Of a stretch of 64,000 nt of DNA, positions 1-64,000 are shown piece after piece. Under the pieces are notes generated by a model, which had not been told where the DNA came from, did no database searches, and saw only the letters and a list, made by a program, of their open reading frames with translations. Position numbers and translations under genes: made by a program. The DNA comes from Cyclobacterium sp. SYSU L10401 (GTDB lineage: Bacteria > Bacteroidota > Bacteroidia > Cytophagales > Cyclobacteriaceae): NCBI RefSeq assembly GCF_010993705.1, contig NZ_WOFO01000002.1, forward strand, positions 248,001 to 312,000, in the 5' to 3' direction. Positions within the stretch are counted from its first letter, which is position 1, and each line of letters begins with the position of its first letter.

Positions 1-727
1 CCAGGAGCCGGTATCCATTGCCTTCCATGGTTTTTACCAATTCAATGAGTTCATGTACCCTGTCCGGCATTAGGATTTCGTGCACATAAGCATTGACATT
101 ACATTCGTTATTCACTTCTATCAACACATTTCTGTACCCTTCCTGCAAAACCCAGTTTACCGAATTTTTTACTGCATTGATTACTGCTTGTTCATCTTCC
201 AGATTTTGGTCCTGACCAAAGTAGAAAATGCCCAGCATGACCACCATTTCCATTTCATCGGCTTTATCCAGAATTAATTTCAGCCGATCCATGTATTCAG
301 GCCTTAACTCTCCATCAGGATGAAAAGGTGAATTGTACCATTCCTTATTTCCATATCCGGTAGGGCTGCCTCCCTGCATGTTGATGGTAAAAGAATTCAG
401 ACCATACTTTTTCCATTCTTCCATTCCTTCCATAAACTCTGCTGTATTCCGGTCAGGGTCCCATTCACCGGTATCCGGATAGCCAAATAATTTCCTGGTT
501 TCCGGGTTCAGGTCATCAAAGATCCCTTGTACCATGCGGGAGTTCATGAGTAGCCCCTCTATCTTATTCCCTTTCCAGGTCCTGCCTTCGTAGGTAGGTT
601 TACCATTAACATAAAAGGCATCTCCATTTATAGTGACAACAGTATTTTGAGCCAGAGACGAGCGGGTAAAAAACCCGGTCAAACAGAGTACAATTAGTGT
701 CAGGGTAAAATAATTTGGTTTTTTCAT
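1..727 (-). CDS. Secreted glycoside hydrolase-like TIM-barrel protein, C-terminus beyond the window
   Basis: This is a partial gene: 242 codons from an ATG at 725-727 run open to the window edge. The first 26 residues form a signal peptide ending in SLAQ. A short opening segment (NGDAFYVNGKPTYEG) looks like the N-terminal strand of clan GH-A hydrolases that act on glycans. Further on, the motif IEVNNECN (Glu208) fits the Asn-Glu acid/base position of that clan, preceded by MVVMLGIFYFGQ, a typical barrel strand. The nucleophile half lies outside the window, so the family cannot be fixed. It lies 107 bp downstream of the DUF5060 protein gene on the same strand and is probably co-transcribed. 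Function (extracellular or periplasmic glycan cleavage) is inferred from fold only. Confidence 0.7.
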   Translation of the reverse strand, partial: MKKPNYFTLTLIVLCLTGFFTRSSLAQNTVVTINGDAFYVNGKPTYEGRTWKGNKIEGLLMNSRMVQGIFDDLNPETRKLFGYPDTGEWDPDRNTAEFMEGMEEWKKYGLNSFTINMQGGSPTGYGNKEWYNSPFHPDGELRPEYMDRLKLILDKADEMEMVVMLGIFYFGQDQNLEDEQAVINAVKNSVNWVLQEGYRNVLIEVNNECNVNAYVHEILMPDRVHELIELVKTMEGNGYRLL

Positions 728-834
728 AATGGTTAAGTTTGTTGAAAATAGAAATTTCAAAAGAAAAGCTCTCAGGTGCTCCTATTGCTATTTTCTGTTT
801 ATTTTTTAACGATAGTTTAAATTACATGGATGAA

Positions 835-2808
835 TTATTTTTTCCTCACCAAAATTACCCAATCTTCCTTCACCTCATCAGGCGGCATGCCCAGATTAAC
901 CCATCCAGGTCCGGTAACTTCCGTCACATTTCCTCCCTGTATCCTTGGCTTTTTGATATCGGGAAGGGCTGAAAGCACAGAAGCCGGTTCCCTTGAATAA
1001 GTTTGGTTAATTACCATTTCCTTACCTTTTTGAAGACTTCCCCCGGTTCTGGGATTGTACCAATCCACGGTAAAGGTACCGCTATGGCCCTGCAAGTTAA
1101 GTGAAGCACCGCCTCCTGCAGGAAGGTAAATGACATAGAGCTCCCCCTCATCAGTAAAGACAAAATCTTTTTCACTCCGGGTTAAATTATTGGCATTTTC
1201 CATTTCCCAAAAAGGAATATTATGGCTTTTATAAAAATCCATGGCATGTCGGGTATAGTCCCATAGGGCATCTCTGCTTCGCCAATCTTCCATGTTCAGG
1301 TCATTTTGCTCCTCGGAATAACCAAAATACCATTCCACGCCGTCACCTCCTGCGGCGATGGTTGCCCAGTAGGTGGCCCTGGCCTCATCCTGGTTATAAT
1401 TGTCATCATAATCATCGGTGGTGACACCCAATCCTCCTGTTCCGGCTTCATCCATGGAAACATTCCACTTTCTACCCGTTCGACTGGATGCGTTTACCCA
1501 ATAGGAGATTACATCAAAATTATGCCAGGGACGCATGCTATTGGTTTGGATAGAGGGGCCTTCAAAATATTCAAAACCCAATAAGGGAGTATAAGCCTGT
1601 TGGTACTGCCCTGGAAAGGTATGGGTCACCACTGGATGATCGTATGGGTCAAGGCTGTGAATATACTGGGCATCTGATTTGGCATTGAGCTGATCCGGGT
1701 CATTCAATTCCTCCCAAAGGTCATGCTCTTCACCAAGGTTCCAGTTCAAGGCATGATGATGGGCAAATCTGGCGATCAATTCTCTGTAATAGAGTTTTCT
1801 CTCAGGACCCAATTTTCCCCCGTTTAACAGCTGGTCATTTTCATTTTCATGGGTTTTAAAATGAAGAAACATTCCCAGCTTATCTCCATGAGAAAAAACA
1901 ACTTCCCACTGGTCGAGTTTGGAAACATCATACCTATCCACTTCTGTATGGCTGATCCATGGCCAGATATTCTTACCGTCTCCACCGGCAGAAAGAGTCA
2001 AAAATGAAAACGCATTCATCCCCTTAGAAGAAAGGTAGTTGATGGCCCCGATAAGTCCCTTTCCTTTGTCTCCTTTCCAGGTCGGGTCCCCATCCTTCCA
2101 GTCCTGAACATGAGCTTCATATGTTTTTAAAGGTGTGGCTCCACGGCCGTCTTTGTGTTGGGTGGTACCCCAAATAAGGTTATCTCCATGGCTTTTTGAA
2201 AGGCCTGTATGGGTATAGGTGCCATCGAAATCTGCGTACCCCAATAAGGTTTCGGGGGCATCGGCCCCTCCTTTCATGAACCACTCTCCATTATCAAATC
2301 TCAGGTAATGCTCGCCCACGTACCGGAGGATCCCTTTTCCCCTGTGGTCTACGCCACTCTTATCCGTTTCGGCAATAGAAAATGTTCCGGTAGCTCCATT
2401 GAAGGAAACAGGTTCTCCTGCACTTGAACTTGTATTTACCGCGATGTTTTCCCCTGTTCTGAAAGATGCCGTATAGGTCCATTGACCGATATTGGGCGGG
2501 TTGAAATGCACCCGCCACTTATTTCCCGACTGGGCACTGCTCTCTCCAGCATTTCCATCTGCGGCAAAATACCCGGGTACCACCAAGGCATCTCTTCCGT
2601 CTTCATGTCTAAAGGTAACATTTAACCGGTAGCCGCTGAAGGGATTGAATTCATCGGTTTCGCCGACTTCAGGACCATCGAATGTTATGGTAATTGGATG
2701 CCACTTTTTTAATTCGCCATCAACTGAAACATTAGCTTGAGCCATTAGGTAACCCGGACAACTCAATAATAAAAATATAAATGGTATTAATAATGTTAAT
2801 TTCCTCAT
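835..2808 (-). CDS. DUF5060 / apiosidase-like (DUF4038-type) glycoside hydrolase with C-terminal collagen-binding-like domain
   Basis: This is a secreted 657-residue protein. Residues 1-23 form a signal peptide. Residues about 27-120 match the DUF5060 beta-sandwich (EFNPFSGYRLNVTF, NIGQWTYTASF). Residues about 150-510 form a TIM barrel of the DUF4038/GH140-like type, with a likely acid/base in WNLGEEHD (Glu360/361) and a likely nucleophile in SMDEAGTGG (Glu454). The C-terminal 90 residues (FTVDWYNPRTGG) resemble the putative collagen-binding domain that often closes such proteins. Characterised relatives release apiose or act on pectin side chains, but the substrate here is unknown. It lies between the partial hydrolase gene and the DUF6797-like gene, all on the minus strand, suggesting a glycan-degrading operon. 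Confidence 0.8.
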   Translation of the reverse strand: MRKLTLLIPFIFLLLSCPGYLMAQANVSVDGELKKWHPITITFDGPEVGETDEFNPFSGYRLNVTFRHEDGRDALVVPGYFAADGNAGESSAQSGNKWRVHFNPPNIGQWTYTASFRTGENIAVNTSSSAGEPVSFNGATGTFSIAETDKSGVDHRGKGILRYVGEHYLRFDNGEWFMKGGADAPETLLGYADFDGTYTHTGLSKSHGDNLIWGTTQHKDGRGATPLKTYEAHVQDWKDGDPTWKGDKGKGLIGAINYLSSKGMNAFSFLTLSAGGDGKNIWPWISHTEVDRYDVSKLDQWEVVFSHGDKLGMFLHFKTHENENDQLLNGGKLGPERKLYYRELIARFAHHHALNWNLGEEHDLWEELNDPDQLNAKSDAQYIHSLDPYDHPVVTHTFPGQYQQAYTPLLGFEYFEGPSIQTNSMRPWHNFDVISYWVNASSRTGRKWNVSMDEAGTGGLGVTTDDYDDNYNQDEARATYWATIAAGGDGVEWYFGYSEEQNDLNMEDWRSRDALWDYTRHAMDFYKSHNIPFWEMENANNLTRSEKDFVFTDEGELYVIYLPAGGGASLNLQGHSGTFTVDWYNPRTGGSLQKGKEMVINQTYSREPASVLSALPDIKKPRIQGGNVTEVTGPGWVNLGMPPDEVKEDWVILVRKK

Positions 2809-2851
2809 GATTTTTGGGTTTATGTTATTTTGGTTCGTATTCCTTTCACTT

Positions 2852-5263
2852 TTATTGACTCAAATCAAATCCCTCAGAAGGTACCCGGTGTATGGTTTTA
2901 TGGATCATGTGACTTAATTCCACCCCTTCATCGGTAGCAAGCTGGTAACTTATTGACAGTACCAATCCCAATGAAGCTTCTATCATATCCGGTAATTCTT
3001 CAAGTGTGCCTATAGCACTATCTACTAAACCAGGTTTCAATGCCGGAATTTCGATAAATACTGATTTTCCGTCATCGGATAAACGAATAGACTCAATCTG
3101 CACAGGATCCGGTTCAGTTTTTCCGGGATTGTCAACAGAATATTGCTTTCCCCGTGTGCCATATTGACTTGTCCAGGGATAGGTCCACTTTTGCAATTGA
3201 TAGTTTTCGGTATTTGTTGCTACCTGAGAATCGAGATTTTGGCTGAAACGCAGTTCAATTCCCCCAGCTTTGGTTTGAACTGCTATGGGTACATTCAAAG
3301 GCTGACCGGTGTACCTGACCCGATGAAAAGAACCCCAGTCTTCCCCAATGGATTGCCAACTGGTCATCCCTGCAATATAAAGGTGCCCATCTTTGTGAAA
3401 GCGGCCACGCTCCAGACCCGATTTAAACAATATTGGCAAGTTTAAATGAGCCCCCTGCCATACACCATCCACCTCTTCCTTTAGAATCAGGGAAAGGTTT
3501 CCACGACCGTAAGAGGCCAATAATAAATCGTCCCGGAGTTCTTCCGGCCATTTGTCGCTTGTGATAAACATGGGCTTAGCTGGAGAATTATCCATATAAT
3601 GCGGTGTCCAAACAATGGGAGGTTCAAATGAGCCAGGATTGCCCTGTTGATGGGCGGAGGGAATAAATCCATGAAAGCCACCCTTCTTAATCCTGTGCAC
3701 CTTGCTGGTAGGCACCCAGTTTCCTTCGTTGTCAGCGTAAACGATTTCTCCGTCAGGGCTAACGTCCATTCCGTTGGGATTACGAAGACCCCTGGCGATA
3801 ATTTCAAGTTGCTCCCCATCGGGAGATAATTTAAATAGCACACCATGATGGGGAGTTATTTCGGCATTTTTAGCAGGCCCTTCTCCCCTTAGATAGGGAG
3901 GCCAGGGAGTCGATTTGGCAAAATAAAAATTCCCTTCTGCGTCCGTTTCCAAATTCAAGGTAAATGCATGAAAATTGGTGGAAGCCATGAGCTCATTATT
4001 GAAATTCTCATAAAAATCCGCAAAACCATCATTGTTTGAATCATTTAACCTCGTGATTTGATCCCGTCCAATCACATAAATCTGGTCATCCACTACTTTT
4101 ACTCCGCTGGGTTGAAACAAACCGGTCGCGAACCGATGCCATGTTAAAGTGCCTAACTCTTCTTCTATTCCATCGACCAACCATACATCTCCACTCAGAG
4201 AAACCACCACGGCACGCCCATCGGAAAGGAAATCTACGTCCATCAAACGAATAAAAGATTTCCAGGGGTTTTCTGAGGGAATGGTAAGCTGATCTACCCT
4301 AAATGGTCCGTCTTCGGCTCCCATCAGCGCTTCCGTTTGTACTGGTTCCCACTGATCCGGTCCGGGATTTTCTAAATCTGACAAATTGGATACACTGTTG
4401 GCCTGATTCAGGAAAGAAGCCATATAAGACGATCCCTGGTCGGAAAGAACCGGGCCGATAGCAAGCATGAATTTTACATTGCGTTGTAACACGGGAAGAT
4501 CCAGTATAAGGTGGCGGTTTTGTATCCTCCATGCTGGGGTGGCATCAAAATCTCCTTGCAAGCCGACGACACGGGTATTGTTGCCTACCTTTAAGGTGAT
4601 ATGCTGCTTTGAATCGGAGACTGAACCGATCTTCATTTCTGCATTTTCTGGTACTTGCAGGACCCGCAAGGAAATCGTTTCATCAGTGGGGCTCAAATTA
4701 AGTGTCCTGGTAAATACGGGGTGGCCATCAACCAGCTCGAAACCAGGTAATTCCAGCACATCGCTATCACCAACCGAATAGGAAAAAAGAACCTTATCGC
4801 CATTGATATAAAGTCCCTTATAATGCCCTTGCTTTTTTGGAATTGGTCCATATGGCCAGGTTCTGGGGTCATCAAAATCTCCATCAAGTGACCACCCCGG
4901 CGTTTTGCTGGTTTCGAAATGAGTAAATCCATCCGGACTGGGCCAATCCTCCAGTCCATCACGTCCTAAATACCAATGCAGAAACCCACCGGTCCAGGCA
5001 CTGGCCATCCGCAGTAAATCTGTATCAAAAGTCATTACTGCCTGAGGATCGGTTCCTACCTTGACTGCGATTCCCTTATTTACGAATATGCTACTCGTTG
5101 TAAGAGGATCATGCGCAATGGTGGTGGTTACAAAGGGTCCATGATCCATCGGGTTCATATTATCCGAAGGTTGAAACTGGGCCTGAAGGGGAATAGAAGC
5201 ATTTAGGCTTGTGGCCAAAACAAATAATGAACTGAATAAAACCTGATTAATTGAACTTGCCAT
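2852..5263 (-). CDS. Secreted DUF6797-like beta-propeller protein (sorbosone dehydrogenase-like fold)
   Basis: This 803-residue exported protein has a signal peptide to about residue 29. Residues about 60-320 look like the DUF6797 domain found beside propellers in Planctomycetes and Bacteroidota. Residues about 330-640 contain repeated propeller strands resembling glucose/sorbosone dehydrogenases and PQQ-type blades (DVDFLSDGRAVVVSLSGDVW, GLRNPNGMDVSPDGEIVYADNEG). The last 150 residues form a beta-sandwich-like tail. No CxxCH haem motif is present, unlike many relatives that carry a cytochrome domain. The enzymatic role is unknown; oxidation of a sugar or binding of a carbohydrate is possible. 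It is 43 bp upstream of the DUF5060 hydrolase gene on the same strand. Confidence 0.65.
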   Translation of the reverse strand: MASSINQVLFSSLFVLATSLNASIPLQAQFQPSDNMNPMDHGPFVTTTIAHDPLTTSSIFVNKGIAVKVGTDPQAVMTFDTDLLRMASAWTGGFLHWYLGRDGLEDWPSPDGFTHFETSKTPGWSLDGDFDDPRTWPYGPIPKKQGHYKGLYINGDKVLFSYSVGDSDVLELPGFELVDGHPVFTRTLNLSPTDETISLRVLQVPENAEMKIGSVSDSKQHITLKVGNNTRVVGLQGDFDATPAWRIQNRHLILDLPVLQRNVKFMLAIGPVLSDQGSSYMASFLNQANSVSNLSDLENPGPDQWEPVQTEALMGAEDGPFRVDQLTIPSENPWKSFIRLMDVDFLSDGRAVVVSLSGDVWLVDGIEEELGTLTWHRFATGLFQPSGVKVVDDQIYVIGRDQITRLNDSNNDGFADFYENFNNELMASTNFHAFTLNLETDAEGNFYFAKSTPWPPYLRGEGPAKNAEITPHHGVLFKLSPDGEQLEIIARGLRNPNGMDVSPDGEIVYADNEGNWVPTSKVHRIKKGGFHGFIPSAHQQGNPGSFEPPIVWTPHYMDNSPAKPMFITSDKWPEELRDDLLLASYGRGNLSLILKEEVDGVWQGAHLNLPILFKSGLERGRFHKDGHLYIAGMTSWQSIGEDWGSFHRVRYTGQPLNVPIAVQTKAGGIELRFSQNLDSQVATNTENYQLQKWTYPWTSQYGTRGKQYSVDNPGKTEPDPVQIESIRLSDDGKSVFIEIPALKPGLVDSAIGTLEELPDMIEASLGLVLSISYQLATDEGVELSHMIHKTIHRVPSEGFDLSQ

Positions 5264-5701
5264 AAAATGTTTTTCAAGAGTTTGTATTTACATTAAATCC
5301 GCTACATTTCCCTTTATTCAACTGATAAAGAAAGGATTAAAACTGTCAGGTTTGAGGATTCTAAGTTTTACCAATTGTCCTATTCAAATCACTAGAAGTT
5401 TCCTTTCATCAATACCACAGAAATATATCTTCCTTATCTGCAAGGGAGAATTTATAATTGTTTACCTGGCTGGCACCCAAAAATGCTAGGGATTCGGGAT
5501 GGCATTTTGTCACTTTCCTCAACCTTAATAAAAAAAGCAGCACCAGCAACCCATCTGAAAGGAAGAACAATTAGATTTAGACATCCATTTGCTTCAGGTT
5601 TAGATTAAATTTTGATCAGCATTAACACCCCACTGTAATACTATACTGTAATATTATTATGTATTGAATGGTAGCTAGCATGGATTTGTAGGAGAAGTGT
5701 T
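5264..5701. other. Gene-free intergenic stretch
   Basis: No credible coding region was found in these 438 bases. They should contain the promoter of the DUF6797-like gene (minus strand) and the end of the cupredoxin transcript. A 9-base direct repeat, ACTGTAATA, occurs at 5632 and again at 5645 (13-base period). No convincing terminator hairpin or -33/-7 pair could be fixed by eye. Confidence 0.5.
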
Positions 5702-6223
5702 TTATTCCGTTGAAATCAACCTACCCTGCATCTGCGTCCAATGAGCCGAATAAGTGCAGATGTAGGGATAGGTTCCCGGTGGCGGCACTTTGAAGGAAAA
5801 TTCCACGGTATCCCCTGAATGTGCCAGCTTGCTGTATGCAAAAATGCGGTCCATTTCTTTTTCCGGAATCCAATCATTCGCTATGGCCTGCAGGGCTGCA
5901 ACTCCTACTGGCCGAATATCCGCCTCCTCCCTAACGAATACCATGTTATGATTCATATCACTGTTATTGATATAGCGAATCCGTAATATATCTCCGGATT
6001 TGGCCTGTAACTCGGTCACCGAATAGCTCAATTCGATTCCTTCAGTGATGATCTCTACTTCGGTGGTATCGGTATTTTCCACAAGATCTCGCCTGTTCTC
6101 TGACGCCAAAATCTCTCTTGCAGGTATAGAAATGCTATTTATTTCCGTCTTTCTTGCATTTGGGGGAAAAATGAAATGGAAAAAGAAAATAGAGCATAAA
6201 GAAATTTTAGCTATACTATTCAT
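5702..6223 (-). CDS. Azurin/plastocyanin-like blue copper protein, exported
   Basis: This 173-residue cupredoxin-like protein is probably a periplasmic electron carrier. A hydrophobic N-terminus (residues 4-20) acts as signal peptide or anchor. The type 1 copper ligands can be placed at His92 (NHNMVF), Cys156, His161 and Met165 within YICTYSAHWTQM; the spacing C-x4-H-x3-M is that of azurin. The segment GDILRIRYINNSDMNHNMVF is the usual strand before the first ligand. It is encoded upstream of the DUF6797-like gene on the same strand but separated by 438 bp. Its redox partner is unknown; the neighbouring propeller protein is a possible one, by position only. Confidence 0.8.
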   Translation of the reverse strand: MNSIAKISLCSIFFFHFIFPPNARKTEINSISIPAREILASENRRDLVENTDTTEVEIITEGIELSYSVTELQAKSGDILRIRYINNSDMNHNMVFVREEADIRPVGVAALQAIANDWIPEKEMDRIFAYSKLAHSGDTVEFSFKVPPPGTYPYICTYSAHWTQMQGRLISTE

Positions 6224-6613
6224 TTTTTAAGAGTAATATCGGTTTAGAAGCTTTGACCTTTAAGCGAAATAAATAATATGGATTTGATACCTGTTCATAT
6301 TTTACCGGAAAACTAAAATTTAATTTAGACTTCCACTTTTTCATATTCGATGATTCTCCCAAATGGACATATAATTAGTAATTATCGCCCAAAATTCATT
6401 CTTGATTCATTAAATGGTAACCGCTTTCATTATTGAATACCGTATACATTTTTTGTAAATGTAAATATATGCATGTTTTTTTTAAATGAAAGGTCCTGAG
6501 ATAATAAAACCAATGAAATTGTAAATCAACAAAATGGAAATTTTCCAATGACCTTTCAAAAAAATATTCAGCCGGTTTTGAAGGACATCCCCAGGTGTTA
6601 AATGTAATTATTG
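6224..6613. other. Intergenic region upstream of the cupredoxin gene
   Basis: These 390 bases are AT-rich and contain no credible gene. They hold the upstream region of the cupredoxin gene and the 3' end of the SGNH hydrolase transcript. One LacI-family-like operator candidate lies at 6416-6429. No clear intrinsic terminator was seen after the hydrolase stop. Confidence 0.5.
6416..6429. promoter_or_regulatory. Candidate LacI-family operator
   Basis: The sequence GGTAACCGCTTTCA matches the general LacI-family operator pattern TGnAAnCGnTTnCA at all fixed positions but the first. It also shares AACCGnTTTCA with the two better sites at 60356-60369 and 60584-60597. It sits about 190 bp upstream of the cupredoxin start. 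A chance match is possible because only one site is present here. Confidence 0.3.
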
Positions 6614-7303
6614 TTACAGTTTGCCCTTATATAAGCTCAAAAACCCGGCAATATAAGCCGCCTGCCTGGCCCTGGTTGCGTCATCAAAATGGACATGGTC
6701 CACATACAGGTTTTCTCCCAGGTTCAGGGTAAACCGGTGAAGGTCAATGACAGGAATATCTCTGGAGGCAAACACTTCATCAGCGACGGCATTGTAGGTA
6801 GCCAGGTCTGCACTATACCGGTGAAAGGATGACTGATGGGCATTGTGCTGCTCATCATCCACCGGGGTGGTGCGGATCCAAACCATAGGAATTCCTCTTT
6901 CCGCTAATATTCCATATATCTGCTCCAGGTTTTCCCGGTATTGGTCTAAGCCAACTTGCCGCTCTCCAGTTTGGACATCGGTTTTGATATCGTGAAGCCC
7001 GCAATTGATCAACATCAGATCGGGCCTGAAGGCAGGATCCTTTAATTTTTGCCTGAGATAGTCCAGCACCATACCTGAATCTCCTCCATTGGCTCCGGCA
7101 GGATTGTCCAGGTTGGAAGAATTGGTACCCTCATCTCTCTTTCGGTCATATTCCCAGGTCCCCTGTAGGTATTGCGCCAAATAAGGACCGTATTGCATGG
7201 AAATACTATCTCCGATTACAAACAACTTGGGTGAAATTGGTTTATTCATCCCCATAAGAAGTAAAATCAGCAACAACGATCCTACAAGTTTTCTGCTCAT
7301 CAT
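6614..7303 (-). CDS. Secreted SGNH/GDSL-family hydrolase (esterase)
   Basis: This 229-residue protein belongs to the SGNH hydrolase superfamily, serine esterases that often deacetylate polysaccharides. After a short signal peptide comes block I, FVIGDSISMQYGPYL (catalytic Ser33). The block III Asn-containing motif is LINCGLHDIK, and the catalytic Asp-His pair is in VDHVHFDD near residue 204. The size suits rhamnogalacturonan acetylesterase-like members, but the substrate cannot be read from sequence. The start is one of two consecutive ATGs. It begins 3 bp after the patatin gene stop, so the two are surely co-transcribed. Confidence 0.85.
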   Translation of the reverse strand: MMSRKLVGSLLLILLLMGMNKPISPKLFVIGDSISMQYGPYLAQYLQGTWEYDRKRDEGTNSSNLDNPAGANGGDSGMVLDYLRQKLKDPAFRPDLMLINCGLHDIKTDVQTGERQVGLDQYRENLEQIYGILAERGIPMVWIRTTPVDDEQHNAHQSSFHRYSADLATYNAVADEVFASRDIPVIDLHRFTLNLGENLYVDHVHFDDATRARQAAYIAGFLSLYKGKL

Positions 7304-7306
7304 TTC

Positions 7307-8239
7307 TTATATGTTTTCTTCCTGGATCCCTACTTCTATACATTTACATACCGGATTCTGTTCTTTTGCAAAGCGCTTGCCCTGCCTCCACCATTTTTTC
7401 ATCTGATAAGGGTCAAAAATAAGACTGTTTTCGGTGAGCACTGCAGGAGGATAATAAAAATTAAGGGTCACCTTTTTCCTCTTGCCCAGCAACTCGCCAA
7501 TTTTGATGTCATCACTTGATATTTGATCCAACATAAAATCAAATGCCCTGGTGGTCAATTCCAAAGCATTCCTAACAGGCCGTTTCATCTCCCTACCTGC
7601 CCTGGCTTTCAAAACAATCACATCCACTTCGGTGGCTCCACGATAAATGGCCTCAGAAATAGGGACAAGATCTGCAAATCCCCCATCTGCATATTCACAA
7701 CCATCTTTTTCTACCAAACTCATAAAGGGGATCAGGTTGGATGAAGCCCAAATCCATTCACAAAAATCATCATATTCATAGTCCTTCAGCCGCTTATATT
7801 CTACCGTATTGTTACTCAGGTTAGATACCGTGATATAAATTTCAGCTGTATTCTGTTTCATGCTATCAAAATCTCCGGGAGTGATGATTTTTTTGATGAG
7901 TTTGAATAGGGCTTTGCTTTCTCCAAAGGTCTTTTTCCCCTTTAAAAACATTTTTATCGTACTCAGGTGATTGATCCGGGTTTTGTATACACCATTTTCT
8001 TTCGAAATAATAAAAGGATTGGTACTAAATATACAATCCTGAGTCACTGTGGTATAGATGGCCTTTATCTTTTCGATTTCGTCTATAGACAACAGCGGTA
8101 CCAGCAGGCTTCCGGTAGAGGTCCCCACGAAGATGTCATATTTATAATTACAATCCCGGATAAGGTATTCGGCAATACCACCACCAAAGGCACCTTTGCT
8201 CCCTCCCCCTGATATTACCAATGCTCTTTTTTGTTGCAT
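7307..8239 (-). CDS. Patatin-like phospholipase, cytoplasmic
   Basis: This 310-residue patatin-family lipid acyl hydrolase uses a Ser-Asp dyad. The oxyanion-hole motif SGGGSKGAFGGG is at residues 10-21, the nucleophile elbow is GTSTG (Ser41), and the catalytic Asp185 is in the DGG motif of YADGGFADLVP. No signal peptide or membrane segment is seen, so it probably acts in the cytoplasm. The length is normal for the small bacterial members. It is the middle gene of a three-gene minus-strand operon, between a lipoprotein and an SGNH hydrolase. Confidence 0.88.
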   Translation of the reverse strand: MQQKRALVISGGGSKGAFGGGIAEYLIRDCNYKYDIFVGTSTGSLLVPLLSIDEIEKIKAIYTTVTQDCIFSTNPFIISKENGVYKTRINHLSTIKMFLKGKKTFGESKALFKLIKKIITPGDFDSMKQNTAEIYITVSNLSNNTVEYKRLKDYEYDDFCEWIWASSNLIPFMSLVEKDGCEYADGGFADLVPISEAIYRGATEVDVIVLKARAGREMKRPVRNALELTTRAFDFMLDQISSDDIKIGELLGKRKKVTLNFYYPPAVLTENSLIFDPYQMKKWWRQGKRFAKEQNPVCKCIEVGIQEENI

Positions 8240-8259
8240 GCTATTTCCACTACTTAATT

Positions 8260-9003
8260 TTACGGAATCAATTCAACTTCAATGTTCTCCAACAAAATCT
8301 TTGATAAAAGCTCAAGATCCCCTGATTTAAACAACTCTTCCATAGATTCCACCGGCAAGGTTTCGTCGGCAGGTTTATAATTGTCATAGTCCTGTAAAAG
8401 AATTCCAGAAACTGTATGGGTGTTGATGGCCTTTCTAAACCTCAACCCTCCCCCATCGGTATGATAAGAATACGCCAAGTAATCCATCCTTGAATTTTCC
8501 TTATTGATCCAATACAAGAATTCATCCTCATAATCTTCTCCCCCACCCCCAGGCTTAAAAGTTACCTTGATGAGGTGATATCCGTTGCCCTCCATCGTTG
8601 TCTCTCCCACATAATTCTTGATAACGGCTGAATCATTGAGTCCATAGGGTAAAAAAGCAAAATATGCCACTGAATTGACCGAGTTGGAATAGGCATTTAC
8701 CTCCTTCTCTGTTAATTCGACAGGTTCTCCATTGATTCTCCGCTCAAAACCATCGTTATCCAACACATCCTCTACCAATCCCGATTCATCCGTAAATAAC
8801 CTGACATACCTGAACCTATCCGGGGATTTGAAAATTTCATAATGACGGTCACGGAAATCAAAGCTGATGTTGGCATTTTGAAACAGTTCCCCTCCATGAG
8901 CAGCTATGGATTGATCAATGATCTTTTGGGCTTCATCATCCGAATGACAGGAGCCAAAAGAAAAAATAATCCCAAGACATAGCAGGTACTTTAACTTTTT
9001 CAT
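8260..9003 (-). CDS. DUF6503-like lipoprotein
   Basis: This 247-residue protein has a lipoprotein signal peptide (lipobox GSC, Cys19). The mature part begins with EAQKIIDQSIAAHGG, typical of a Bacteroidota family (DUF6503, assigned from memory) that often starts by describing a helix and then a long beta-sheet resembling lipid-carrying LolA/LolB folds. Repeated long beta strands follow (FRYVRLFTDESG, NGYHLIKVTF). The function is unknown; binding of a lipid or other hydrophobic ligand at the envelope is inference. It is the first gene of the operon with the patatin and SGNH genes (20 bp gap), which may suggest a lipid-related task. Confidence 0.65.
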   Translation of the reverse strand: MKKLKYLLCLGIIFSFGSCHSDDEAQKIIDQSIAAHGGELFQNANISFDFRDRHYEIFKSPDRFRYVRLFTDESGLVEDVLDNDGFERRINGEPVELTEKEVNAYSNSVNSVAYFAFLPYGLNDSAVIKNYVGETTMEGNGYHLIKVTFKPGGGGEDYEDEFLYWINKENSRMDYLAYSYHTDGGGLRFRKAINTHTVSGILLQDYDNYKPADETLPVESMEELFKSGDLELLSKILLENIEVELIP

Positions 9004-9451
9004 AAAATCACAAAATTATATGGTTTATCATAAAGACGTAGGTATAAACTTTAACTGACCTATTATTTTTTGCCTCACCGTAAAAAACCACCTAAAAAAC
9101 GGTTTATCTTCTCGGATACATCTAAGCAGTCAGAGACAATAATACATATTCTTCACCTACTAACCATAAAATTTTATTAAAACTAACCTGAAGGAGTTAG
9201 AAGTGTTTCCAGGACTTGAATAATAATTGACATTGATTTCTATCTACCACTTTGAGGATTTGGGGGCTGCCCCATAAACTACCCCTACTTATATTCTAAG
9301 TATTTTGTGGTTTTTACGTAATTTTTTTTACGTATTTTTACTTATTTTTAAAAACTTACCTTACCTTTAGCATTTATAAAGCACATGCGAAATTGACCTA
9401 AAACATAAACCCAACCTTCCTATCCACAATCACAACCTTAAAAAGCACAAC
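9004..9451. other. Divergent intergenic region between the lipoprotein operon and the nitrate island
   Basis: These 448 bases contain no credible gene. The right-hand third carries the NarL-like boxes and promoter described separately. The left-hand part should hold the minus-strand promoter for the lipoprotein-patatin-SGNH operon, which could not be pinned down. Confidence 0.55.
9280..9370 (+). promoter_or_regulatory. NarL-like boxes and promoter of the nitrate transporter/reductase operon
   Basis: Several heptamers resemble the enterobacterial NarL consensus TACYYMT: TACCCCT (9280-9286), TACTTAT (9286-9292), TACGTAA (9315-9321), TACGTAT (9329-9335) and TACTTAT (9339-9345). The last two start 10 bp apart, about one helical turn. 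A TACCTTTA element (9362-9369) resembles the Bacteroidota -7 box TAnnTTTG, about 80 bp before the transporter start. The same block, TTACCTTA(C/G)CTTT, recurs upstream of nirB. Binding by the response regulator encoded at 22412-23092 is inferred. Confidence 0.6.
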
Positions 9452-10810
9452 ATGACACTTCTAAACAAAAAAGCAACTACCATCAAGCTGTTTGACTTCA
9501 AATCCCCGCAGATGCGGGCATTTCACCTGTCCTGGTTTGCCTTTTTCCTTTGTTTTTTCGGCTGGTTTGGCATTGCTCCATTGATGGCCGTCGTCCGGGA
9601 AGAATTGGATTTGACCAAATCACAGATTGGTAATATCATCATTGCATCCGTAGCGGTAACCGTACTGGCCAGGTTATTTATCGGCTGGCTGGTAGACCGC
9701 ATCGGTCCACGCATTACTTATACCTACCTGCTGATCCTGGGATCTTTGCCTGTTATTCTGATAGGATTAAGCGACAGTTACGAAACTTTTTTATTGTTCA
9801 GGCTGGCCATTGGGATCATAGGGGCATCTTTTGTGATCACCCAGTACCACACTTCCGTGATGTTTGCTCCCAATGTGGTAGGGACTGCCAACGCCACCTC
9901 AGCGGGATGGGGAAATATGGGGGGCGGGGTCACCCAAATGGTCATGCCGATCATTTTTACCCTATTCATTTCATTGGGGTTTCTTGAAGGGGAAGCCTGG
10001 AGATATGCCATGATGGTACCAGGTATTGCCATGATCTTGACGGGTATTGCCTATTACCATTGGACAACAGATTTTCCGGAGGGGAACATCAAGGATTTCA
10101 GCAAAAAGGACCTGGAATATAAAAGAAGGAAAAAGGCTGATGGAAAAGGCGCCCTGAAATCTGCCTTATCCGACAGACGTGTATGGGCATTGTTCCTGAT
10201 CTATGGCGCTTGTTTCGGAATAGAACTCACCATCAACAATATTGCAGCCATCTATTACCATGACTTCTTCCAGCTGGACTTAAAAACTGCAGGTTTAATT
10301 GCAGGTTTGTTCGGGGTAATGAATCTTTTTGCAAGGACGCTGGGTGGTTTTTTCGGTGACAAAGCCGGTATCAGATGGGGTCTGAAGGGCAGGGTTGGAT
10401 TTTTGGGTGTGGTATTACTGGTAGAAGGTATCGCTCTCATTTTATTTTCCCAAATGACCTTGTTATCCCTGGCAATAGGTACCATGATTCTTTTTAGCCT
10501 ATTTGTCCAAATGGCTGAAGGAGCCACTTTTTCTGTGGTACCCTTTGTCAATAAGAAAGCCATAGGAATGATTTCAGGAATCGTGGGAGCAGGAGGAAAC
10601 GTAGGAGCGGTGATGGCCGGAGTTCTCTTGAAAATGGAAGGGATAAGCTATAGTGATGCCCTGTCCATCCTGGGGATTACGGTGGCCGCTATCAGTGCTT
10701 CCTCACTTTTAATCAGGTTTTCAAAAGTAGATGAAAAGGTAGCTCAGGAAGAGCTGCAAGCCTCTTTGGACCAAAAGGCTGCCTTACAACCGGAAATGGT
10801 CAACAGTTAA
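9452..10810 (+). CDS. narK: Nitrate/nitrite transporter, MFS NarK/NasA type
   Basis: This 452-residue inner-membrane protein with about 12 helices imports nitrate for assimilation. It has the MFS loop motif after helix 2 (GWLVDRIGPRITY). The glycine-rich nitrate signature appears in helix 5 as GWGNMGGGVTQMVMP and in helix 11 as GAGGNVGAVMAGVLL. Those two signatures define the nitrate/nitrite porter family. It is the first gene of the operon, 25 bp upstream of the nitrate reductase gene. The upstream control region with NarL-like boxes suggests induction by nitrate. Confidence 0.93.
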   Translation: MTLLNKKATTIKLFDFKSPQMRAFHLSWFAFFLCFFGWFGIAPLMAVVREELDLTKSQIGNIIIASVAVTVLARLFIGWLVDRIGPRITYTYLLILGSLPVILIGLSDSYETFLLFRLAIGIIGASFVITQYHTSVMFAPNVVGTANATSAGWGNMGGGVTQMVMPIIFTLFISLGFLEGEAWRYAMMVPGIAMILTGIAYYHWTTDFPEGNIKDFSKKDLEYKRRKKADGKGALKSALSDRRVWALFLIYGACFGIELTINNIAAIYYHDFFQLDLKTAGLIAGLFGVMNLFARTLGGFFGDKAGIRWGLKGRVGFLGVVLLVEGIALILFSQMTLLSLAIGTMILFSLFVQMAEGATFSVVPFVNKKAIGMISGIVGAGGNVGAVMAGVLLKMEGISYSDALSILGITVAAISASSLLIRFSKVDEKVAQEELQASLDQKAALQPEMVNS

Positions 10811-10835
10811 TATTCTAACGCTAACCCAATCAAGC

Positions 10836-13800
10836 ATGTCAATGGCCAGTTATAAAAGCACCTGTTCTTACTGTGGCGTAGGCTGTGGGATCAACGTACA
10901 GAAGGACAAAAAAGGAAAAATCTCCATAGAGGGAGATCCTGAACACCCCGTCAACAAGGGAATGCTATGTTCCAAAGGCATGAACCTCCATTATGTAGTA
11001 GAAGACAAGTCAGACCGGCTGCTTCATCCCCAAATTCGTTGGGGTAAAAACCATCCTTTAGAAAAAGTGAATTGGAACACCGCATTGGACAGGGCCAGTG
11101 CAGTATTTAATGCCATCATACAAAAACACGGAGCGGATTCTGTGGCTTTTTACGTTTCCGGTCAATGCCTTACCGAAGAATATTATCTGGTCAATAAATT
11201 GGCCAAAGGTTTTCTGAAAACCAACAATGTAGACACCAACTCCCGGCTATGCATGAGTTCCGCTGTCATTGGCTACATCAAAACCCTGGGAGAGGACAGT
11301 GTACCCATCGCTTACGAGGACATTGAGTTGGCAGATTGCTTTTTTGTAGCCGGTGCCAATCCGGCCTGGTGCCATCCCATACTTTGGAGAAGGATAGAAA
11401 AGCATAAGGAATCCCATCCGGATGTGAAAATAATTCTGGTAGACCCTCGCAGCACCCAGAGTTGCTCGATAGCAGACATCCATTTGCAAATCATTCCGGG
11501 CACAGATGAAGTCCTTTATCATGCCCTAGGCAGGTGTCTGATTGAGCAGGGAGACATTGACCTGGAATTTATAACCCATCATACGGACGGTTTTGATGCC
11601 TACAAAGAACAGGTACTGAAGACATCCCTTCAAGAGGCTGCGGAGATTTGCGGAGTGCCCATGGAAGACATCAAAACTGCCGCCTCCTATATTGGGAATG
11701 CCAGCGGCTTCCTCACGCTCTGGACCATGGGACTCAACCAGAGTGCGGATGGTGTCAATAAAAACCTGGCATTGATCGACCTGAACCTGGTCACCGGCCA
11801 TATAGGTAAACCAGGTTCTGGCCCATTCAGCCTTACCGGACAACCCAATGCGATGGGGGGCCGGGAAGTGGGTGGCATGGCCACCTTGCTGGCCGCTCAC
11901 AGGAACCTCAAAAATCCGGAAGACAGGGCGGAAGTAGCCAAATTTTGGGGAGTTGAAAGCATATCTGAAAAACCCGGTAAAACTGCTACCCAAATATTTG
12001 AAGGTATAGAAGAAGGAACCATCAAAGCCATTTGGATTATCTGCACGAATCCCCTGGTAAGTATGCCCGACGCACGGAAGATAGAGGCTGCCCTGAAAAA
12101 AGCGAAATTCGTTGTGGTACAGGACATTTCCAGCAAGAGCGAGGCCATACCCTATGCTGACCTGGTGCTTCCTGCTGCCGGTTGGGGAGAAAAGGAAGGT
12201 ACCATGACCAATTCCGAAAGGAGGATCAGCCACCTAAGTCAATTTACCAAAGCTCCCGGAGAGGCCCTTCCTGATGCTGAAATACTCATGCGATTTGCAC
12301 AAAAAATGGGATTTCACGGGTTTAACTTTCGCAACATGGCAGAAGTTTATGCTGAGTATTGCCAAATGACCAAGGGTACCAACATCGATATATCCGGCTT
12401 GGATTATGGTCACCTCAAAAACAAGGGAACGGTACAATGGCCCTTTCCCGACAAAACCCAGGGTGGGACCAGTCGGCTCTTTACCAACAAAAGATTCCAT
12501 ACCCCCAATGGCCGGGCACAAATACAGGTCTCCGGACCAAAAGGCAGCTACGAAAAACCAACGCCTGATTTTCCGCTTATTTTAACCACCGGCAGGATCA
12601 GGGACCAATGGCATACCATGACCCGCACAGGCAAGGTCAACCGGCTTAAAAAGCACCTGCCCGGACCATTTCTGGAAATCCACCCGGAAGATGCCAACGA
12701 AAGGGGCATTGGGCAAGGCAGCACGGTACTGGTCTCCGGCAACCGGGGAGAAGTACGTGTCCATGCCCAAATCACCGATAAAATTAAAAAGGGGGTAGTT
12801 TTTCTTCCCATGCACTGGGGTAAAATCCTTCAGAACGATTTTGCCCGGGCCAACAACCTGACCGGCAACGGTATCGATCCGGTTTCGAAGCAACCCGACT
12901 TCAAGTATTCTACAGTGCAAGTGGGGCCCTACAAGAAACCAAAGCAGAAAATTGTCATCATAGGCGCAGGGGCAGCAGCTTACCGTTTTGTCAATTCCTA
13001 TCGGGAATTCAACCAGGAAGATGAAATTCATGTGTTTTCCAAAGAGAAACATCCTTTTTACAACCGGGTCTTGCTTCCCGATTACGTCAACCAGCACAGG
13101 GACTGGGAAGAGCTGTTAAAATTCAAATCTTCCACGGATATGGATAAGCTCAACATCCACCTGTATGTAGAAAATGGCATCGAATCCATAGACCGTTCCA
13201 ATAAAACGGTAACCGATGAAAAAGGAAGGGTACATCATTATGGGACCTTGATCATGGCTACGGGTAGTCGGGCCTTTATCCCGGGAGATGCCCCCATGCA
13301 TTTACCCGGAGTATTTACCATGCGCAATAGAGAAAATGCAGATGAATTAAAGGAATACCTGGATTTTCAGGGACATGTACTGATCGTTGGCGGAGGTTTA
13401 CTTGGACTGGAACTGGCGGCGGCACTTCGGGAAATCAACCTGAAAGTTACCATCGTTCAGCTGGGATCCAGGCTAATGGAAAGACAGTTGGATCCTATGG
13501 CCAGTTCCTTACTTCGTGAAAAGCTGGAAGAAATGGGGGTACAACTTTATATGAATAACCAGTTATCCCACCTGCAGACCCATGGAAACAGCAAAAAGCT
13601 CACTGCCAGCCTGAAAAGCGGGCAAACCCTGGAATGCAATGCAGTGGTTTACGCCATAGGCACGCGGCCGAATATTGAACTGGGCAAATCTGCCGGCTTG
13701 ATTTGTGGCCGTGGGATACAGGTCAATGATTACCTGCAAACCAGTGATCCTGACATTTTTGCCATGGGAGAAATCGCTGAGCACAAGGGAAAACTTAACG

Positions 13801-14351
13801 GCATCACCGCTGCAGCTGAAATGCAGGCCGATATTGCCGCACGGTTTGTTACGGGTGATTTGCTCAGCATCTATAAAGGGAGTATTCCAATGAATATCCT
13901 TAAATTTGCCAACCTGGACCTTTGCTCCATTGGTATAGCGGAGGTTCCTCCCAATGCTGATGGATACGAGGAAATTCTGCTAATTGACACTTCGCAGACC
14001 TACTATAAAAAATGCATTGTGTACCAGGACAAGCTGGTAGGTGCCATTCTGATGGGGGACAAATCAGAATTTGCTGAATTTAAAAACCTGATTGAGGAAA
14101 AATCAGAACTTTCCTCCAAACGCCAGGAGCTTTTGCGAGGTAAATCTAACAGAGAGGAAATGATGGGAGAAATGGTTTGTTCCTGTGGCAATGTCGGCAA
14201 TGATAACATCCGCAATGCCATCCATTCGGGATGTAGGGAGTTTCGCCAGCTTTGCCAACAAACAGGAGCAGGTCTGGGATGCGGAAGTTGTAAACCGGAA
14301 GTAAAAGGGATACTGGACAGGGAGTTGCAGGCCCTGGTAATGTCTGGCTGA
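10836..14351 (+). CDS. nasA: Assimilatory nitrate reductase fused to FAD/NAD(P)H diaphorase and BFD-like [2Fe-2S] domain
   Basis: This 1171-residue cytoplasmic enzyme would reduce nitrate to nitrite with NAD(P)H. Residues 1-60 hold the [4Fe-4S] motif with Cys10, Cys13, Cys17 and Cys45. Residues about 60-560 are the molybdopterin oxidoreductase core, including NSRLCMSSAV, whose Cys near 139 should bind molybdenum. Residues about 570-690 are the dinucleotide-binding domain (LTTGRIRDQWHTMTRTGKV). Residues about 705-1090 form an FAD/NAD oxidoreductase like the NirB N-terminus (IVIIGAGAAAYRFV, VLIVGGGLLGLELAAALREI). The end is a BFD-like domain with Cys1115, Cys1117, Cys1149 and Cys1152. In Klebsiella-type systems diaphorase and reductase are separate proteins; here they are one chain. 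An alternative start is Met3. Confidence 0.9.
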   Translation: MSMASYKSTCSYCGVGCGINVQKDKKGKISIEGDPEHPVNKGMLCSKGMNLHYVVEDKSDRLLHPQIRWGKNHPLEKVNWNTALDRASAVFNAIIQKHGADSVAFYVSGQCLTEEYYLVNKLAKGFLKTNNVDTNSRLCMSSAVIGYIKTLGEDSVPIAYEDIELADCFFVAGANPAWCHPILWRRIEKHKESHPDVKIILVDPRSTQSCSIADIHLQIIPGTDEVLYHALGRCLIEQGDIDLEFITHHTDGFDAYKEQVLKTSLQEAAEICGVPMEDIKTAASYIGNASGFLTLWTMGLNQSADGVNKNLALIDLNLVTGHIGKPGSGPFSLTGQPNAMGGREVGGMATLLAAHRNLKNPEDRAEVAKFWGVESISEKPGKTATQIFEGIEEGTIKAIWIICTNPLVSMPDARKIEAALKKAKFVVVQDISSKSEAIPYADLVLPAAGWGEKEGTMTNSERRISHLSQFTKAPGEALPDAEILMRFAQKMGFHGFNFRNMAEVYAEYCQMTKGTNIDISGLDYGHLKNKGTVQWPFPDKTQGGTSRLFTNKRFHTPNGRAQIQVSGPKGSYEKPTPDFPLILTTGRIRDQWHTMTRTGKVNRLKKHLPGPFLEIHPEDANERGIGQGSTVLVSGNRGEVRVHAQITDKIKKGVVFLPMHWGKILQNDFARANNLTGNGIDPVSKQPDFKYSTVQVGPYKKPKQKIVIIGAGAAAYRFVNSYREFNQEDEIHVFSKEKHPFYNRVLLPDYVNQHRDWEELLKFKSSTDMDKLNIHLYVENGIESIDRSNKTVTDEKGRVHHYGTLIMATGSRAFIPGDAPMHLPGVFTMRNRENADELKEYLDFQGHVLIVGGGLLGLELAAALREINLKVTIVQLGSRLMERQLDPMASSLLREKLEEMGVQLYMNNQLSHLQTHGNSKKLTASLKSGQTLECNAVVYAIGTRPNIELGKSAGLICGRGIQVNDYLQTSDPDIFAMGEIAEHKGKLNGITAAAEMQADIAARFVTGDLLSIYKGSIPMNILKFANLDLCSIGIAEVPPNADGYEEILLIDTSQTYYKKCIVYQDKLVGAILMGDKSEFAEFKNLIEEKSELSSKRQELLRGKSNREEMMGEMVCSCGNVGNDNIRNAIHSGCREFRQLCQQTGAGLGCGSCKPEVKGILDRELQALVMSG

Positions 14352-14518
14352 AAAAACCCTGTACCGTTTGCTTCAGTTTCAAGTCCTGCATCTCACCTGA
14401 CTGCTCGCTGAAACCAATGAATAACCAAAACAAGGAGATAATTTGACTTTCTAAAGGAAATTAGCTGGTTACCAATAAAATAATTAGCTTCCCCTATGGG
14501 CAAGCCAGATAAAACGAT

Positions 14519-15949
14519 ATGCAAAAAGAAGATTTAGTCAGGGTTTTTGTGAAAGGAGGAATCATTTCTCCCGGAGACTTCCTGAAAATGATCCTAACAG
14601 CCAATGAACTTGGTGCCGGATACATTCACCTGGGCTCCAGGCAGGATGTTCTCTTTCCCCTTAAAAACAAGAACCTGGAAACCCTTTCCCGTACGTTTCA
14701 GGCCATCGATACTGCATACGATACAGATGGGGAAGAATTCCAAAATATCGTTTCCTCCTACCCTGCCCTTGACGTGATGCCTACCACCCACTGGTTGGCA
14801 TCTCACACCTATCATTATATCCTGGACACCTTTGATTACAGGCCAAAACTTAAAATCAATATCACAGATCCGGTCCAAAACCTGGTCCCACTTTTTACCG
14901 GCAACATCAATTTTGTGGCATCGTCAATTGACAATTACTGGTACCTGTACCTGAGATTTTCAGAAATTAGCCCTAAGCCCTGGGCAGCTCCAGACCTGAT
15001 CTACGGCTATGACCTGGCCAAAATTGCCAAAGAAATAGAAGCAATCAACCCGGTAAAAAGTGGATGGAAATACGAAGAAATCTACCAAAAAGTCAAAACT
15101 TCCCTGTCCCCCAATAGTCTAAAAGTCGAACATGAACTGGACTATCCGGAATCTAATTCCCCCTATTACGAAGGCATGAATCGCATTGTCGGAGGTAAGT
15201 ATTGGCTGGGACTTTACTGGCGAAACAACAAGTTTACCATTAACTTTCTTAAAGCGCTTTGCCAACTTTGTGTGGCCACAAATATTGGTAAGATATGCCT
15301 CACACCCTGGAAATCCATCATCATTAAGGGAATAGCTGAAAAAGACCGTTTAAGTTGGGAAAAGCTATTGGGTAAGTTTGGCATAAATATCCGGCATAGT
15401 TCCCTGGAACTCAACTGGCATTTGCCCGTAATGGATGAAGAAGCCCTTGGAATAAAAAATTACCTGGTAAGGGCTTTGGACAAACAGGATATCAGTACCT
15501 ATGGATTGAGCTTTTCCGTCAAGACCAGACACATGGCCTTATTTACTTCAGTGGCCATAGAAAAAGCAAAAAAAAACAGGCCAGATGATCCGGATGCGTT
15601 CAATATCTTGTACTCGAAAGATTTCAATCCCAACCTTTCTGAGTATTTTTACTTTGTGAAAAATGTACCCATAGAAACATTGCCACCCTTATTGATCGAA
15701 TTGAGTTATAAATACTACGACCAATTGGAAGTTCCCAAGTCTCCTGAATCCACTGACGACAAGCCCGTCGCCCATAGAAAGCACCTAAGGAAATACCAAT
15801 GTGAAAGTTGCCTTACCGTTTATGATGAAAAATACGGTGACCCTGCATCAGATATACTGCCCGGAACCTCATTTTTGAAACTTCCTGACAGCTATATTTG
15901 TCCCCTTTGTGAAAACCCAAAATCGGCATTTAAGCGAATCGATCAATAA
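14519..15949 (+). CDS. Nitrite/sulfite reductase-like protein without cluster cysteines, fused to rubredoxin
   Basis: This 476-residue protein has two parts. Residues about 5-400 resemble two ferredoxin-like half repeats and the linking regions of nitrite/sulfite reductases (GAGYIHLGSRQDVLF near 33; IGKICLTPWKSIIIKGI near 256). Where those enzymes carry GC-x-NC for the [4Fe-4S]-sirohaem centre, this one reads KLKINITDPVQNL (110-122), so it cannot bind that centre. The only cysteines before the tail are 248, 251 and 260. The tail is a complete rubredoxin (Cys428, Cys431, Cys461, Cys464; classical spacing). It follows the nitrate reductase gene after 167 bp. A role as electron donor or adaptor for nitrate or nitrite reductase is inference. 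Confidence 0.75.
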   Translation: MQKEDLVRVFVKGGIISPGDFLKMILTANELGAGYIHLGSRQDVLFPLKNKNLETLSRTFQAIDTAYDTDGEEFQNIVSSYPALDVMPTTHWLASHTYHYILDTFDYRPKLKINITDPVQNLVPLFTGNINFVASSIDNYWYLYLRFSEISPKPWAAPDLIYGYDLAKIAKEIEAINPVKSGWKYEEIYQKVKTSLSPNSLKVEHELDYPESNSPYYEGMNRIVGGKYWLGLYWRNNKFTINFLKALCQLCVATNIGKICLTPWKSIIIKGIAEKDRLSWEKLLGKFGINIRHSSLELNWHLPVMDEEALGIKNYLVRALDKQDISTYGLSFSVKTRHMALFTSVAIEKAKKNRPDDPDAFNILYSKDFNPNLSEYFYFVKNVPIETLPPLLIELSYKYYDQLEVPKSPESTDDKPVAHRKHLRKYQCESCLTVYDEKYGDPASDILPGTSFLKLPDSYICPLCENPKSAFKRIDQ

Positions 15950-15962
15950 ATCATTAAATCAT

Positions 15963-16066
15963 ATGAAATCGACACGATTAAAATCATCATTAAACATACA
16001 GGGTAATGATGATTTTAATCGTCAAAGATTCCATCTGACCAATTAAAAAAATATAAACAGATGAAA
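15963..16066. repeat. Palindromic dispersed repeat, copy 1
   Basis: This is one of two nearly identical elements (the other is at 38378-38482) that differ by two substitutions and one short A-run change. The core is a perfect 18-base inverted repeat, CGATTAAAATCATCATTA at 15975-15992 and its complement at 16004-16021, around an 11-base loop. Outer arms ATGAAATC (15963-15970) and GATTCCAT (16027-16034) also pair with one mismatch. A tail ending TATAAACAGATGAAA follows the hairpin in both copies. It lies between the rubredoxin-fusion gene and the next small gene. It could be a non-autonomous palindromic element (REP/MITE-like); no transposase is nearby. Confidence 0.85.
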
Positions 16067-16120
16067 TCGAGCATGACGTACCCGTCACACACCGGGATGA
16101 TTATAAACCATGCGAGATTC

Positions 16121-16137
16121 TCCCGATGTGATCGGGA
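16121..16137. other. Short perfect hairpin in the leader of the 130-residue protein gene
   Basis: TCCCGAT, a GTG loop and ATCGGGA form a perfect 7-bp stem 37 bp before the start at 16174. Similar CCCGAT-ATCGGG hairpins are common in intergenic repeats of Bacteroidota (from memory). It has no U-tract, so it is not an ordinary terminator; it may affect translation or be a repeat remnant. Confidence 0.4.
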
Positions 16138-16173
16138 CAGGCTATGTGACCGCTAAAAGACAATTATAAACAC

Positions 16174-16566
16174 ATGAAACTCAGGATCAATAACAATTCC
16201 ATCCGGCTCAGGTTGAGCCAGTCAGAAGTGGATACCATCGGACAGGGCTTACAGCTCTGTCAGGAGCTTCACCTGGGCAATAAACAGGTTTTTTCTTATA
16301 AACTGATTCCCTGTGATGCCGCTGATTTTCCCAAGGCTTCCTTTATCGCACAAAAGCTGGAAGTACGGCTTCCTGCCCATCGTGCTACTGCCTGGGCGCA
16401 AACCGATGAAGTCAGCTTACGTCATGTTCAGGATGAAGGTACTGATCTGGCTTGTACGATCCTGGTAGAAAAAGATTTTCAATGCCTGCACCAAAGGCCT
16501 GGTGAAGACGAAAGCGACAACTTTCCAAACCCCAACTCTTTGGAGGATGATCAAGATTTTGGATAA
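16174..16566 (+). CDS. Small conserved-looking protein of the nitrate island (DUF7009-like)
   Basis: This 130-residue soluble protein has no signal peptide or membrane segment. It begins MKLRINNNSIRLRLSQSEVD, which is how I recall a Bacteroidota family of unknown function (DUF7009), and ends in an acidic tail (DESDNFPNPNSLEDDQDFG). No cofactor motif is evident; its three cysteines are scattered. It lies between the rubredoxin fusion and the convergent sirohaem methyltransferase gene (20 bp apart). Position implies a role in nitrate or nitrite reduction, such as a maturation or assembly factor, but nothing in the sequence proves this. The family name is low certainty. Confidence 0.7.
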   Translation: MKLRINNNSIRLRLSQSEVDTIGQGLQLCQELHLGNKQVFSYKLIPCDAADFPKASFIAQKLEVRLPAHRATAWAQTDEVSLRHVQDEGTDLACTILVEKDFQCLHQRPGEDESDNFPNPNSLEDDQDFG

Positions 16567-16586
16567 ATAATGGATCTGTTTTTAAT

Positions 16587-17351
16587 TCATTTAACCCAAT
16601 TTATTTCCTTTTGTACCTTTTTCATCAGTTCCCTTTCCCTGACCACCTTTCCAATAAGGATAATGGCCGGAGCACCAAGCCCTGCTTCTTCCTGCAGGGA
16701 AAGAATAGTACTTAAATCTCCTGTGATAGACCGTTCATTGGTTTTACTTCCATTTTGAATCAGGGAAATGGGTTCATCCTCACCCCGGTACTTTTTAAAT
16801 ATTCCTACGATTTCAGGAAGTTTCTTTAATCCCATAAGGACCACCACCGTAGCCGAGGATTGAGCGGCAAAATACAGGTCCTTTCCTGTACTCTGGTCTT
16901 TCAATGTGCCTGTCACTACCCAAAAACTTTCGTTTATACCCCGCTTGGTCAAGGGAATGCCACCTAGGCCAGGAACGGCCATGGCACTGCTGATTCCAGG
17001 AACATACGTGGTGGGAATCCCATGCTTATGGGCGTATTCCAACTCCTCATGACCCCGGCCAAATACGTAAGGATCACCTCCCTTGAGCCTGACTACATGG
17101 CCAAAGGTGGACGCATAATTGATGATCATGCGGTTGATCTCCTTTTGCTGTCGGAAATGCATCCCGGCACTTTTCCCTACGTAAATCTTGAGAGAAGTCT
17201 GAGGCGCATACTCCAATAATGCCTCATTGGCCAGGGCATCATAAAGAACGACATCAGCACTTTCCAGTGCTTTAATCGCTTTCAATGTAATCAAATCAGG
17301 GTCTCCGGGCCCCGCCCCGACCAGGGTTAATCTTGCTTCCACGTCTTTCAT
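16587..17351 (-). CDS. cobA: Uroporphyrinogen-III C-methyltransferase (SUMT) for sirohaem
   Basis: This 254-residue enzyme transfers two methyl groups from S-adenosylmethionine to uroporphyrinogen III to give precorrin-2, the precursor of the sirohaem needed by NirB. The N-terminal signature TLVGAGPGDPDLITLKA and the second signature VVRLKGGDPYVFGRG are both intact, as is YVPGISSAMAVPGLGGIP. The length is that of a stand-alone SUMT; no dehydrogenase/chelatase domain is fused. It is transcribed divergently from nirB across a 162-bp region full of NarL-like boxes, so it is likely co-regulated with nitrite reduction. Confidence 0.93.
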   Translation of the reverse strand: MKDVEARLTLVGAGPGDPDLITLKAIKALESADVVLYDALANEALLEYAPQTSLKIYVGKSAGMHFRQQKEINRMIINYASTFGHVVRLKGGDPYVFGRGHEELEYAHKHGIPTTYVPGISSAMAVPGLGGIPLTKRGINESFWVVTGTLKDQSTGKDLYFAAQSSATVVVLMGLKKLPEIVGIFKKYRGEDEPISLIQNGSKTNERSITGDLSTILSLQEEAGLGAPAIILIGKVVRERELMKKVQKEINWVK

Positions 17352-17361
17352 GCCTATTTAC

Positions 17362-17443
17362 TACTTATTTACTTAAAACAAATTTAAGTATTTTTTTACG
17401 TATTTTTACGTATTATTAAAAAATTTATTTACCTTAGCTTTTG
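17362..17443. promoter_or_regulatory. Shared NarL-like control region of cobA and nirB, with nirB promoter
   Basis: Boxes seen are TACTTAT (17362-17368), TACTTAA (17370-17376), and two TACGTAT copies at 17397-17403 and 17407-17413, starting 10 bp apart as in the transporter promoter. An 8-bp perfect inverted repeat, TACTTAAA and TTTAAGTA with a 5-base spacer, covers 17370-17390. TAGCTTTT at 17435-17442 resembles the Bacteroidota -7 box, about 70 bp before nirB. The block TTACCTTAGCTTTTG (17429-17443) matches TTACCTTACCTTTAG at 9356-9370. Confidence 0.6.
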
Positions 17444-17513
17444 AATTCAGCATAAGGATTCAGTTGTATTACTTAGGAAAGTAATTTTTCCTTTATTAGA
17501 AAAATGAATCGGC

Positions 17514-20009
17514 ATGACAAGGATAATAGTAATAGGAAACGGGATGGTAGGCTACAAGTTTTGCGAGAAACTGTTAGCTGCCTCTTCCCATGGGGACTTT
17601 CAAATCACGGTATTCGGAGAAGAACCATGGCCGGCTTACGACAGGGTTCATTTAAGTACCTATTTTTCCGGGTCCAAGGTAGATGACTTGAGTATGGCTC
17701 CTCGCACCTGGTATCAGGAAAAGGGGATTGAGCTGCGGACCAATGAACTCATTGTAGCCATCGACCGGGAACAAAAAAAGGTGATCAGCCATTCGGGTAC
17801 AGCCAGGCACTATGACAAGCTGGTGCTGGCCACAGGTTCGGCTGCATTTGTCCCTCCCATCAGAGGTGTAGAAAAGAAGGGGGTTTTCGTATACCGGACC
17901 ATTGAAGACCTGGATGCTATTATGGCCTTTGGAAAAACGGCCAGATCTGCGGCAGTTATTGGAGGAGGTCTACTTGGACTGGAAGCAGCCAAAGCCGTCA
18001 TGGACATGGGACTAGACACCCATGTTATTGAATTTACCCCAAAATTAATGCCGCGGCAATTGGATGAGGCCGGTTCTGCCATCCTGAAATCAAAACTGGA
18101 GGACCTGGGCATTTCCATCCACCTGAGCAAAAATACGACAACAATCCATGGAAACGGAAAACTTACCGGTCTGGAATTTGCGGACGGATCCGATTTATCC
18201 GTAGACATGCTGGTCATTTCTGCCGGCATCAAACCCCGTGATGAGCTGGCCAAAACCTGTGGATTGTCCACCGCTCCCCGTGGTGGAATCATCGTCAACG
18301 AATCTCTTCAAACCGAAGATGATCCCGACATTTTTGCCATTGGAGAGGCGGCCTCCTGTCAAAACATGATATATGGTCTGGTAGCTCCGGGTTATGAAAT
18401 GGCCAGCCAGGTAGTCAACCAGCTTTGTGGTAAAGCATCCAAACCATTCCTGGGTTTTGACATGTCTACCAAACTGAAACTTCTAGGCGTGGATGTGGCC
18501 AGCTTCGGCGATCCTTTCGGAGAAACCGAATCCACCAAAGCCATCGTTTATGAAAACAAAAATTCCGGCATATACAAAAGAATCAATGTCTCAAAAGATG
18601 GTAAACGACTTTTAGGTGGCCTGTTGGTGGGAGATGCAACAGCCTACGGCATGCTGTTGCAAATGACCCAAAACCAGCTGCCCTTGCCTCCAAAGCCGGA
18701 AGACCTGATCCTTGGCAACAGGGATGGGCAAGCCACTGAGGGAGCAGGGTTCAAAAGCCTTCCTGCCGAGGTGCAAATATGCTCTTGCGAAAACGTCACC
18801 AAAGGAGATATCTGTCAACTTATCGAAAACGAGGGTCTTGGCAGTTTGGACGAAATCAAGTCCTGCTGTAAAGCCGGAACAGGTTGTGGTGGCTGTGTTC
18901 CAATGGTCAATGATTTGCTTAAACACCAACTCAAAGCCCTTGGAAAGCAGGTCAAAAATAACCTTTGTGAACATTTTGATTATTCCCGTCAGGAACTTAT
19001 GGATTTGGTAAAAATAAAAGACATCCGAAGCTACGATGAACTGATAGATCAATTTGGAAAAGGAGACGGCTGCGAGATATGCAAACCTGCGGTTGCATCC
19101 ATCCTTGCCAGTACCTGGAACGAATTGATTACCAGGCAGGACACCATCCAGGACACCAATGACCGGTACCTGGCCAATATTCAAAAAGGCGGCACCTATT
19201 CTGTAGTGCCCAGGATACCCGGAGGAGAGATCACACCGGAAAAACTGATCGTCATTGGTCAGGTAGCCAAAAAATACGGCCTATACACCAAAGTTACCGG
19301 TGGACAACGGATAGACATGTTTGGTGCAAGGGTGGACCAGCTTCCTGACATTTGGGAGGAGCTGATCGATGCCGGATTTGAAAGTGGTCATGCCTATGGC
19401 AAATCGCTGAGAACGGTAAAAAGCTGTGTGGGATCTACCTGGTGCCGCTACGGTGTACAGGATGCAGTTTCTTTCGCCATTCAGGTAGAAGAAAGGTACC
19501 GGGGTCTGCGATCTCCCCACAAATTAAAGGGGGCTGTATCCGGTTGTATTCGAGAATGTGCCGAAGCCCAAAGCAAGGACTTTGGCCTTATCGCCACGGA
19601 GAAAGGCTGGAACCTTTATGTCTGTGGCAATGGGGGTTCCAAACCTCAACATGCCCAACTCCTTGTCAATGATGTAGATAGGGAAACTGTTTTGAAATAC
19701 ATCGACCGCTTTCTGATGTTTTATATCCGGACCGCAGAACCATTGAACAGAACGGCCACCTGGCTGAACAAACTGGAAGGGGGGGTGGATTATCTTCGTG
19801 ATGTGGTGGTGAATGACACACTGGGAATTGGGGAAACATTGGAAAAAGAGATGGAATTTATGATACAAACTTATGCCTGCGAATGGAAGGAAGTAGTCAA
19901 TAATCCCCAACTCAGAGCCAAATTCAAACATTTCGTTAACGATGACGGTGGAGACCCTTCCGTAGCCTTTCAGGAAATGCGTGGGCAAAAAATCCCGGCA
20001 TCCTGGTGA
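17514..20009 (+). CDS. nirB: Nitrite reductase [NAD(P)H] large subunit NirB
   Basis: This 831-residue cytoplasmic enzyme reduces nitrite to ammonium. Residues 1-300 form the FAD/NAD oxidoreductase (RIIVIGNGMVGYKFCEKLL; AAVIGGGLLGLEAAKAV). A BFD [2Fe-2S] domain has Cys423, Cys425, Cys458 and Cys461, and a second BFD-like region around residues 482-530 ends in GDGCEICKP. The sirohaem part has the half-domain GGQRIDMFGARVDQLPDIW and the cluster ligands Cys638, Cys644, Cys678 and Cys682. The length is normal for the family. The NirD gene follows after 51 bp. The promoter region carries NarL-like boxes. Confidence 0.95.
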   Translation: MTRIIVIGNGMVGYKFCEKLLAASSHGDFQITVFGEEPWPAYDRVHLSTYFSGSKVDDLSMAPRTWYQEKGIELRTNELIVAIDREQKKVISHSGTARHYDKLVLATGSAAFVPPIRGVEKKGVFVYRTIEDLDAIMAFGKTARSAAVIGGGLLGLEAAKAVMDMGLDTHVIEFTPKLMPRQLDEAGSAILKSKLEDLGISIHLSKNTTTIHGNGKLTGLEFADGSDLSVDMLVISAGIKPRDELAKTCGLSTAPRGGIIVNESLQTEDDPDIFAIGEAASCQNMIYGLVAPGYEMASQVVNQLCGKASKPFLGFDMSTKLKLLGVDVASFGDPFGETESTKAIVYENKNSGIYKRINVSKDGKRLLGGLLVGDATAYGMLLQMTQNQLPLPPKPEDLILGNRDGQATEGAGFKSLPAEVQICSCENVTKGDICQLIENEGLGSLDEIKSCCKAGTGCGGCVPMVNDLLKHQLKALGKQVKNNLCEHFDYSRQELMDLVKIKDIRSYDELIDQFGKGDGCEICKPAVASILASTWNELITRQDTIQDTNDRYLANIQKGGTYSVVPRIPGGEITPEKLIVIGQVAKKYGLYTKVTGGQRIDMFGARVDQLPDIWEELIDAGFESGHAYGKSLRTVKSCVGSTWCRYGVQDAVSFAIQVEERYRGLRSPHKLKGAVSGCIRECAEAQSKDFGLIATEKGWNLYVCGNGGSKPQHAQLLVNDVDRETVLKYIDRFLMFYIRTAEPLNRTATWLNKLEGGVDYLRDVVVNDTLGIGETLEKEMEFMIQTYACEWKEVVNNPQLRAKFKHFVNDDGGDPSVAFQEMRGQKIPASW

Positions 20010-20060
20010 TAGCTTCAGCACAATCCATTAATATACATCATCAACCTTTAGTTTTATATC

Positions 20061-20438
20061 ATGTCAGCAAATTTGGAAAAATACCAAACGGCAGCTACGT
20101 CCCGGATCACTACCTGGTTTAAAGCTGCCCCTGTAAGCGCACTTCCGGAAAACGGAGGTGCCTGTATCAAATACAAAGACCTGCAAATTGCCATTTACAA
20201 ATTCAGCCGAAGGAATGAATGGTATGCCTGTCAGAACCTGTGCCCCCACAAGATGCAAATGGCATTGTCCCGGGGGATGATTGGTTCTCAAGGAGACGAA
20301 CCCAAAGTAGCCTGTCCCTTTCATAAAAAAACCTTTTCCCTGAAATCGGGAAAAAACCTCAATGGAGATACCTGTAGCATAGACACCTACCCTGTCAAGG
20401 TGGAGGACGGTTTTGTGTACGTAGGCTTCGAGGATTGA
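20061..20438 (+). CDS. nirD: Nitrite reductase small subunit NirD, Rieske type
   Basis: This 125-residue partner subunit of NirB has a Rieske fold. A full pair of Rieske motifs is present, CPH in NLCPHKMQ and CPFH in VACPFHKKTF, so it can bind a [2Fe-2S] cluster, whereas some enterobacterial NirD proteins have lost ligands. The C-terminal strand TYPVKVEDGFVYVGF is typical. It is the last gene of the nirBD unit and is followed within 30 bp by a clear intrinsic terminator. Confidence 0.93.
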   Translation: MSANLEKYQTAATSRITTWFKAAPVSALPENGGACIKYKDLQIAIYKFSRRNEWYACQNLCPHKMQMALSRGMIGSQGDEPKVACPFHKKTFSLKSGKNLNGDTCSIDTYPVKVEDGFVYVGFED

Positions 20439-20467
20439 TACCTTAACATCGGGTTGATTTGATCGGG

Positions 20468-20501
20468 AGCAGGGTTTGATGGACAAACCCTGCTTTTTTT
20501 T
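20468..20501 (+). terminator. Intrinsic terminator after nirBD
   Basis: An 11-bp perfect stem, AGCAGGGTTTG (20468-20478) and CAAACCCTGCT (20484-20494), with a 5-base loop is followed by eight T residues. It separates nirBD from the sensor kinase gene, which therefore needs its own promoter. Confidence 0.9.
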
Positions 20502-20542
20502 ATTTTCCTTCCCCATCACTTAGTGGGAATTTTAAGTGGTTT

Positions 20543-20549
20543 TACGTAT
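20543..20549 (+). promoter_or_regulatory. NarL-like box upstream of the sensor kinase gene
   Basis: TACGTAT lies 21 bp before the kinase ATG, in the context GTTTTACGTATTTTTAAG, which shares TTTTACGTATTTTTA with the other two control regions. Only one box is intact; 10 bp further the second copy is degenerate. This suggests autoregulation of the two-component system. Overlap with the likely promoter or leader could also mean repression. Confidence 0.45.
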
Positions 20550-20569
20550 TTTTAAGCAGCCGATATCGC

Positions 20570-22393
20570 ATGGAAAATCAAAATTTATCCGAAAAACCAA
20601 CATTTGAAAAACTGGGCAGGTATTACCTGGTAGCCCTTTGTGCCATCGCCATTAGCATCATCGTTAGTCAGGTTCTGGTTCAGAAGTTTATCAGTGAGCA
20701 AAAGAATGACTCCAGAGTAGTCAACCTTTCGGGCAGGCAACGCATGCTGAGTCAAAGGATAAGTAAATGTGCCCTTTTATTAAAGGACAGTAGTGCTAGT
20801 GCTTCCTCAGGAAGGGAGGCTATTTTGAAAGAACTTGACCTGGCGCTGCAGGAGTGGAATGAAACTCACCAGGCGCTGCAAACGGGAAATGATGCGTTGG
20901 AAATCAATGGTAAAAACAGCAAGAAAGTTGAAGCCCTGTTTCGGGACATCGAACCTGACCATCAGCTCATGGCCCAGGCTGCTTCAAACATAGTAAATAA
21001 GCTTCGGCAGGACATCAACCTTCCTGCAGAGCATTTAAGAAGCGATATCCAAACCATCATTACCAGGGAATCGGCATTTTTGAAAGGCATGGATCTCATT
21101 GTATTCCAATATGACCATGAAGCCAAGTCTAAAGTAATGAACCTGAGGAACATTGAATTATTCCTGTTGGTGATTTCATTGGGTGTCATTATTTTTGAAA
21201 TATTTTTCGTTTTCATTCCTTCGGCCAAAACCATCAGGCAAACTTTTATGAAGCTGCTCAGGTCACAGCAGAAATCAAAAAAGATGACCCTGGAATTGAG
21301 TGCCTTGTACAGTTCTCTGGAACAAGCCTATCAGGACCTACTCGAAGTAGATGTCAAAGTGGATGATTTCACCATTTATGCCAGGTGTGGAGCAGCAGGA
21401 GATTTCCGGGATTTTTCAGACCAATTTATTTCCCTGATGGAATTTGAAGCCTTTCGCCCCAAAAACCTGTTTGAATGGCTGCAAGATCAGGGATACGATG
21501 CGCAGTACCTGGAAAATATCAAAGGCATGGTTAATAGAGGTGATGCCTGGAATGGGGAAATAAAGGTAGTCAATGAAACCGGAGATTTTGTATGGCTAAA
21601 AGTGAATCTGATCCCAACTCAAAATGAATTGGGCCAAACAGATAGCATTCTTATGGTCAGCACTAACGAAACGGAGAAAAAGGAAGCAGAAGCCATTTCC
21701 CGGGAGATCAACAGGGAAAGGATAGAGAAAAAGGTAAAGGAGCAGCAATTCCGCTCAGCGCTGATATTGGAAGGGCAGGAAGAAGAAAGAAAGCGAATTT
21801 CCAGAGACATGCATGATGGCATTGGGCAGTTGCTCTCGGGCATGAAGTTCAATTTGGAAGGGATCCATTCCGTCAGTTCAGATTTCGAAAAAGACAAACT
21901 GCAAACGGCGAAAGACCTGCTCAAAAACATCATCAGGGAAGTGCGGAGGATTTCCTTTAACCTTACTCCCAATGCCCTTTCAGATTACGGGATTGTTCCT
22001 GTACTGAATAAATTTGCCCGGGAAATTACCAAAATTTCGGACCTGGAAGTAGTATTTGAGAATAAAACAGGTTTTCTGAGCAGGCTGGAAGGAAAAGTAG
22101 AAAACAACCTTTACCGGATTTGTCAGGAAGCCGTAAACAATGCCATCAAGTATTCTGCAGCCAGGGAGGTGAAAATCACCCTCTCCCACAATTCACAGAC
22201 CCTGCATTTGGAAATTGAAGACAATGGAAAAGGCTTTGACATCAAAAAACTGGAAGATAAAGGCCACTTTTCTGCCTCAGGGCATGGATTATTCAACATC
22301 CGGGAAAGGGCCAATTTCATCAATGGCCAATGTGACATACGAACAGCACCGGGAAAAGGCACCAGTATCAGTATCAGTGTGCCCTTAGATTAA
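20570..22393 (+). CDS. Nitrate-sensing histidine kinase (PilJ/NarX-like sensor, PAS, HisKA_3)
   Basis: This 607-residue inner-membrane kinase has helix 1 at residues 18-41, a periplasmic sensor to about 195 and helix 2 at about 200-222. The sensor opens with VVNLSGRQRMLSQRISK (50-66), which matches the type IV pilus PilJ-type N-terminal domain and resembles the P-box (nitrate-binding segment) of NarX/NarQ. A PAS-like domain covers about 270-375, followed by coiled coil. The dimerisation domain has the phosphoacceptor His415 in SRDMHDGIGQLLSG, and the HATPase domain carries N-box NLYRICQEAVNNAIKY and IEDNGKGFD. Its partner regulator gene starts 18 bp downstream. Nitrate is the inferred ligand, from the motif and genomic setting. 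Confidence 0.88.
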   Translation: MENQNLSEKPTFEKLGRYYLVALCAIAISIIVSQVLVQKFISEQKNDSRVVNLSGRQRMLSQRISKCALLLKDSSASASSGREAILKELDLALQEWNETHQALQTGNDALEINGKNSKKVEALFRDIEPDHQLMAQAASNIVNKLRQDINLPAEHLRSDIQTIITRESAFLKGMDLIVFQYDHEAKSKVMNLRNIELFLLVISLGVIIFEIFFVFIPSAKTIRQTFMKLLRSQQKSKKMTLELSALYSSLEQAYQDLLEVDVKVDDFTIYARCGAAGDFRDFSDQFISLMEFEAFRPKNLFEWLQDQGYDAQYLENIKGMVNRGDAWNGEIKVVNETGDFVWLKVNLIPTQNELGQTDSILMVSTNETEKKEAEAISREINRERIEKKVKEQQFRSALILEGQEEERKRISRDMHDGIGQLLSGMKFNLEGIHSVSSDFEKDKLQTAKDLLKNIIREVRRISFNLTPNALSDYGIVPVLNKFAREITKISDLEVVFENKTGFLSRLEGKVENNLYRICQEAVNNAIKYSAAREVKITLSHNSQTLHLEIEDNGKGFDIKKLEDKGHFSASGHGLFNIRERANFINGQCDIRTAPGKGTSISISVPLD

Positions 22394-22411
22394 CCGATTG
22401 AAAAAAGCATT

Positions 22412-23092
22412 ATGGAAAAAATAAAAGTAGTTTTAGCTGATGACCACGTGGTCGTACGAAACGGCATCAAAAATCTATTGGAAAATGAAGGGGATATAAC
22501 AGTGGTCGGGGAAGCTTCCAATGGAGAGGAAGCCCTGGCAGCGGTTGAAAAACTCAAGCCGGACTTATTGATCATCGATATCCGGATGCCGGTTATGAAT
22601 GGATTGGAGGCCACAAAAATACTTTCCAAAAATCCGGGTTCCACCAGATCCCTGATCCTTTCCATGCACGATGATGAGGATTATATTCTGCAATCCGTCG
22701 ATAGTGGTGCTGCCGGCTACCTGCTCAAGGACACCAGTAAAGATGAGTTTCTTAAAGCCATCAAAACCATCCATCAGGGGGGAAAGTATTTTAGCGGGGA
22801 CATCAGTCAGGTTTTGGTCAACAGCTACCTGAATGTCAAAGACAGAAAAATCGTTCAACCGATGGGAACTGCCAAACGATACGAAATCACCAAACGGGAA
22901 AAACAAATACTTAGAATGATAGCAGATGGTATGGGCAACAAAGAAATCGCTGAACAATTGGGCAAAAGTATCCGGACCATTGAAACCCACCGGTTTAATA
23001 TCATGAAAAAACTCAAGGTCAGCAATGTGGTGGAGCTACTTAAAAAGATCGAGGAAGAACCTGGATTGAAAGATCATATCGAGAACGCCTAA
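22412..23092 (+). CDS. NarL/FixJ-type response regulator
   Basis: This 226-residue transcription regulator has a receiver domain at 1-120 with acidic pocket Asp10/Asp11 and phosphoacceptor Asp56 (IIDIRMPVMNG), then a LuxR-type helix-turn-helix at about 155-218 (TKREKQILRMIADGMGNKEI and SIRTIETHRFNIMKKL). It follows the HisKA_3 kinase gene after 18 bp, the standard pairing. It probably binds the TACGTAT boxes upstream of the transporter operon, of cobA/nirBD and of its own operon. It is convergent with the next gene (9 bp apart). Confidence 0.92.
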   Translation: MEKIKVVLADDHVVVRNGIKNLLENEGDITVVGEASNGEEALAAVEKLKPDLLIIDIRMPVMNGLEATKILSKNPGSTRSLILSMHDDEDYILQSVDSGAAGYLLKDTSKDEFLKAIKTIHQGGKYFSGDISQVLVNSYLNVKDRKIVQPMGTAKRYEITKREKQILRMIADGMGNKEIAEQLGKSIRTIETHRFNIMKKLKVSNVVELLKKIEEEPGLKDHIENA

Positions 23093-23101
23093 GCCATGCT
23101 T

Positions 23102-24430
23102 TCAAGGATCAAGTGAAGTGCCCTTAGAAAGGCTCCTTTGGTTTTCATAATCCCGGTAAACAATGTTTACTATGGCTATGGCCAATAAACCATATTCCAA
23201 GCCAGTGATCCATAAATTCTCCTGAAACGCCGGCTGAGCATAGGCATGATAGGATAAAAACACCAAACCAGTCCAAACCACAAAGCTGCGATTAGCCGTC
23301 AGCACGCTAATACCCAAAGCTGGAATCAGGTACCAGGGATGAACTGTGGTCTGTAGCAATAAAAAGACGAGGTACATCCATACCATTTTCGAAACCAGGG
23401 CTTCCCTGGTAAAATTCCGCTGGTACAAGCCCATTCCCAGCAAAATGAGGGCTGCAACCCCCTGCAGAGCAGGTCCTACATAAGCGATGGGATTATAGCT
23501 GACAAATAGTACCGCAATTTCTCTGACCAGGTAATAAATAGAAGCGTTGAACTCAAATTTACTTTGGTAAAGCCGAAAGCTCTGGTAGAAATGCTCTGCC
23601 CCATCCAGCAATACAATCGGGCTTAAAAAAAGAAGCACAAAAAAGCCGGCAGTCAGGGTGAATTTCCAAAATTTTCTATGGTCCCAGAAACGGATCCATA
23701 CGGGTGCCAGGATAAGGGGGTTAAGCTTTACACCGATGGCCAGGGCCCAACTCAGGCCTGTTCCCAAGGCATTGTTCTTGCTGTAAAAGTAAATCGCAAG
23801 CAACAATCCCATCAAAACAAGTCCCTCAAAATGCAGGTTCCCTGTCAGTTCCATGATGACCAATGGATTAAAGGCATACCAGGAAATATGGTGAGCCGGC
23901 TTGCGCCATAGAAAAAGCAACTTTTGAAGTAACCACAAGTTAATCCCTTCCACCAACAACAAACAAATACGCAAAACCAGGACATTGAGGAAAATATGCT
24001 CTCCTGCCATGGCGGCCAGCCAGAAAAAAAGCTGATGCAATGGAGGATAAAGGGAGTAATATCCAGGGGAATTCATCTTTTCCAGTAAGGCAGCCCAGTA
24101 GGCATTATCCGGAAGACCCTGGAGTGAATCCGGCAATTCCAGGTAGGGATTGATACCTCTCAGCAACAATTGGCCATCAAAGAGGTAGCGGTAAAAATCA
24201 TCTGAAAGTCCTGGCATGGACCCCAGCAACAGCAACCTTAAGCCCATCGCCAACACCAGCACCAGTACTGGTGAAAATCCTGTGTTTTTATGAAGCTTAA
24301 CAAAAAAAAGGTAAGCAATAAAAGCTATACCATAAAACCCCAACAACTCCGGAAAAGCGGTTCTGGGAATCCAATAGCCCATGCCCAGCAAGCCAAACGT
24401 GATCCCGATCAAACATAGAATGGCTTTCAA
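23102..24430 (-). CDS. Polytopic membrane glycosyltransferase, GT87/mannosyltransferase-like
   Basis: This 442-residue integral membrane protein has about 10-12 helices. The luminal/periplasmic motif PGLSDDFYRYLFDGQLLLRG near residues 74-93 contains the acidic pair used by GT-C enzymes that take sugars from polyprenyl phosphates, and GINPYLELP and YYSLYPPLHQLFFW are typical of the GT87-like branch. The only usable start is TTG at 24428-24430, 11 bp after the lipoprotein stop; the next ATG (residue 17) would cut the first helix. It is the last gene of the redox/glycosyltransferase cluster. It likely acts with the GT2 at 25397, which could supply the polyprenyl-linked sugar. Confidence 0.78.
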   Translation of the reverse strand: MKAILCLIGITFGLLGMGYWIPRTAFPELLGFYGIAFIAYLFFVKLHKNTGFSPVLVLVLAMGLRLLLLGSMPGLSDDFYRYLFDGQLLLRGINPYLELPDSLQGLPDNAYWAALLEKMNSPGYYSLYPPLHQLFFWLAAMAGEHIFLNVLVLRICLLLVEGINLWLLQKLLFLWRKPAHHISWYAFNPLVIMELTGNLHFEGLVLMGLLLAIYFYSKNNALGTGLSWALAIGVKLNPLILAPVWIRFWDHRKFWKFTLTAGFFVLLFLSPIVLLDGAEHFYQSFRLYQSKFEFNASIYYLVREIAVLFVSYNPIAYVGPALQGVAALILLGMGLYQRNFTREALVSKMVWMYLVFLLLQTTVHPWYLIPALGISVLTANRSFVVWTGLVFLSYHAYAQPAFQENLWITGLEYGLLAIAIVNIVYRDYENQRSLSKGTSLDP

Positions 24431-24441
24431 GGAGTCGGGAT

Positions 24442-25329
24442 TTATGGATTAAGATTTAATTCATCACGTAAAAATTCATCTTCCAGGGCATTTCTTGTCC
24501 AATAATCGACCACCTTCATCCCTTTGCGGGTAGCTTTGGTAATTTCCTTTTCCCCGTTTTCCAGGGTATGGGTTTCCTCCCAGGCCAGTATGGTATAGGG
24601 AAAGGCTTTTTCAAAATCAATTTTCAATTCCCTTTTTCCTGAACTATAGGTTACTTCCAGCTGCCTCCGGTTATTGCTACTATCTGTCAGACGAATAAAT
24701 GCTTCTTCGGATTCAAAGTCCTGATGGGTAAATCGCTGGTAAATCAGGGAAGGCCACATCTGTACACTTCCGGTGGGGATTTGGTTGGGGTTGATCCTGA
24801 TCAGGTTCCACAGGTCATCCTCTGCAAGGCCTGAGACGGAAAAACTCTTATCTCCCTCTTCCTCGAAATAAGAATACAACTGACCACTGTAATCCTCACC
24901 GCTATTCAGGTTTACCTGTGTAAAAGACTGTCCACACCACTCCTGAGACGAAGCAGTAAACTTGAGGCCCTGTGAGGCTTCCTTGGTAGGCGTGAAAGCA
25001 GAGAGCATCATGTGGTATGGGTAAATGCCGGTAAGAAAGTCCCGGGTTTGATTCATCTTGATGACCGAAATTTTGTCCCTCCCCGCTCCGTCAGGATCAT
25101 CCAGCTTAACCTGCTTCTTCCTGGAGAAATCCTCTGTCACAAAAATCAAAACTGCTTCTCCTTCTCTGGGTTCACCATAGCGGTATTGGGTAAGGTCATA
25201 GCTGTTAATTTCAGCCTTTCCCTGAAACCAATATTCTCCCCAGGCTTCAAAATCCACTTCTTCCCGTTCTGGCCTGGCGCAGGAAAGAGATAAGACAAGC
25301 AACGTAAGCAACCATAAACTTTTATTCAT
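24442..25329 (-). CDS. Lipoprotein of unknown function in the glycosyltransferase cluster
   Basis: This 295-residue protein has a lipoprotein signal (lipobox LSC, Cys17), counted from the ATG at 25327-25329; the preceding in-frame GTG is less likely. The mature protein starts EVDFEAWGEYWFQGKAEINS and is mostly beta strands, with a conserved-looking QFT/QRFT pattern (YQRFTHQDFESEEAFIR). I recall relatives in Bacteroidota databases carrying the name septum formation inhibitor Maf, but nothing here resembles the Maf pyrophosphatase, so that name should not be used. It sits between two glycosyltransferase genes with short gaps (11 and 67 bp), which points to an envelope glycoconjugate function. 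Confidence 0.7.
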   Translation of the reverse strand: MNKSLWLLTLLVLSLSCARPEREEVDFEAWGEYWFQGKAEINSYDLTQYRYGEPREGEAVLIFVTEDFSRKKQVKLDDPDGAGRDKISVIKMNQTRDFLTGIYPYHMMLSAFTPTKEASQGLKFTASSQEWCGQSFTQVNLNSGEDYSGQLYSYFEEEGDKSFSVSGLAEDDLWNLIRINPNQIPTGSVQMWPSLIYQRFTHQDFESEEAFIRLTDSSNNRRQLEVTYSSGKRELKIDFEKAFPYTILAWEETHTLENGEKEITKATRKGMKVVDYWTRNALEDEFLRDELNLNP

Positions 25330-25396
25330 CACCTTTCTATTTTTAGGTCAATTTAGAGAAAATAAACAACTTTATCTCATTTTTACAGGGAAGTCC

Positions 25397-26113
25397 TTAT
25401 CGGTATTTCCAAAGGGTCCACAAGATTTTATAGCCTGCCCCTACCACCCCATGTATGGTGCCACTTACTTTGGACACCCCTATTCTTTGCCGGTAATTGA
25501 CCGGAACTTCGGTATATCGCAAACCCAGTTTAACGGCCTTGATTTGCATTTCAATGGTCCATCCATAATCCTGGTCCTGCATCTCCAATTGCTTCAATTC
25601 ATTCCATCGGATAGCCCTGAAAGGTCCCAAATCCGTAAATTCGGCCGAAAACATCCTTCTCATCAACCAGGTAGCCAGCCAGTTTCCAAATACCTGGGGG
25701 AAGGTCATGGAGCCCTTTTCTTTATTGCCCCTGGCCCGTGAACCGATTACCATATCATAATTCCCTGCCACCAAGACTTGAATAAGCTGGTGCATTTCTT
25801 CGGGATAATCGCTGTAATCAGCATCGAGGAAAACCACTATTTCAGGAGCAGTCTCCAGGTCGTTAAGGTATTCCATACCTTTGAGACAAGCCTTTCCATA
25901 TCCTTTTTGGGGCTCATCCAGCACAATGGCACCCGCCTCTGATGCTACCTTTCGGGTATTGTCATTGGAGTTGTTGTTGACCACTACAATATTTCTTGCA
26001 AAAGATGGAATAGCTGCGATGACTTTTCCAACTGCATTTTCTTCATTGAAGGCGGGAATGAGAACGTCAATTTGTAGTTCTGAAAAGGAATCTTGCTCAC
26101 TTTCAACGGTCAT
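25397..26113 (-). CDS. GT2 polyprenyl-phosphate glycosyltransferase
   Basis: This 238-residue GT-A enzyme resembles dolichyl-phosphate mannose synthase and dolichyl/undecaprenyl-phosphate glucosyltransferase. It has the N-terminal nucleotide-sugar motif DVLIPAFNEENAVGKVI, the glycine-rich APQKGYGKACLKGM-like loop (EPQKGYGKACLKGM), the DxD motif VVFLDADYSDYPEE near residue 97, and the acceptor-loop segment YRQRIGVSKVSGTIHG. It has no C-terminal membrane helices. It probably makes a lipid-linked monosaccharide used by the membrane glycosyltransferase encoded two genes downstream. Confidence 0.87.
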   Translation of the reverse strand: MTVESEQDSFSELQIDVLIPAFNEENAVGKVIAAIPSFARNIVVVNNNSNDNTRKVASEAGAIVLDEPQKGYGKACLKGMEYLNDLETAPEIVVFLDADYSDYPEEMHQLIQVLVAGNYDMVIGSRARGNKEKGSMTFPQVFGNWLATWLMRRMFSAEFTDLGPFRAIRWNELKQLEMQDQDYGWTIEMQIKAVKLGLRYTEVPVNYRQRIGVSKVSGTIHGVVGAGYKILWTLWKYR

Positions 26114-26253
26114 TTATTTGCAATTAAGGTCTTTTTTCATTTTTTATTAATTTTCTGGGCCAAGCTAAAAGAAGCTGATAGCAGTAATATGGTAATACAC
26201 ATACGGGTCTGGTCGCCTCTGCTTTTTGTGGTCCATAAAACATTTCAAGGGAT

Positions 26254-27726
26254 CTAAAGCCCTTCCCTTATCCAATAGCTTTTGAAGGAAGCCAAACTCA
26301 CCAGGCTAAAACCCATAGCCAGCATGGCATGAAACAGCAACATTTCATAGGTGCCTGTGTAAATGGAAAGGCCAACCAGAAAAAGGAAAACCAGGGCCAG
26401 AATCGCTTCCACATAGGTTCCGGCAGGAACTTTTAATTGGTGATACACATTGCTGACCCAGGCCCCTGGCTTTTCACCCAGATTGTATTTCGGGGTGCGA
26501 ATAAAGGGCGATTTTTTACCGGTCAATCCTTCCCAAACTGCCTGCCCATTGTGTACCGAAAGCCCCATGGAAACCGAAAGAAAAACCGGTAATTCCCATA
26601 GGTAACGAATCAATCCCCTGCGTGAATAGTTGGCTAATGAAAGATTGGCGAAAAAATACACGGAAGCGATAATCACGAAACTGAGAAGAAAAAGAGCTGC
26701 TGCTTTAAAATAGAAGAGGGGAATCAGTCCCTGATAAAATCCCCACCATATGGGTATACTGCTAAGGCTTACCAACAGGACAGCGATGAATATCATGGAA
26801 TTAAGCAAATGGGCTGCAGCATGAATTTTGACCTTAAGGGGAAATGAACCGGTCAAAACCTGTCTGAGATGCTTGACAGCACACTCAGCTCCACCTTTTG
26901 TCCAGCGAAATTGCTGGGATTTTATGGCAGACATAACTGGGGGAAGCTCTGCAGGTGAAACCACATCGGGCCGGTACAAAAATTTCCATCCCTTCTGCTG
27001 GGCCCGGTAGCTCAGGTCAAGGTCCTCCGTTAGTGTATCTTCCTGCCAGTTGCCCGCATCTACTATGCATGATTTTCTCCAAATGCCCCCGGTCCCGTTA
27101 AAATTGATGAAGGCCTGCTGGGCATTTCTGCCCATCTGCTCCACCATAAAATGAGCATCCAGGGCAAAGGCCTGCAAGCGGGTAAACAGGGAATAACTCT
27201 CATTCAAATGACCCCACCTGGACTGGACCATTCCTATCTGCGGGTCAGTAAAATGGGGAACTGTTTTCAACAGAAATTGAGCATCCGGGATAAAATCAGC
27301 ATCAAAAATAGCAATCAAATCACCAGCGGCCTTTTCAAGTCCTGCCCGCAAGGCTCCTGCTTTGAAACCTGTTCTTTTTTCTCTGTATAGGTATTGAAAA
27401 TTGGTATTTGGAAATTTTTGAAGTTCTTCCTGTATGATCGAAGAGGTTTCATCCGTACTGTCATCCAAAATCTGAATTTCTAATTTATCGGATGGGTAAT
27501 CCATCCGGGCCACCGCAGCCATCAACCTGCGGACGACATATTTTTCATTAAAAACAGGCAATTGAATGGTAACTGCAGGGAGATCACTATCCGAGCTTAG
27601 GGCTGCTGCAGTCCCATTTTTTTTAAACCGGAAAAAGTACCACAACAGATTGGCCTGTGCCAGACTATAGCACAGTATAAAGCACATGGCCAAACCATAT
27701 ATCCCTAAAAACAAATAAATCCACAT
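26254..27726 (-). CDS. Processive GT2 membrane glycosyltransferase (cellulose/glucomannan synthase-like)
   Basis: This 490-residue membrane enzyme has one N-terminal helix (1-30) and a cluster of helices after residue 300. The catalytic domain has VTIQLPVFNEKYVV, LDDSTDE (Asp88/89), the DxD motif FDADFIPD (142-144), the catalytic base TEDLDLSYRA and the acceptor-site motif QFRWTKGG, the Q(R)xRW-type signature of processive beta-glycan synthases. It has no PilZ domain. Its start overlaps the stop of the polyferredoxin gene by one base (TAATG), implying translational coupling. It could make a short beta-linked glycan or glycolipid. Confidence 0.85.
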   Translation of the reverse strand: MWIYLFLGIYGLAMCFILCYSLAQANLLWYFFRFKKNGTAAALSSDSDLPAVTIQLPVFNEKYVVRRLMAAVARMDYPSDKLEIQILDDSTDETSSIIQEELQKFPNTNFQYLYREKRTGFKAGALRAGLEKAAGDLIAIFDADFIPDAQFLLKTVPHFTDPQIGMVQSRWGHLNESYSLFTRLQAFALDAHFMVEQMGRNAQQAFINFNGTGGIWRKSCIVDAGNWQEDTLTEDLDLSYRAQQKGWKFLYRPDVVSPAELPPVMSAIKSQQFRWTKGGAECAVKHLRQVLTGSFPLKVKIHAAAHLLNSMIFIAVLLVSLSSIPIWWGFYQGLIPLFYFKAAALFLLSFVIIASVYFFANLSLANYSRRGLIRYLWELPVFLSVSMGLSVHNGQAVWEGLTGKKSPFIRTPKYNLGEKPGAWVSNVYHQLKVPAGTYVEAILALVFLFLVGLSIYTGTYEMLLFHAMLAMGFSLVSLASFKSYWIREGL

Positions 27727-29273
27727 TATGATGACTTTACATTTATCGATTCATTGCCTATAATTATCGGCATATCGTTGATTCTCCCTTCTTCTGACCC
27801 ATTTTCCAACTTCAATACTCCTCTGGGGCAGACTGCTGAACATACCCCACAACCCACGCAGGAAGAGCGGACGATATTTTGTCCTCTTTGGGCATACCAG
27901 CGGACATCGATTCCCATTTCGCAGTAGGTGGAGCAGTTGCCACAGGAAATGCACTGCCCACCATTGGTAGTAATCCTGAACCTGGATTTAAACCGCTGCA
28001 CCATTCCCAGGTAAGCTGCCAAAGGACAACCAAACCTACACCAAACCCGGTTCCCCATAAAAGGATAAAATCCTGTACCAATAACACCTGCAAAAGCCGA
28101 TCCAATCGCAAATCCATAAATAGCATGCAATTGATCCGTCGCCTGGCCCAGCAAGGAAAACTCCATGAAATAATTGGTAATGGTGATGGCGGTCATCAGC
28201 ACGGCAAAAACCAGCACTCCATGGACCAGATAGCGTTCTATCTTCCAGGATTTGAGAGATTTGTCTGATAGCTGCCTGTAGGGATCTCCCAGGGTTTCGG
28301 CCAGGCCTCCACAGCCACAAACCCAGCTGCAATACCAGCGCTTGCCATAAAAGTAAGTAAAAATGGGCACCCCTATCACGATCAGTATAATACCCCAAAC
28401 CAGCATAAACATGCCCAGTGCTCCGGAACTTAACATGCCATCTATGCGGTATTCATAAAAGAAGGAATAATCCAAGGGCCATATATTTTTGAAATCATGC
28501 CAGGGCATGTTAAACAAGACCAGGATTTCAGGAATAAGAAAGGCAAAGGACAACTGAAAAAACATCACCGATACGGTACGAATGGTTTGGTAATTGTTTC
28601 CCTTATACTTTCTGAACATCCTGATTCCCATCACCAAAATGGCCAGTGTATAAATCAAGCCATACAAAAACCACTGGCTGGCCGGGTTACCCGAAAGCAA
28701 ATAGCTTAGTGGATCTACCATGATTACCAGATTGGCCAGGTATTCAGGGTACCAATAGAGGATAACATAAAACCCTATCAGGTAGGTCCCTGTTATAATC
28801 CCCAGCCAGCCCCTGGCTTTCATGGCCGAAAAATAAATCCCATCATGCTTGATCCCAGCAGGTACATTTCTATACAAGGGAAAAATGTAAAGCAAACCTC
28901 CCAAAACTGCCAGCCCTATGGATAATGCCATAAACAAATTCGGAGCCTCTGCCACGGGACCGGATGATGCCGCTTTTGTCAGCGGAAAAAGATAATCATC
29001 CCAGATCACTTGATCCCAGGCCTGTTCTTCTTTTAATGCCTCGTTGTAGGTATTGAAATGCTGATTATATGCTTTGATAAAAGAAAAATTGGAGGAATAA
29101 GTCTTGCCAACCATGGGTTCCAATATTTCCTGCATGGCTTCCTGGTGCATTTCTTTGGTGTGCTCCTCCACCATCGAAGGCTCAAGCTGATAAGTACCCA
29201 AAAAAGGTAGGGCTGTGAATACCAATAAACCCAGTATAAAAAGAATCAATCCAATATTTTGAAGGAATTTCAT
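27726..29273 (-). CDS. Membrane-bound 4Fe-4S polyferredoxin, NapH/CcoG-like
   Basis: This 515-residue inner-membrane protein has one N-terminal helix (7-24), a periplasmic segment to about 100, then further helices. Two short cysteine motifs, YCSWVCGCGG and WCRFGCPLA, are typical of the NapH/NosR/RdxA family. The C-terminus carries two [4Fe-4S] ferredoxin motifs, CISCGNCSTYCEMG and CVGCGVCSAVCPRG. It should move electrons between the membrane and soluble partners. The FAD oxidoreductase gene lies 116 bp upstream and is a likely electron source. The gene for a processive glycosyltransferase follows with a 1-base overlap, which is unusual for this family. Confidence 0.87.
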   Translation of the reverse strand: MKFLQNIGLILFILGLLVFTALPFLGTYQLEPSMVEEHTKEMHQEAMQEILEPMVGKTYSSNFSFIKAYNQHFNTYNEALKEEQAWDQVIWDDYLFPLTKAASSGPVAEAPNLFMALSIGLAVLGGLLYIFPLYRNVPAGIKHDGIYFSAMKARGWLGIITGTYLIGFYVILYWYPEYLANLVIMVDPLSYLLSGNPASQWFLYGLIYTLAILVMGIRMFRKYKGNNYQTIRTVSVMFFQLSFAFLIPEILVLFNMPWHDFKNIWPLDYSFFYEYRIDGMLSSGALGMFMLVWGIILIVIGVPIFTYFYGKRWYCSWVCGCGGLAETLGDPYRQLSDKSLKSWKIERYLVHGVLVFAVLMTAITITNYFMEFSLLGQATDQLHAIYGFAIGSAFAGVIGTGFYPFMGNRVWCRFGCPLAAYLGMVQRFKSRFRITTNGGQCISCGNCSTYCEMGIDVRWYAQRGQNIVRSSCVGCGVCSAVCPRGVLKLENGSEEGRINDMPIIIGNESINVKSS

Positions 29274-29389
29274 GTGTTTATAATTTTTTTTTTATGGTCA
29301 GGTAGCCTTTCCCGAAAGGGGTTTGGGAGAATTTCGCATGTTTCCCCAAAAGGTATCGGGCCATCCACCAGTCTATCTAATGGCTTATT

Positions 29390-30739
29390 TTATGATCTTG
29401 AACCGATTAACTTTTGAATAAATGATTGTTTGGGTAGGGTAATGGAAGTTCCCTTTTCCCGATTGTACTGGCTGAGCAATTGCTGATGGAAATTCTTGTG
29501 AAATTCAGGATTAAAATCAGCCTTATCCAACTGCCGGATTACCCTTTCTGCCTTCCAGCCTTCGCTTATGGCCCGGTCAAAAAACTCATGTCTCATTCTC
29601 CAACCAAATGCATTCATTCCCAGTATCCTGTCTTCTAAATCAAATAAAAACCTCAAGGCTACTTTTCCGGATTCGCTTTCCCAATAAAAAGACCAGCTGT
29701 CTTCGGTCCATTCAGCAGGGACCTGACCGTAGGTTTGGTATTCAATGTCAAAAAATTTAGCAGAATTAAACCAGATCCCTGGGGTATAATTCACCGCTTT
29801 CTTTTGTGTAAGGTTATGAGCCAGGGTTTCGCCATGCATGCGGCCCGTATACCATACCTGTTCTATATGCTTGCGACCCTTTCCGGGTGTTGTTTTAAAT
29901 TCCGCACAATCCCCTATGGCAAAGACATCAGGTAAATTGGTGCGGAACTGATGATCCACCAGGATTCCGCGATTGGTCTCCAATTCGCTGTTTTTCAATA
30001 CCTCAATATTTGGACTTACACCTGCTGTTAGTCCTACAAACTGGCAATTAATGGTCTCTCCATTGGATGTTTTTACAGCTTTAACCCTACCTGAGCTGTC
30101 TGGTATGATTTCTTCCAATGCTGTTTCCAATTTAAGGTCCACATGGTGTTCACGGATATGCCTGCCCACCAGTGCCGCTTCTTTCTTTGGAAGTACATTG
30201 TCCCAAAAACCTTTTTCCCGAACCAAAAAGGTAACCGGTATGTTTCTCGAAGCCAGCATTTCTGCCATTTCCACGCCTATCAAGCCCCCGCCTACCAATA
30301 CGGCATGGTCAATATCACGGGTATTTTCCTCCATGTTTAATAGGTCCTGGTAACTGTATAAACCCTGAACCCCATTCAAATCCTGGCCTGGCCAGCCAAA
30401 TTTATTGGGCTTTGAGCCGGTGGCCAGAACCAATTGCTGATAGCCCAGCACTTCTCCATCTTCAAATTTCAGTTGCTTTTGCCCAAAGTCAATTTCTTTT
30501 ACCCATCCGAATCGGAGTGAAATATCATTCTTTTCCCAGAAGTCATCCGCATAGGGTTTGGTATGTTCATACGTCATGTGTCCCATATAAATATACATCA
30601 GGGCCGTTCTGGAAAAGAAATGCCTGGTTTCCGCAGATACAAGGGTAATCGGGACTTTTGGGTTGTTTTTTCGGATATGCCTGGCACAAGTCACCCCTGA
30701 AATTCCGTTACCCAGAATGACAATGTTGTTTTCAATCAT
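29390..30739 (-). CDS. NAD(P)/FAD-dependent pyridine nucleotide-disulfide-type oxidoreductase
   Basis: This 449-residue flavoprotein has the FAD-binding motif NIVILGNGISGVTCARHI at the N-terminus, LVLATGSKPN, the NAD(P)-binding motif AVLVGGGLIGVEMAEML near 150, and the FAD signature TNLPDVFAIGDCAE near 275. It resembles rubredoxin and nitrite reductase flavin domains. A C-terminal 110-residue extension (GIWFNSAKFFDIEYQTYGQV) is the kind of domain seen in NADH-dependent oxidoreductases. It is the first gene of the cluster ending at 23102 and probably feeds electrons to the polyferredoxin. Confidence 0.87.
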   Translation of the reverse strand: MIENNIVILGNGISGVTCARHIRKNNPKVPITLVSAETRHFFSRTALMYIYMGHMTYEHTKPYADDFWEKNDISLRFGWVKEIDFGQKQLKFEDGEVLGYQQLVLATGSKPNKFGWPGQDLNGVQGLYSYQDLLNMEENTRDIDHAVLVGGGLIGVEMAEMLASRNIPVTFLVREKGFWDNVLPKKEAALVGRHIREHHVDLKLETALEEIIPDSSGRVKAVKTSNGETINCQFVGLTAGVSPNIEVLKNSELETNRGILVDHQFRTNLPDVFAIGDCAEFKTTPGKGRKHIEQVWYTGRMHGETLAHNLTQKKAVNYTPGIWFNSAKFFDIEYQTYGQVPAEWTEDSWSFYWESESGKVALRFLFDLEDRILGMNAFGWRMRHEFFDRAISEGWKAERVIRQLDKADFNPEFHKNFHQQLLSQYNREKGTSITLPKQSFIQKLIGSRS

Positions 30740-31011
30740 TTGTGAAAATTCTCAATGTAAATACCTTTAATAAACCCACCTGTTATCAAACCGGACTTAT
30801 ATTACCTATCAGACGAGAAGCTGCTATTTTCCTGACAAGTTGATGAAAAAAATCAGCATTTAAAAAAATCGAAGCCTGCTTTTGAAACGCAATCGGATTG
30901 CCAAAAATATCATTTGATAGAGCAGGCTTACCACTGACGAATAATTAACCCCAACTGTAGCGAAATAGTACCATAAATAGGTTAAAATCCGGTATTTTTG
31001 TTATCATCCTC

Positions 31012-32130
31012 TTATCCTTTGAAAGAAATGGTGAATTTCGCTCCCTGATTGGGCTTGCTTTTGATTTCAATTTTTCCTCCCAATGCGGTGACTTGCTTGT
31101 GCACCAGGTAAAGCCCAATTCCCTGGCTGTCTTTGTGATGGTGAAACTTTTGATCAAAATCGAAAATCTTCAATTTGACTTTGTCTAAATCGAAACCAAG
31201 GCCATTGTCAATAAACTCAAGTTTAACACTACCATCCTTTTCAAAAGACCGGATCTCAATCAATGGTTTTACGTTTTGCCGGCAATATTTTATGGAGTTG
31301 GATATCAGGTTGAGAAAAATACTCTCCAGATAGGTCCTGTTGAAATGAACTTCCGGGCTCAGTGAAAAATCGGGCAAAATCACAGCTCCCGAATTGTCTA
31401 CCAACGATTGAATGGTATTGATAGACTGGTTAAAAACCTCTTTAAAATTAAGTTTTTCTACCTTGACCTGCATCACATCTTCTTGCTTCAGATTGGCCAG
31501 AAAACTATCCAACATGCTTTTCAAGGCATCTGTGGATTGATTCAAAAGAGCTACCAATTCGTAGGTTTCCTGATCTTCAATTTTTTTCAGGTCCATCAAT
31601 TTAAAAATGGCGAGAATGTTATTGACAGGGGCTCTTAAATCATGTGAAGCCGCAAAGGTCAATTGCTTGAGCTTATCGTTCGTTTCGCTGAGTTTTCTAA
31701 TCAAATCATTCCTATGCAACTCCATTTCCTTTTTGTAAGTCACATTTTTTGCTATTCCATACAGCAATTTTTCCTCCTGCAACGGGAAAAAAGTCCAGGA
31801 AAGCCATACCATTTCCCCATTTTTGGTGAGGTAACGGTTTTCAAAATTTCTCAATGATGTATCTCCAATAGTTGTATGGTTTCGGACTTTAGCGGTAATG
31901 TCCTGATCGTCGCCATATAAAAAAGAAATTATCGGTTGGGTTAGCAATTCTTCCTCAGTATACCCCATTAATTTTTGAAAGGAAGGATTTACCTGTTTAT
32001 AAAAGCCATCGTATCCTGCAATGCAAAGTAAATCCGGAGACATCTTGAAAAACAAATCCAAATCATAAGCTGAACTGTCCAAAATTTTCACTGAATCTTC
32101 TAACATCTTTGATATTTTTAAAATTGACAT
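31012..32130 (-). CDS. Soluble PAS-domain histidine kinase
   Basis: This 372-residue protein has no membrane helix. A PAS domain covers about 20-135 (SPDLLCIAGYDGFYKQVNPS; YLTKNGEMVWLSWTF). HisKA has the phosphoacceptor His163 in AASHDLRAPVNNI. The HATPase domain has an N-box LISNSIKYCR, FIDNGLGFD and GIGLYLVHKQV. No response regulator gene is adjacent, so its partner is elsewhere. It is separated from the downstream FAD oxidoreductase gene by 272 bp with no gene in it. Confidence 0.88.
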   Translation of the reverse strand: MSILKISKMLEDSVKILDSSAYDLDLFFKMSPDLLCIAGYDGFYKQVNPSFQKLMGYTEEELLTQPIISFLYGDDQDITAKVRNHTTIGDTSLRNFENRYLTKNGEMVWLSWTFFPLQEEKLLYGIAKNVTYKKEMELHRNDLIRKLSETNDKLKQLTFAASHDLRAPVNNILAIFKLMDLKKIEDQETYELVALLNQSTDALKSMLDSFLANLKQEDVMQVKVEKLNFKEVFNQSINTIQSLVDNSGAVILPDFSLSPEVHFNRTYLESIFLNLISNSIKYCRQNVKPLIEIRSFEKDGSVKLEFIDNGLGFDLDKVKLKIFDFDQKFHHHKDSQGIGLYLVHKQVTALGGKIEIKSKPNQGAKFTISFKG

Positions 32131-32613
32131 TCCGTCTCAAAAGTCCATTAAATTAAAATCCAACCTTTTCGGAAATTCAACGGACCTCTCTACGACCAAA
32201 AAATCAATTTCAAGTTTTTCTTTTGTACAAGTTGAATTAAACAATTACTGAGCCAAAAAAACCTGCTTCATGCGCAAAATCGATGCGTGAATTTTATAAA
32301 TAAACAAATTTGTTTTTAATCTATAGAAAAATCTCATTCACCCTTGATGCTTTAAATAATTTTTTTTTACCCTTTCTCCATCAATAAAATGAAGACAAAT
32401 ATACAGCGATCCAGGGTTCCAAATAAAAGAATAAAAAATAACCAAATCCTCGCAGTTTCCTTTATCCTTACCGCTACCCCATGGGCTTGCTGACTATCTG
32501 TCCTCTAAATTTGACATGGCATTGCCATTATAATAAAAATCCCACCTGCCCGTCAACTGATGACAAACAGGTGGGAAAATGGATCCCTGGTAATTTCATT
32601 TAGAAGTTTATCC
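32131..32613. other. Intergenic region between the sialidase gene end and the kinase gene start
   Basis: These 483 bases contain no credible gene. The sialidase-proximal part holds the intrinsic terminator described separately. The rest is AT-rich and should contain the promoter of the PAS kinase gene on the minus strand; no convincing promoter elements could be fixed. Confidence 0.55.
32532..32576 (-). terminator. Intrinsic terminator of the sialic acid operon
   Basis: On the minus strand, TCCCACCTG (32576-32568) pairs with CAGGTGGGA (32548-32540), a perfect 9-bp stem, and is followed by a five-T run at 32539-32535. It starts 37 bp after the sialidase stop. Inside the loop a smaller GTCA/TGAC pairing is possible. 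Confidence 0.85.
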
Positions 32614-34131
32614 TTATTCCTTTATCAAATCATCCATTGGGATGATCTGAAAAGCCAAATGGACCTGGCTGCTTTCATAAATGATACCGATGTGATCACC
32701 ATCAATCATGGTCAGACAAGAATAGCCGGCACTTTTCTCCTGATCCAACAATACCTGCAGGTCCTCCGGCCAGCTGTTTCCCTGGTCCATGCTGGTTTTT
32801 ATGGTAATATCCTGCCTGGCTTCCGTAGAGGCCGGATTAGAGAAAAACAATACCTCCTCATTGAATTTGATCAGGCTGGCCATGCATACTGGCTCAATCA
32901 GGGCAGACCTGCTACTGGGATGGGCCTTCCAGGTTTTTCCCATGTCCGCTGTAACCGCCACAGATCGGGAACCTCCCCTGTTGTCTCTCATGTTTAACAT
33001 CAGGTTTCCATCAGCCAATTCTACCACCTGAGCTTCCGTGGTATTGGATTTGGCACCTGTTCCTACCTTCCAGGACGCTCCCCGGTCTTCACTGTAAATA
33101 ATGGTACTGTAGGGCATTTTATCAGCATCCTTATATTGAGCGGCAAAAACCAAGGTGCCATTCTTCATGGTAATTCCCTTTCCCGGACCATTGAAAAAAA
33201 GGTTCCAGGAAGGGTCTTTCATAGGTTCTGTGATATTGATGGATTCAGACCAGGTTTTTCCATCATCCTCAGATTTTACCAACATCATCTGCCCTGTTTC
33301 TTCCGGTTTCAGACCCGGACCGGAGCTGTTCCAGGCTGCCGTATTGGGTTTTCCATGCAACCATAAAGCCACTACCCAGATGGTGCCCGTCTCTTCATCT
33401 ACCAATATGGCAGGATCTCCTATCCCATTTTGATCCTGGGGCAAGCCGCCCCACTCTCCCATATCCATGATGATTTTCATGGGCTCCCAATTTTGACCTC
33501 CATCCGTACTCCTGCTTAAGCCCACGTCAATATCTCCCTGCAAATCAGCTCCCTGCTCACGACGCACATCATAGACAGCCAATAGTGTTCCCGCTTTGCT
33601 GGTCGCCAGACCTGGAATCCTGTAAGTATGCACCCCATCGTCCCCCTTGTTTCTGAGCGATTTAGCCAGGCGGTACGGCATCAGGTTTTCCTGCCCCTGA
33701 GGCCTGACACTTTCACCTGCCAAATTCACATAAGCCACCTTTAAATCTATGCTTTCTTTTATATCAGCGTCTTTTCCTGTAGTTATGGCGATTTCGAGTT
33801 GCTGATTCCCCGCCGGCAAAACCGTTTCTGCCTCCAACAACCATTGGCCATCAGTAGCTTTGAAAGACCCCATTTTCTCCAGCCCATTATCCATCATCCG
33901 AAAAAGGGAAATGTCCATTATTTCTATGTCGGACTCCAGGTCCAATCCCATCCCGTTAAAGCTTTTCTCCGTTTTTAAATTCATTTCAAGCCGGCCTATG
34001 GTGGTAGCTTTTCCTGTAATTACCGGAACATAGGTCTGCTTCCAGGCCATGTCTTCTGATAATGGCCAATTTTTTTCGCTGTGGCAGCCAGACAGTATAA
34101 AAATCAGTAAGCAAATGTTAAGCAGTTTCAT
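32614..34131 (-). CDS. nanH: Exo-alpha-sialidase, lipoprotein
   Basis: This enzyme (505 residues from the ATG at 34129-34131; an in-frame GTG two codons upstream is less likely) cleaves terminal sialic acids. A lipoprotein signal ends in SGC (Cys16). Residues about 30-145 look like the N-terminal sialidase carbohydrate-binding domain. The catalytic six-bladed propeller starts with YRIPGL (Arg171). Five Asp-boxes (S/T-x-D-x-G-x-x-W) begin at 208, 287, 347, 394 and 447. A second arginine lies in NMRDNRG (382) and the likely nucleophile Tyr485 is in IGIIYESS. It is last in the operon with the lyase and the epimerase-symporter. Confidence 0.93.
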   Translation of the reverse strand: MKLLNICLLIFILSGCHSEKNWPLSEDMAWKQTYVPVITGKATTIGRLEMNLKTEKSFNGMGLDLESDIEIMDISLFRMMDNGLEKMGSFKATDGQWLLEAETVLPAGNQQLEIAITTGKDADIKESIDLKVAYVNLAGESVRPQGQENLMPYRLAKSLRNKGDDGVHTYRIPGLATSKAGTLLAVYDVRREQGADLQGDIDVGLSRSTDGGQNWEPMKIIMDMGEWGGLPQDQNGIGDPAILVDEETGTIWVVALWLHGKPNTAAWNSSGPGLKPEETGQMMLVKSEDDGKTWSESINITEPMKDPSWNLFFNGPGKGITMKNGTLVFAAQYKDADKMPYSTIIYSEDRGASWKVGTGAKSNTTEAQVVELADGNLMLNMRDNRGGSRSVAVTADMGKTWKAHPSSRSALIEPVCMASLIKFNEEVLFFSNPASTEARQDITIKTSMDQGNSWPEDLQVLLDQEKSAGYSCLTMIDGDHIGIIYESSQVHLAFQIIPMDDLIKE

Positions 34132-34215
34132 AATCACTTGATTAATAGTTTAGTTTTTTTCTGTATTGGCCTGTTATGGTTTGCCCTAACGACCTCCTTA
34201 TTATCTTTTTTGCCA

Positions 34216-36921
34216 TCAGGCCAATTCCTCTTTTACCCTTTTACCCATGGTTTTGAGGGTAAGTCCTGCCAGTTTTTCTTTGCTTGGCCTGGGAAACCAT
34301 TTACTGGCCAGGTAAGCCAGCACCATGGCACTCACCAAACCGGTCAATGCATAAAGGTGGATGCTCAGCTCGGTTTGATACTTGATCACAACCTGAATGA
34401 CCGCACTGCCAGAAATGCCGATCAGCGCTCCCCTTGCATTGGTGCTGGAGGAAAGTATACCAATCAGAAAGATGCCCCCCAGCCCCCCGGCAAAAAGGCC
34501 GATCAGCATATTGAATTGGTCCCAGAGCGAAGGAATGCCCATATTGGCCATCACCAGAGCAAAACCTGTCCCCAATAAACCAACGATCACGGTAATGGAC
34601 CTGGCAAAAAGGAGGGAATTTTTACCTTCCCCATCGCGGGGGTACCATTGATGGTAAAAGTCGGTGGTCACCACGGTAGCCACCGAATTCATGCTGCTGT
34701 CCAGGCTGGACATGGCCGCCGCAAAAACAGCCGCAATCAATAAGCCTGACACCCCATTGGGCAATTGGGTAACGATGTACCAGGGGAAAATACTGTCGGT
34801 ATTGGACATGACAGGTGATAATTCCTGGGGATGGCTGAGGTAAAACAAATACAGGGCCGTCCCTATAGAAAAGAAAATCAGGGCTGAGGGCAATGCCATC
34901 AAAGCCCCTGTCACAATACTTTTGGCGGCTGAGGATTCGTCTTTGGTGGTCAGGTACCTTTGTATCACGGTTTGATCACTGCCATACTGTACAATATTAG
35001 AGGCCAAGCCTCCCAGTAAGATGACCCAAATGGCCGTTCCTGTGAAATCCAGCCGGGTATCAAATAACTTCATTTTTTGATCCTCCATGATAAAGGTAAC
35101 TAATTCCTCCCAACTCAAATCAATGCTGAATACCATCAGCACCAAACACATCAGGGCTCCCCCTAACAATACCACTACCTGGATCACATCTGTCCAAATG
35201 ACGGCTTCAATTCCCCCCAAGACGGTGTACAAAATACTCAATACTCCCATTAAAAGGATGCAGGCCATGACATCAATGTCGGTAATCACTGCAAGTGCCA
35301 GAGAAGGCAGCAACAATACGATACCTAACCTTCCCAGCTGCAGGGCAATATAAATCAGGCTTCCCAGCAGACGAATGGTTTTGTCAAACCTCATCTCCAG
35401 GTATTCATATGCTGAGGTGAGGTTAAGCCGTCTGAAAAAAGGCAAAAACCAAAAAATGATAATGGGAGAAACCATTATGATCGTCATGAGTAGCCAAAAC
35501 AATGTCCAGTCAGTGGCAAAGGTTTTGGAAGGGATCGCCATGAAAGTGATGGCACTGAGCTGAGTACCGAAAACGCTGATTCCCGCGGCCCACCAAGGCA
35601 CCCTTCCTCCTGCCTTGAAAAAATCTGTAACGGAGGTTTGTTTTTTGGAAATGATAATCCCCATAACCACCAAAATTCCCAGGTACGAACCCAGTACTGA
35701 ATAATTCACCCAGCCAAAACCTTCTTTTTTTGAAAGTTTCATCCCACGGATGGCAGGAGTTCTGGTTCCGGGGCTAACTTCTCCCGAAGGCAGGATAAGT
35801 TCCCCTTCCCAAAATACAGCAGTAGTGGTTACCGGGCCCTGGAAAGGCATATCGGCCAACCGGGACCAGGTGCCTGTCACCGCATGATAGGCCAATACCC
35901 TTTGACTGAAACCCGGGTGCGCATCCAACATTCCATTTCTTTCTGCTATCAACTGTAAGGAATCTGACCTACTCAAAGTAGCATCCTCCAGGTTAAGGGC
36001 AATTTGCTCCAGTTGCCGGTACAATATTCCTTCATCTCCACCCAACAGCAAGATATGACCGGAACCAAAAGCTGCTGCTGTGCCTGCTGCCAATGGAATC
36101 GCTTTACCCTGTCCGTCTTCTATGTTTCCCTGCCTTACCCATTCTTTCCTCATCGGGGAGTAGGACAGAAAATCGTCATAAAAGTAGGCAGGCGCATCTG
36201 TCTGCTTTCTTCTTCCACCGGCTAAAAATATTTTTTGCTCCCTGCCGTCATGCTGCACGGCCATCATCGCATGAGACCGGCCTTGTCCCGGAATAGGTGG
36301 TAATGCCTCCCACACCGCTCCCGGGTCATTGATGTCAAGCCGGTAAAATCGATTCCATACCTCCTGATTTTCACCTCCTGCCAGGTAAACATAACCTTCG
36401 ACATAAACAGCTGATCCATTAGCCAGTTCCATAGGAAGAGCAATACCTTCTTTCAAAGCAACTTTTTGATTGTTACTGTCCCAGGATATCCACCAGGTGC
36501 TGTTGTGGTACCCCTCTTCATTCTCTCCCCCTAAACAGAAAAGCCCTTTGGGCGTACTCACAGATGCCCCATAGGCCATGCTTACCGGAAGCCGTATGTC
36601 AATACCCTCCACCCATCTGGCCTCGGCTTTGTCTTTTTCCAGTACGAAAATCCTATCCCAGAATTTTTTCTCCCCTCCCTTCCAGGGTTTTTTATCTGGA
36701 AAATTAGCTCCTCCAGCCAGTATCAATGCCCCGTTGTGTGTACCGGCATACATTCCGGCATATCCCAGGGAAACACTTTGCTCCGGCCAGGCAGGCAGCT
36801 CCGCTACCCTTTCCCAATTATAATCACCATAGGTCTTCGGTACTCCCTGTGCCCAGAGTTGGCTCCACAGCAACGGACACAAGATCAGGTAAAAAAGAAT
36901 CGATTTATACACTTTTACCAT
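34216..36921 (-). CDS. Fusion of kelch sialate epimerase (NanM-like) and sodium/solute symporter
   Basis: This 901-residue protein has a signal peptide to residue 25, then a kelch propeller at about 30-390 with repeats such as GALILAGGANFPD, GLFCLGGENEEG, YVYLAGGENQE and HILLLGGDEG. This matches the cyclically permuted relatives of the sialate mutarotase/epimerase NanM. Residues about 400-890 are a sodium:solute symporter (SSF) with about 13 helices (WAAGISVFGTQLSAITFMA; AAVFAAAMSSLDSSMNSVAT). The periplasmic propeller would convert the released anomer and the symporter would import it. The lyase gene is 10 bp upstream and the sialidase gene 84 bp downstream. Confidence 0.9.
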   Translation of the reverse strand: MVKVYKSILFYLILCPLLWSQLWAQGVPKTYGDYNWERVAELPAWPEQSVSLGYAGMYAGTHNGALILAGGANFPDKKPWKGGEKKFWDRIFVLEKDKAEARWVEGIDIRLPVSMAYGASVSTPKGLFCLGGENEEGYHNSTWWISWDSNNQKVALKEGIALPMELANGSAVYVEGYVYLAGGENQEVWNRFYRLDINDPGAVWEALPPIPGQGRSHAMMAVQHDGREQKIFLAGGRRKQTDAPAYFYDDFLSYSPMRKEWVRQGNIEDGQGKAIPLAAGTAAAFGSGHILLLGGDEGILYRQLEQIALNLEDATLSRSDSLQLIAERNGMLDAHPGFSQRVLAYHAVTGTWSRLADMPFQGPVTTTAVFWEGELILPSGEVSPGTRTPAIRGMKLSKKEGFGWVNYSVLGSYLGILVVMGIIISKKQTSVTDFFKAGGRVPWWAAGISVFGTQLSAITFMAIPSKTFATDWTLFWLLMTIIMVSPIIIFWFLPFFRRLNLTSAYEYLEMRFDKTIRLLGSLIYIALQLGRLGIVLLLPSLALAVITDIDVMACILLMGVLSILYTVLGGIEAVIWTDVIQVVVLLGGALMCLVLMVFSIDLSWEELVTFIMEDQKMKLFDTRLDFTGTAIWVILLGGLASNIVQYGSDQTVIQRYLTTKDESSAAKSIVTGALMALPSALIFFSIGTALYLFYLSHPQELSPVMSNTDSIFPWYIVTQLPNGVSGLLIAAVFAAAMSSLDSSMNSVATVVTTDFYHQWYPRDGEGKNSLLFARSITVIVGLLGTGFALVMANMGIPSLWDQFNMLIGLFAGGLGGIFLIGILSSSTNARGALIGISGSAVIQVVIKYQTELSIHLYALTGLVSAMVLAYLASKWFPRPSKEKLAGLTLKTMGKRVKEELA

Positions 36922-36931
36922 AGCAGGGATT

Positions 36932-37861
36932 TCATGAAACTTGGGTATTTAGATTTATAAAATCAAAAAATCCCTGTGCCGTCAATTGGGCTTTCAATGC
37001 GTCCATCATTTCCTGGTTCAGGCTTTTCACTGGTGCCCTGAAATCACCGCAATCGATGCCACAAAGCTTCAATATGGCCTTTCCAGCAGCCGGTCCCCCA
37101 AACCTTCCATACAAGTTGATAAAGTCAATTGACTTTTCCTGAAGTGCCAATGCCTTATCTGAATCTCCCTCATCAAAGGCTTTTTTAATACCCTGATACA
37201 GTGGTGCCGCAAAATTATAGGTGCTGCCTACGGCTCCTTTTGCCCCCATGGCCAGTCCGGCTAAAAAGGTCTCATCCCAACCCCAAAGCACATCATAGCT
37301 GCCATTATTGAAACGCAGGCACTGGTTAAATTCCATCAGGTTATGGTGGGTGTACTTGATACCCGCAAAATTGGGAATCTTATCGGTTACAGCCTCCAAT
37401 AATCCTAACATGGGCAAATCTACTTTGGTGAGCAGCGGAATATGGTAGAAGTAAAAAGCCAGGTCGGGAGCTGTAGCAGCGATGGGCTGCATGTAATCCA
37501 CCAATTGGGCCACATTACCCGGCCTGAAATAATAGGGCGCCGTGACAGCCACCCCATATAATCCCAAATCCGCCGCTAGTTTACCCAGTATGATCGATTC
37601 TTTTTGGTTAGTTCCCCCAAGCATGGCCATGACATTGAAAGCTTCCGTCTGCTCGCTTGCCCAGGCTTGCATTAAAATTTGTTTTTCTTCCAGGTCCAGA
37701 GACGCACCTTCACCGGTTGTGCCATTGATAAAAGCCCCTTTTATGCCATTGGTTTTTAGAGAATGGGCATAGTTGGATAGGATATCTGGGTTAACTTCCC
37801 CCTTTCCATTATAGGGAGCAAAAGTAGCGGCAATCAGCCCTTCAATTTTTTTAAATCTCAT
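36932..37861 (-). CDS. nanA: N-acetylneuraminate lyase
   Basis: This 309-residue aldolase splits N-acetylneuraminate into N-acetylmannosamine and pyruvate. The DHDPS/NAL fold features are GTTGEG (47-52), the catalytic tyrosine in FYFYHIP (Tyr139) and the Schiff-base Lys169 in FAGIKYTHHN. The length is normal. Downstream genes for epimerase-symporter and sialidase confirm the substrate. It starts 57 bp after the stop of a truncated susD remnant, with a strong hairpin between them. No nanE or nanK follows in this operon. Confidence 0.93.
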   Translation of the reverse strand: MRFKKIEGLIAATFAPYNGKGEVNPDILSNYAHSLKTNGIKGAFINGTTGEGASLDLEEKQILMQAWASEQTEAFNVMAMLGGTNQKESIILGKLAADLGLYGVAVTAPYYFRPGNVAQLVDYMQPIAATAPDLAFYFYHIPLLTKVDLPMLGLLEAVTDKIPNFAGIKYTHHNLMEFNQCLRFNNGSYDVLWGWDETFLAGLAMGAKGAVGSTYNFAAPLYQGIKKAFDEGDSDKALALQEKSIDFINLYGRFGGPAAGKAILKLCGIDCGDFRAPVKSLNQEMMDALKAQLTAQGFFDFINLNTQVS

Positions 37862-37876
37862 ATTTTCTATTTTTAA

Positions 37877-37907
37877 ATGGAAGCCAAAGATACTATTTGG
37901 CTTCCAT
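37877..37907 (-). terminator. Strong intercistronic hairpin between the susD remnant and nanA
   Basis: ATGGAAGCCAAA (37877-37888) and TTTGGCTTCCAT (37896-37907) form a perfect 12-bp stem with a 7-base loop. On the minus strand it follows the susD remnant stop by 11 bp, and its T-run is short and interrupted (ATTTAAAAATAG). It looks like the stabilising or attenuating hairpins often found after susCD. It may still limit readthrough into nanA, and the nanA start lies only 16 bp beyond it. Confidence 0.7.
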
Positions 37908-37918
37908 TCTAGTTCCTC

Positions 37919-38235
37919 TCAATTTCCGTATCCCGGGTTCTGTTCAATTTTAGCATTCAAACTAATGGTACCCAGGGATATTGGCCAAAGCAAAAGGTGG
38001 CGTTCACTACTCCTTCCTTGCAAAGAGGGCACCCGCTCAAATGCCTGGTCAAACCTCACCAGATCAAACCAACGCTTGCCTTCAAACGCCAACTCCAACA
38101 TCCTTTCCTGAAGAATTGCTTCATCGTTGACTTTCTGGCCTGAATCACTGTATGCAACTGCTGAAAACTGATCGCCATATGCCCTTTGTCTTACCTGGTT
38201 GGTTTTAAGCCTCGATCTCCCATTTTTAACAAAAT
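37919..38235 (-). pseudogene. susD/ragB remnant, 5'-truncated
   Basis: About 100 codons in one frame, ending in TGA at 37919, encode only the C-terminus of a SusD-like outer-membrane glycan-binding lipoprotein. Typical end motifs are NQVRQRAYGDQ, ILQERMLELAFEGKRWFDLVRF (split here: LQERMLELAFEGKRWF then DLVRF) and IEQNPGYGN, the latter comparable with LEQNPGY in the intact SusD at 47181. Upstream of about 38235 the homology ends, a stop at about 38265-38267 closes the frame, and no signal peptide, N-terminal domain or SusC exists. It precedes the sialic acid operon, so it was probably part of a sialoglycan SusCD pair. A palindromic repeat copy lies 140 bp upstream. Confidence 0.85.
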
Positions 38236-38377
38236 TTAAAATGGAGCCTTTCTTATTTAATATCCATTAGATCTCTTTTAAAGAAGAAATCAGCTTGATG
38301 TATTCCATATTAATAATGGCTTTTTTTTATTGATATGTTAATAAAACAATTTTTATCACTTTTAAATGAAGATTAAC

Positions 38378-38482
38378 ATGAAATCGACACGATTAAAATC
38401 ATCATTAAACACACAGGGCAATGATGATTTTAATCGTCAAAGATTCCATCTGACCAATAAAAAAAAATATAAACAGATGAAA
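38378..38482. repeat. Palindromic dispersed repeat, copy 2
   Basis: This is nearly identical to 15963-16066. The inner perfect arms are 38390-38406 and 38420-38436 (17 bp; the eighteenth pair of copy 1 is lost by a T-to-C change). The copy ends with the same TATAAACAGATGAAA tail and then diverges. It lies between the susD remnant and the stop of the PhoD-like gene at 38498. A 262-bp gene-free region around it holds nothing else recognisable. Confidence 0.85.
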
Positions 38483-38497
38483 AAAGGAGTTTGATCA

Positions 38498-40030
38498 TCA
38501 TGGTGTTAATTCACTTTTATTTATGGTTTTTTCAAATAGGTAGTTACCATCTTCACTTACAAGTCGGAAGGTAACAGCTGGATCTTCCTTAGACGGATGA
38601 TAAGTAAATTCACCAAAGGCAAATTCCGCATCAATACCGTACAACTGGGTATCCCAGGAGGGATCCTGTGCCGGGGGTCCAACTCTTGCCCCCAGACTTG
38701 CTGCTTCAAATTCATAGAATCCAAAGTTGGATTTCCTGGGAATCGTAAATCCACGGGCACCGTGTCGATCCCCTGATATCAGTAGTACGCCACTGATCTT
38801 ATTTTCTTCAATAAAACTAAAAATCTCTTCTCGACCTTCGGGATCATTTACACCCCAGGAATCTTTTCCATTGGAAACGTAATCGCTCCACATGGTACCA
38901 CAGGATAAGATGATAAAGGGGCCTTTACAGTCCAATAATTGCTCTTTCAACCAATCCATCTGGCCTTTGCCTAAAAAGGACCCTTTTTGCCCTGTCCGGA
39001 AGAACCGGTTATCTGTCATGATAATATCAAAAGGACCAATCCTATCCCTGGTAAAAATTCCTTGGTTAATTGGCTCATTCCCGTAAGATGGATTTACCCA
39101 GGAATGTTGAAATACGCTCCTGACTCCCTCCCGGTCTTTATCGGAATATCCTTCGGGTATTCCGGCTTTGTCATTATCAAAATAATCATGATCATCCCAG
39201 GAGGCATAAACAGGAACTTTAGAGGCAAAATCTTTCCAGGCAGGTAAAAAATCCCGGAGCAGGTAATCGGCACGATGCAAACCCAGGTGATCATTTCGAT
39301 CCTGTACCGCAATATCTCCCAATAATAACATGGCATGATTTCCCCTATTCCTGATCTGTTCCAATAGCTTGTGATTGCCCAATCCCCAGCGGTGGGGACA
39401 AGAACCAAAGGCAACTTTAACCTCTTCGTTAGTTCCCAATTCCGGTACGGTATTGATCACTTGATCGGTGCTGGGAGAAATAACCTTCTCGTTAACTATT
39501 AGCTGATAGGGGTAGCTAGAGGAAGATTGTAACCCATCAATCCTTATTTCAACAGATAAATCCGTTTCATAATTGGAATATACCGGACCAAAAACAACTA
39601 TTCCATCTTCCTTTTCTATTTTCACCTCAATCTTTGCCGGTTCCAATGTTCTAACCCATACTGTAGCACCATCGGATTTGATTTGCCCAAGCATGGGACC
39701 GGCCAAAATTTTCCTTCCCTGCCGTTCAACCAGTTGATTAAATAAGGTTGATTCCAGAAGGTCCGCATAGGAGCTGTTTTTTTTCGAAGATAAAATGGTA
39801 TAAGCCGATTCATAAAATTTTTGATCAGCATCGGAAGTAGTGCCCCAATAGTTAAGGATGTCTAAGTTATCGGTATTTTTATTCATCGGGTGACCTTGTT
39901 CACCGAAATCCTGAGCATAATTTTGAAAAAGCAATCCAAAAAACAGAAAAAATGTAAAGCATATGACTATCGTTAAAAAAGTGTGTTTAGTCAAGTTCTG
40001 ATGATTTTTTAAATAGCTGGTATCCATCAT
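38498..40030 (-). CDS. PhoD-like metallophosphatase, exported
   Basis: This 510-residue alkaline phosphatase D-family protein has a hydrophobic signal segment (about 15-42). A PhoD N-terminal beta domain covers about 100-195, and the metallophosphatase domain follows: VAFGSCPHR, MLLLGDIAVQDRND, YASWDDHDYFDND and LLISGDRHGARG. These carry the usual metal ligands. Family members are phosphodiesterases or monoesterases, often calcium/iron dependent. It closes the minus-strand block that starts with the FecI/FecR/SusC/SusD genes, 151 bp after another PhoD-like gene. It may strip phosphate esters from the glycan. Confidence 0.85.
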   Translation of the reverse strand: MMDTSYLKNHQNLTKHTFLTIVICFTFFLFFGLLFQNYAQDFGEQGHPMNKNTDNLDILNYWGTTSDADQKFYESAYTILSSKKNSSYADLLESTLFNQLVERQGRKILAGPMLGQIKSDGATVWVRTLEPAKIEVKIEKEDGIVVFGPVYSNYETDLSVEIRIDGLQSSSSYPYQLIVNEKVISPSTDQVINTVPELGTNEEVKVAFGSCPHRWGLGNHKLLEQIRNRGNHAMLLLGDIAVQDRNDHLGLHRADYLLRDFLPAWKDFASKVPVYASWDDHDYFDNDKAGIPEGYSDKDREGVRSVFQHSWVNPSYGNEPINQGIFTRDRIGPFDIIMTDNRFFRTGQKGSFLGKGQMDWLKEQLLDCKGPFIILSCGTMWSDYVSNGKDSWGVNDPEGREEIFSFIEENKISGVLLISGDRHGARGFTIPRKSNFGFYEFEAASLGARVGPPAQDPSWDTQLYGIDAEFAFGEFTYHPSKEDPAVTFRLVSEDGNYLFEKTINKSELTP

Positions 40031-40181
40031 TAAGCTTTATTAACGTATTGATATTAAACAAATGATACAAACACTTATCCTAATAAGTAGCGGTTAATGA
40101 CCGGATAAAGAGGAATACCGGATTGTATTTTTTTTTATTTCATTCAACCTGTTTCCCGAACAGGTACAATTGATTACATCC

Positions 40182-41639
40182 CTAGGCTTCAAATTCCTTC
40201 TGATGCATTACCATACCAGTTACATCGTGATGTCTGAATTCAATTTTTGGTTTACCAGCCTGATGAGATAGCCTGATGCTCAAAAATCCTCCTTTTACCC
40301 TTAAGAATTGATGTTCGGGACGCACATCGTCATCTGACCAGCCCCCTGACTGCGCATCCGACACGGGACCTGCACCGAATTCCCTTAGGCCTGTTTCATC
40401 GTCTATGGAAAAATATTGCCAATGCCGGTCTCCATTGACCACAAAAACACCCTCGATTTCAGACAATAATTGCCTCAACCAATTTCCTTCCTCATCAAAC
40501 AGTTGATTGGCATGATTGTCCATTTTTTTCTCCCTATCGGGACCTACCACTGGGGTAGGAGAAAAAAGGATTTTAAAGGTTGCATCGGAGGCCTTGATGG
40601 TATTCATAAACCACCGCTTCTGTGCTTCACCCCAAATGGTCCTGTAACTTCCTGAAAGATTATCTTTCGGCGTCCGGAATTCTCTGCCCTCCACTAACCA
40701 TATCTGCAAATCCCTACCCCACCTGTAGGTCCTGTACGGCTCCCCCTTTAAGGGGACATTCTCCCGCCAGACCTGGAGGCCTTGCGCCAGGGTAAACTCA
40801 CCCAAAGGACTGGTATCGGGATAAACATCATCTTTCAGGAGGTCATGATCATCCTTCAACATATAAAGGGGGACTTGCCGGTAAAATTCCATTAAAGCGG
40901 GCCAGCCATCCATGGCATGCCATTTATGTCTGGCTTTTTCAAGGGTAGTAGCCAGAGGCCCTATTCTGTCGTAATACACATAATCACCGGTATGCACAAA
41001 AAAATCCGGTTGTAGCTTTCGCATGGCATCATAGGTTTTAAAACCCCGTTCCCTATCATCATGATTCCAGAAATACTGGCAGGTAGAAGTAGTCAGTAAA
41101 AGTTCCGAAGGATCTGTCTGACTACCTGCAGTCATAAATGATCCGGTTTCTAAGGCCGTAACTTCACCCTTTTCCGCTTTACCTTCCAGCTGCACCTTAT
41201 ATTCCGTAGCGGGATGCAAACCTGAAAAGGAAAAATGGACGGTAAAATCCCTTTCTGCCCTGGCCTCCTGCCAGTCGGACACCATCCTGTCTCCCTTGTT
41301 TTCTAGAATTGCCCGTACCCATCCGGGTGAACCGGTCAGGCCTCCATCCATTTTTTCTACAGGCATTTGTTCATCAAAGTCAATAGGATATTCGTTGTTT
41401 TGACTGGGATGCTTTTCTTTCTGGTGGATAAGGGGATTGGGTTTGGCCTGAGCACCAAGACGGCTCCATACAGTTACTTCCGATTGGGAAACTTCCGTCA
41501 TCTTAAATCCATTGGTGAAATATACCGGTGCAATTGACCCTTTGAAAGGAACCCTGGCCCAAATGGCATTGATAGGAGTAAGCAAACTTCCCGCTAGCCA
41601 TCCGATTTTGCTTAAAAATGTGCGCCTGTTTTCTTCCAT
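40182..41639 (-). CDS. PhoD-like metallophosphatase with Tat signal
   Basis: This 485-residue protein starts MEENRRTFLSKIGWLAGSLL, a twin-arginine signal (RRTFLSK). The PhoD-type N-terminal domain is followed by the phosphatase core with LTTSTCQYFWN, FFVHTGDYVYYDRIG, MLKDDHDLLKDD and FVVNGDRHWQYFS. Sequence similarity to the neighbour at 38498 is limited to these motifs, so they are not a recent duplication. Tat export suggests a cofactor loaded in the cytoplasm. Upstream is a 271-bp gap after the sulfatase at 41911. Confidence 0.85.
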   Translation of the reverse strand: MEENRRTFLSKIGWLAGSLLTPINAIWARVPFKGSIAPVYFTNGFKMTEVSQSEVTVWSRLGAQAKPNPLIHQKEKHPSQNNEYPIDFDEQMPVEKMDGGLTGSPGWVRAILENKGDRMVSDWQEARAERDFTVHFSFSGLHPATEYKVQLEGKAEKGEVTALETGSFMTAGSQTDPSELLLTTSTCQYFWNHDDRERGFKTYDAMRKLQPDFFVHTGDYVYYDRIGPLATTLEKARHKWHAMDGWPALMEFYRQVPLYMLKDDHDLLKDDVYPDTSPLGEFTLAQGLQVWRENVPLKGEPYRTYRWGRDLQIWLVEGREFRTPKDNLSGSYRTIWGEAQKRWFMNTIKASDATFKILFSPTPVVGPDREKKMDNHANQLFDEEGNWLRQLLSEIEGVFVVNGDRHWQYFSIDDETGLREFGAGPVSDAQSGGWSDDDVRPEHQFLRVKGGFLSIRLSHQAGKPKIEFRHHDVTGMVMHQKEFEA

Positions 41640-41910
41640 ACAGTCAGAATTATTAATTTTCAGATCTTATCAATCTACCGAAAAAACCTGAAAACGACCA
41701 TTTCAATCGGTGGAAACTTAGCTTTTTGATGAATACATCAGCAGGAATTAAAAAAAGAAGGAAAAATATCCTTCCTTTTTGTTTTTAGGTGTGGCAGTCC
41801 CGGTTTACTAAAGATTCCCACGGCTTCCTCCGCACAAATCGGCCATAGGAGCCTCGGAATGACGGTTTTATTATGAAAATAGGTCGAACGTATGTTTATA
41901 ATTCTTCCAT
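41640..41910. other. Intergenic stretch with possible degenerate intergenic repeat
   Basis: No gene is seen. A terminator-like hairpin lies at 41750-41786. The segment 41786-41875 (around AAGATTCCCACGGCTTCC and CCTCGGAATGACGG) resembles the GC-rich intergenic repeats containing GGAATGAC that are frequent in Bacteroidota; this is from memory, and no second copy occurs in the window. Confidence 0.35.
41750..41786. terminator. Bidirectional terminator-like hairpin downstream of the 683-residue sulfatase gene
   Basis: GAAGGA (41757-41762) pairs with TCCTTC (41769-41774). The stem is flanked by six A residues on the left and a T-rich run (CTTTTTGTTTTT) on the right, so it could stop transcription from either side. 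The stem is short. It lies about 125 bp after the sulfatase stop on the minus strand. Confidence 0.55.
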
Positions 41911-43962
41911 TTAGTTGGTTGGCCTTGGTTGATACAGGCTCAAGGGCTTGTCCTGAAAACCAGGGCCGGACCATTTCAGCTCCAACTTCAGGTTTTCCTT
42001 GTCCTCCGGCCTTTTGGCAACCCATTTAACCGGATGATACCCTTTCTCCAGAAACAAGCTGGACTTTCCGGATTCCTTTGCCAGGTTTGAATGGTCGTTA
42101 TCCACCACCAGCGCATCGTGGACATGCATCACCAGACCGCCATTGGTGTGAAAGCGGATTTCATAAGCACCGGTTTGATCTACTTTTAGCAGCCCCTGGA
42201 ATACAAATACCTTAGCCTCCTCCTTTGGAACAAAGTCATCCAGTTGGGCCAAAAGGTGAAGCTCCGATGGTAGATCCTTTGCGGTATCGATAAAAGGCAC
42301 CCATGGAAAATCCCCCCGGTAGCTGGCAACCTGTACCCCTGTTTCAGGAATCTCATTCAGGTCCAGCGCAGGAACCGGCAAATCGTCATAGGGCCGTTCG
42401 GCTGAAGCATTGTACCTTCGCCAACGTAGAACAGCATTTTTCATTTCTTTTTGGAGCTTGACAAACTCCCCATTCGTTCCAGAGAGATCATTGGCTTCTC
42501 CGGGATCGGATTTCGTATCAAAAATACGAAAATCGTCTTCATGAGATAAAATATTGTACCGGATACCTTTATAGCCATCCAGGTACAACACCTGCATTTC
42601 TCCCCGCTTTTTTCCCCTTTTGGATTCCAGAAAAGATTCGTAACTCTTCGTGTTATTGTTGACCTGGTACTCGATGTAAACTTTACCATCGTGGTCGTTG
42701 GCCTGACCGGAAAGTATGGGCCAGAGTGACCTGCCATCGGTATTGGCTGGCGCTGGCAAACCGCTGATTTCAGCAAATGTCGGCAACCAATCATGAAACC
42801 CGGAGGGAGAATCATTTTTCAGCCCTTCCTGTATTTTTCCCGGCCACCTAACCAGTGCCGGCACACGGATACCTCCCTCCCAGGTATCGCGTTTGGTTCC
42901 ATCCAAATGGGCAAAACTTTCAAAAAAAACAGGATCATAATCTCCATAACCGTAGGACTCGTGATGTGGACCATTGTCGGATGTAAATACGATCAGCGTC
43001 TCCTCGTCAATATTCAGGTCCTTCAATAAGTGAATCAGATCTCCGATGGCGTTATCAATTCGGCGAACCATACTGGCAAAGCGTCGCTGAACTTCCGGCC
43101 ACTCTTCCTTGCGGTATTCGGGATGGATAAAACTGTTTATTTCTCCGTTGGCCGTATTGATAAAATTGCCGCTTTCTCCCAGGTACTGAACGCCTCCGCT
43201 CGTCCCTCCCCCGGAAGGATAGGGCATGCTGGGTATTTCCAGACCTGCATGCGGGGTATCGTAGGCCAGGTACATAAAAAACGGTTGATCGGGATGGCCC
43301 TGTTGATGGTCTTGAATGTATTTTTTTGCCCTGGCTGTAAAAAGGTCCGTGGTGTAACTTCCCTTTAATTGACTGGATATCTCTTCATTTCCATCGTAAA
43401 ATTCCATCGGTCCCCTGTTTGCCACATCGTGTGCCGGATAATGATTGTGTCCATCCCGGTGACGGACATATCCGAAGAAATAATCAAAGCCCCTTTTGGT
43501 AGGATAGGCTTCCCAGGTAGCAGGGCTGTCTCCCTGCAAACCCTGAAGCCCGTATTTACCAATCAATGCCGTCGCATAACCGGCCTCTTTCAGCACGGTC
43601 GCCAGGTTATGGTTATCAGGAAGGGCTTTATCGAATTGATTGTTTCTGATTTCGGCATGTCCCTGGTGTTGACCCAGGAGCAAGGAAGCCCGGGAAGGTG
43701 CACAAACCGGTGCAGGTACATAATGACGGGTTAAGATCATTCCTTCTGCGGCCATTTGATCCAAATTGGGTGTACGATGATAGGGTTCTCCTTCCGCTTT
43801 CCGCTGGTTTTGATACAATATCCCCAGGTCACCATATCCCAAATCATCGGTCAGAATAAAAATGATGTTGGGCTTTTTAGCTACCGGCCTGGTTCCAAAA
43901 GCAACTTCAGGCATCAAAATGCCGGAAACTACCAGCAACATTATTAGAGACAGCTTATTCAT
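41911..43962 (-). CDS. Sulfatase with C-terminal beta-domain (PA14-like)
   Basis: This 683-residue exported S1-family sulfatase has a signal peptide to about residue 23. The metal site starts IIFILTDDLGYGDLG. The activation motif is CAPSRASLLLGQ (Cys87 becomes formylglycine; Arg91 present). Later landmarks are KYGLQGLQG, IVFTSDNGPH and GGIRVPALVRWPG. Residues about 555-683 form an extra beta domain (FVFQGLLKVDQTGAYEIRFH; GYHPVKWVAKRPED) resembling PA14 carbohydrate-binding modules. Its start overlaps the end of the upstream sulfatase gene by 8 bp, so the two are translated together. The substrate is not determinable by eye. Confidence 0.9.
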   Translation of the reverse strand: MNKLSLIMLLVVSGILMPEVAFGTRPVAKKPNIIFILTDDLGYGDLGILYQNQRKAEGEPYHRTPNLDQMAAEGMILTRHYVPAPVCAPSRASLLLGQHQGHAEIRNNQFDKALPDNHNLATVLKEAGYATALIGKYGLQGLQGDSPATWEAYPTKRGFDYFFGYVRHRDGHNHYPAHDVANRGPMEFYDGNEEISSQLKGSYTTDLFTARAKKYIQDHQQGHPDQPFFMYLAYDTPHAGLEIPSMPYPSGGGTSGGVQYLGESGNFINTANGEINSFIHPEYRKEEWPEVQRRFASMVRRIDNAIGDLIHLLKDLNIDEETLIVFTSDNGPHHESYGYGDYDPVFFESFAHLDGTKRDTWEGGIRVPALVRWPGKIQEGLKNDSPSGFHDWLPTFAEISGLPAPANTDGRSLWPILSGQANDHDGKVYIEYQVNNNTKSYESFLESKRGKKRGEMQVLYLDGYKGIRYNILSHEDDFRIFDTKSDPGEANDLSGTNGEFVKLQKEMKNAVLRWRRYNASAERPYDDLPVPALDLNEIPETGVQVASYRGDFPWVPFIDTAKDLPSELHLLAQLDDFVPKEEAKVFVFQGLLKVDQTGAYEIRFHTNGGLVMHVHDALVVDNDHSNLAKESGKSSLFLEKGYHPVKWVAKRPEDKENLKLELKWSGPGFQDKPLSLYQPRPTN

Positions 43963-45394
43963 TCAATTTTTCATTTATCAGGTTCATTTCAAATGCTTTA
44001 TCATAATGGGGATTTGCCTGATCCGGAACAGGTGCATTGACTTCCTTCCTCCAGTTTTCGAGCATTTCAATCAGTTGATCCTTGACTGTTGGTTGACTTT
44101 CCGCTAAATTGGTTGTTTCTCCCGGATCTTCCGCCAGGTTATAGAGTTCGTAATCATCCTCTTCGAAATAATGATGGAGCTTCCATTTCCCTTTTCTGAC
44201 GACAGACCCCGGCCGGGTTCTGAACAAGGGATCCCTGCCCCCATCTTCTTTGGGATTATAGGCCTGAAGGTAGACGGGAAAATGCCAAAAGAGGGGCCTC
44301 TCCGCTAGCGATTCTTGCTTAAACAGGGGAGCCAGGTCCATTCCATCCCATTTCTCCTCCCCCACCTGCTCCGCTTCAACGATATTCCTTATCGTTGGGT
44401 AAAAATCCATATGAGTCACGGGAACATCGGAGGTAGTTCCGGCGGGAATTTTTCCAGGCCAGCGAATTACCAAAGGGATTCGGATACCTCCTTCATAATA
44501 GGAACCCTTTCCTGCTCTCAAAGGGTCTTGGTAGGAGATATCCCTGATCCCGCCATTATCAGAAGTAAAAATCAAAAGCGTATTATCTGAAAGGTTTAAT
44601 TCATCAAGGACCTGCAATAGTTTACCCACATTTTCATCTACCGAAGCTACCATGGCCGCATAATCAGCCCGGTCCTGTCCTTCCCTTCCCTGTTTATTCT
44701 TAAACTTTTCAATCAGGCTTTCCTTGCCGATAATGGGGGTATGTACGGAATAGAAGGGTAAGTTTAAGAAAAACGGTTTGGACTGATTGGCTTCAATAAA
44801 TGCGATGGCCTCCCGGGTCAATCGGTCGGTCAGGTATTCCCCCTCCGGCCCGTCTTCTATAAAGCTGATATTGTAGGGACTAAAGTACCCATTCTTTCCC
44901 GGATTTCCGTGGTGCGCCCCTCCCACATTGACATGAAAACCATGTTGCAAGGGATCCTCATTGATATGCCATTTCCCAAAAGTCCCATTCGTATAGCCAT
45001 TATCCTTTAGCATCATGGCCAGGGTATACAAGGAATCAGGCAGGAAATCCCGATTGGGGGTAGGAATGATTTTACGGGTTTTTGCATTTCCTCTTTCCGA
45101 ATTGTCTACCGTATAGACCCCATGTCTGGGGGTATTCCTGCCACTCATCAGGCTGGCCCTGCTGGGGGCGCAATTGGCAGCAGCAGCATAGGCATGATAA
45201 AAAACCATGCCCTGCCCTGCCAATTGATCCAGGTTTGGGGTTTCATAAAATTCACTTCCCATAAACCCCAGGTCTTTATAACCCAGATCATCTACGTTGA
45301 TCAGAATGATGTTGGGTTTGCTTTTTTCCGTACAGGAAAAAAGAAGGCCTATGATCACAAAAAACACGGTAAAGTGCAGGGATCGCCTGTCCAT
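43955..45394 (-). CDS. Sulfatase, lipoprotein
   Basis: This 479-residue S1-family sulfatase has a lipoprotein signal (FSC, Cys21). The core motifs are ILINVDDLGYKDLG, NCAPSRASLMSGRN (formylglycine site Cys75, Arg79 present), KWHINEDP, LIFTSDNGG and GGIRIPLVIRWPG. It has a regular sulfatase length without extra domains. It is encoded directly before the 683-residue sulfatase with an 8-bp overlap. The 410-bp gap upstream suggests its own promoter, separate from the SusCD operon. Confidence 0.92.
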   Translation of the reverse strand: MDRRSLHFTVFFVIIGLLFSCTEKSKPNIILINVDDLGYKDLGFMGSEFYETPNLDQLAGQGMVFYHAYAAAANCAPSRASLMSGRNTPRHGVYTVDNSERGNAKTRKIIPTPNRDFLPDSLYTLAMMLKDNGYTNGTFGKWHINEDPLQHGFHVNVGGAHHGNPGKNGYFSPYNISFIEDGPEGEYLTDRLTREAIAFIEANQSKPFFLNLPFYSVHTPIIGKESLIEKFKNKQGREGQDRADYAAMVASVDENVGKLLQVLDELNLSDNTLLIFTSDNGGIRDISYQDPLRAGKGSYYEGGIRIPLVIRWPGKIPAGTTSDVPVTHMDFYPTIRNIVEAEQVGEEKWDGMDLAPLFKQESLAERPLFWHFPVYLQAYNPKEDGGRDPLFRTRPGSVVRKGKWKLHHYFEEDDYELYNLAEDPGETTNLAESQPTVKDQLIEMLENWRKEVNAPVPDQANPHYDKAFEMNLINEKLNE

Positions 45395-45804
45395 CTATTA
45401 TGTTATTAAAATGTTAACATCTACATTCAACACAGTCGGGTAAATATAAAATCTACCTCCAGAATTACCTTTAATATATTGTCACCATGAAATTCAACTT
45501 ACTGCCAATGACTCAGGTGCGGATGGCCAATGGCATACAAGTTAGGAAGGAATGATTACTTACCAAAGAAGCTATAAATCTACTGTCGGAAAAATCAGGT
45601 CATTGTTACATGTCAAATTTCCCTTCAATAATAATCTTCATGGTAAAATACTTAAGGTGTTTTACAAATAAAGTCATGTATAGAAAGAAATATTTATTGA
45701 AAAAGTCCGAAAATAAAGTTGGGCAATTGGAGAAAATAGAAATAGACAAAATGAGCGGGAACATGTTCCCACTCATTATTATAAATTAATTGACTGTAGA
45801 TAAA
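45395..45804. other. Gene-free region between two sulfatase genes
   Basis: These 410 bases contain no credible gene. They include the near-perfect palindrome at 45751-45776, close to the stop of the sulfatase gene at 45805, and the upstream region of the sulfatase gene starting at 45394. AT-rich, with no clear promoter box by eye. Confidence 0.5.
45751..45776 (-). terminator. 26-base near-perfect palindrome after the sulfatase gene
   Basis: ATGAGCGGGAACA and TGTTCCCACTCAT are reverse complements except for one position, giving a 13-bp arm with no loop in DNA and a strong hairpin in RNA. On the minus strand it follows the stop at 45805 by 28 bp and is followed by TTTTG. It fits a terminator of the SusCD-sulfatase operon. 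As a DNA palindrome (GGGAACATGTTCCC) it could also bind a dimeric regulator. Confidence 0.55.
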
Positions 45805-47142
45805 TTACCTCGATTTTTTGGCACCTACCCACCATTTATCCAGATTAGCCAGGAGTTTGTCAACTACTTTAGGGTGCTCATCCGCTAAATTCTCAGTTTC
45901 CATGGGATCTTTCAAAATATCGTAAAGTAGGACGTCCTGGTTGTCGGGATTGGCAATACCCGGGTCAATCAACTTCCAGGAACCACTGATTATGATGCGG
46001 CTTTCCAATGTTTGCTCCGGTTGGTCCACGGCCACCATGTCATGGGAGAAATCCATGCTGTAAATCTGTTTTCTTTTCGACAATGCTTTGGTGTCCAGCA
46101 CATTGACTCCCTGCATGTCTGGTAACGGCTCCATACCTACCGCTGCCAGGGTGGTCACTGCCATGTCGATGCTGCTCGTCAGGTTTTCGGTATCCATGCG
46201 GGGGGTGATTTTTCCCGGCCACTTGTAAATGATAGGTGTCCGGATGCCCATGTCTTGTGGGTCTTGTTTGGATCCGGGTGCATATCGGTTGGGCCGGTCA
46301 GGATCCTGAATCCAGCCATTGTCGGTTACAAATACCACCAGGGTATTTTCGGTCAATCCTTCCTCTTCCACTTTATCCAATAGCTGGCCTACCGTGATAT
46401 CCAACCATTCACACATGGCCCAATAGGCAGCCACCGCTTCGGTAGGTGCTTTGGGCAGGTATTTTTGCAGAAGAGAATCCGGTGGCGTATGCGGCGAATG
46501 GGGCAAAAAGGGAGCATACCAGATAAAGAACGGATCCTGATCGGCTATGGCCTGATCCATGAAATCAAAAATGGGGTCCATACCTTCTCTTCCGATTTTC
46601 AATCCCTCATCCCCATGGCGGCCTCCCCTTGTGGGATCTCCATGCGTCATGCCATCGGTGAAGCCGCCCTCCTTCCAGTGGCCACCCCACCATTTGCCGG
46701 ACTGAAAGGATACATAGCCGAGTTTTTGTAACAGCTGGGGTACCGTTGGGTGCTTTTGGAATTCGTCCAGGTAGTCTTTGTAAAGCCGAGACCTGGCTTC
46801 CTGCCAATCGGTTTGGTACCGTGGTTTTTCAAAGGTGAACTCTGGATCATTTCCCGTAATACCATGCTGGTAGGGGTACAATCCTGTGATGATGGAAGCC
46901 AGGGAAGGACTGCAAAGAGGAGCCGTCACATAGCCGCGGGTGAAGGTAAGCCCCTCCGCTGCCAGTTGATCGATGCGGGGGGTCTCTATGTGCGGGTGTC
47001 CGGTAAACCCATAATCGGTCCAGGACTGATCATCTGACAGGATGTATATGATGTTTGGTTTCTCTGTTTGGCTGATAGCCGCTTCTATTGGCATAAACAG
47101 AAAGAGCAAAACTATTAAATAAATTATTTTCCTGTGTTTCAT
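45805..47142 (-). CDS. Sulfatase-family protein with a CSPSL activation motif
   Basis: This S1-family protein has 445 residues when started at the ATG at 47140-47142, which is followed at once by a signal peptide (KHRKIIYLIVLLFLF); an in-frame TTG 14 codons upstream is less likely. Metal and core motifs are IIYILSDDQSWTDYG, KWWGGHWKEGG, VVFVTDNGWI and IRTPIIYKWPGK. The motif that should read CxPSR is CSPSLASIIT (Cys77, Leu81), so the arginine of the formylglycine signature is replaced. Some S1 relatives have CRPSL (from memory), but here no arginine is at either position. It follows SusD after 38 bp and is part of that operon. Confidence 0.88.
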   Translation of the reverse strand: MKHRKIIYLIVLLFLFMPIEAAISQTEKPNIIYILSDDQSWTDYGFTGHPHIETPRIDQLAAEGLTFTRGYVTAPLCSPSLASIITGLYPYQHGITGNDPEFTFEKPRYQTDWQEARSRLYKDYLDEFQKHPTVPQLLQKLGYVSFQSGKWWGGHWKEGGFTDGMTHGDPTRGGRHGDEGLKIGREGMDPIFDFMDQAIADQDPFFIWYAPFLPHSPHTPPDSLLQKYLPKAPTEAVAAYWAMCEWLDITVGQLLDKVEEEGLTENTLVVFVTDNGWIQDPDRPNRYAPGSKQDPQDMGIRTPIIYKWPGKITPRMDTENLTSSIDMAVTTLAAVGMEPLPDMQGVNVLDTKALSKRKQIYSMDFSHDMVAVDQPEQTLESRIIISGSWKLIDPGIANPDNQDVLLYDILKDPMETENLADEHPKVVDKLLANLDKWWVGAKKSR

Positions 47143-47180
47143 ATTTTTATCATCATTTGATTGGAATAAAATTGGGGTTT

Positions 47181-48659
47181 TCAATACCCAGGATTTTGTT
47201 CAAGCCTATTGATTAAAATTTGTTCAGCTGGTATAGGAGCTAATAATTTATTTGACGTAATGTTAAAGGAAGCATCAAAAAGAAAAGGTTTCATTTCTTT
47301 CTCCCGTATACCATGCTCAGACATTACTTCAACTGCTTTACCGGTCCTTTTTAAATCATACCACCTCTGATTTTCAAAACAAAACTCCACTTGTCGTTCC
47401 TTTAGAATCAGTTCTCCTAGAGAGGTTTGATCAAATCCTGAAAGAGGCGCTGTCAATCCAGCCCTATTTCTAACCATTTCAACGTAGGGAATGGCTTCTC
47501 CTGTCCTTCCCAATTCATTAAGGACTTCGGCATACATCAGCAGCACATCTGAATAACGCAAAATAGGAAGGTTGTCCCCACAGCGGTCATCGGGTGCAGA
47601 AACCGGAGGCTTAAATTTTCCAGTATAGGACAATTCTCTGATTTCTCCATCCCAATCCTCACCTATCCAGGTATTTATTGAAACAGCTTTTCTTTTATCC
47701 CCCTCTTCAAAAGCATCAATTAAGTCATTTGTAGGAATATTCCATCCTGCGCTTATGATGTTAATGTTTGGGCGTTCGGTGATTTCTCCTTCCGAACTCC
47801 ATGGGACAAACATAAATATGAACCGGTTGGATAATTCCCTGTTATTTTCTGAATACTGAATAGCAAAAATTGTTTCTGTAAAATCAGGATTAGAAGGATC
47901 AAACAAGTCCTCATAGTTGGGTAGCAAAGAATATTCATTTGAATCTATCACTTCCTTCAAATTGTTTTCTGCTTCGTCAAAATTACCTATGGTTAAATTT
48001 ACCTTACCCAACAATGCCAAGGCAGCTATTTTATTAGCCCTACCGTCTTCATGAACATCGGTAGCATTTGAAAAATGGTTTATCGCCTGGTTCAGGTCAT
48101 TTATTATAGATTGATAGATTTGTTCCTCACTGGATCTTTTTATCTCCACGGCTTCTTGAGAAGTTATCGGTGTGGTAACCAAAGGAACCCCCCCGAATTG
48201 CCTTACAAGGTTAAAATAATATAGTGCTCTTAGAAAAAGAGCCTCCCCTGAGGACCTTTCTTTAAAGGCTTCATTAGACCAAACTACTTCCGGCCTGTCA
48301 ATTTCGAAAAGCAATTTATTGCACCGGGTAATACCATTATAGGATTGTTCCCAAAAACTGCTATAACCACGGTTATCGGAGGTGATAATAAATTGATCAA
48401 TTACCCCTCTCACCGCTTCTCCAGTCCTTATATTATACTGAAAACTCGTATTGTCAGAAACCAATTCAGCCAATACCCAATGCAGGTCTTTTTCGTAATT
48501 TCTCATTGGAACATAACAGCCATTGGCCAATAATATGTACTCCTCCTGGCTTTGATAGAAGTTTCCTTCATTTAAGGTGGTTTCTGGGAATAATTCTAAA
48601 AAATCCTCGGAGCATGAACTTATTGCAACAAGACAAAATATATATAATAGCTTTTTCAT
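47181..48659 (-). CDS. SusD/RagB-like outer-membrane glycan-binding lipoprotein
   Basis: This 492-residue lipoprotein (lipobox SSC, Cys16) starts the mature part with SEDFLELFPETTLNEGNFYQ, the usual SusD opening. Tetratricopeptide-like segments follow (FLRALYYFNLVRQFGGVPLV; ALLGKVNLTIGNFDEAENNL) and the standard C-terminus has RQVEFCFENQRWYDLKR and LEQNPGY. It caps the SusC-like transporter on the cell surface and binds the oligosaccharide. It lies 42 bp downstream of the SusC gene and 38 bp upstream of a sulfatase gene. Confidence 0.95.
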   Translation of the reverse strand: MKKLLYIFCLVAISSCSEDFLELFPETTLNEGNFYQSQEEYILLANGCYVPMRNYEKDLHWVLAELVSDNTSFQYNIRTGEAVRGVIDQFIITSDNRGYSSFWEQSYNGITRCNKLLFEIDRPEVVWSNEAFKERSSGEALFLRALYYFNLVRQFGGVPLVTTPITSQEAVEIKRSSEEQIYQSIINDLNQAINHFSNATDVHEDGRANKIAALALLGKVNLTIGNFDEAENNLKEVIDSNEYSLLPNYEDLFDPSNPDFTETIFAIQYSENNRELSNRFIFMFVPWSSEGEITERPNINIISAGWNIPTNDLIDAFEEGDKRKAVSINTWIGEDWDGEIRELSYTGKFKPPVSAPDDRCGDNLPILRYSDVLLMYAEVLNELGRTGEAIPYVEMVRNRAGLTAPLSGFDQTSLGELILKERQVEFCFENQRWYDLKRTGKAVEVMSEHGIREKEMKPFLFDASFNITSNKLLAPIPAEQILINRLEQNPGY

Positions 48660-48701
48660 ATCTGAATAATTAATGTGAAATATTAAGACTTTCCAACCAG
48701 T

Positions 48702-51700
48702 CTAAAAAGATAAATTTATACCTAAAGACGTGGTCCTAGAAAGTGGGTAAGAAGTCATGTCAAATCCTGGTACAAGCGTATTGTTTTGGTTGGCAGCCTG
48801 ACCTTCAGGATTTGCTCCCTTATAGTTGGTAAACATGGCCAGATTCTGAATGGTCATATAAATTCTGGAGCCTTTAAGGATTCGAAATCTATCAATCAAA
48901 CTTCCAGAAAAGGTATATCCCAGGGTCAAATTTGAAATTCTTAAATAGGATGCGTCTTCCACCCATAGGGTAGAAACCCGATGACCCCAGCTAGGTCTTA
49001 CCTGCGGAATCCCTGAATGTATTCCATCTCCTGGATTATCCCTACTTCTCCATCTATTTTCCCAATCCCTATCTACATTAAAAAATCCTTGTAAATTATC
49101 TGTAGTTTGTCTTAATCCATTCATCACCTGCCCACCACTTTGGCCATTTATGATAACACCCAAATCAATTCCCTTGTAAGCGAAATTGTTGGTAAGACCA
49201 AAAATAAAATCAGGATGGGGATTTCCTATGATGGTATAATCCAAAACGTCATTTATCAACCCGTCTTCGTTGACATCCCTGTATTTAACATTTCCTTCAT
49301 AAACCTGGGGTGTCTGAACAATGTCCGGATCTTCAAGGTCTTCCGGTGTATATACACCTTCCAAAATGAAACCATAGAACTGACCAATAGGCTGACCTAC
49401 CACTGAAATATGGGTAGGATTACCATCATTATTACCAGCTAAGATCCGCACAGTGCTTTCATTAAGCGCAATTACTTTATTTCTGTTAAAGGCTATATTA
49501 GCATTTATGTCCCAGGAAAATTCTCCCGCATAGGGAGAACCACCTAAAGCTATTTCCAATCCGGTGTTTCTTACATTTCCCTGATTGATAGTTTGAGAAT
49601 TAAAACCCGTTATGGCTGGTATCACATCATTCAACAGCATATTATTGCTTTCTCTTCTGTAAAGATCTATCAATAAAGAAAGGCGATTACTTAGAAATTG
49701 AAAGTCAATACCTAAATCAAATTGGTTTGATTCTTCCCATGTCAGAAAGGGGTTAGGTAGCCCTACACTAGAAGCGGTAACCTGATTATTAGCAAAAACG
49801 TAGGAACCTGCACTAATGGAAGCCAAATGAGCGTAATTACCTATATTGTTGTTCCCGCTTTTACCGTAGCTGGCCCTGATCTTCAATTCATCCATCCAAT
49901 TAACTCCATTGAAGAATTCTTCTTCTGAAATACGCCAGGCGCCGGCCAAAGACGGAAAAAGGGCGTATCTATTTTCCCGACCAAATCTTGAGGAACCATC
50001 TGACCTGAAGGTAGCAGTCAAAAGGTATTTTTCCTTCCAGGCATAATTTACCCGACCCAGGTAAGAAATCATGCTCCACTCATTCACTCCTTCACCCCAT
50101 GATTCAATTGCCTGAGCTGCATTTATCGTTCTAATTAAATCATTCGGAAAAGGATCAGCTACCAAAGAAATACTATTCGATGTGAATTTTTGGGTGGTAT
50201 ATCCCAATAAAGCATTGATCCTGTGTTCACCCTTGGTCAGATCATAATTCAAAGTGTTCTCTATTAACCAATCAAAACTGTTGCTCCTGCTATTGGAAGA
50301 AAAACCTGTTCCCGGAGTGGGAGGACGGTTAGAGTCTCCAACCGTACTTGGAATGAACTGTTCAAACTTGGAAACCTCAAAAATTGTATTTAGGGAACTT
50401 CTGAACCTAAGATTTGGTAAAATCTCCAATTCCGCATAGGCAATTCCCAGGTTTTGAAAAGTATTTTGTTGTCGTTTTGACTCCTGAAGAACAAATAACG
50501 GATTAGCAAAACTCCAGGCAGAGTGAAACCTACTTTGGGGAGCTACTATATATGGTTTTAGGTTTCCGTCTTCATCATATGGGGTTGAAATTGGATTGGC
50601 CCAGATACTTACTCCAAGTACATCTCCTCTGTTAAGATTGGTATTCGCTCTGTCCTGTTTAATAAAGGTGGGCTGTATGGAGGCCCCCACTTTTATTTTA
50701 TCACTTACATTGGTGTCGATACCCAGGTTACTACTGAACCGCTCAATCCCTGTACTTTTTAGGACTCCTTCTTGTTTGAAATACCCCAAACTGAAATTTA
50801 TTCTGGAATCCTTTGTTCCTTTTTGCATACTAAAATTATGATCCTGGATTGAAGCTGACTGAAAGATTAAATCATACCAATCTGTTCCCTTGCCAGATAG
50901 CGCATCCAGATTCCTATATTCCTCGGGATAATCATCAAGGGTAGGCTCTCTATTTTCTGTTTGTCTTACCCCTATATCAATACGGTCTCTTTGGAATTGG
51001 GCAAATTCCCTTTGATTCAAAAGATTAGGTCTTCCCTTTTGAGGAACTTGCTGTACGCCAACCATCGAAGAAAAATTTATCTGAGTTTGTTCGTACTCGC
51101 CTTTTTTGGTTGTAATCATTATTACTCCATTGGCTCCTCTAGACCCATATATTGCTGTAGATGAGGCATCTTTCAATATGGTAATAGATTCGATGTTATT
51201 GGGGTCTATAAACATAAGGGGATTCAGGGTTTGGTTCATCCCCGATGAATATGGCATACCATCTATTACATACAATGGCTCATTTCCTGCACCCAGAGAT
51301 CCGCTACCCCTGATTTTGACCGATGTTCCTGCTCCCGGCGCTCCGGATACTTGCTGGATCTGAACTCCTGCCACCTGCCCTACCATTTTTTGGTCAAGCG
51401 TTGATACAGGTAAATTTTTGATAGCTTTCTGATTGACGGATGAAACTGCTCCGGTAACGTCCTCCTTCTTTTGGGTTCCATATCCCACCACCAATACTTC
51501 TTCTAAGGAGGATTGATCCTCAATTAAGGTAATTTCTAAAAAAGTTTGGTTTCCCACAGCGACAGATTGACTCTGGTACCCGATGAAAGAAATCCTAATA
51601 GTAGATTCTTCGGAAGCATCAATAGAAAAATTACCATCGATATCAGTAACAGTCCCCGTATTCGTTCCTTCAATAATTACTGTAGCACCCGGGATCGGCT

Positions 51701-52154
51701 GTCCGGTATTATCCAGAACTTTCCCTTTGATTTCTATTGCAAGAATTGGTAATTCAAAAACACTTTCAGAATCTGTTTTTTCATTACCATTTAATCCCAC
51801 CTCACTCCTTACCACATAAATCTGCTCATTTACACGCTTGAAATCGTAATCCACCTGCTCTGTGATTTTTTTAAGCATGGTTTTAAGGTCCGTGGATAAA
51901 TGGAGGGAAATTTTCGTTTTGTCTTTGGCTACCTCCTGGTTATAGGCAAAGACAAAATCTGTCTGCTGCTCTAAAGCTGCCAACACCGTTACCAGCTTCT
52001 GATTCTTGGCTTGTAACTGTACCTGATAATCTTCCATGCTCTGACTGGAGCCTGGTTCTGCCATAATCACCTGTATGACAAGTAATTGAAGCAAAAAGTA
52101 CTTTAGGGTTTGTTTTGAATAAAGCACAATTAGCCTTAGTAAATTATTTTTCAT
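48702..52154 (-). CDS. SusC/RagA-like TonB-dependent transporter with STN domain
   Basis: This 1150-residue outer-membrane importer has a signal peptide to about 32. An STN (secretin/TonB short N-terminal) domain at about 38-105 (KLVTVLAALEQQTDFVFAYN) marks it as a signal transducer to the FecR anti-sigma factor. A carboxypeptidase-regulatory-like domain follows at about 138-215 (VLDNTGQPIPGATVIIEGTN), then the plug at about 225-335 (ALYVIDG-type segment EPLYVIDGMPY; SSTAIYGSRGANGVIMI), then the 22-strand barrel ending SRTTSLGINLSF. Together with SusD it imports glycan fragments. The sigma/anti-sigma pair is encoded directly upstream on the same strand. Confidence 0.95.
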   Translation of the reverse strand: MKNNLLRLIVLYSKQTLKYFLLQLLVIQVIMAEPGSSQSMEDYQVQLQAKNQKLVTVLAALEQQTDFVFAYNQEVAKDKTKISLHLSTDLKTMLKKITEQVDYDFKRVNEQIYVVRSEVGLNGNEKTDSESVFELPILAIEIKGKVLDNTGQPIPGATVIIEGTNTGTVTDIDGNFSIDASEESTIRISFIGYQSQSVAVGNQTFLEITLIEDQSSLEEVLVVGYGTQKKEDVTGAVSSVNQKAIKNLPVSTLDQKMVGQVAGVQIQQVSGAPGAGTSVKIRGSGSLGAGNEPLYVIDGMPYSSGMNQTLNPLMFIDPNNIESITILKDASSTAIYGSRGANGVIMITTKKGEYEQTQINFSSMVGVQQVPQKGRPNLLNQREFAQFQRDRIDIGVRQTENREPTLDDYPEEYRNLDALSGKGTDWYDLIFQSASIQDHNFSMQKGTKDSRINFSLGYFKQEGVLKSTGIERFSSNLGIDTNVSDKIKVGASIQPTFIKQDRANTNLNRGDVLGVSIWANPISTPYDEDGNLKPYIVAPQSRFHSAWSFANPLFVLQESKRQQNTFQNLGIAYAELEILPNLRFRSSLNTIFEVSKFEQFIPSTVGDSNRPPTPGTGFSSNSRSNSFDWLIENTLNYDLTKGEHRINALLGYTTQKFTSNSISLVADPFPNDLIRTINAAQAIESWGEGVNEWSMISYLGRVNYAWKEKYLLTATFRSDGSSRFGRENRYALFPSLAGAWRISEEEFFNGVNWMDELKIRASYGKSGNNNIGNYAHLASISAGSYVFANNQVTASSVGLPNPFLTWEESNQFDLGIDFQFLSNRLSLLIDLYRRESNNMLLNDVIPAITGFNSQTINQGNVRNTGLEIALGGSPYAGEFSWDINANIAFNRNKVIALNESTVRILAGNNDGNPTHISVVGQPIGQFYGFILEGVYTPEDLEDPDIVQTPQVYEGNVKYRDVNEDGLINDVLDYTIIGNPHPDFIFGLTNNFAYKGIDLGVIINGQSGGQVMNGLRQTTDNLQGFFNVDRDWENRWRSRDNPGDGIHSGIPQVRPSWGHRVSTLWVEDASYLRISNLTLGYTFSGSLIDRFRILKGSRIYMTIQNLAMFTNYKGANPEGQAANQNNTLVPGFDMTSYPLSRTTSLGINLSF

Positions 52155-52279
52155 AATTTTAAATGTTTATTGTTAAACAAGGTGGTTTTCCACCGAAACT
52201 GATCCGGGACTGTTGCAGCAGTTCCGGATTTTTCTGATTGAAGGTTAAAACTTGAACTTATCGCATAGGCTGTTAATTT

Positions 52280-53263
52280 TTATATTTTACAATTTTTATA
52301 GGTTATTTTTAGCGTCCTTTCGCCGGTATTTTCCACATCAAATGCAACCAGGTTTTTCAGACCGTACAATACCGCAAACAAGTTCCCATTGGCATAGGTC
52401 GCTTTGATCTGACATTGATCCATTCCCTCGCCCACTAATTCAATCCTGTAATTGTATATGGAAGCCAGCCGCTGTATCACTTCATCGAAGGGATCCATAT
52501 CGAAGGATACAGAACCCGCTTTCCAATCCAGAAAAGAATCAGAATCCATTTCGGCTATCGCAAAGCGCTCAGCACCGGGAATGGCCGTAGCCATTTGCCT
52601 GGGCTGCAGTTCCACACCACTTGCGTCGGCTGTGGAAGTTTGGTGAAAAACAGCTACCTTTCCGCTTTGCACCGCCACTTTTACAGGCAATTCCTGGTGT
52701 GCCCTGACATTAAACGCCGTTCCCAAAACTACCGTCTTTACCCCCTGGCTGTTTACTTCAAAAGTTGCCCCCTTGTCTTTTACCACCTCAAAAAAAGCTT
52801 CTCCATCCAATTCAACTTCCCTTTTTCCATTCACAAATTCCTTGGGGAACCGCAGCCTGGTATTGGTATTTAGAAATGCAATGCTGCCATCTGGCAGGGT
52901 AATGGAGGCCTTCTGCCGCTCATTGGTGATCCTTTCTTCCCAAACCATATTTGGGGTTAATTGCTGGACTTGATACCCCAGATAAGCAAGACCTATCAAT
53001 AATAAAAAAGATGCAGCCCATCTCATCATCCCATAGTTGGAAGTCGTGGTAACTGTTCTTGATTGGAGCCTTGAATCAATTTTTTCCTTCATCTTGTATT
53101 TTAACTCCACTTCCTCCAGGCTATCCATCTCCCAATCCAATTCCCGTCGCTGTAGCTGATCCAAAATCCGCAGCAATTTGGCATCTTCTATATTATTCAG
53201 CTCTCCCGTACTTCTTTTCTGAAGCAGATTTAGGAATTCTTTTTTATTCATCTCACTTAGCAT
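52280..53263 (-). CDS. FecR-like anti-sigma factor
   Basis: This 327-residue inner-membrane protein has a cytoplasmic N-terminus of about 80 residues, a single helix at about 79-97 (AASFLLLIGLAYLGYQV), a periplasmic FecR domain at about 115-215 (KASITLPDGSIAFLNTNTRL; REVELDGEAFFEV), and a C-terminal DUF4974-like domain (DPFDEVIQRLASIYNYRIEL). It receives the signal from the STN domain of SusC and controls the ECF sigma factor. Met1 or Met5 could be the start. It lies between the sigma factor gene and SusC, the usual order. Confidence 0.93.
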   Translation of the reverse strand: MLSEMNKKEFLNLLQKRSTGELNNIEDAKLLRILDQLQRRELDWEMDSLEEVELKYKMKEKIDSRLQSRTVTTTSNYGMMRWAASFLLLIGLAYLGYQVQQLTPNMVWEERITNERQKASITLPDGSIAFLNTNTRLRFPKEFVNGKREVELDGEAFFEVVKDKGATFEVNSQGVKTVVLGTAFNVRAHQELPVKVAVQSGKVAVFHQTSTADASGVELQPRQMATAIPGAERFAIAEMDSDSFLDWKAGSVSFDMDPFDEVIQRLASIYNYRIELVGEGMDQCQIKATYANGNLFAVLYGLKNLVAFDVENTGERTLKITYKNCKI

Positions 53264-53399
53264 CTAAAGGATAGTACCTTTAACCCACTGAAATACTTAC
53301 GACCCAGGAGAAAAAAAATTACAAAGGCTAGAATTGGCCAATTTTAAATGCGTAAACTCCAAATAAAAAGGGAATTAATAATCATAAAAAATAAAAACA

Positions 53400-53986
53400 T
53401 CAAAATAAAATATAAGTAGGATTACCTAACAGCAGAGCGGCCCAAAAATAAATTTGGTTAAGGTTTTTTTTAATGGATTTAAGTGCTTTGTACAGATGGG
53501 CCTCTACCGTCCGGACAGATATATTCATTTTTACGGCAATTTCCTGATTAGACATCTCAGCTTCCCGGCTCAACTGAAATACTTCTTTGCACTTTTCCGG
53601 AAGGGCAAGAACACTCTTCTTCAAAATTTTATCCACTTCCTCATATTCCAAAAAATGATCCGCCTCCAGCTGTTCGGGAAGGTGAGAAAAGATACTTTCC
53701 AGATCTGTGGTTTGTTTTATATTCCTGACCAGATTCAAGACCTGAAATTTTACTGCCCTAAAAAGATAAGCCTCCAGATGATTGATCTTTTTCTTTTGGG
53801 CTCTCTCCCATAAACCTAAGAATACTTCCTGAACCACATCCTCACAAAGCACCTGGTCCTCAAAAATCTTATAGGCATAACAATAAAGTCTTTTCCAATA
53901 CCTATCGTAAATGGTATCAAAGGCACTTTTGTCTTGGTGAAACAATGCCTCGCAAAGGGCTTTATCGGTTATTTTGGGTTGGGCCA
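53400..53986 (-). CDS. ECF sigma factor, FecI-like (Bacteroidota family)
   Basis: This 195-residue sigma-70 family factor starts at the ATG at 53984-53986; an in-frame TTG three codons upstream is less likely. Region 2 is at about 22-85 (FDTIYDRYWKRLYCYAYKIF; CEDVVQEVFLGLW) and region 4 helix-turn-helix at about 130-180 (ALPEKCKEVFQLSREAEMSN; IAVKMNISVRTVEAHLYKAL). With FecR and the STN domain of SusC it forms a trans-envelope switch that turns on the downstream PUL when its glycan is present. A short hydrophobic tail (FWAALLLGNPTYILF) follows region 4. Confidence 0.93.
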
Positions 53987-54150
53987 TTCTTTTCAAAGAA
54001 TGTCAATTTAGAATTTTTTTACCAATCAAAAAATTGCCAACGTAAAAATTACACATCTCCTCTCCTCCCGCAGATTCGTTCTTTCATTTTCCGATTCGTA
54101 AACTGTTATTGAAGTCACTTCACCCAATCCCCGCATTCATTCATAGCTTT

Positions 54151-54372
54151 TTAAGGCTGGTTCTTTTTCCTGGGTTTGTAAAGTAATTTGAACACTACTG
54201 CAATAACGATAAAAGAAAGGATGATATAAAAAACTATTCGTATAGGAGAAGGATTTAAGGGGTAGTCGTCCCCTGAGTCCTGACCGGTTTGGGCCAACGC
54301 ATATTGGAGTTGAACCAAAGAGAAAAAAAGTACCATCAATAGCTGCTTCCAAATATTAGTTAAACGTTTCAT
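54151..54372 (-). CDS. Small membrane protein with signal peptide
   Basis: This 73-residue protein has an N-terminal signal-like helix (8-27, ending YALAQ), a short polar periplasmic segment (TGQDSGDDYPLNPSP), one transmembrane helix at about 45-64 (FYIILSFIVIAVVFKLLY) and a basic cytoplasmic end (KPRKKNQP). I do not recognise the family. It stands alone between the glycerophosphodiesterase gene and the sigma factor gene, 165 bp from the latter, all on the minus strand. The clear signal-spacer-helix layout supports a real gene. Confidence 0.6.
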   Translation of the reverse strand: MKRLTNIWKQLLMVLFFSLVQLQYALAQTGQDSGDDYPLNPSPIRIVFYIILSFIVIAVVFKLLYKPRKKNQP

Positions 54373-54615
54373 AATTTCATCTGTTTGTTAACAAATACCA
54401 TCACAAAAACCCCTCCAATTAAGCAGAAAGCATGAGATTATTTTACCAATCTGCGTAAATAGAATGTAAAACTTTTTGGCATTCTCGATTGGAAAAGCTA
54501 ACATTTGGGCGCAACGCTACATCATTTGATTGAATAATAGATATAGGCCATTTATCTTACCGATTGGCAGTTTGAAGTAGTGAAATCTAAAGGCTCCGGA
54601 ATAGTCAACGGATTT

Positions 54616-55440
54616 TCAATAGATAGGTTTAACTGGTTTTAGACCATTATCCCCTGCCCAATCCATAGCTGCAGCAATGTCATTCACTAATGGAAAATCA
54701 ACCCCCAATTCAAAAAGTGCCTCAAAAACAACCGGATCATCGGTACCAAAATAATTCACTTTGATTCCTTTTTCATGTAACATCCGGGCATAATCCTTAA
54801 ATTCAGGTAAGATCTCTCCCCGTAATTGAATGAAATTTGCTCCCATTTCGATTGTAGCAGCTACATAATCCCTGCCTCCAGTTAACCTCTCCATATTGCA
54901 AATTAATACCGAATCCGATGCCTTTCGAGCACCAAGGCGAGCCTGCTCCTGCACCGCTAAAAATGCCTGATGACTCCTGCCCGTTTCTTCCAGTAACCTG
55001 ACAACGCAGCTTCCCAGGGATTGCCCCCCTCTTAAATGGATGTTTAACCAGACATTCCGTGGCATGACCTCCAGCACTTCCTCCAGTAAGGGGATTTGGA
55101 TGCCGGAAAATTGATCGCCTTTCCAACTCCCTGCATCCAACCGTTTGAGTTCGGATAAAGTCAGTGCAGCTACCGCCCCACTTCCATTGGTGGTGCGGTC
55201 CACCGTAGCATCGTGCATCAGCACCAATGCAGAGTCCCTACTAAACTGCACGTCCAGCTCGATCATATGAGCCCCCACTCTTATGGCTTCCAGAAAAGCC
55301 GGGATGGTATTTTCAGGATGACTGGCCATGGCTCCTCTATGTGCGCAAAAACCTTTTTCTGGCATTTCGAAATCCTGTGCCACAATAGGCACCGTACTCA
55401 GCACGAGAAGAAAAATGAAGACGATTAGTTTTTGAATCAT
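54616..55440 (-). CDS. Glycerophosphodiester phosphodiesterase, exported
   Basis: This 274-residue GDPD-family enzyme has a signal peptide to about residue 21 (VPIVAQ). The catalytic core starts FCAHRGAMASHPENT with the general-acid His and Arg, followed by IELDVQFSRDSALVLMHD and DRTTNGSG. It would hydrolyse a glycerophosphodiester or, as in some Bacteroidota GDPDs, another phosphodiester in the periplasm. It is the last gene of the LacI-linked minus-strand operon, 30 bp after mannonate dehydratase. Confidence 0.9.
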   Translation of the reverse strand: MIQKLIVFIFLLVLSTVPIVAQDFEMPEKGFCAHRGAMASHPENTIPAFLEAIRVGAHMIELDVQFSRDSALVLMHDATVDRTTNGSGAVAALTLSELKRLDAGSWKGDQFSGIQIPLLEEVLEVMPRNVWLNIHLRGGQSLGSCVVRLLEETGRSHQAFLAVQEQARLGARKASDSVLICNMERLTGGRDYVAATIEMGANFIQLRGEILPEFKDYARMLHEKGIKVNYFGTDDPVVFEALFELGVDFPLVNDIAAAMDWAGDNGLKPVKPIY

Positions 55441-55470
55441 TTCAATTCAGCAAAAATCAATGGATTTTTA

Positions 55471-56631
55471 TTAAATGTGCTTTTCCAAAGCCATTTCCAA
55501 ACCCCTCAATTCTGCCAGTCCCTTTAACCGGCCAATCGCAGAATAACCGGGAATGGTTTCCTTCTGCAAATCGTCCAGCATTTGATGCCCATGATCAGGA
55601 CGAAATGGAATGGGCTTGGACCGGTTTTTATTAATTTTCACCAATCGTTTCATGACCTCAAACATATCCACATCTCCATCGAGGTGATCGGATTCGTGGA
55701 AATTGCCTCTTTCGTCTTTCTTTACATTTCGGAGGTGGACAAAATGGATGCGATCCGCCACGGCACTGATGATTTCAGGTAAATCATTTTCTTTCCCGGC
55801 TCCCAAAGATCCGGTACAAAGACAGATTCCATTGAAAGGCTCCCTGATGGCATCCGTGATGAATACCAAATCTTCCAGACCGGAAGCAATCCGTGGCAAA
55901 CCTAAAATAGAATAAGGCGGATCATCCGGGTGAAGGGTCATGGTCATCCCATATTTTTCGCAGGTACTTTGGATGCCCTTTAAAAAATATAGCAAATTTT
56001 CTCGCAATCCTTCCTTCCCAATGGATTGATAGCGTGAAATGCTCCTAGAAAGCCCTTCCAAGGTCATGCTTTTCTCTGTGGGAACTCCCATGAGGATAAT
56101 ATCCGCCAGTTCCTGCTTTCTTTTGGCAGACATGGCCGTCCATTTGTCACTTGCCTGGTCCACAATGGGAGCAGGGTATTCTGCCCTTGCTCCTTCCCGC
56201 TTTAATACAAAAAGATCAAAGGCGGCCAGATCTGCCCAGTCAAAATACAAGGCACGGGCACCAGAAGGCATCTCCAGGGAAAGGTCTGTTCGTGTCCAAT
56301 CCAAAACAGGCATAAAATTATAACAGACCAGCCGGATACCTGCCTGAGCGAGGTGAACCAACGTTTGCCGGTAATTTTCCAAGAACTGTTCACAATCTTC
56401 TGCCCTGGTTTTGATGGATTCATGTACCGGAACGGATTCCACTACCGTCCAAACCAGACCGGCTGCTTCAATTATTTTTTTTCTTTCCAGGATTTCTTCC
56501 AGGGGCCAGACTTCTCCATGAGGAATATGGTGCAGGGCCGATACCACATCAGAAGCGCCGGCCTGGCGAATATCCTGCAAGGATACAGGATCATTCGGCC
56601 CAAACCAGCGCCAGCTTTGAATCAAAGACAT
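55471..56631 (-). CDS. uxuA: Mannonate dehydratase
   Basis: This 386-residue enzyme converts D-mannonate to 2-keto-3-deoxy-D-gluconate in hexuronate catabolism. The N-terminal SWRWFGPNDPVSLQDIRQ, SALHHIPHGEVW and the metal-site region TLHPDDPPYSILGLPRIAS with CLCTGSLGAG and HLRNVKKDERG are diagnostic. The length is normal. The enzyme is cytoplasmic, so an upstream pathway must give mannonate or a related acid. It is encoded in an operon with an oxidoreductase, ThuA and DUF6807 proteins, which suggests a plant or algal polysaccharide-derived substrate. Confidence 0.93.
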   Translation of the reverse strand: MSLIQSWRWFGPNDPVSLQDIRQAGASDVVSALHHIPHGEVWPLEEILERKKIIEAAGLVWTVVESVPVHESIKTRAEDCEQFLENYRQTLVHLAQAGIRLVCYNFMPVLDWTRTDLSLEMPSGARALYFDWADLAAFDLFVLKREGARAEYPAPIVDQASDKWTAMSAKRKQELADIILMGVPTEKSMTLEGLSRSISRYQSIGKEGLRENLLYFLKGIQSTCEKYGMTMTLHPDDPPYSILGLPRIASGLEDLVFITDAIREPFNGICLCTGSLGAGKENDLPEIISAVADRIHFVHLRNVKKDERGNFHESDHLDGDVDMFEVMKRLVKINKNRSKPIPFRPDHGHQMLDDLQKETIPGYSAIGRLKGLAELRGLEMALEKHI

Positions 56632-56664
56632 ACTTGTTTGCTATCCTTTGTTAAAATAATTTGC

Positions 56665-58086
56665 TCAAATCACGTATTGAGTTCCGTAAGGATGCCTGTT
56701 GGGCCGGGACAGCATGGCATTGGCCTCATCGTCATTTTTGAATTTTTCACGTATGGGATCCCAGTACAATTTTCTTGGCAGCTTCATGGCAATATGGGAA
56801 AGCAAACAAGCACTGCAGGATCTGTGCGCCACCTCTACAGGTGCTATGGGTTGTTCTCTGGAAACAATACAATCCAACCAGTTTTTATGCTGCTCTTCAC
56901 TTGCATACAAATGGATCTCCTCAGGCCCTATTTCTGAAGTTAGTATCTTTTGATCGCTGGCCTTGAAGGCCTCGCTGGCTTTTCCACCTGGTACAGGATC
57001 ACTGTCCGTTACACCTACATTACCACGGGCAACGAAAATCCACCCCTCTGTTCCTTCAAACCTTACACCATTGGGATAATCCCCACTGACTTCCATGATC
57101 ACATCATTGTCATATTTTGCAGTAACTTTAAAATCTCCGTGAACCGTCCAAAGTCCATCGGTAGGAAAGGAAGCAGAGGCCTCAAGCTCTATGGGACCAG
57201 AATACTCTTTGCCCATTCCCCAATGGGCGATATCCAGGTGATGGGCACCCCAGCCAGTAATCATTCCAGCTCCGAACTGTTCGCACCTGAGCCATCCTGG
57301 CCTGGAACGAAGATTATCCTGAGAATGGACCCTGTCCAGGGTATAGGGCACCCAGGGTGTGGACCCCAGCCACATGTCGTAATTCAAGTTGTCCGGTACC
57401 GGCATTTCTTCCGGATTTCCACCCGCAGGATCACCTGGCAATCCTACTAAAATCCTTTCCACCTTTCCTATTCGACCGTTCCTTACCAATTCACAGGCCC
57501 TTTTAAATTGAGGCCAGGGGTTCATGGATCGCTGCTGGCTTCCTATTTGGAAGATGGCACCGGTCCTGTGAATGGTATCACTCATCATCCTCCCTTCCTC
57601 TATGGTTAATGAGGTAGGTTTTTGCAAGTAGATATCTTTTCCAGCAAGGGCAGCCTCCATGGCAGGCTGGGCATGCCAATGGTCTGGCGTACTGATAATA
57701 ACTGCATCTACGTCTTTGTGATTGATCATTTCCTTGTAATCTTCAAAGACTTTTACATCCACATAATTGCTGCTTCCGGTTTTGTCGGCATAATATTTTT
57801 CTATCCAGGTTTTGCCCTGCGCAGCACGATTCCGGTCCACATCCGCCACAGCTACCACCCTGGCAATGTCATTTTTCATGGTCTCCGGCAAATCATGGGT
57901 CATGGCTATTCTACCAAAGCCTACCTGCCCTATATTGATCTTATTACTGGGAGCATTTTTCCCAAATACCGATGCCGGAACTATGGTTGGAAATCCCGTA
58001 ACGGCCAGGGAAGCTGCCAGAGCTCCCTTGGTACTGGATTTCATAAAATTTCTTCTGGAAAGATTGGATTGTTTTTCTTTTTTCAT
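56665..58086 (-). CDS. Gfo/Idh/MocA-family oxidoreductase with Tat signal
   Basis: This 473-residue NAD(P)-binding protein has a twin-arginine signal (SRRNFMKSS, residues about 10-40). A Rossmann domain at about 48-175 has GQVGFGRIAM, VVAVADVDRNRA and ISTPDHWH followed by QKPTSLT, the equivalent of the EKP motif. A substrate-binding domain follows with GWGAHHLDIAHWGMG. Exported members of this family are common in glycan-degrading Bacteroidota and may oxidise sugars with bound cofactor. It lies between the ThuA-like and uxuA genes on the same strand. Confidence 0.9.
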   Translation of the reverse strand: MKKEKQSNLSRRNFMKSSTKGALAASLAVTGFPTIVPASVFGKNAPSNKINIGQVGFGRIAMTHDLPETMKNDIARVVAVADVDRNRAAQGKTWIEKYYADKTGSSNYVDVKVFEDYKEMINHKDVDAVIISTPDHWHAQPAMEAALAGKDIYLQKPTSLTIEEGRMMSDTIHRTGAIFQIGSQQRSMNPWPQFKRACELVRNGRIGKVERILVGLPGDPAGGNPEEMPVPDNLNYDMWLGSTPWVPYTLDRVHSQDNLRSRPGWLRCEQFGAGMITGWGAHHLDIAHWGMGKEYSGPIELEASASFPTDGLWTVHGDFKVTAKYDNDVIMEVSGDYPNGVRFEGTEGWIFVARGNVGVTDSDPVPGGKASEAFKASDQKILTSEIGPEEIHLYASEEQHKNWLDCIVSREQPIAPVEVAHRSCSACLLSHIAMKLPRKLYWDPIREKFKNDDEANAMLSRPNRHPYGTQYVI

Positions 58087-58163
58087 GGAAACACGTGTTT
58101 TGGTTGTCCTGTTTATTGATTGTTATTTTAAATGGTTCAAATCAGTTGACATACCCTTTGGCA

Positions 58164-59039
58164 CTAAAACTTAACCGGAGTATCCCAGGCTGTTGCATAG
58201 ATTTTCGAATCATCTTTTTTACTGATTTTTCCGGCAATATAATTCATTCCCTGATAAATATGTTGCACAAATACGGGGTCTTTATAATCATCCTTGTGGT
58301 GACCCAAAGCCGTCACCCAGACATGCCCCCCATCAAAATCCTGATACCAGACAGCTGGATAAAATCTGTGAAACGGAGAGGAAAGTTCCAGTACCCGCTC
58401 CTGTTGGTCCGTATTCAGAGACTCCAGATCATGGGCCATGACCACCTTTATCCCAGGGTATAGTTCCTGCATCAGGTAGCACTCATCCTCTCTGGTCCAG
58501 ACATCTGGCAAGCCGGATACAGATACATGTGATTTATCGATTATATTTATATTAAATTCCTGAAATTTCGGATGCCAGACAAAGCGACCTCCGATCAGCA
58601 TTTTGAACCATTCCCAGTTCCTTTCTGTACCAACAGCAGAATGGATACCCACAATACCCCCTCCGGATTGAATGTATTTTCTAAAAGCCAGCCGCTGGGC
58701 ATTGGTATCAAATACATCGTTGTTTGTACTGGTAAAAACCATCAAATCAATATCCTCCAAATTCCTGCTTGTAAAGAAGGAAGGGTCTTCTGAAATGGTA
58801 ATGTCAAAACCTTGCTCCTCCGCCATTCTTTCCAGGCAATCCACGGCATAAGGGATGTTGTCATGCACAAAACCTTCTCCGTTTTTTGTGTAAACCAAAA
58901 CCCTTTTATTCTTAAGGTTATTTTTGGGAGTTTCGGCGTAGCCTTTTACCACAACCATGGAGAAAATCATGAACAGCAAGGCCAGACAGGTAGTTTTAAA
59001 ATTAGTCATTGACTCCATTTCAATGCGTATAATGGTCAT
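58164..59039 (-). CDS. ThuA-like domain protein, exported
   Basis: This 291-residue protein has a signal peptide that starts best at Met11 (MTNFKTTCLALLFMIFSMVV), although the first ATG lies only 2 bp after the stop of the upstream gene. The ThuA-type class I amidotransferase-like fold has RVLVYTKNGEGFVHDNIPYA, DLMVFTSTNNDVF, GGGIVGIHSAVGTERNWEWF and HVWVTALGHHKDDY. Such proteins accompany Gfo/Idh/MocA oxidoreductases in sugar catabolic loci; their reaction is not settled, but a link to keto-sugars has been suggested. Operon neighbours: DUF6807 upstream, oxidoreductase downstream. Confidence 0.88.
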   Translation of the reverse strand: MTIIRIEMESMTNFKTTCLALLFMIFSMVVVKGYAETPKNNLKNKRVLVYTKNGEGFVHDNIPYAVDCLERMAEEQGFDITISEDPSFFTSRNLEDIDLMVFTSTNNDVFDTNAQRLAFRKYIQSGGGIVGIHSAVGTERNWEWFKMLIGGRFVWHPKFQEFNINIIDKSHVSVSGLPDVWTREDECYLMQELYPGIKVVMAHDLESLNTDQQERVLELSSPFHRFYPAVWYQDFDGGHVWVTALGHHKDDYKDPVFVQHIYQGMNYIAGKISKKDDSKIYATAWDTPVKF

Positions 59040-59041
59040 CT

Positions 59042-60292
59042 TTAATCTTTATGGATGGTGATTTTTGGGCTATGTGCAAATTGCTGCCAGGCAGCTTCGG
59101 CTTCTTCGCTACTGATCTTCTTTGAAGAAACCAAAAACCTGTAAGTAAGCAAATAGGTTTTTCCGGGATCCAGATCCCAATCCATGTTTTTTGTTGGGGC
59201 AAAATTGGCATACATGTCTCCCCTGTCATATATATCCTCCGGCCAGATCCGCAGAGGTTCGGGATGATTGTAATTGGAGGGGAATGACATCATCACCACG
59301 GATGCAAAATCCTCATCTATTTCACCCTGAACGATGCACCATCTTGCCAGACTTCCATCAGCAGATTTTCTATCCAGGCCTTCAGAAGTGATTACTTCAC
59401 TGTTATTTCTGTCCCACTTCTCTGTAGCTCTCCATCCCAGGCTTCCATAGCGGTATTCTTTTAAAATCACCGGATGATCGGTAGCCGGGTTGAGCATGAT
59501 ACTGATATCAGCCAGGTAATAATCTTCCTCTTCATCGAGTGCAAAAATGCGGGTTCCCTGTACTTCAGTCATGGCTACTTCCGGCTCATCTCTATTTTGC
59601 AATACCAGGTGTTCATGCAAAACCTTGTAGCCGGCAAAAACCGGCCCCTGGGTTTTACTTACAAAGTTCGCAAATCGAACCGTTCCCTGTTTCTCCTTGA
59701 GGTTCCAGAAATCGATGGTTTCTCCTTTAAACTCAGCTCTTGTCCAGGGGTTCCATAGCCCATAATGGTGGTAATGGTCCGGTGGCTGAATTCTGGTCAG
59801 AGACTTTCCTGAAGGTGACCACATGGGGTGCACAAAACCACTACGCGCATAGGCCGGATCAGCTCCTTCGGGCGGGTAGGCAATGGCATGGTTGTATTGC
59901 CATAAGTCCCGGTCCCCTTTTTTTATGATCAAAGCTTTATCTGTTTGAGAAATATTAAGACTGCCGGATTTCATTGGGTGTTGCTTTTTATGGATCTCAA
60001 AGGACCTTACCCTTTCACCACCTGCCGTAGGTTTCACTATCCAATAGATGGTCCGTCCCTGCATATTATCTATCTGAAAAGGAATTTCTACACTTGCATC
60101 AGCAGTTACCTCCACTAATGTTAACAAGGAATCCGGTACATGCGTTATCGGATCTAAAGGAATAGAAACAGGGTAGGCGTAGGTAGACACCGCTGGCAGT
60201 TCTACTTCCAATGTAGCTATCTTTTGTGCCAAACCTAAAATTGGAAACGAAAAAGATAGGAACAAAACAATGAACTGTTTAATTTTATTCAT
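59042..60292 (-). CDS. DUF6807 (PmoA-annotated) family protein, exported
   Basis: This 416-residue protein has a signal peptide to about residue 22. The core has GFVHPMWSPSGKSLTRIQPP, DHYHHYGLWNPWT and YRYGSLGWRATEKWDR, hallmarks of the family that databases label methane oxygenase PmoA, now DUF6807; there is no relation to methane monooxygenase. The function is unknown; frequent pairing with Gfo/Idh/MocA and ThuA proteins suggests sugar processing. It is the first gene of the LacI-linked operon, 2 bp before ThuA, divergent from the regulator. Confidence 0.85.
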   Translation of the reverse strand: MNKIKQFIVLFLSFSFPILGLAQKIATLEVELPAVSTYAYPVSIPLDPITHVPDSLLTLVEVTADASVEIPFQIDNMQGRTIYWIVKPTAGGERVRSFEIHKKQHPMKSGSLNISQTDKALIIKKGDRDLWQYNHAIAYPPEGADPAYARSGFVHPMWSPSGKSLTRIQPPDHYHHYGLWNPWTRAEFKGETIDFWNLKEKQGTVRFANFVSKTQGPVFAGYKVLHEHLVLQNRDEPEVAMTEVQGTRIFALDEEEDYYLADISIMLNPATDHPVILKEYRYGSLGWRATEKWDRNNSEVITSEGLDRKSADGSLARWCIVQGEIDEDFASVVMMSFPSNYNHPEPLRIWPEDIYDRGDMYANFAPTKNMDWDLDPGKTYLLTYRFLVSSKKISSEEAEAAWQQFAHSPKITIHKD

Positions 60293-60355
60293 AGATTAAT
60301 TGGGATGTAATGTGCTTTGCTAATAAACGTAAACATATCAATATATTTATTTTGT

Positions 60356-60369
60356 TACAACCGATTTCA
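60356..60369. promoter_or_regulatory. LacI-family operator proximal to the DUF6807 operon
   Basis: TACAACCGATTTCA matches TGnAAnCGnTTnCA with one mismatch. The 12-base core CAACCGATTTCA is the exact reverse complement of TGAAATCGGTTG at 60584-60595. It lies 64 bp upstream of the DUF6807 start. Confidence 0.75.
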
Positions 60370-60583
60370 TATAATTTTATGGTTCCTATTATCCATTTAT
60401 TCAGGAAAACAATAAAGGACAAAAAAAATGATTTGTAAAATCCGCCAAATAAATGAAAAGTTTTTCATCATTAACCAGCTACATATCTTGGTTTCAATTT
60501 CGAAATTTATTAAAATTAGGTATTTTATTCTTTTTTAAACCAAAACTTAGGTTATAATACTTTAATCCAAATTTTAAATGTAT

Positions 60584-60597
60584 TGAAATCGGTTGCA
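60584..60597. promoter_or_regulatory. LacI-family operator proximal to the regulator gene
   Basis: TGAAATCGGTTGCA matches every fixed position of the LacI-family pattern TGnAAnCGnTTnCA. It lies 53 bp before the regulator ATG and suggests autoregulation. Confidence 0.8.
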
Positions 60598-60649
60598 TAC
60601 TTCTAAAATTATTTCTAATATTATTTGTGCTAAGAATTGAAGTAAATTA

Positions 60650-61678
60650 ATGAAAAAAGAAATCACTATTTATGATATTGCAGCTAATGTAGGTTTATCT
60701 CCAACTACAGTCAGCCGGGCTTTAAGCAACCATCCAAGGGTAAAGGATGTAACCCGAAACAAAATCCTGCATGCGGCAAAGGACCTGGGCTACCAATCCA
60801 ATATTTTTGCGTCCAGCCTGCGCAAAAGAAGGTCTAATAGTATTGGGGTTATCGTTCCCAAGCTGAATAGTGCGTTTCAATCTTCAGTTTTGGCCGGAAT
60901 GGAAAAAATAGCTACCCAAGCAGGATATAATCTTATCATCAGTCAATCTGTGGAATCTCTTGACAAGGAAATTTCCAATACAAACATAATGTTTAACAGC
61001 CGTGTAGATGGTCTGCTTGTTTCAAAAGCAGGAACAACAGATAATATCGAGCATTTTCAGCCCTTTTTTCAGAAGAACATTCCTGTTTTATTTTTTGACA
61101 GGGTACCCGAAAACAATCATTGTACCGGAGTGGTCATCAACAATACACAGGCGATTTATGATGCTACAGCACACCTCATCAAACAGGGATGTAAAAGAAT
61201 TGTCCATGTATTGGGCAACCTGCAAATCAATGTCTATGCAGACCGGTTGAAAGGATATAAATACGCCTTGATGGACCACGGCTTTGTTTTTGATTCGGCT
61301 AATGTGATCACCGACGAGTTAGATGAAGATTCGGGAGAACGTATCGTTGAAAAAATATTAAAACTACATCCCAGACCGGACGGCCTATTGATCTCCAACG
61401 ATACCAGTGCCGCCAGTTGCCTGATGGCTCTGAAAAAACGAGGTGTCAAAGTTCCTGAAGATATGGCCATTGTAGGTTTTAACAATGACTTGATTTCCCG
61501 AATGGTAGAACCTAATCTTTCCACCATTAATTACCCAAGTTATCACATGGGAGAAGTGGCCATGAAAAACCTGATCAATCACCTGGATGACGAAAACCAG
61601 GAAATTCTTCAGAAAACGAATACCATCACCTTGAGGTCGGCATTGATCATCCGGGAATCGTCCCAAAGAACTACCTGA
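60650..61678 (+). CDS. LacI-family transcriptional regulator
   Basis: This 342-residue regulator has the LacI helix-turn-helix at residues 4-23 (TIYDIAANVGLSPTTVSRAL), the hinge helix (ASSLRKRRSNSIGVIVP) and a periplasmic-binding-protein-like effector domain with VPVLFFDRVPE-type motif (IPVLFFDRVPENN) and GLLISNDTSAASCLMAL. It is transcribed away from the DUF6807 operon and most likely represses it until a sugar or sugar acid binds. Two operators in the shared intergenic region support this. Confidence 0.94.
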   Translation: MKKEITIYDIAANVGLSPTTVSRALSNHPRVKDVTRNKILHAAKDLGYQSNIFASSLRKRRSNSIGVIVPKLNSAFQSSVLAGMEKIATQAGYNLIISQSVESLDKEISNTNIMFNSRVDGLLVSKAGTTDNIEHFQPFFQKNIPVLFFDRVPENNHCTGVVINNTQAIYDATAHLIKQGCKRIVHVLGNLQINVYADRLKGYKYALMDHGFVFDSANVITDELDEDSGERIVEKILKLHPRPDGLLISNDTSAASCLMALKKRGVKVPEDMAIVGFNNDLISRMVEPNLSTINYPSYHMGEVAMKNLINHLDDENQEILQKTNTITLRSALIIRESSQRTT

Positions 61679-61878
61679 TGCTGTGAAAACAACTGTTTAA
61701 TCCCCTAACGCAAAGTCCGACTTTCAGTATCAAGGTGTAAGAGCAGGTAGGTCAGGCATGAGAAATACCAATAACCCGCTTCACTTGGACGGGTATGCCA
61801 GGGTAAACAGGATGTGCTGTCAATTATTGTTTCTGATTACAAACCCTAGCCCGATTCGCTTGACATTGCCAAAAACTT

Positions 61879-64000
61879 CTAATCATCACTTAGCTCATAT
61901 TTCAATGTTTTACCCTTTTCTATGGCAGGGATTCCTTCTTCCATCCATAAGGGAGCGGGCGCTTCCTTCAGGTAATGATCAAAAAACTGGGCCAGCCGAA
62001 TACTCAAATCTTTTTTATTTTTCCGCTCTTTTAAATTATGGTCTTCATTGTTGTAAACCAAAAGCCAGGAAGGCACATCGTTGCGCTTCAATCCCATAAA
62101 AAATTCAATCCCCTGATACCAGGGGACGGCACCATCGGCATCATTATGCATGATCAATGTGGGAGTTTGGATCCTGTCTGCATAAAAAAGCGGCGAATTT
62201 TCCAGGTAATGCATGGGTTTCTCCCATAGGGTACCTCCAATTCTGGATTGTGTTTGCTCATATTGAAACATGCGGCTCATGCCCGTTCCCCAGCGGATCC
62301 CCCCATAAGCGGAAGTCATATTGGCCACCGGAGCACCGGCCCCGGCAGCTTTAAACATATTGGTTCTCGTGATGATGTAAGCCACCTGGTAGCCACCCCA
62401 ACTCTGCCCCTGAATGCCAATATTAGCCGGGTCAACAAATCCTTTGGCAATCATGGCTTGCACACCAGGCACTACACAATCGTAGGCACTCGGACCGGGC
62501 AATCCGATTTTATATTGAATTTCAGGAACAAATACCAGGTATCCATTGCTTACAAAATACGGAATGTTAATTATTGAGGCTGATGGTACGGGAGAACGAT
62601 ATTGATGTAAAGACTCGGAACTTCTTTCATAGAAATAAACCATCATCGGGTATTTTTTTTGCGGGTCAAAATTTTCCGGTTTAAAGAGTAAACCGTTCAT
62701 CATGTTTCCATCATTTACCCGGTATTCGACCAATTCAACCTCACCCCACAGTAGGTCCTCTTGTTGGGAATTAATACGGGTAAGCTGCTCGCTTTTATTA
62801 AATCCTTTTTCGGTAAAGAATATATCGGGAGATTCCTGAAAGGTGGATTTTTGGTAGATGAAACCTGATTTGTCTTTTGATCTTTTCAAGCCAAAGAAAG
62901 CGGCCTTTCCATCCACCAACAACTCAGGATTTTTTTTCTTTTTTGGATCAATCAGGTAAAATCCACTACTCATGCTTACCATATCCTTGCCGCTGAATAT
63001 CAAATCCTCTTCCAGGTCTACAAAATCTGCGTCAGGATCCAGGTCTAAAAGCCGGAATTCAACCTGATGGGTCTCACCAAATCCATTGCTGAGATTAACT
63101 GGCGCTTCCTTTCCCAGCGGATCCACCATCCAGGTATCATACTTTCCATACACCAGAAAATAACGGTCATCTGCTGACCATCCCGCATGTCCATTGCTTC
63201 CCGGCAATACGGGACTATCATGCAAGTCATCATAAAAGACATCCTCAATGCCTGCGGTGAGAAAAAGCTTTTCCCTGCTTTCCAGTCCATAGGCCACCCA
63301 GACACTGTCCGGATGGCTATACCAAAAGGCATATTTCCCGGAAGGAGAGATCCGGGGATTGCCAATGATTTCCTCTTCCAACAATACAGCCTCCCCACTT
63401 TCAGTTAAAATCCGCCACAGGTCTTTTCCAATCTGAATGTCCCAACTGTAATTTCTTCGGTAGGGACTATCATCCAGGGCAATGGCCCATTTACCCGTTT
63501 TATCCTTGTTGAAAAACAAGTCACCTCGCTCAGGATCCCCAAGTGAAGCAACTTTCCCTGATTCAGTATGGTAGACGGCTACAAAACTCTCCTTCTTCTT
63601 TTCCTCCAGGTTTTTTAGCTGCATGGGCTGAATTTCCTCATCCTGCCAGCCCCAAATATCAACGCTTACCCGCTCTTCATCCAGAATAGTAGTGTCGGCA
63701 GCATAGGCATATTCCTGAGGATATTTTTGCCAACCAAAAAATAATTTTTGTCCGTCCTTTGAAAAACTCAGGGGAAAGTGCTCGCTTATCTTTTCGATTT
63801 CCAAATCGGGATCAAGGGCCACTTTTTTTACGTTACCATCAAGCCCCATATAAAACAAGTCAAATGAGATTGATTCGTCTGATTCGGCATCCATACATCC
63901 TAAAAAAGCAAACTGATCCCCATCTTCAGAAAAAACCATTTTTTTGAATTGCTTCAAGCTATCATTAATTGTCATCACCTGACCAGATTCCAATCCAATA
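61879..64000 (-). CDS. S9-family peptidase (prolyl oligopeptidase-like), N-terminus beyond the window
   Basis: At least 707 codons are open to the right window edge with no convincing start inside (the frame continues through a TTG at 63991-63993). The N-terminal two thirds form a beta-propeller (MVFSEDGDQFAFLGCMD; NGHAGWSADDRYFLVYGKYD). The C-terminal alpha/beta-hydrolase domain, from about 61879 to 62700, has the nucleophile in GIQGQSWGGYQVAYI, the Asp in HNDADGAVPWYQG and the His in NNEDHNLKE, a complete triad. It is a serine peptidase, probably exported, cleaving short peptides. It is convergent with the LacI regulator gene (200 bp apart) and unrelated to it in function. Confidence 0.9.
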   Translation of the reverse strand, partial: IGLESGQVMTINDSLKQFKKMVFSEDGDQFAFLGCMDAESDESISFDLFYMGLDGNVKKVALDPDLEIEKISEHFPLSFSKDGQKLFFGWQKYPQEYAYAADTTILDEERVSVDIWGWQDEEIQPMQLKNLEEKKKESFVAVYHTESGKVASLGDPERGDLFFNKDKTGKWAIALDDSPYRRNYSWDIQIGKDLWRILTESGEAVLLEEEIIGNPRISPSGKYAFWYSHPDSVWVAYGLESREKLFLTAGIEDVFYDDLHDSPVLPGSNGHAGWSADDRYFLVYGKYDTWMVDPLGKEAPVNLSNGFGETHQVEFRLLDLDPDADFVDLEEDLIFSGKDMVSMSSGFYLIDPKKKKNPELLVDGKAAFFGLKRSKDKSGFIYQKSTFQESPDIFFTEKGFNKSEQLTRINSQQEDLLWGEVELVEYRVNDGNMMNGLLFKPENFDPQKKYPMMVYFYERSSESLHQYRSPVPSASIINIPYFVSNGYLVFVPEIQYKIGLPGPSAYDCVVPGVQAMIAKGFVDPANIGIQGQSWGGYQVAYIITRTNMFKAAGAGAPVANMTSAYGGIRWGTGMSRMFQYEQTQSRIGGTLWEKPMHYLENSPLFYADRIQTPTLIMHNDADGAVPWYQGIEFFMGLKRNDVPSWLLVYNNEDHNLKERKNKKDLSIRLAQFFDHYLKEAPAPLWMEEGIPAIEKGKTLKYELSDD

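Follow-up and report, generated by a model that had tools for sequence, protein, structure and literature searches.

A sulfite reductase-like protein with a tethered rubredoxin and no sirohaem-cluster ligands, found beside the nitrate reductase NasA in Bacteroidota

The window, the whole stretch of 64,000 nucleotides that was analysed, contains a nitrate-assimilation cluster as identified from the Pfam matches of the genes concerned (Table 1), in agreement with the nitrate operon proposed in an earlier note on this DNA. Within the cluster lies an open reading frame running from ATG to stop and encoding 476 amino acids, here called SirRub (SiR-like/rubredoxin protein), whose orthologues carry the RefSeq product name 'rubredoxin' in two plasmid records. 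The preceding NasA combines a Mo and [4Fe-4S] catalytic part with NADH/FAD and BFD [2Fe-2S] modules in one chain. Its module contains the rubredoxin-reductase C-terminal domain PF18267 (Pfam, E 7.5e-25), found in NirB too, and resembles the flavorubredoxin reductase NorW with 194 bits, a score below the NCBIfam cut-off and lower than that of the NirB model (333 bits). The MFS transporter was found near the SirRub-NasA pair in 51 of 80 loci, a Spirosoma relative being annotated as NarK family, and the clusters of Hymenobacter and Spirosoma also have an annotated cobA.

Table 1. Features of SirRub and of the surrounding genes (positions in the window; residues are those of SirRub).
Feature	Position	Strand	Evidence
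MFS transporter, presumably nitrate/nitrite	9452..10810	+	Pfam
NasA, 1171 aa, likely SirRub partner	10836..14351	+	Pfam/NCBIfam
SirRub	14519..15949	+	ORF, Pfam, orthologues, RefSeq product name
First ferredoxin-like half domain PF03460, residues 6-62	14534..14704	+	Pfam, orthologue conservation, alignment
KLKINITDPVQNL, residues 110-122, first SiR half	14846..14884	+	Alignment with the genome's own SiR and NirA
Second SiR half, residues 219-404, all four cluster cysteines absent	15173..15730	+	Alignment, PF01077 search, conservation
C248-x-x-C251 in predicted helix 241-253, second half	15260..15271	+	Conservation, model
Motif N290-x2-H293-S-S-x-E297-L-N299-W300	15386..15418	+	Conservation, alignment
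VKTRHM, residues 334-339	15518..15535	+	Alignment
Linker, residues 405-423, variable, predicted disordered	15731..15787	+	Identity, pLDDT
Rubredoxin domain, residues 424-474, Fe ligands C428, C431, C461, C464	15788..15940	+	Pfam, Cys conservation
Uroporphyrinogen-III C-methyltransferase (CobA), sirohaem synthesis	16587..17351	-	Pfam TP_methylase
NirB, complete NADH-type nitrite reductase large subunit	17514..20009	+	NCBIfam, PF01077
NirD-type Rieske small subunit	20061..20438	+	Pfam Rieske_2

The earlier note had read the protein as a sulfite/nitrite reductase layout followed by a perfect rubredoxin, and both parts of this description were borne out. The half domain PF03460 (NIR_SIR_ferr) was matched by Pfam with E 6e-11, and in 84 of 84 family members. 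Two AlphaFold models, from 18 sequences (pLDDT 84.2) and 84 sequences (pLDDT 89.5), predict a SiR-like body of two ferredoxin-like half domains and two alpha/beta domains. Residues 1-406 of these models resemble E. coli SiRHP, plant NiR and M. tuberculosis NirA with Z 24-29 (about 28 for SiRHP), 371-398 residues being aligned at 11-16% identity, so that the structure prediction which the note had proposed as a check came out on the side of the sirohaem reductase fold. The comparison by hhalign of the SirRub family with the genome's own SiR and four NirA aligned residues 6-406 (probability 87.6%, E 3.5e-6), while the one with the window's NirB was unusable (probability 3.3%). In PDB sequence searches the rubredoxin region was the sole matching part among the matches listed (60 of 63 and 60 of 73), and a PHROGs search gave no match. 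The possibility of a chance open reading frame or a pseudogene was ruled out by the orthologues with invariant residues throughout Bacteroidota.

The rubredoxin profile PF00301 was matched over its full length (1-47/47) by residues 425-471 with E 7.8e-17, and residues 423-476 of the predicted models resemble rubredoxins with Z 10-11 (1rdg: Z 10.9, 44% identity). The Pfam model was matched in 83 of 84 family members, and all four Fe-ligand cysteines are present in the 93 of 93 members having the domain; one shortened rubredoxin (G046) keeps the four cysteines and is missed by the model. The orthologue of one genome (G183) has no rubredoxin, and this genome has no NasA. The linker shows a mean identity of 10% to that of the window's SirRub, with pLDDT below 50 at residues 407-420.

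Assimilatory SiRs keep a single sirohaem-[4Fe-4S] site with the motif CX5CXnCX3C, as stated in a passage of PMC10229431. The ligand columns C406, C412, C450 and C454 of the genome's own SiR were found to hold a gap, L, L/M and V/I in 11 of 11 SirRub members, as read from a single low-identity MAFFT alignment. The sirohaem/4Fe-4S domain PF01077 (NIR_SIR), which matches the window's NirB with E 3.4e-23, was matched in 0 of 84 SirRub members at E up to 0.01. A deletion of about 11 residues falls at the first cluster-binding loop in the alignment with SiR/NirA, and the only cysteine columns that at least a fifth of 94 SirRub sequences retain in the second half, 248, 251 and 260, all precede that loop. 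In SiR the CX3C element holds both cluster and sirohaem; VKTRHM stands near its lost position. The loss of the cluster cysteines claimed in the earlier note is thus upheld by the ligand columns and the PF01077 search, but not by the segment offered as its proof, KLKINITDPVQNL. This segment, taken there for the one that should hold the ligands, aligns with KFKISFSSSDEDT / KFNVAFDSGGVIT of the SiR of this genome and of NirA proteins of the phylum, in the first half, where functional SiR/NirA are without cysteine also; as a lost cluster site it was ruled out by this alignment. Judged by its sequence, SirRub is without sirohaem-cluster ligands and is probably no nitrite- or sulfite-reducing enzyme itself. 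The description 'catalytically dead' is supported by the sequence for the sirohaem chemistry only, residues 231-404 being the most conserved and bearing a new motif.

Residue conservation was analysed on the window's SirRub and 96 loci, comprising 94 distinct sequences. The mean identity to the window's SirRub was 63% for residues 231-404, 54% for residues 1-230 and 55% for the rubredoxin, the best conserved part thus being the half without the cluster, which to judge from these values is not decaying. The first cluster-binding loop is replaced there by the motif N290-x2-H293-S-S-x-E297-L-N299-W300 (E297 in 94/94, N290, H293 and W300 in 93/94 each, N299 in 91/94), a region which, besides the linker, is modelled with the lowest confidence (block 291-300, pLDDT 67). 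Since the most conserved residues include this nearly invariant motif, a new function of the second half is possible. C248 is kept in 84/94 and C251 in 91/94 orthologues, neither being a SiR cluster cysteine. R41, N76, N114, D117, Q120 and E297 are invariant (94/94), as is Q42; N114, D117 and Q120 fall within KLKINITDPVQNL. R41 aligns with the Arg of the SiR TTRQ motif, which has an active-site role, and R83, R153, K215 and K217 are presumably the basic anion-binding residues of SiRHP. The corresponding slots of SirRub hold R41 (94/94), K110 (K/R in 70/94) and K112 (K/R in 88/94), while the second Arg slot, Q75, is Gln in 76/94 sequences.

These features could mean that the sirohaem pocket has been rebuilt as a new ligand or cofactor site, with SirRub acting as a rubredoxin-fed enzyme or a sensor, for example for nitrite or nitric oxide. 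The candidate residues would be R41, N76, N114, D117, Q120, N290, H293, E297, N299 and W300, perhaps with C248/C251, and the conservation of the cluster-less half, the near invariance of HSSxELNW and the partly kept Arg/Lys positions of the substrate anion site are in line with such a site. It is nevertheless an improbable explanation, as the meeting of these residues in one pocket is hypothetical, they could equally form a docking surface, and the motif belongs to the low-confidence block.

A scan of 84,980 species genomes revealed 412 stretches encoding a SirRub relative, of which the best 80, biased to close relatives, make up the 80 loci; several of these share species with the genomes designated G, and the counts refer to sequences, not to independent lineages. 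Alignment A1 comprised 18 of 22 loci, A3 87 rows (9 of 93 dropped to reduce the number of close relatives, and two plasmid loci included) and A4 84 rows, without L123 and the two plasmid rows. SirRub is present phylum-wide in 29 of 395 sampled Bacteroidota genomes, and an orthologue was found in 22 of 59 related genomes. A close fused NasA occurs in 28 of the 395 and a fused NasA in 21 of the 59, SirRub being present in every one of them, and two genomes of the same genus (G005, G010) are without both. NirB, found in exactly the same 28 and 21 genomes, is a genome-level companion of SirRub. Five genomes of the 395 contain a fused NasA (52-59% identical) with no SirRub, no NirB hit and a NirA-type open reading frame in the same cluster; they may share ancestry and do not count as five independent events. 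Among plasmids, 70 records matched SirRub, at least four of them covering 80% or more of the query (two Persicobacter, Hymenobacter, Spirosoma), and 16 further matches among the 20 of 70 listed covered the rubredoxin end only.

The NasA C-terminal module was found upstream of SirRub, in the same orientation, at all 80 loci (the best 80 of 412). Where the nasA-SirRub distance was measurable (94 of 96 loci) the strand always agreed (94/94), with a gap of -31 to 349 nt in 90, the starts being estimated; in one genome (G055) the two genes lie on different contigs and both are retained. NirB was found inside the 10 kb flanks of 31 of the 80 loci, some flanks ending at contig ends, and the NasA-SirRub pairing holds with NirB upstream, downstream or elsewhere. 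In several genomes (e.g. G040, G036, G026) NirB is distant or on another contig, and NasA is near SirRub. The co-occurrence with nasA and nirB, which the earlier note had wished to see analysed, is therefore constant at the locus for NasA but partial for NirB, even though the genomes coincide, and on the strength of these two locus counts NasA is more likely than NirB to be the partner of SirRub.

A mirror-tree comparison of 27 loci gave rho 0.72 for SirRub with NasA and 0.80 with NirB, and showed no preference for NasA over NirB. This neutrality and the presence of NirB in the same 28 genomes run against a dedication of SirRub to NasA.

SirRub might instead serve NirB, by delivering sirohaem, by channelling nitrite from NasA to NirB or as a pseudo-partner of the NirB sirohaem domain. 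The exact coincidence at genome level would fit such a role, as would the five fused-NasA genomes in which SirRub and a NirB hit are missing together and a NirA-type frame is present, but these exceptions may have a common origin, the gene neighbourhood favours NasA, and NirB and NirD look complete alone. We consider a service to NirB very doubtful.

An alternative which remains on NasA, and which we hold to be somewhat unlikely, is that SirRub is a maturation factor, its body holding apo-NasA as a chaperone during insertion of Mo-cofactor or cluster and its rubredoxin acting as a metal or redox switch. SirRub is the constant companion of nasA, and in one genome (G051) its gene overlaps with nasA on the upstream side and with moaA on the downstream side, with moaE and a mobA-like gene further on; 15 of 78 parsed loci have a mobA-like family in the vicinity of the pair and 8 a moeA-like family, a single representative having been checked for each family. 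No NarJ/TorD-type chaperone (PF02613) was found in 59 of 59 relatives, control genomes being positive in 5 of 14, but this absence holds with and without NasA and is not specific. We know of no chaperone of the NarJ-like kind with a SiR fold, and the five genomes with fused NasA do without SirRub. HoxR/HupI functions in hydrogenase assembly. Its listing among hydrogenase accessory genes in a table of PMC2907700 is a precedent for a rubredoxin in an accessory gene set, so that the rubredoxin of SirRub is no argument against maturation. NarJ matures NasC in Paracoccus, and further chaperones for NasC-type enzymes are still to be explored according to a passage of PMC6618116.

The best explanation, though a tentative one, is that SirRub serves the NADH-type nitrate reductase NasA of Bacteroidota as its dedicated accessory redox subunit. 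The SiR-like body would dock on NasA, and the tethered rubredoxin would swing to the FAD/[2Fe-2S] module at the NasA C-terminus, which is related to rubredoxin reductases, and there accept or donate electrons, thereby easing electron transfer inside the complex or on to an acceptor. The role of electron-transfer adaptor suggested in the earlier note is a plausible hypothesis. SirRub's rubredoxin is the only one found in its own genome, and all 21 rubredoxin domains found among the 59 relatives lie within SirRub, so that no other was found to serve; a general rubredoxin pool was ruled out on the same count. Against a dedicated redox subunit, the NasA chain is complete (FAD, [2Fe-2S], [4Fe-4S], Mo) and NirB shares its PF18267 module, which leaves no obvious missing link, and the five genomes without SirRub indicate that it is not essential to the fused-NasA architecture. 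Moreover, rubredoxins occur as accessories of hydrogenase operons (HoxR/HupI, in a passage of PMC2907700) and as a regulatory domain (PknG, in a passage of PMC10232911), and a rubredoxin domain alone is therefore no proof of electron delivery.

It is tempting to speculate further that an emptied sirohaem-reductase fold has been rebuilt around a new conserved site (NxxHSSxELNW with R41/N76/N114/D117/Q120) and, with its tethered rubredoxin, forms an unrecognised component, for redox or for maturation, that NasA of this type in Bacteroidota would need in order to work. SirRub would then be the dedicated helper that assimilatory nitrate reductases have so far lacked; as a whole this is unlikely. 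SirRub is a conserved nitrate-assimilation component in many Bacteroidota, hidden under the name 'rubredoxin' where public annotation was seen, and is an example of a sirohaem enzyme fold put to another use once its cofactor site was lost. If NasA requires SirRub, the nitrate-assimilation potential of these bacteria has been described minus one part, and SirRub would be a concrete candidate for maturing or wiring assimilatory nitrate reductases outside NarJ-bearing species. No paper describing SirRub was found in the open-licence PMC literature, and the rubredoxin passages seen in PMC4724949, PMC5264521, PMC6741124, PMC2907700, PMC6133358 and PMC10232911 do not concern it.

Compared with known systems, SirRub shares with SiRHP (CysI), NirA and plant NiR the two-half fold, PF03460 and, in part, the basic first-half residues of the anion site (the Arg and mostly the Lys), but has neither CX5CXnCX3C nor PF01077, and differs by the deletion of about 11 residues, HSSxELNW and the added rubredoxin. 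CobG (precorrin-3B synthase) is a SiR-fold relative which is not known to reduce sulfite or to have a rubredoxin; its model TIGR02435 matched the second half of SirRub with E 7e-07 and 28.5 bits, not reaching the NCBIfam cut-off of 234.8, and SirRub differs by its rubredoxin and its linkage to NasA. The flavorubredoxin NorV and a class III hybrid cluster protein (7e0l) likewise have a rubredoxin Fe(Cys)4 site fused to a redox-family body, whereas the body of SirRub is SiR-like, not flavodiiron or hybrid-cluster, with no known catalytic centre. Small carriers for nitrate reductases are the ferredoxin NasG of Paracoccus NasBGC, an iron-sulfur carrier for an assimilatory-type enzyme, and reportedly a rubredoxin in Clostridium perfringens; the rubredoxin of SirRub is instead covalently tied to a SiR-fold body, and the NasA of its loci, unlike these cases, holds its own NADH/FAD module. 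NarJ (PF02613), which acts on NasC, is a possible functional analogue of SirRub as helper of a cytoplasmic nitrate reductase, as described in passages of PMC6618116, where NasBGC is also named. The two are unrelated by sequence family, PF02613 having no match in the whole genome, SirRub included, at E up to 0.001. HoxR/HupI resembles SirRub in being a rubredoxin among the accessory genes of one metalloenzyme, but is small and free (66 aa, in a passage of PMC2907700), whereas that of SirRub is tied to a SiR-fold body.

The SirRub gene stands in the order MFS transporter, NasA, SirRub, DUF7009, CobA (opposite strand), NirB, NirD, histidine kinase and LuxR-type regulator. Two domains were recognized in the protein by Pfam (see table), and the CobG, CysI and NirA models of NCBIfam showed weak, sub-threshold similarity only. 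The NasA of the window is a single chain of 1171 aa, in which molybdopterin and [4Fe-4S] domains are followed by NADH/FAD, rubredoxin-reductase C-terminal and BFD [2Fe-2S] domains (Pfam). Relatives of SirRub are encoded in 412 stretches of the species collection, and the loci analysed were the best 80 of these, among which the closest named relatives, with identity up to 88%, came from Cyclobacterium. Orthologues carry the product name "rubredoxin" in two RefSeq plasmid records, and full-text literature searches listed no published description of the protein; where listed papers speak of rubredoxin, the passages deal with other subjects.

Location of the features discussed, in the window, in SirRub or in the compared loci (L)
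Feature	Location	Strand	Remarks
SirRub ORF	window 14519-15949	+	476 aa
SiR/NiR ferredoxin-like half domain	SirRub residues 6-62		PF03460 (Pfam)
Complete rubredoxin	SirRub residues 425-471		Pfam
CxxC, C248/C251	window 15260-15271		helix predicted
DUF7009 protein	window 16174-16566		PF22668, 8.8e-34; immediately behind SirRub
Histidine kinase with PilJ-type sensor domain, and LuxR-type regulator	window 20570-23092		both behind nirBD
Body-only orthologue of genome G183	L123 273-1556		
Orthologue of genome G046, shortened rubredoxin	L122 10469-11845		

Relatives of the kinase and of the LuxR-type regulator occur in 30 and 34 of the best 80 of 412 loci, respectively; the kinase reads as NarX-like, and the two may serve the cluster as its nitrate-responsive regulator. 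DUF7009 relatives lie close to the NasA–SirRub pair in 13 of these 80 loci.

The AlphaFold models of SirRub, built from 18 orthologues (pLDDT 84.2) and from 84 orthologues (pLDDT 89.5, pTM 0.80), had the same best structural match, SiRHP (Z about 28, about 380 residues, 3.3-3.8 Å, 14-16% identity), followed by plant nitrite reductases and Mycobacterium tuberculosis NirA, both at Z about 25, and then by maize sulfite reductase (SiR; Z about 23). In both models all these matches fall within residues 1-406, and residues 423-476 resemble rubredoxins (0.7-1.3 Å in the best matches); Foldseek agreed. Residues 407-420 were predicted to be disordered in the 84-orthologue model.

The earlier note had taken KLKINITDPVQNL, which contains no cysteine, for the segment of the iron-sulfur and sirohaem ligands. 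When SirRub members are aligned to the SiR of the genome itself and to four NirA proteins from phylum genomes, it falls in the first half, opposite KFKISFSSSDEDT and KFNVAFDSGGVIT, and hhalign gave a like placement; since functional enzymes have no cysteine there either, that argument was mistaken. Its conclusion holds nevertheless. The sirohaem-[4Fe-4S] ligand motif is described in PMC10229431 as CX5CXnCX3C, and the same source mentions the loss of one such site in assimilatory SiRs. The four true ligand columns were occupied in all 11 aligned SirRub members by a gap, Leu, Leu/Met and Val/Ile, and PF01077 was found in none of 84 members. SirRub thus lacks a defining feature of sirohaem reductases and should not be filed among them; from the sequence we infer that it would not perform sirohaem-based six-electron reduction.

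R41, Q42, N76, S80, N114, D117, Q120 and E297 are invariant in 94 distinct orthologues, and N290, H293, N299 and W300 are almost invariant. Compared with the window protein, the orthologues average 54% identity over residues 1-230, 63% over residues 231-404 and 10% over the linker (93 sequences for each of the three), and 55% over the rubredoxin (92 sequences), so that the half without the cluster is the most constrained part. A decaying paralogue is ruled out by the invariant residues together with this constraint. The CxxC of the body (C248 in 84 and C251 in 91 of 94 orthologues) is unrelated to the SiR cluster cysteines.

The C-terminal module of NasA was encoded upstream of SirRub, on the same strand, in all of the best 80 loci. 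The catalytic part was visible in 78 of them; L080 and L095, where it was not seen, are short contigs. A separate ORF parse, covering 78 loci (L049 and L071 left out), placed a NasA-family gene directly upstream in 77. With gene starts estimated from the alignment, 90 of 94 loci had a gap of -31 to 349 nt, the genes overlapping in 7, and the remaining four had gaps of 466, 574, 949 and 2423 nt; in L046 and L122 further ORFs separate nasA from the SirRub gene. In genome G051 the SirRub gene overlaps nasA and is itself overlapped by moaA. The NirB sirohaem domain was found before or after the pair in at least 31 of the 80 loci, a lower bound because some flanks are cut.

Full-length SirRub (E below 1e-100) was present in 29 of 395 Bacteroidota genomes; another 100 gave E values of 1e-14 or weaker, the alignment lying at the rubredoxin end among the matches listed. 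A fused-length NasA frame (at least 994 bits) and NirB (at least 455 bits) occurred in the same 28 genomes, all inside the 29. Among 59 related genomes SirRub was found in 22, of which the same 21 have fused NasA and NirB; in the remaining one, G013, the contig breaks off immediately upstream of SirRub, and a fragment of NasA lies at this edge. Genome G055 keeps SirRub, NasA and NirB on three different contigs, and their keeping is therefore not only a by-product of linkage.

The 29th genome, G183, encodes at a contig end an intact body, 36% identical, with Phe at the W300 position; a stop follows directly and no rubredoxin lies downstream. Neither NirB nor NasA was found in G183, the best match to full-length NasA being 28% over the FAD module only. 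This orthologue is either a relic or a sign of the body's own use.

Five genomes (G274, G108, G066, G211, G235) have a fused-length NasA frame, 52-59% identical and with the FAD/BFD module, and neither SirRub nor NirB was found in any of them. A role of SirRub on the NirB side is a weaker alternative but may hold, because the joint presence of fused NasA and SirRub coincides exactly with that of NirB in both genome sets, and fused-NasA genomes without NirB are also without SirRub; the five may share ancestry and are therefore not counted as independent. Their NasA clusters (L117-L121) represent an alternative nitrate cluster, with fused NasA and a NirA-type ORF (about 590-670 aa) in all five instead of SirRub and NirB. 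The cluster cysteines aligned in four of these ORFs, the fifth (L118) being a weak match inside a longer ORF. In L117 and L119, whose ORFs were listed in full, a flavodoxin-like and a flavoprotein-reductase-like gene follow the NirA-type ORF, and small globin-like genes are also present, these names being our own reading of the sequences.

All 93 orthologues with a rubredoxin domain retain its four cysteines. Among 84 members one had no Pfam rubredoxin match and one a weak zinc-ribbon match; in G046 the domain is shortened, CxxC...CxxC being kept and the central part missing, and the Pfam model did not detect it. The PF00301 search of the 59 relatives gave 21 domains, one per genome and every one within SirRub; no free rubredoxin was found in them, and none of any kind in the 37 without SirRub. 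Of the NCBIfam models matching the NasA FAD module, that of NirB is the best, and another is that of NorW, the flavorubredoxin reductase; this module would be the likeliest redox partner of the SirRub rubredoxin.

Of the readings considered, the likeliest is that SirRub would be an accessory electron carrier docked on NasA. The predicted fold, the missing ligands, the conserved rubredoxin, the pairing with NasA and the finding of no other rubredoxin are results of the analysis; physical contact, electron path and direction are inferred. The SiR-like body would dock on NasA and so place the rubredoxin at its NADH/FAD/[2Fe-2S] module. The main rival is a role as maturation factor of NasA: PF02613 chaperones were not found in any of the 59 relatives, PMC6618116 shows that the NasC of Paracoccus is matured by NarJ and leaves room for other chaperones of NasC, and PMC2907700 lists a rubredoxin-type protein among the hydrogenase accessory genes of another system. 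A third view would see in SirRub a rebuilt cofactor or ligand site. Carrier or maturation factor, SirRub is a rubredoxin-bearing companion of NasA with the SiR fold, in which known building blocks appear in a new variant.
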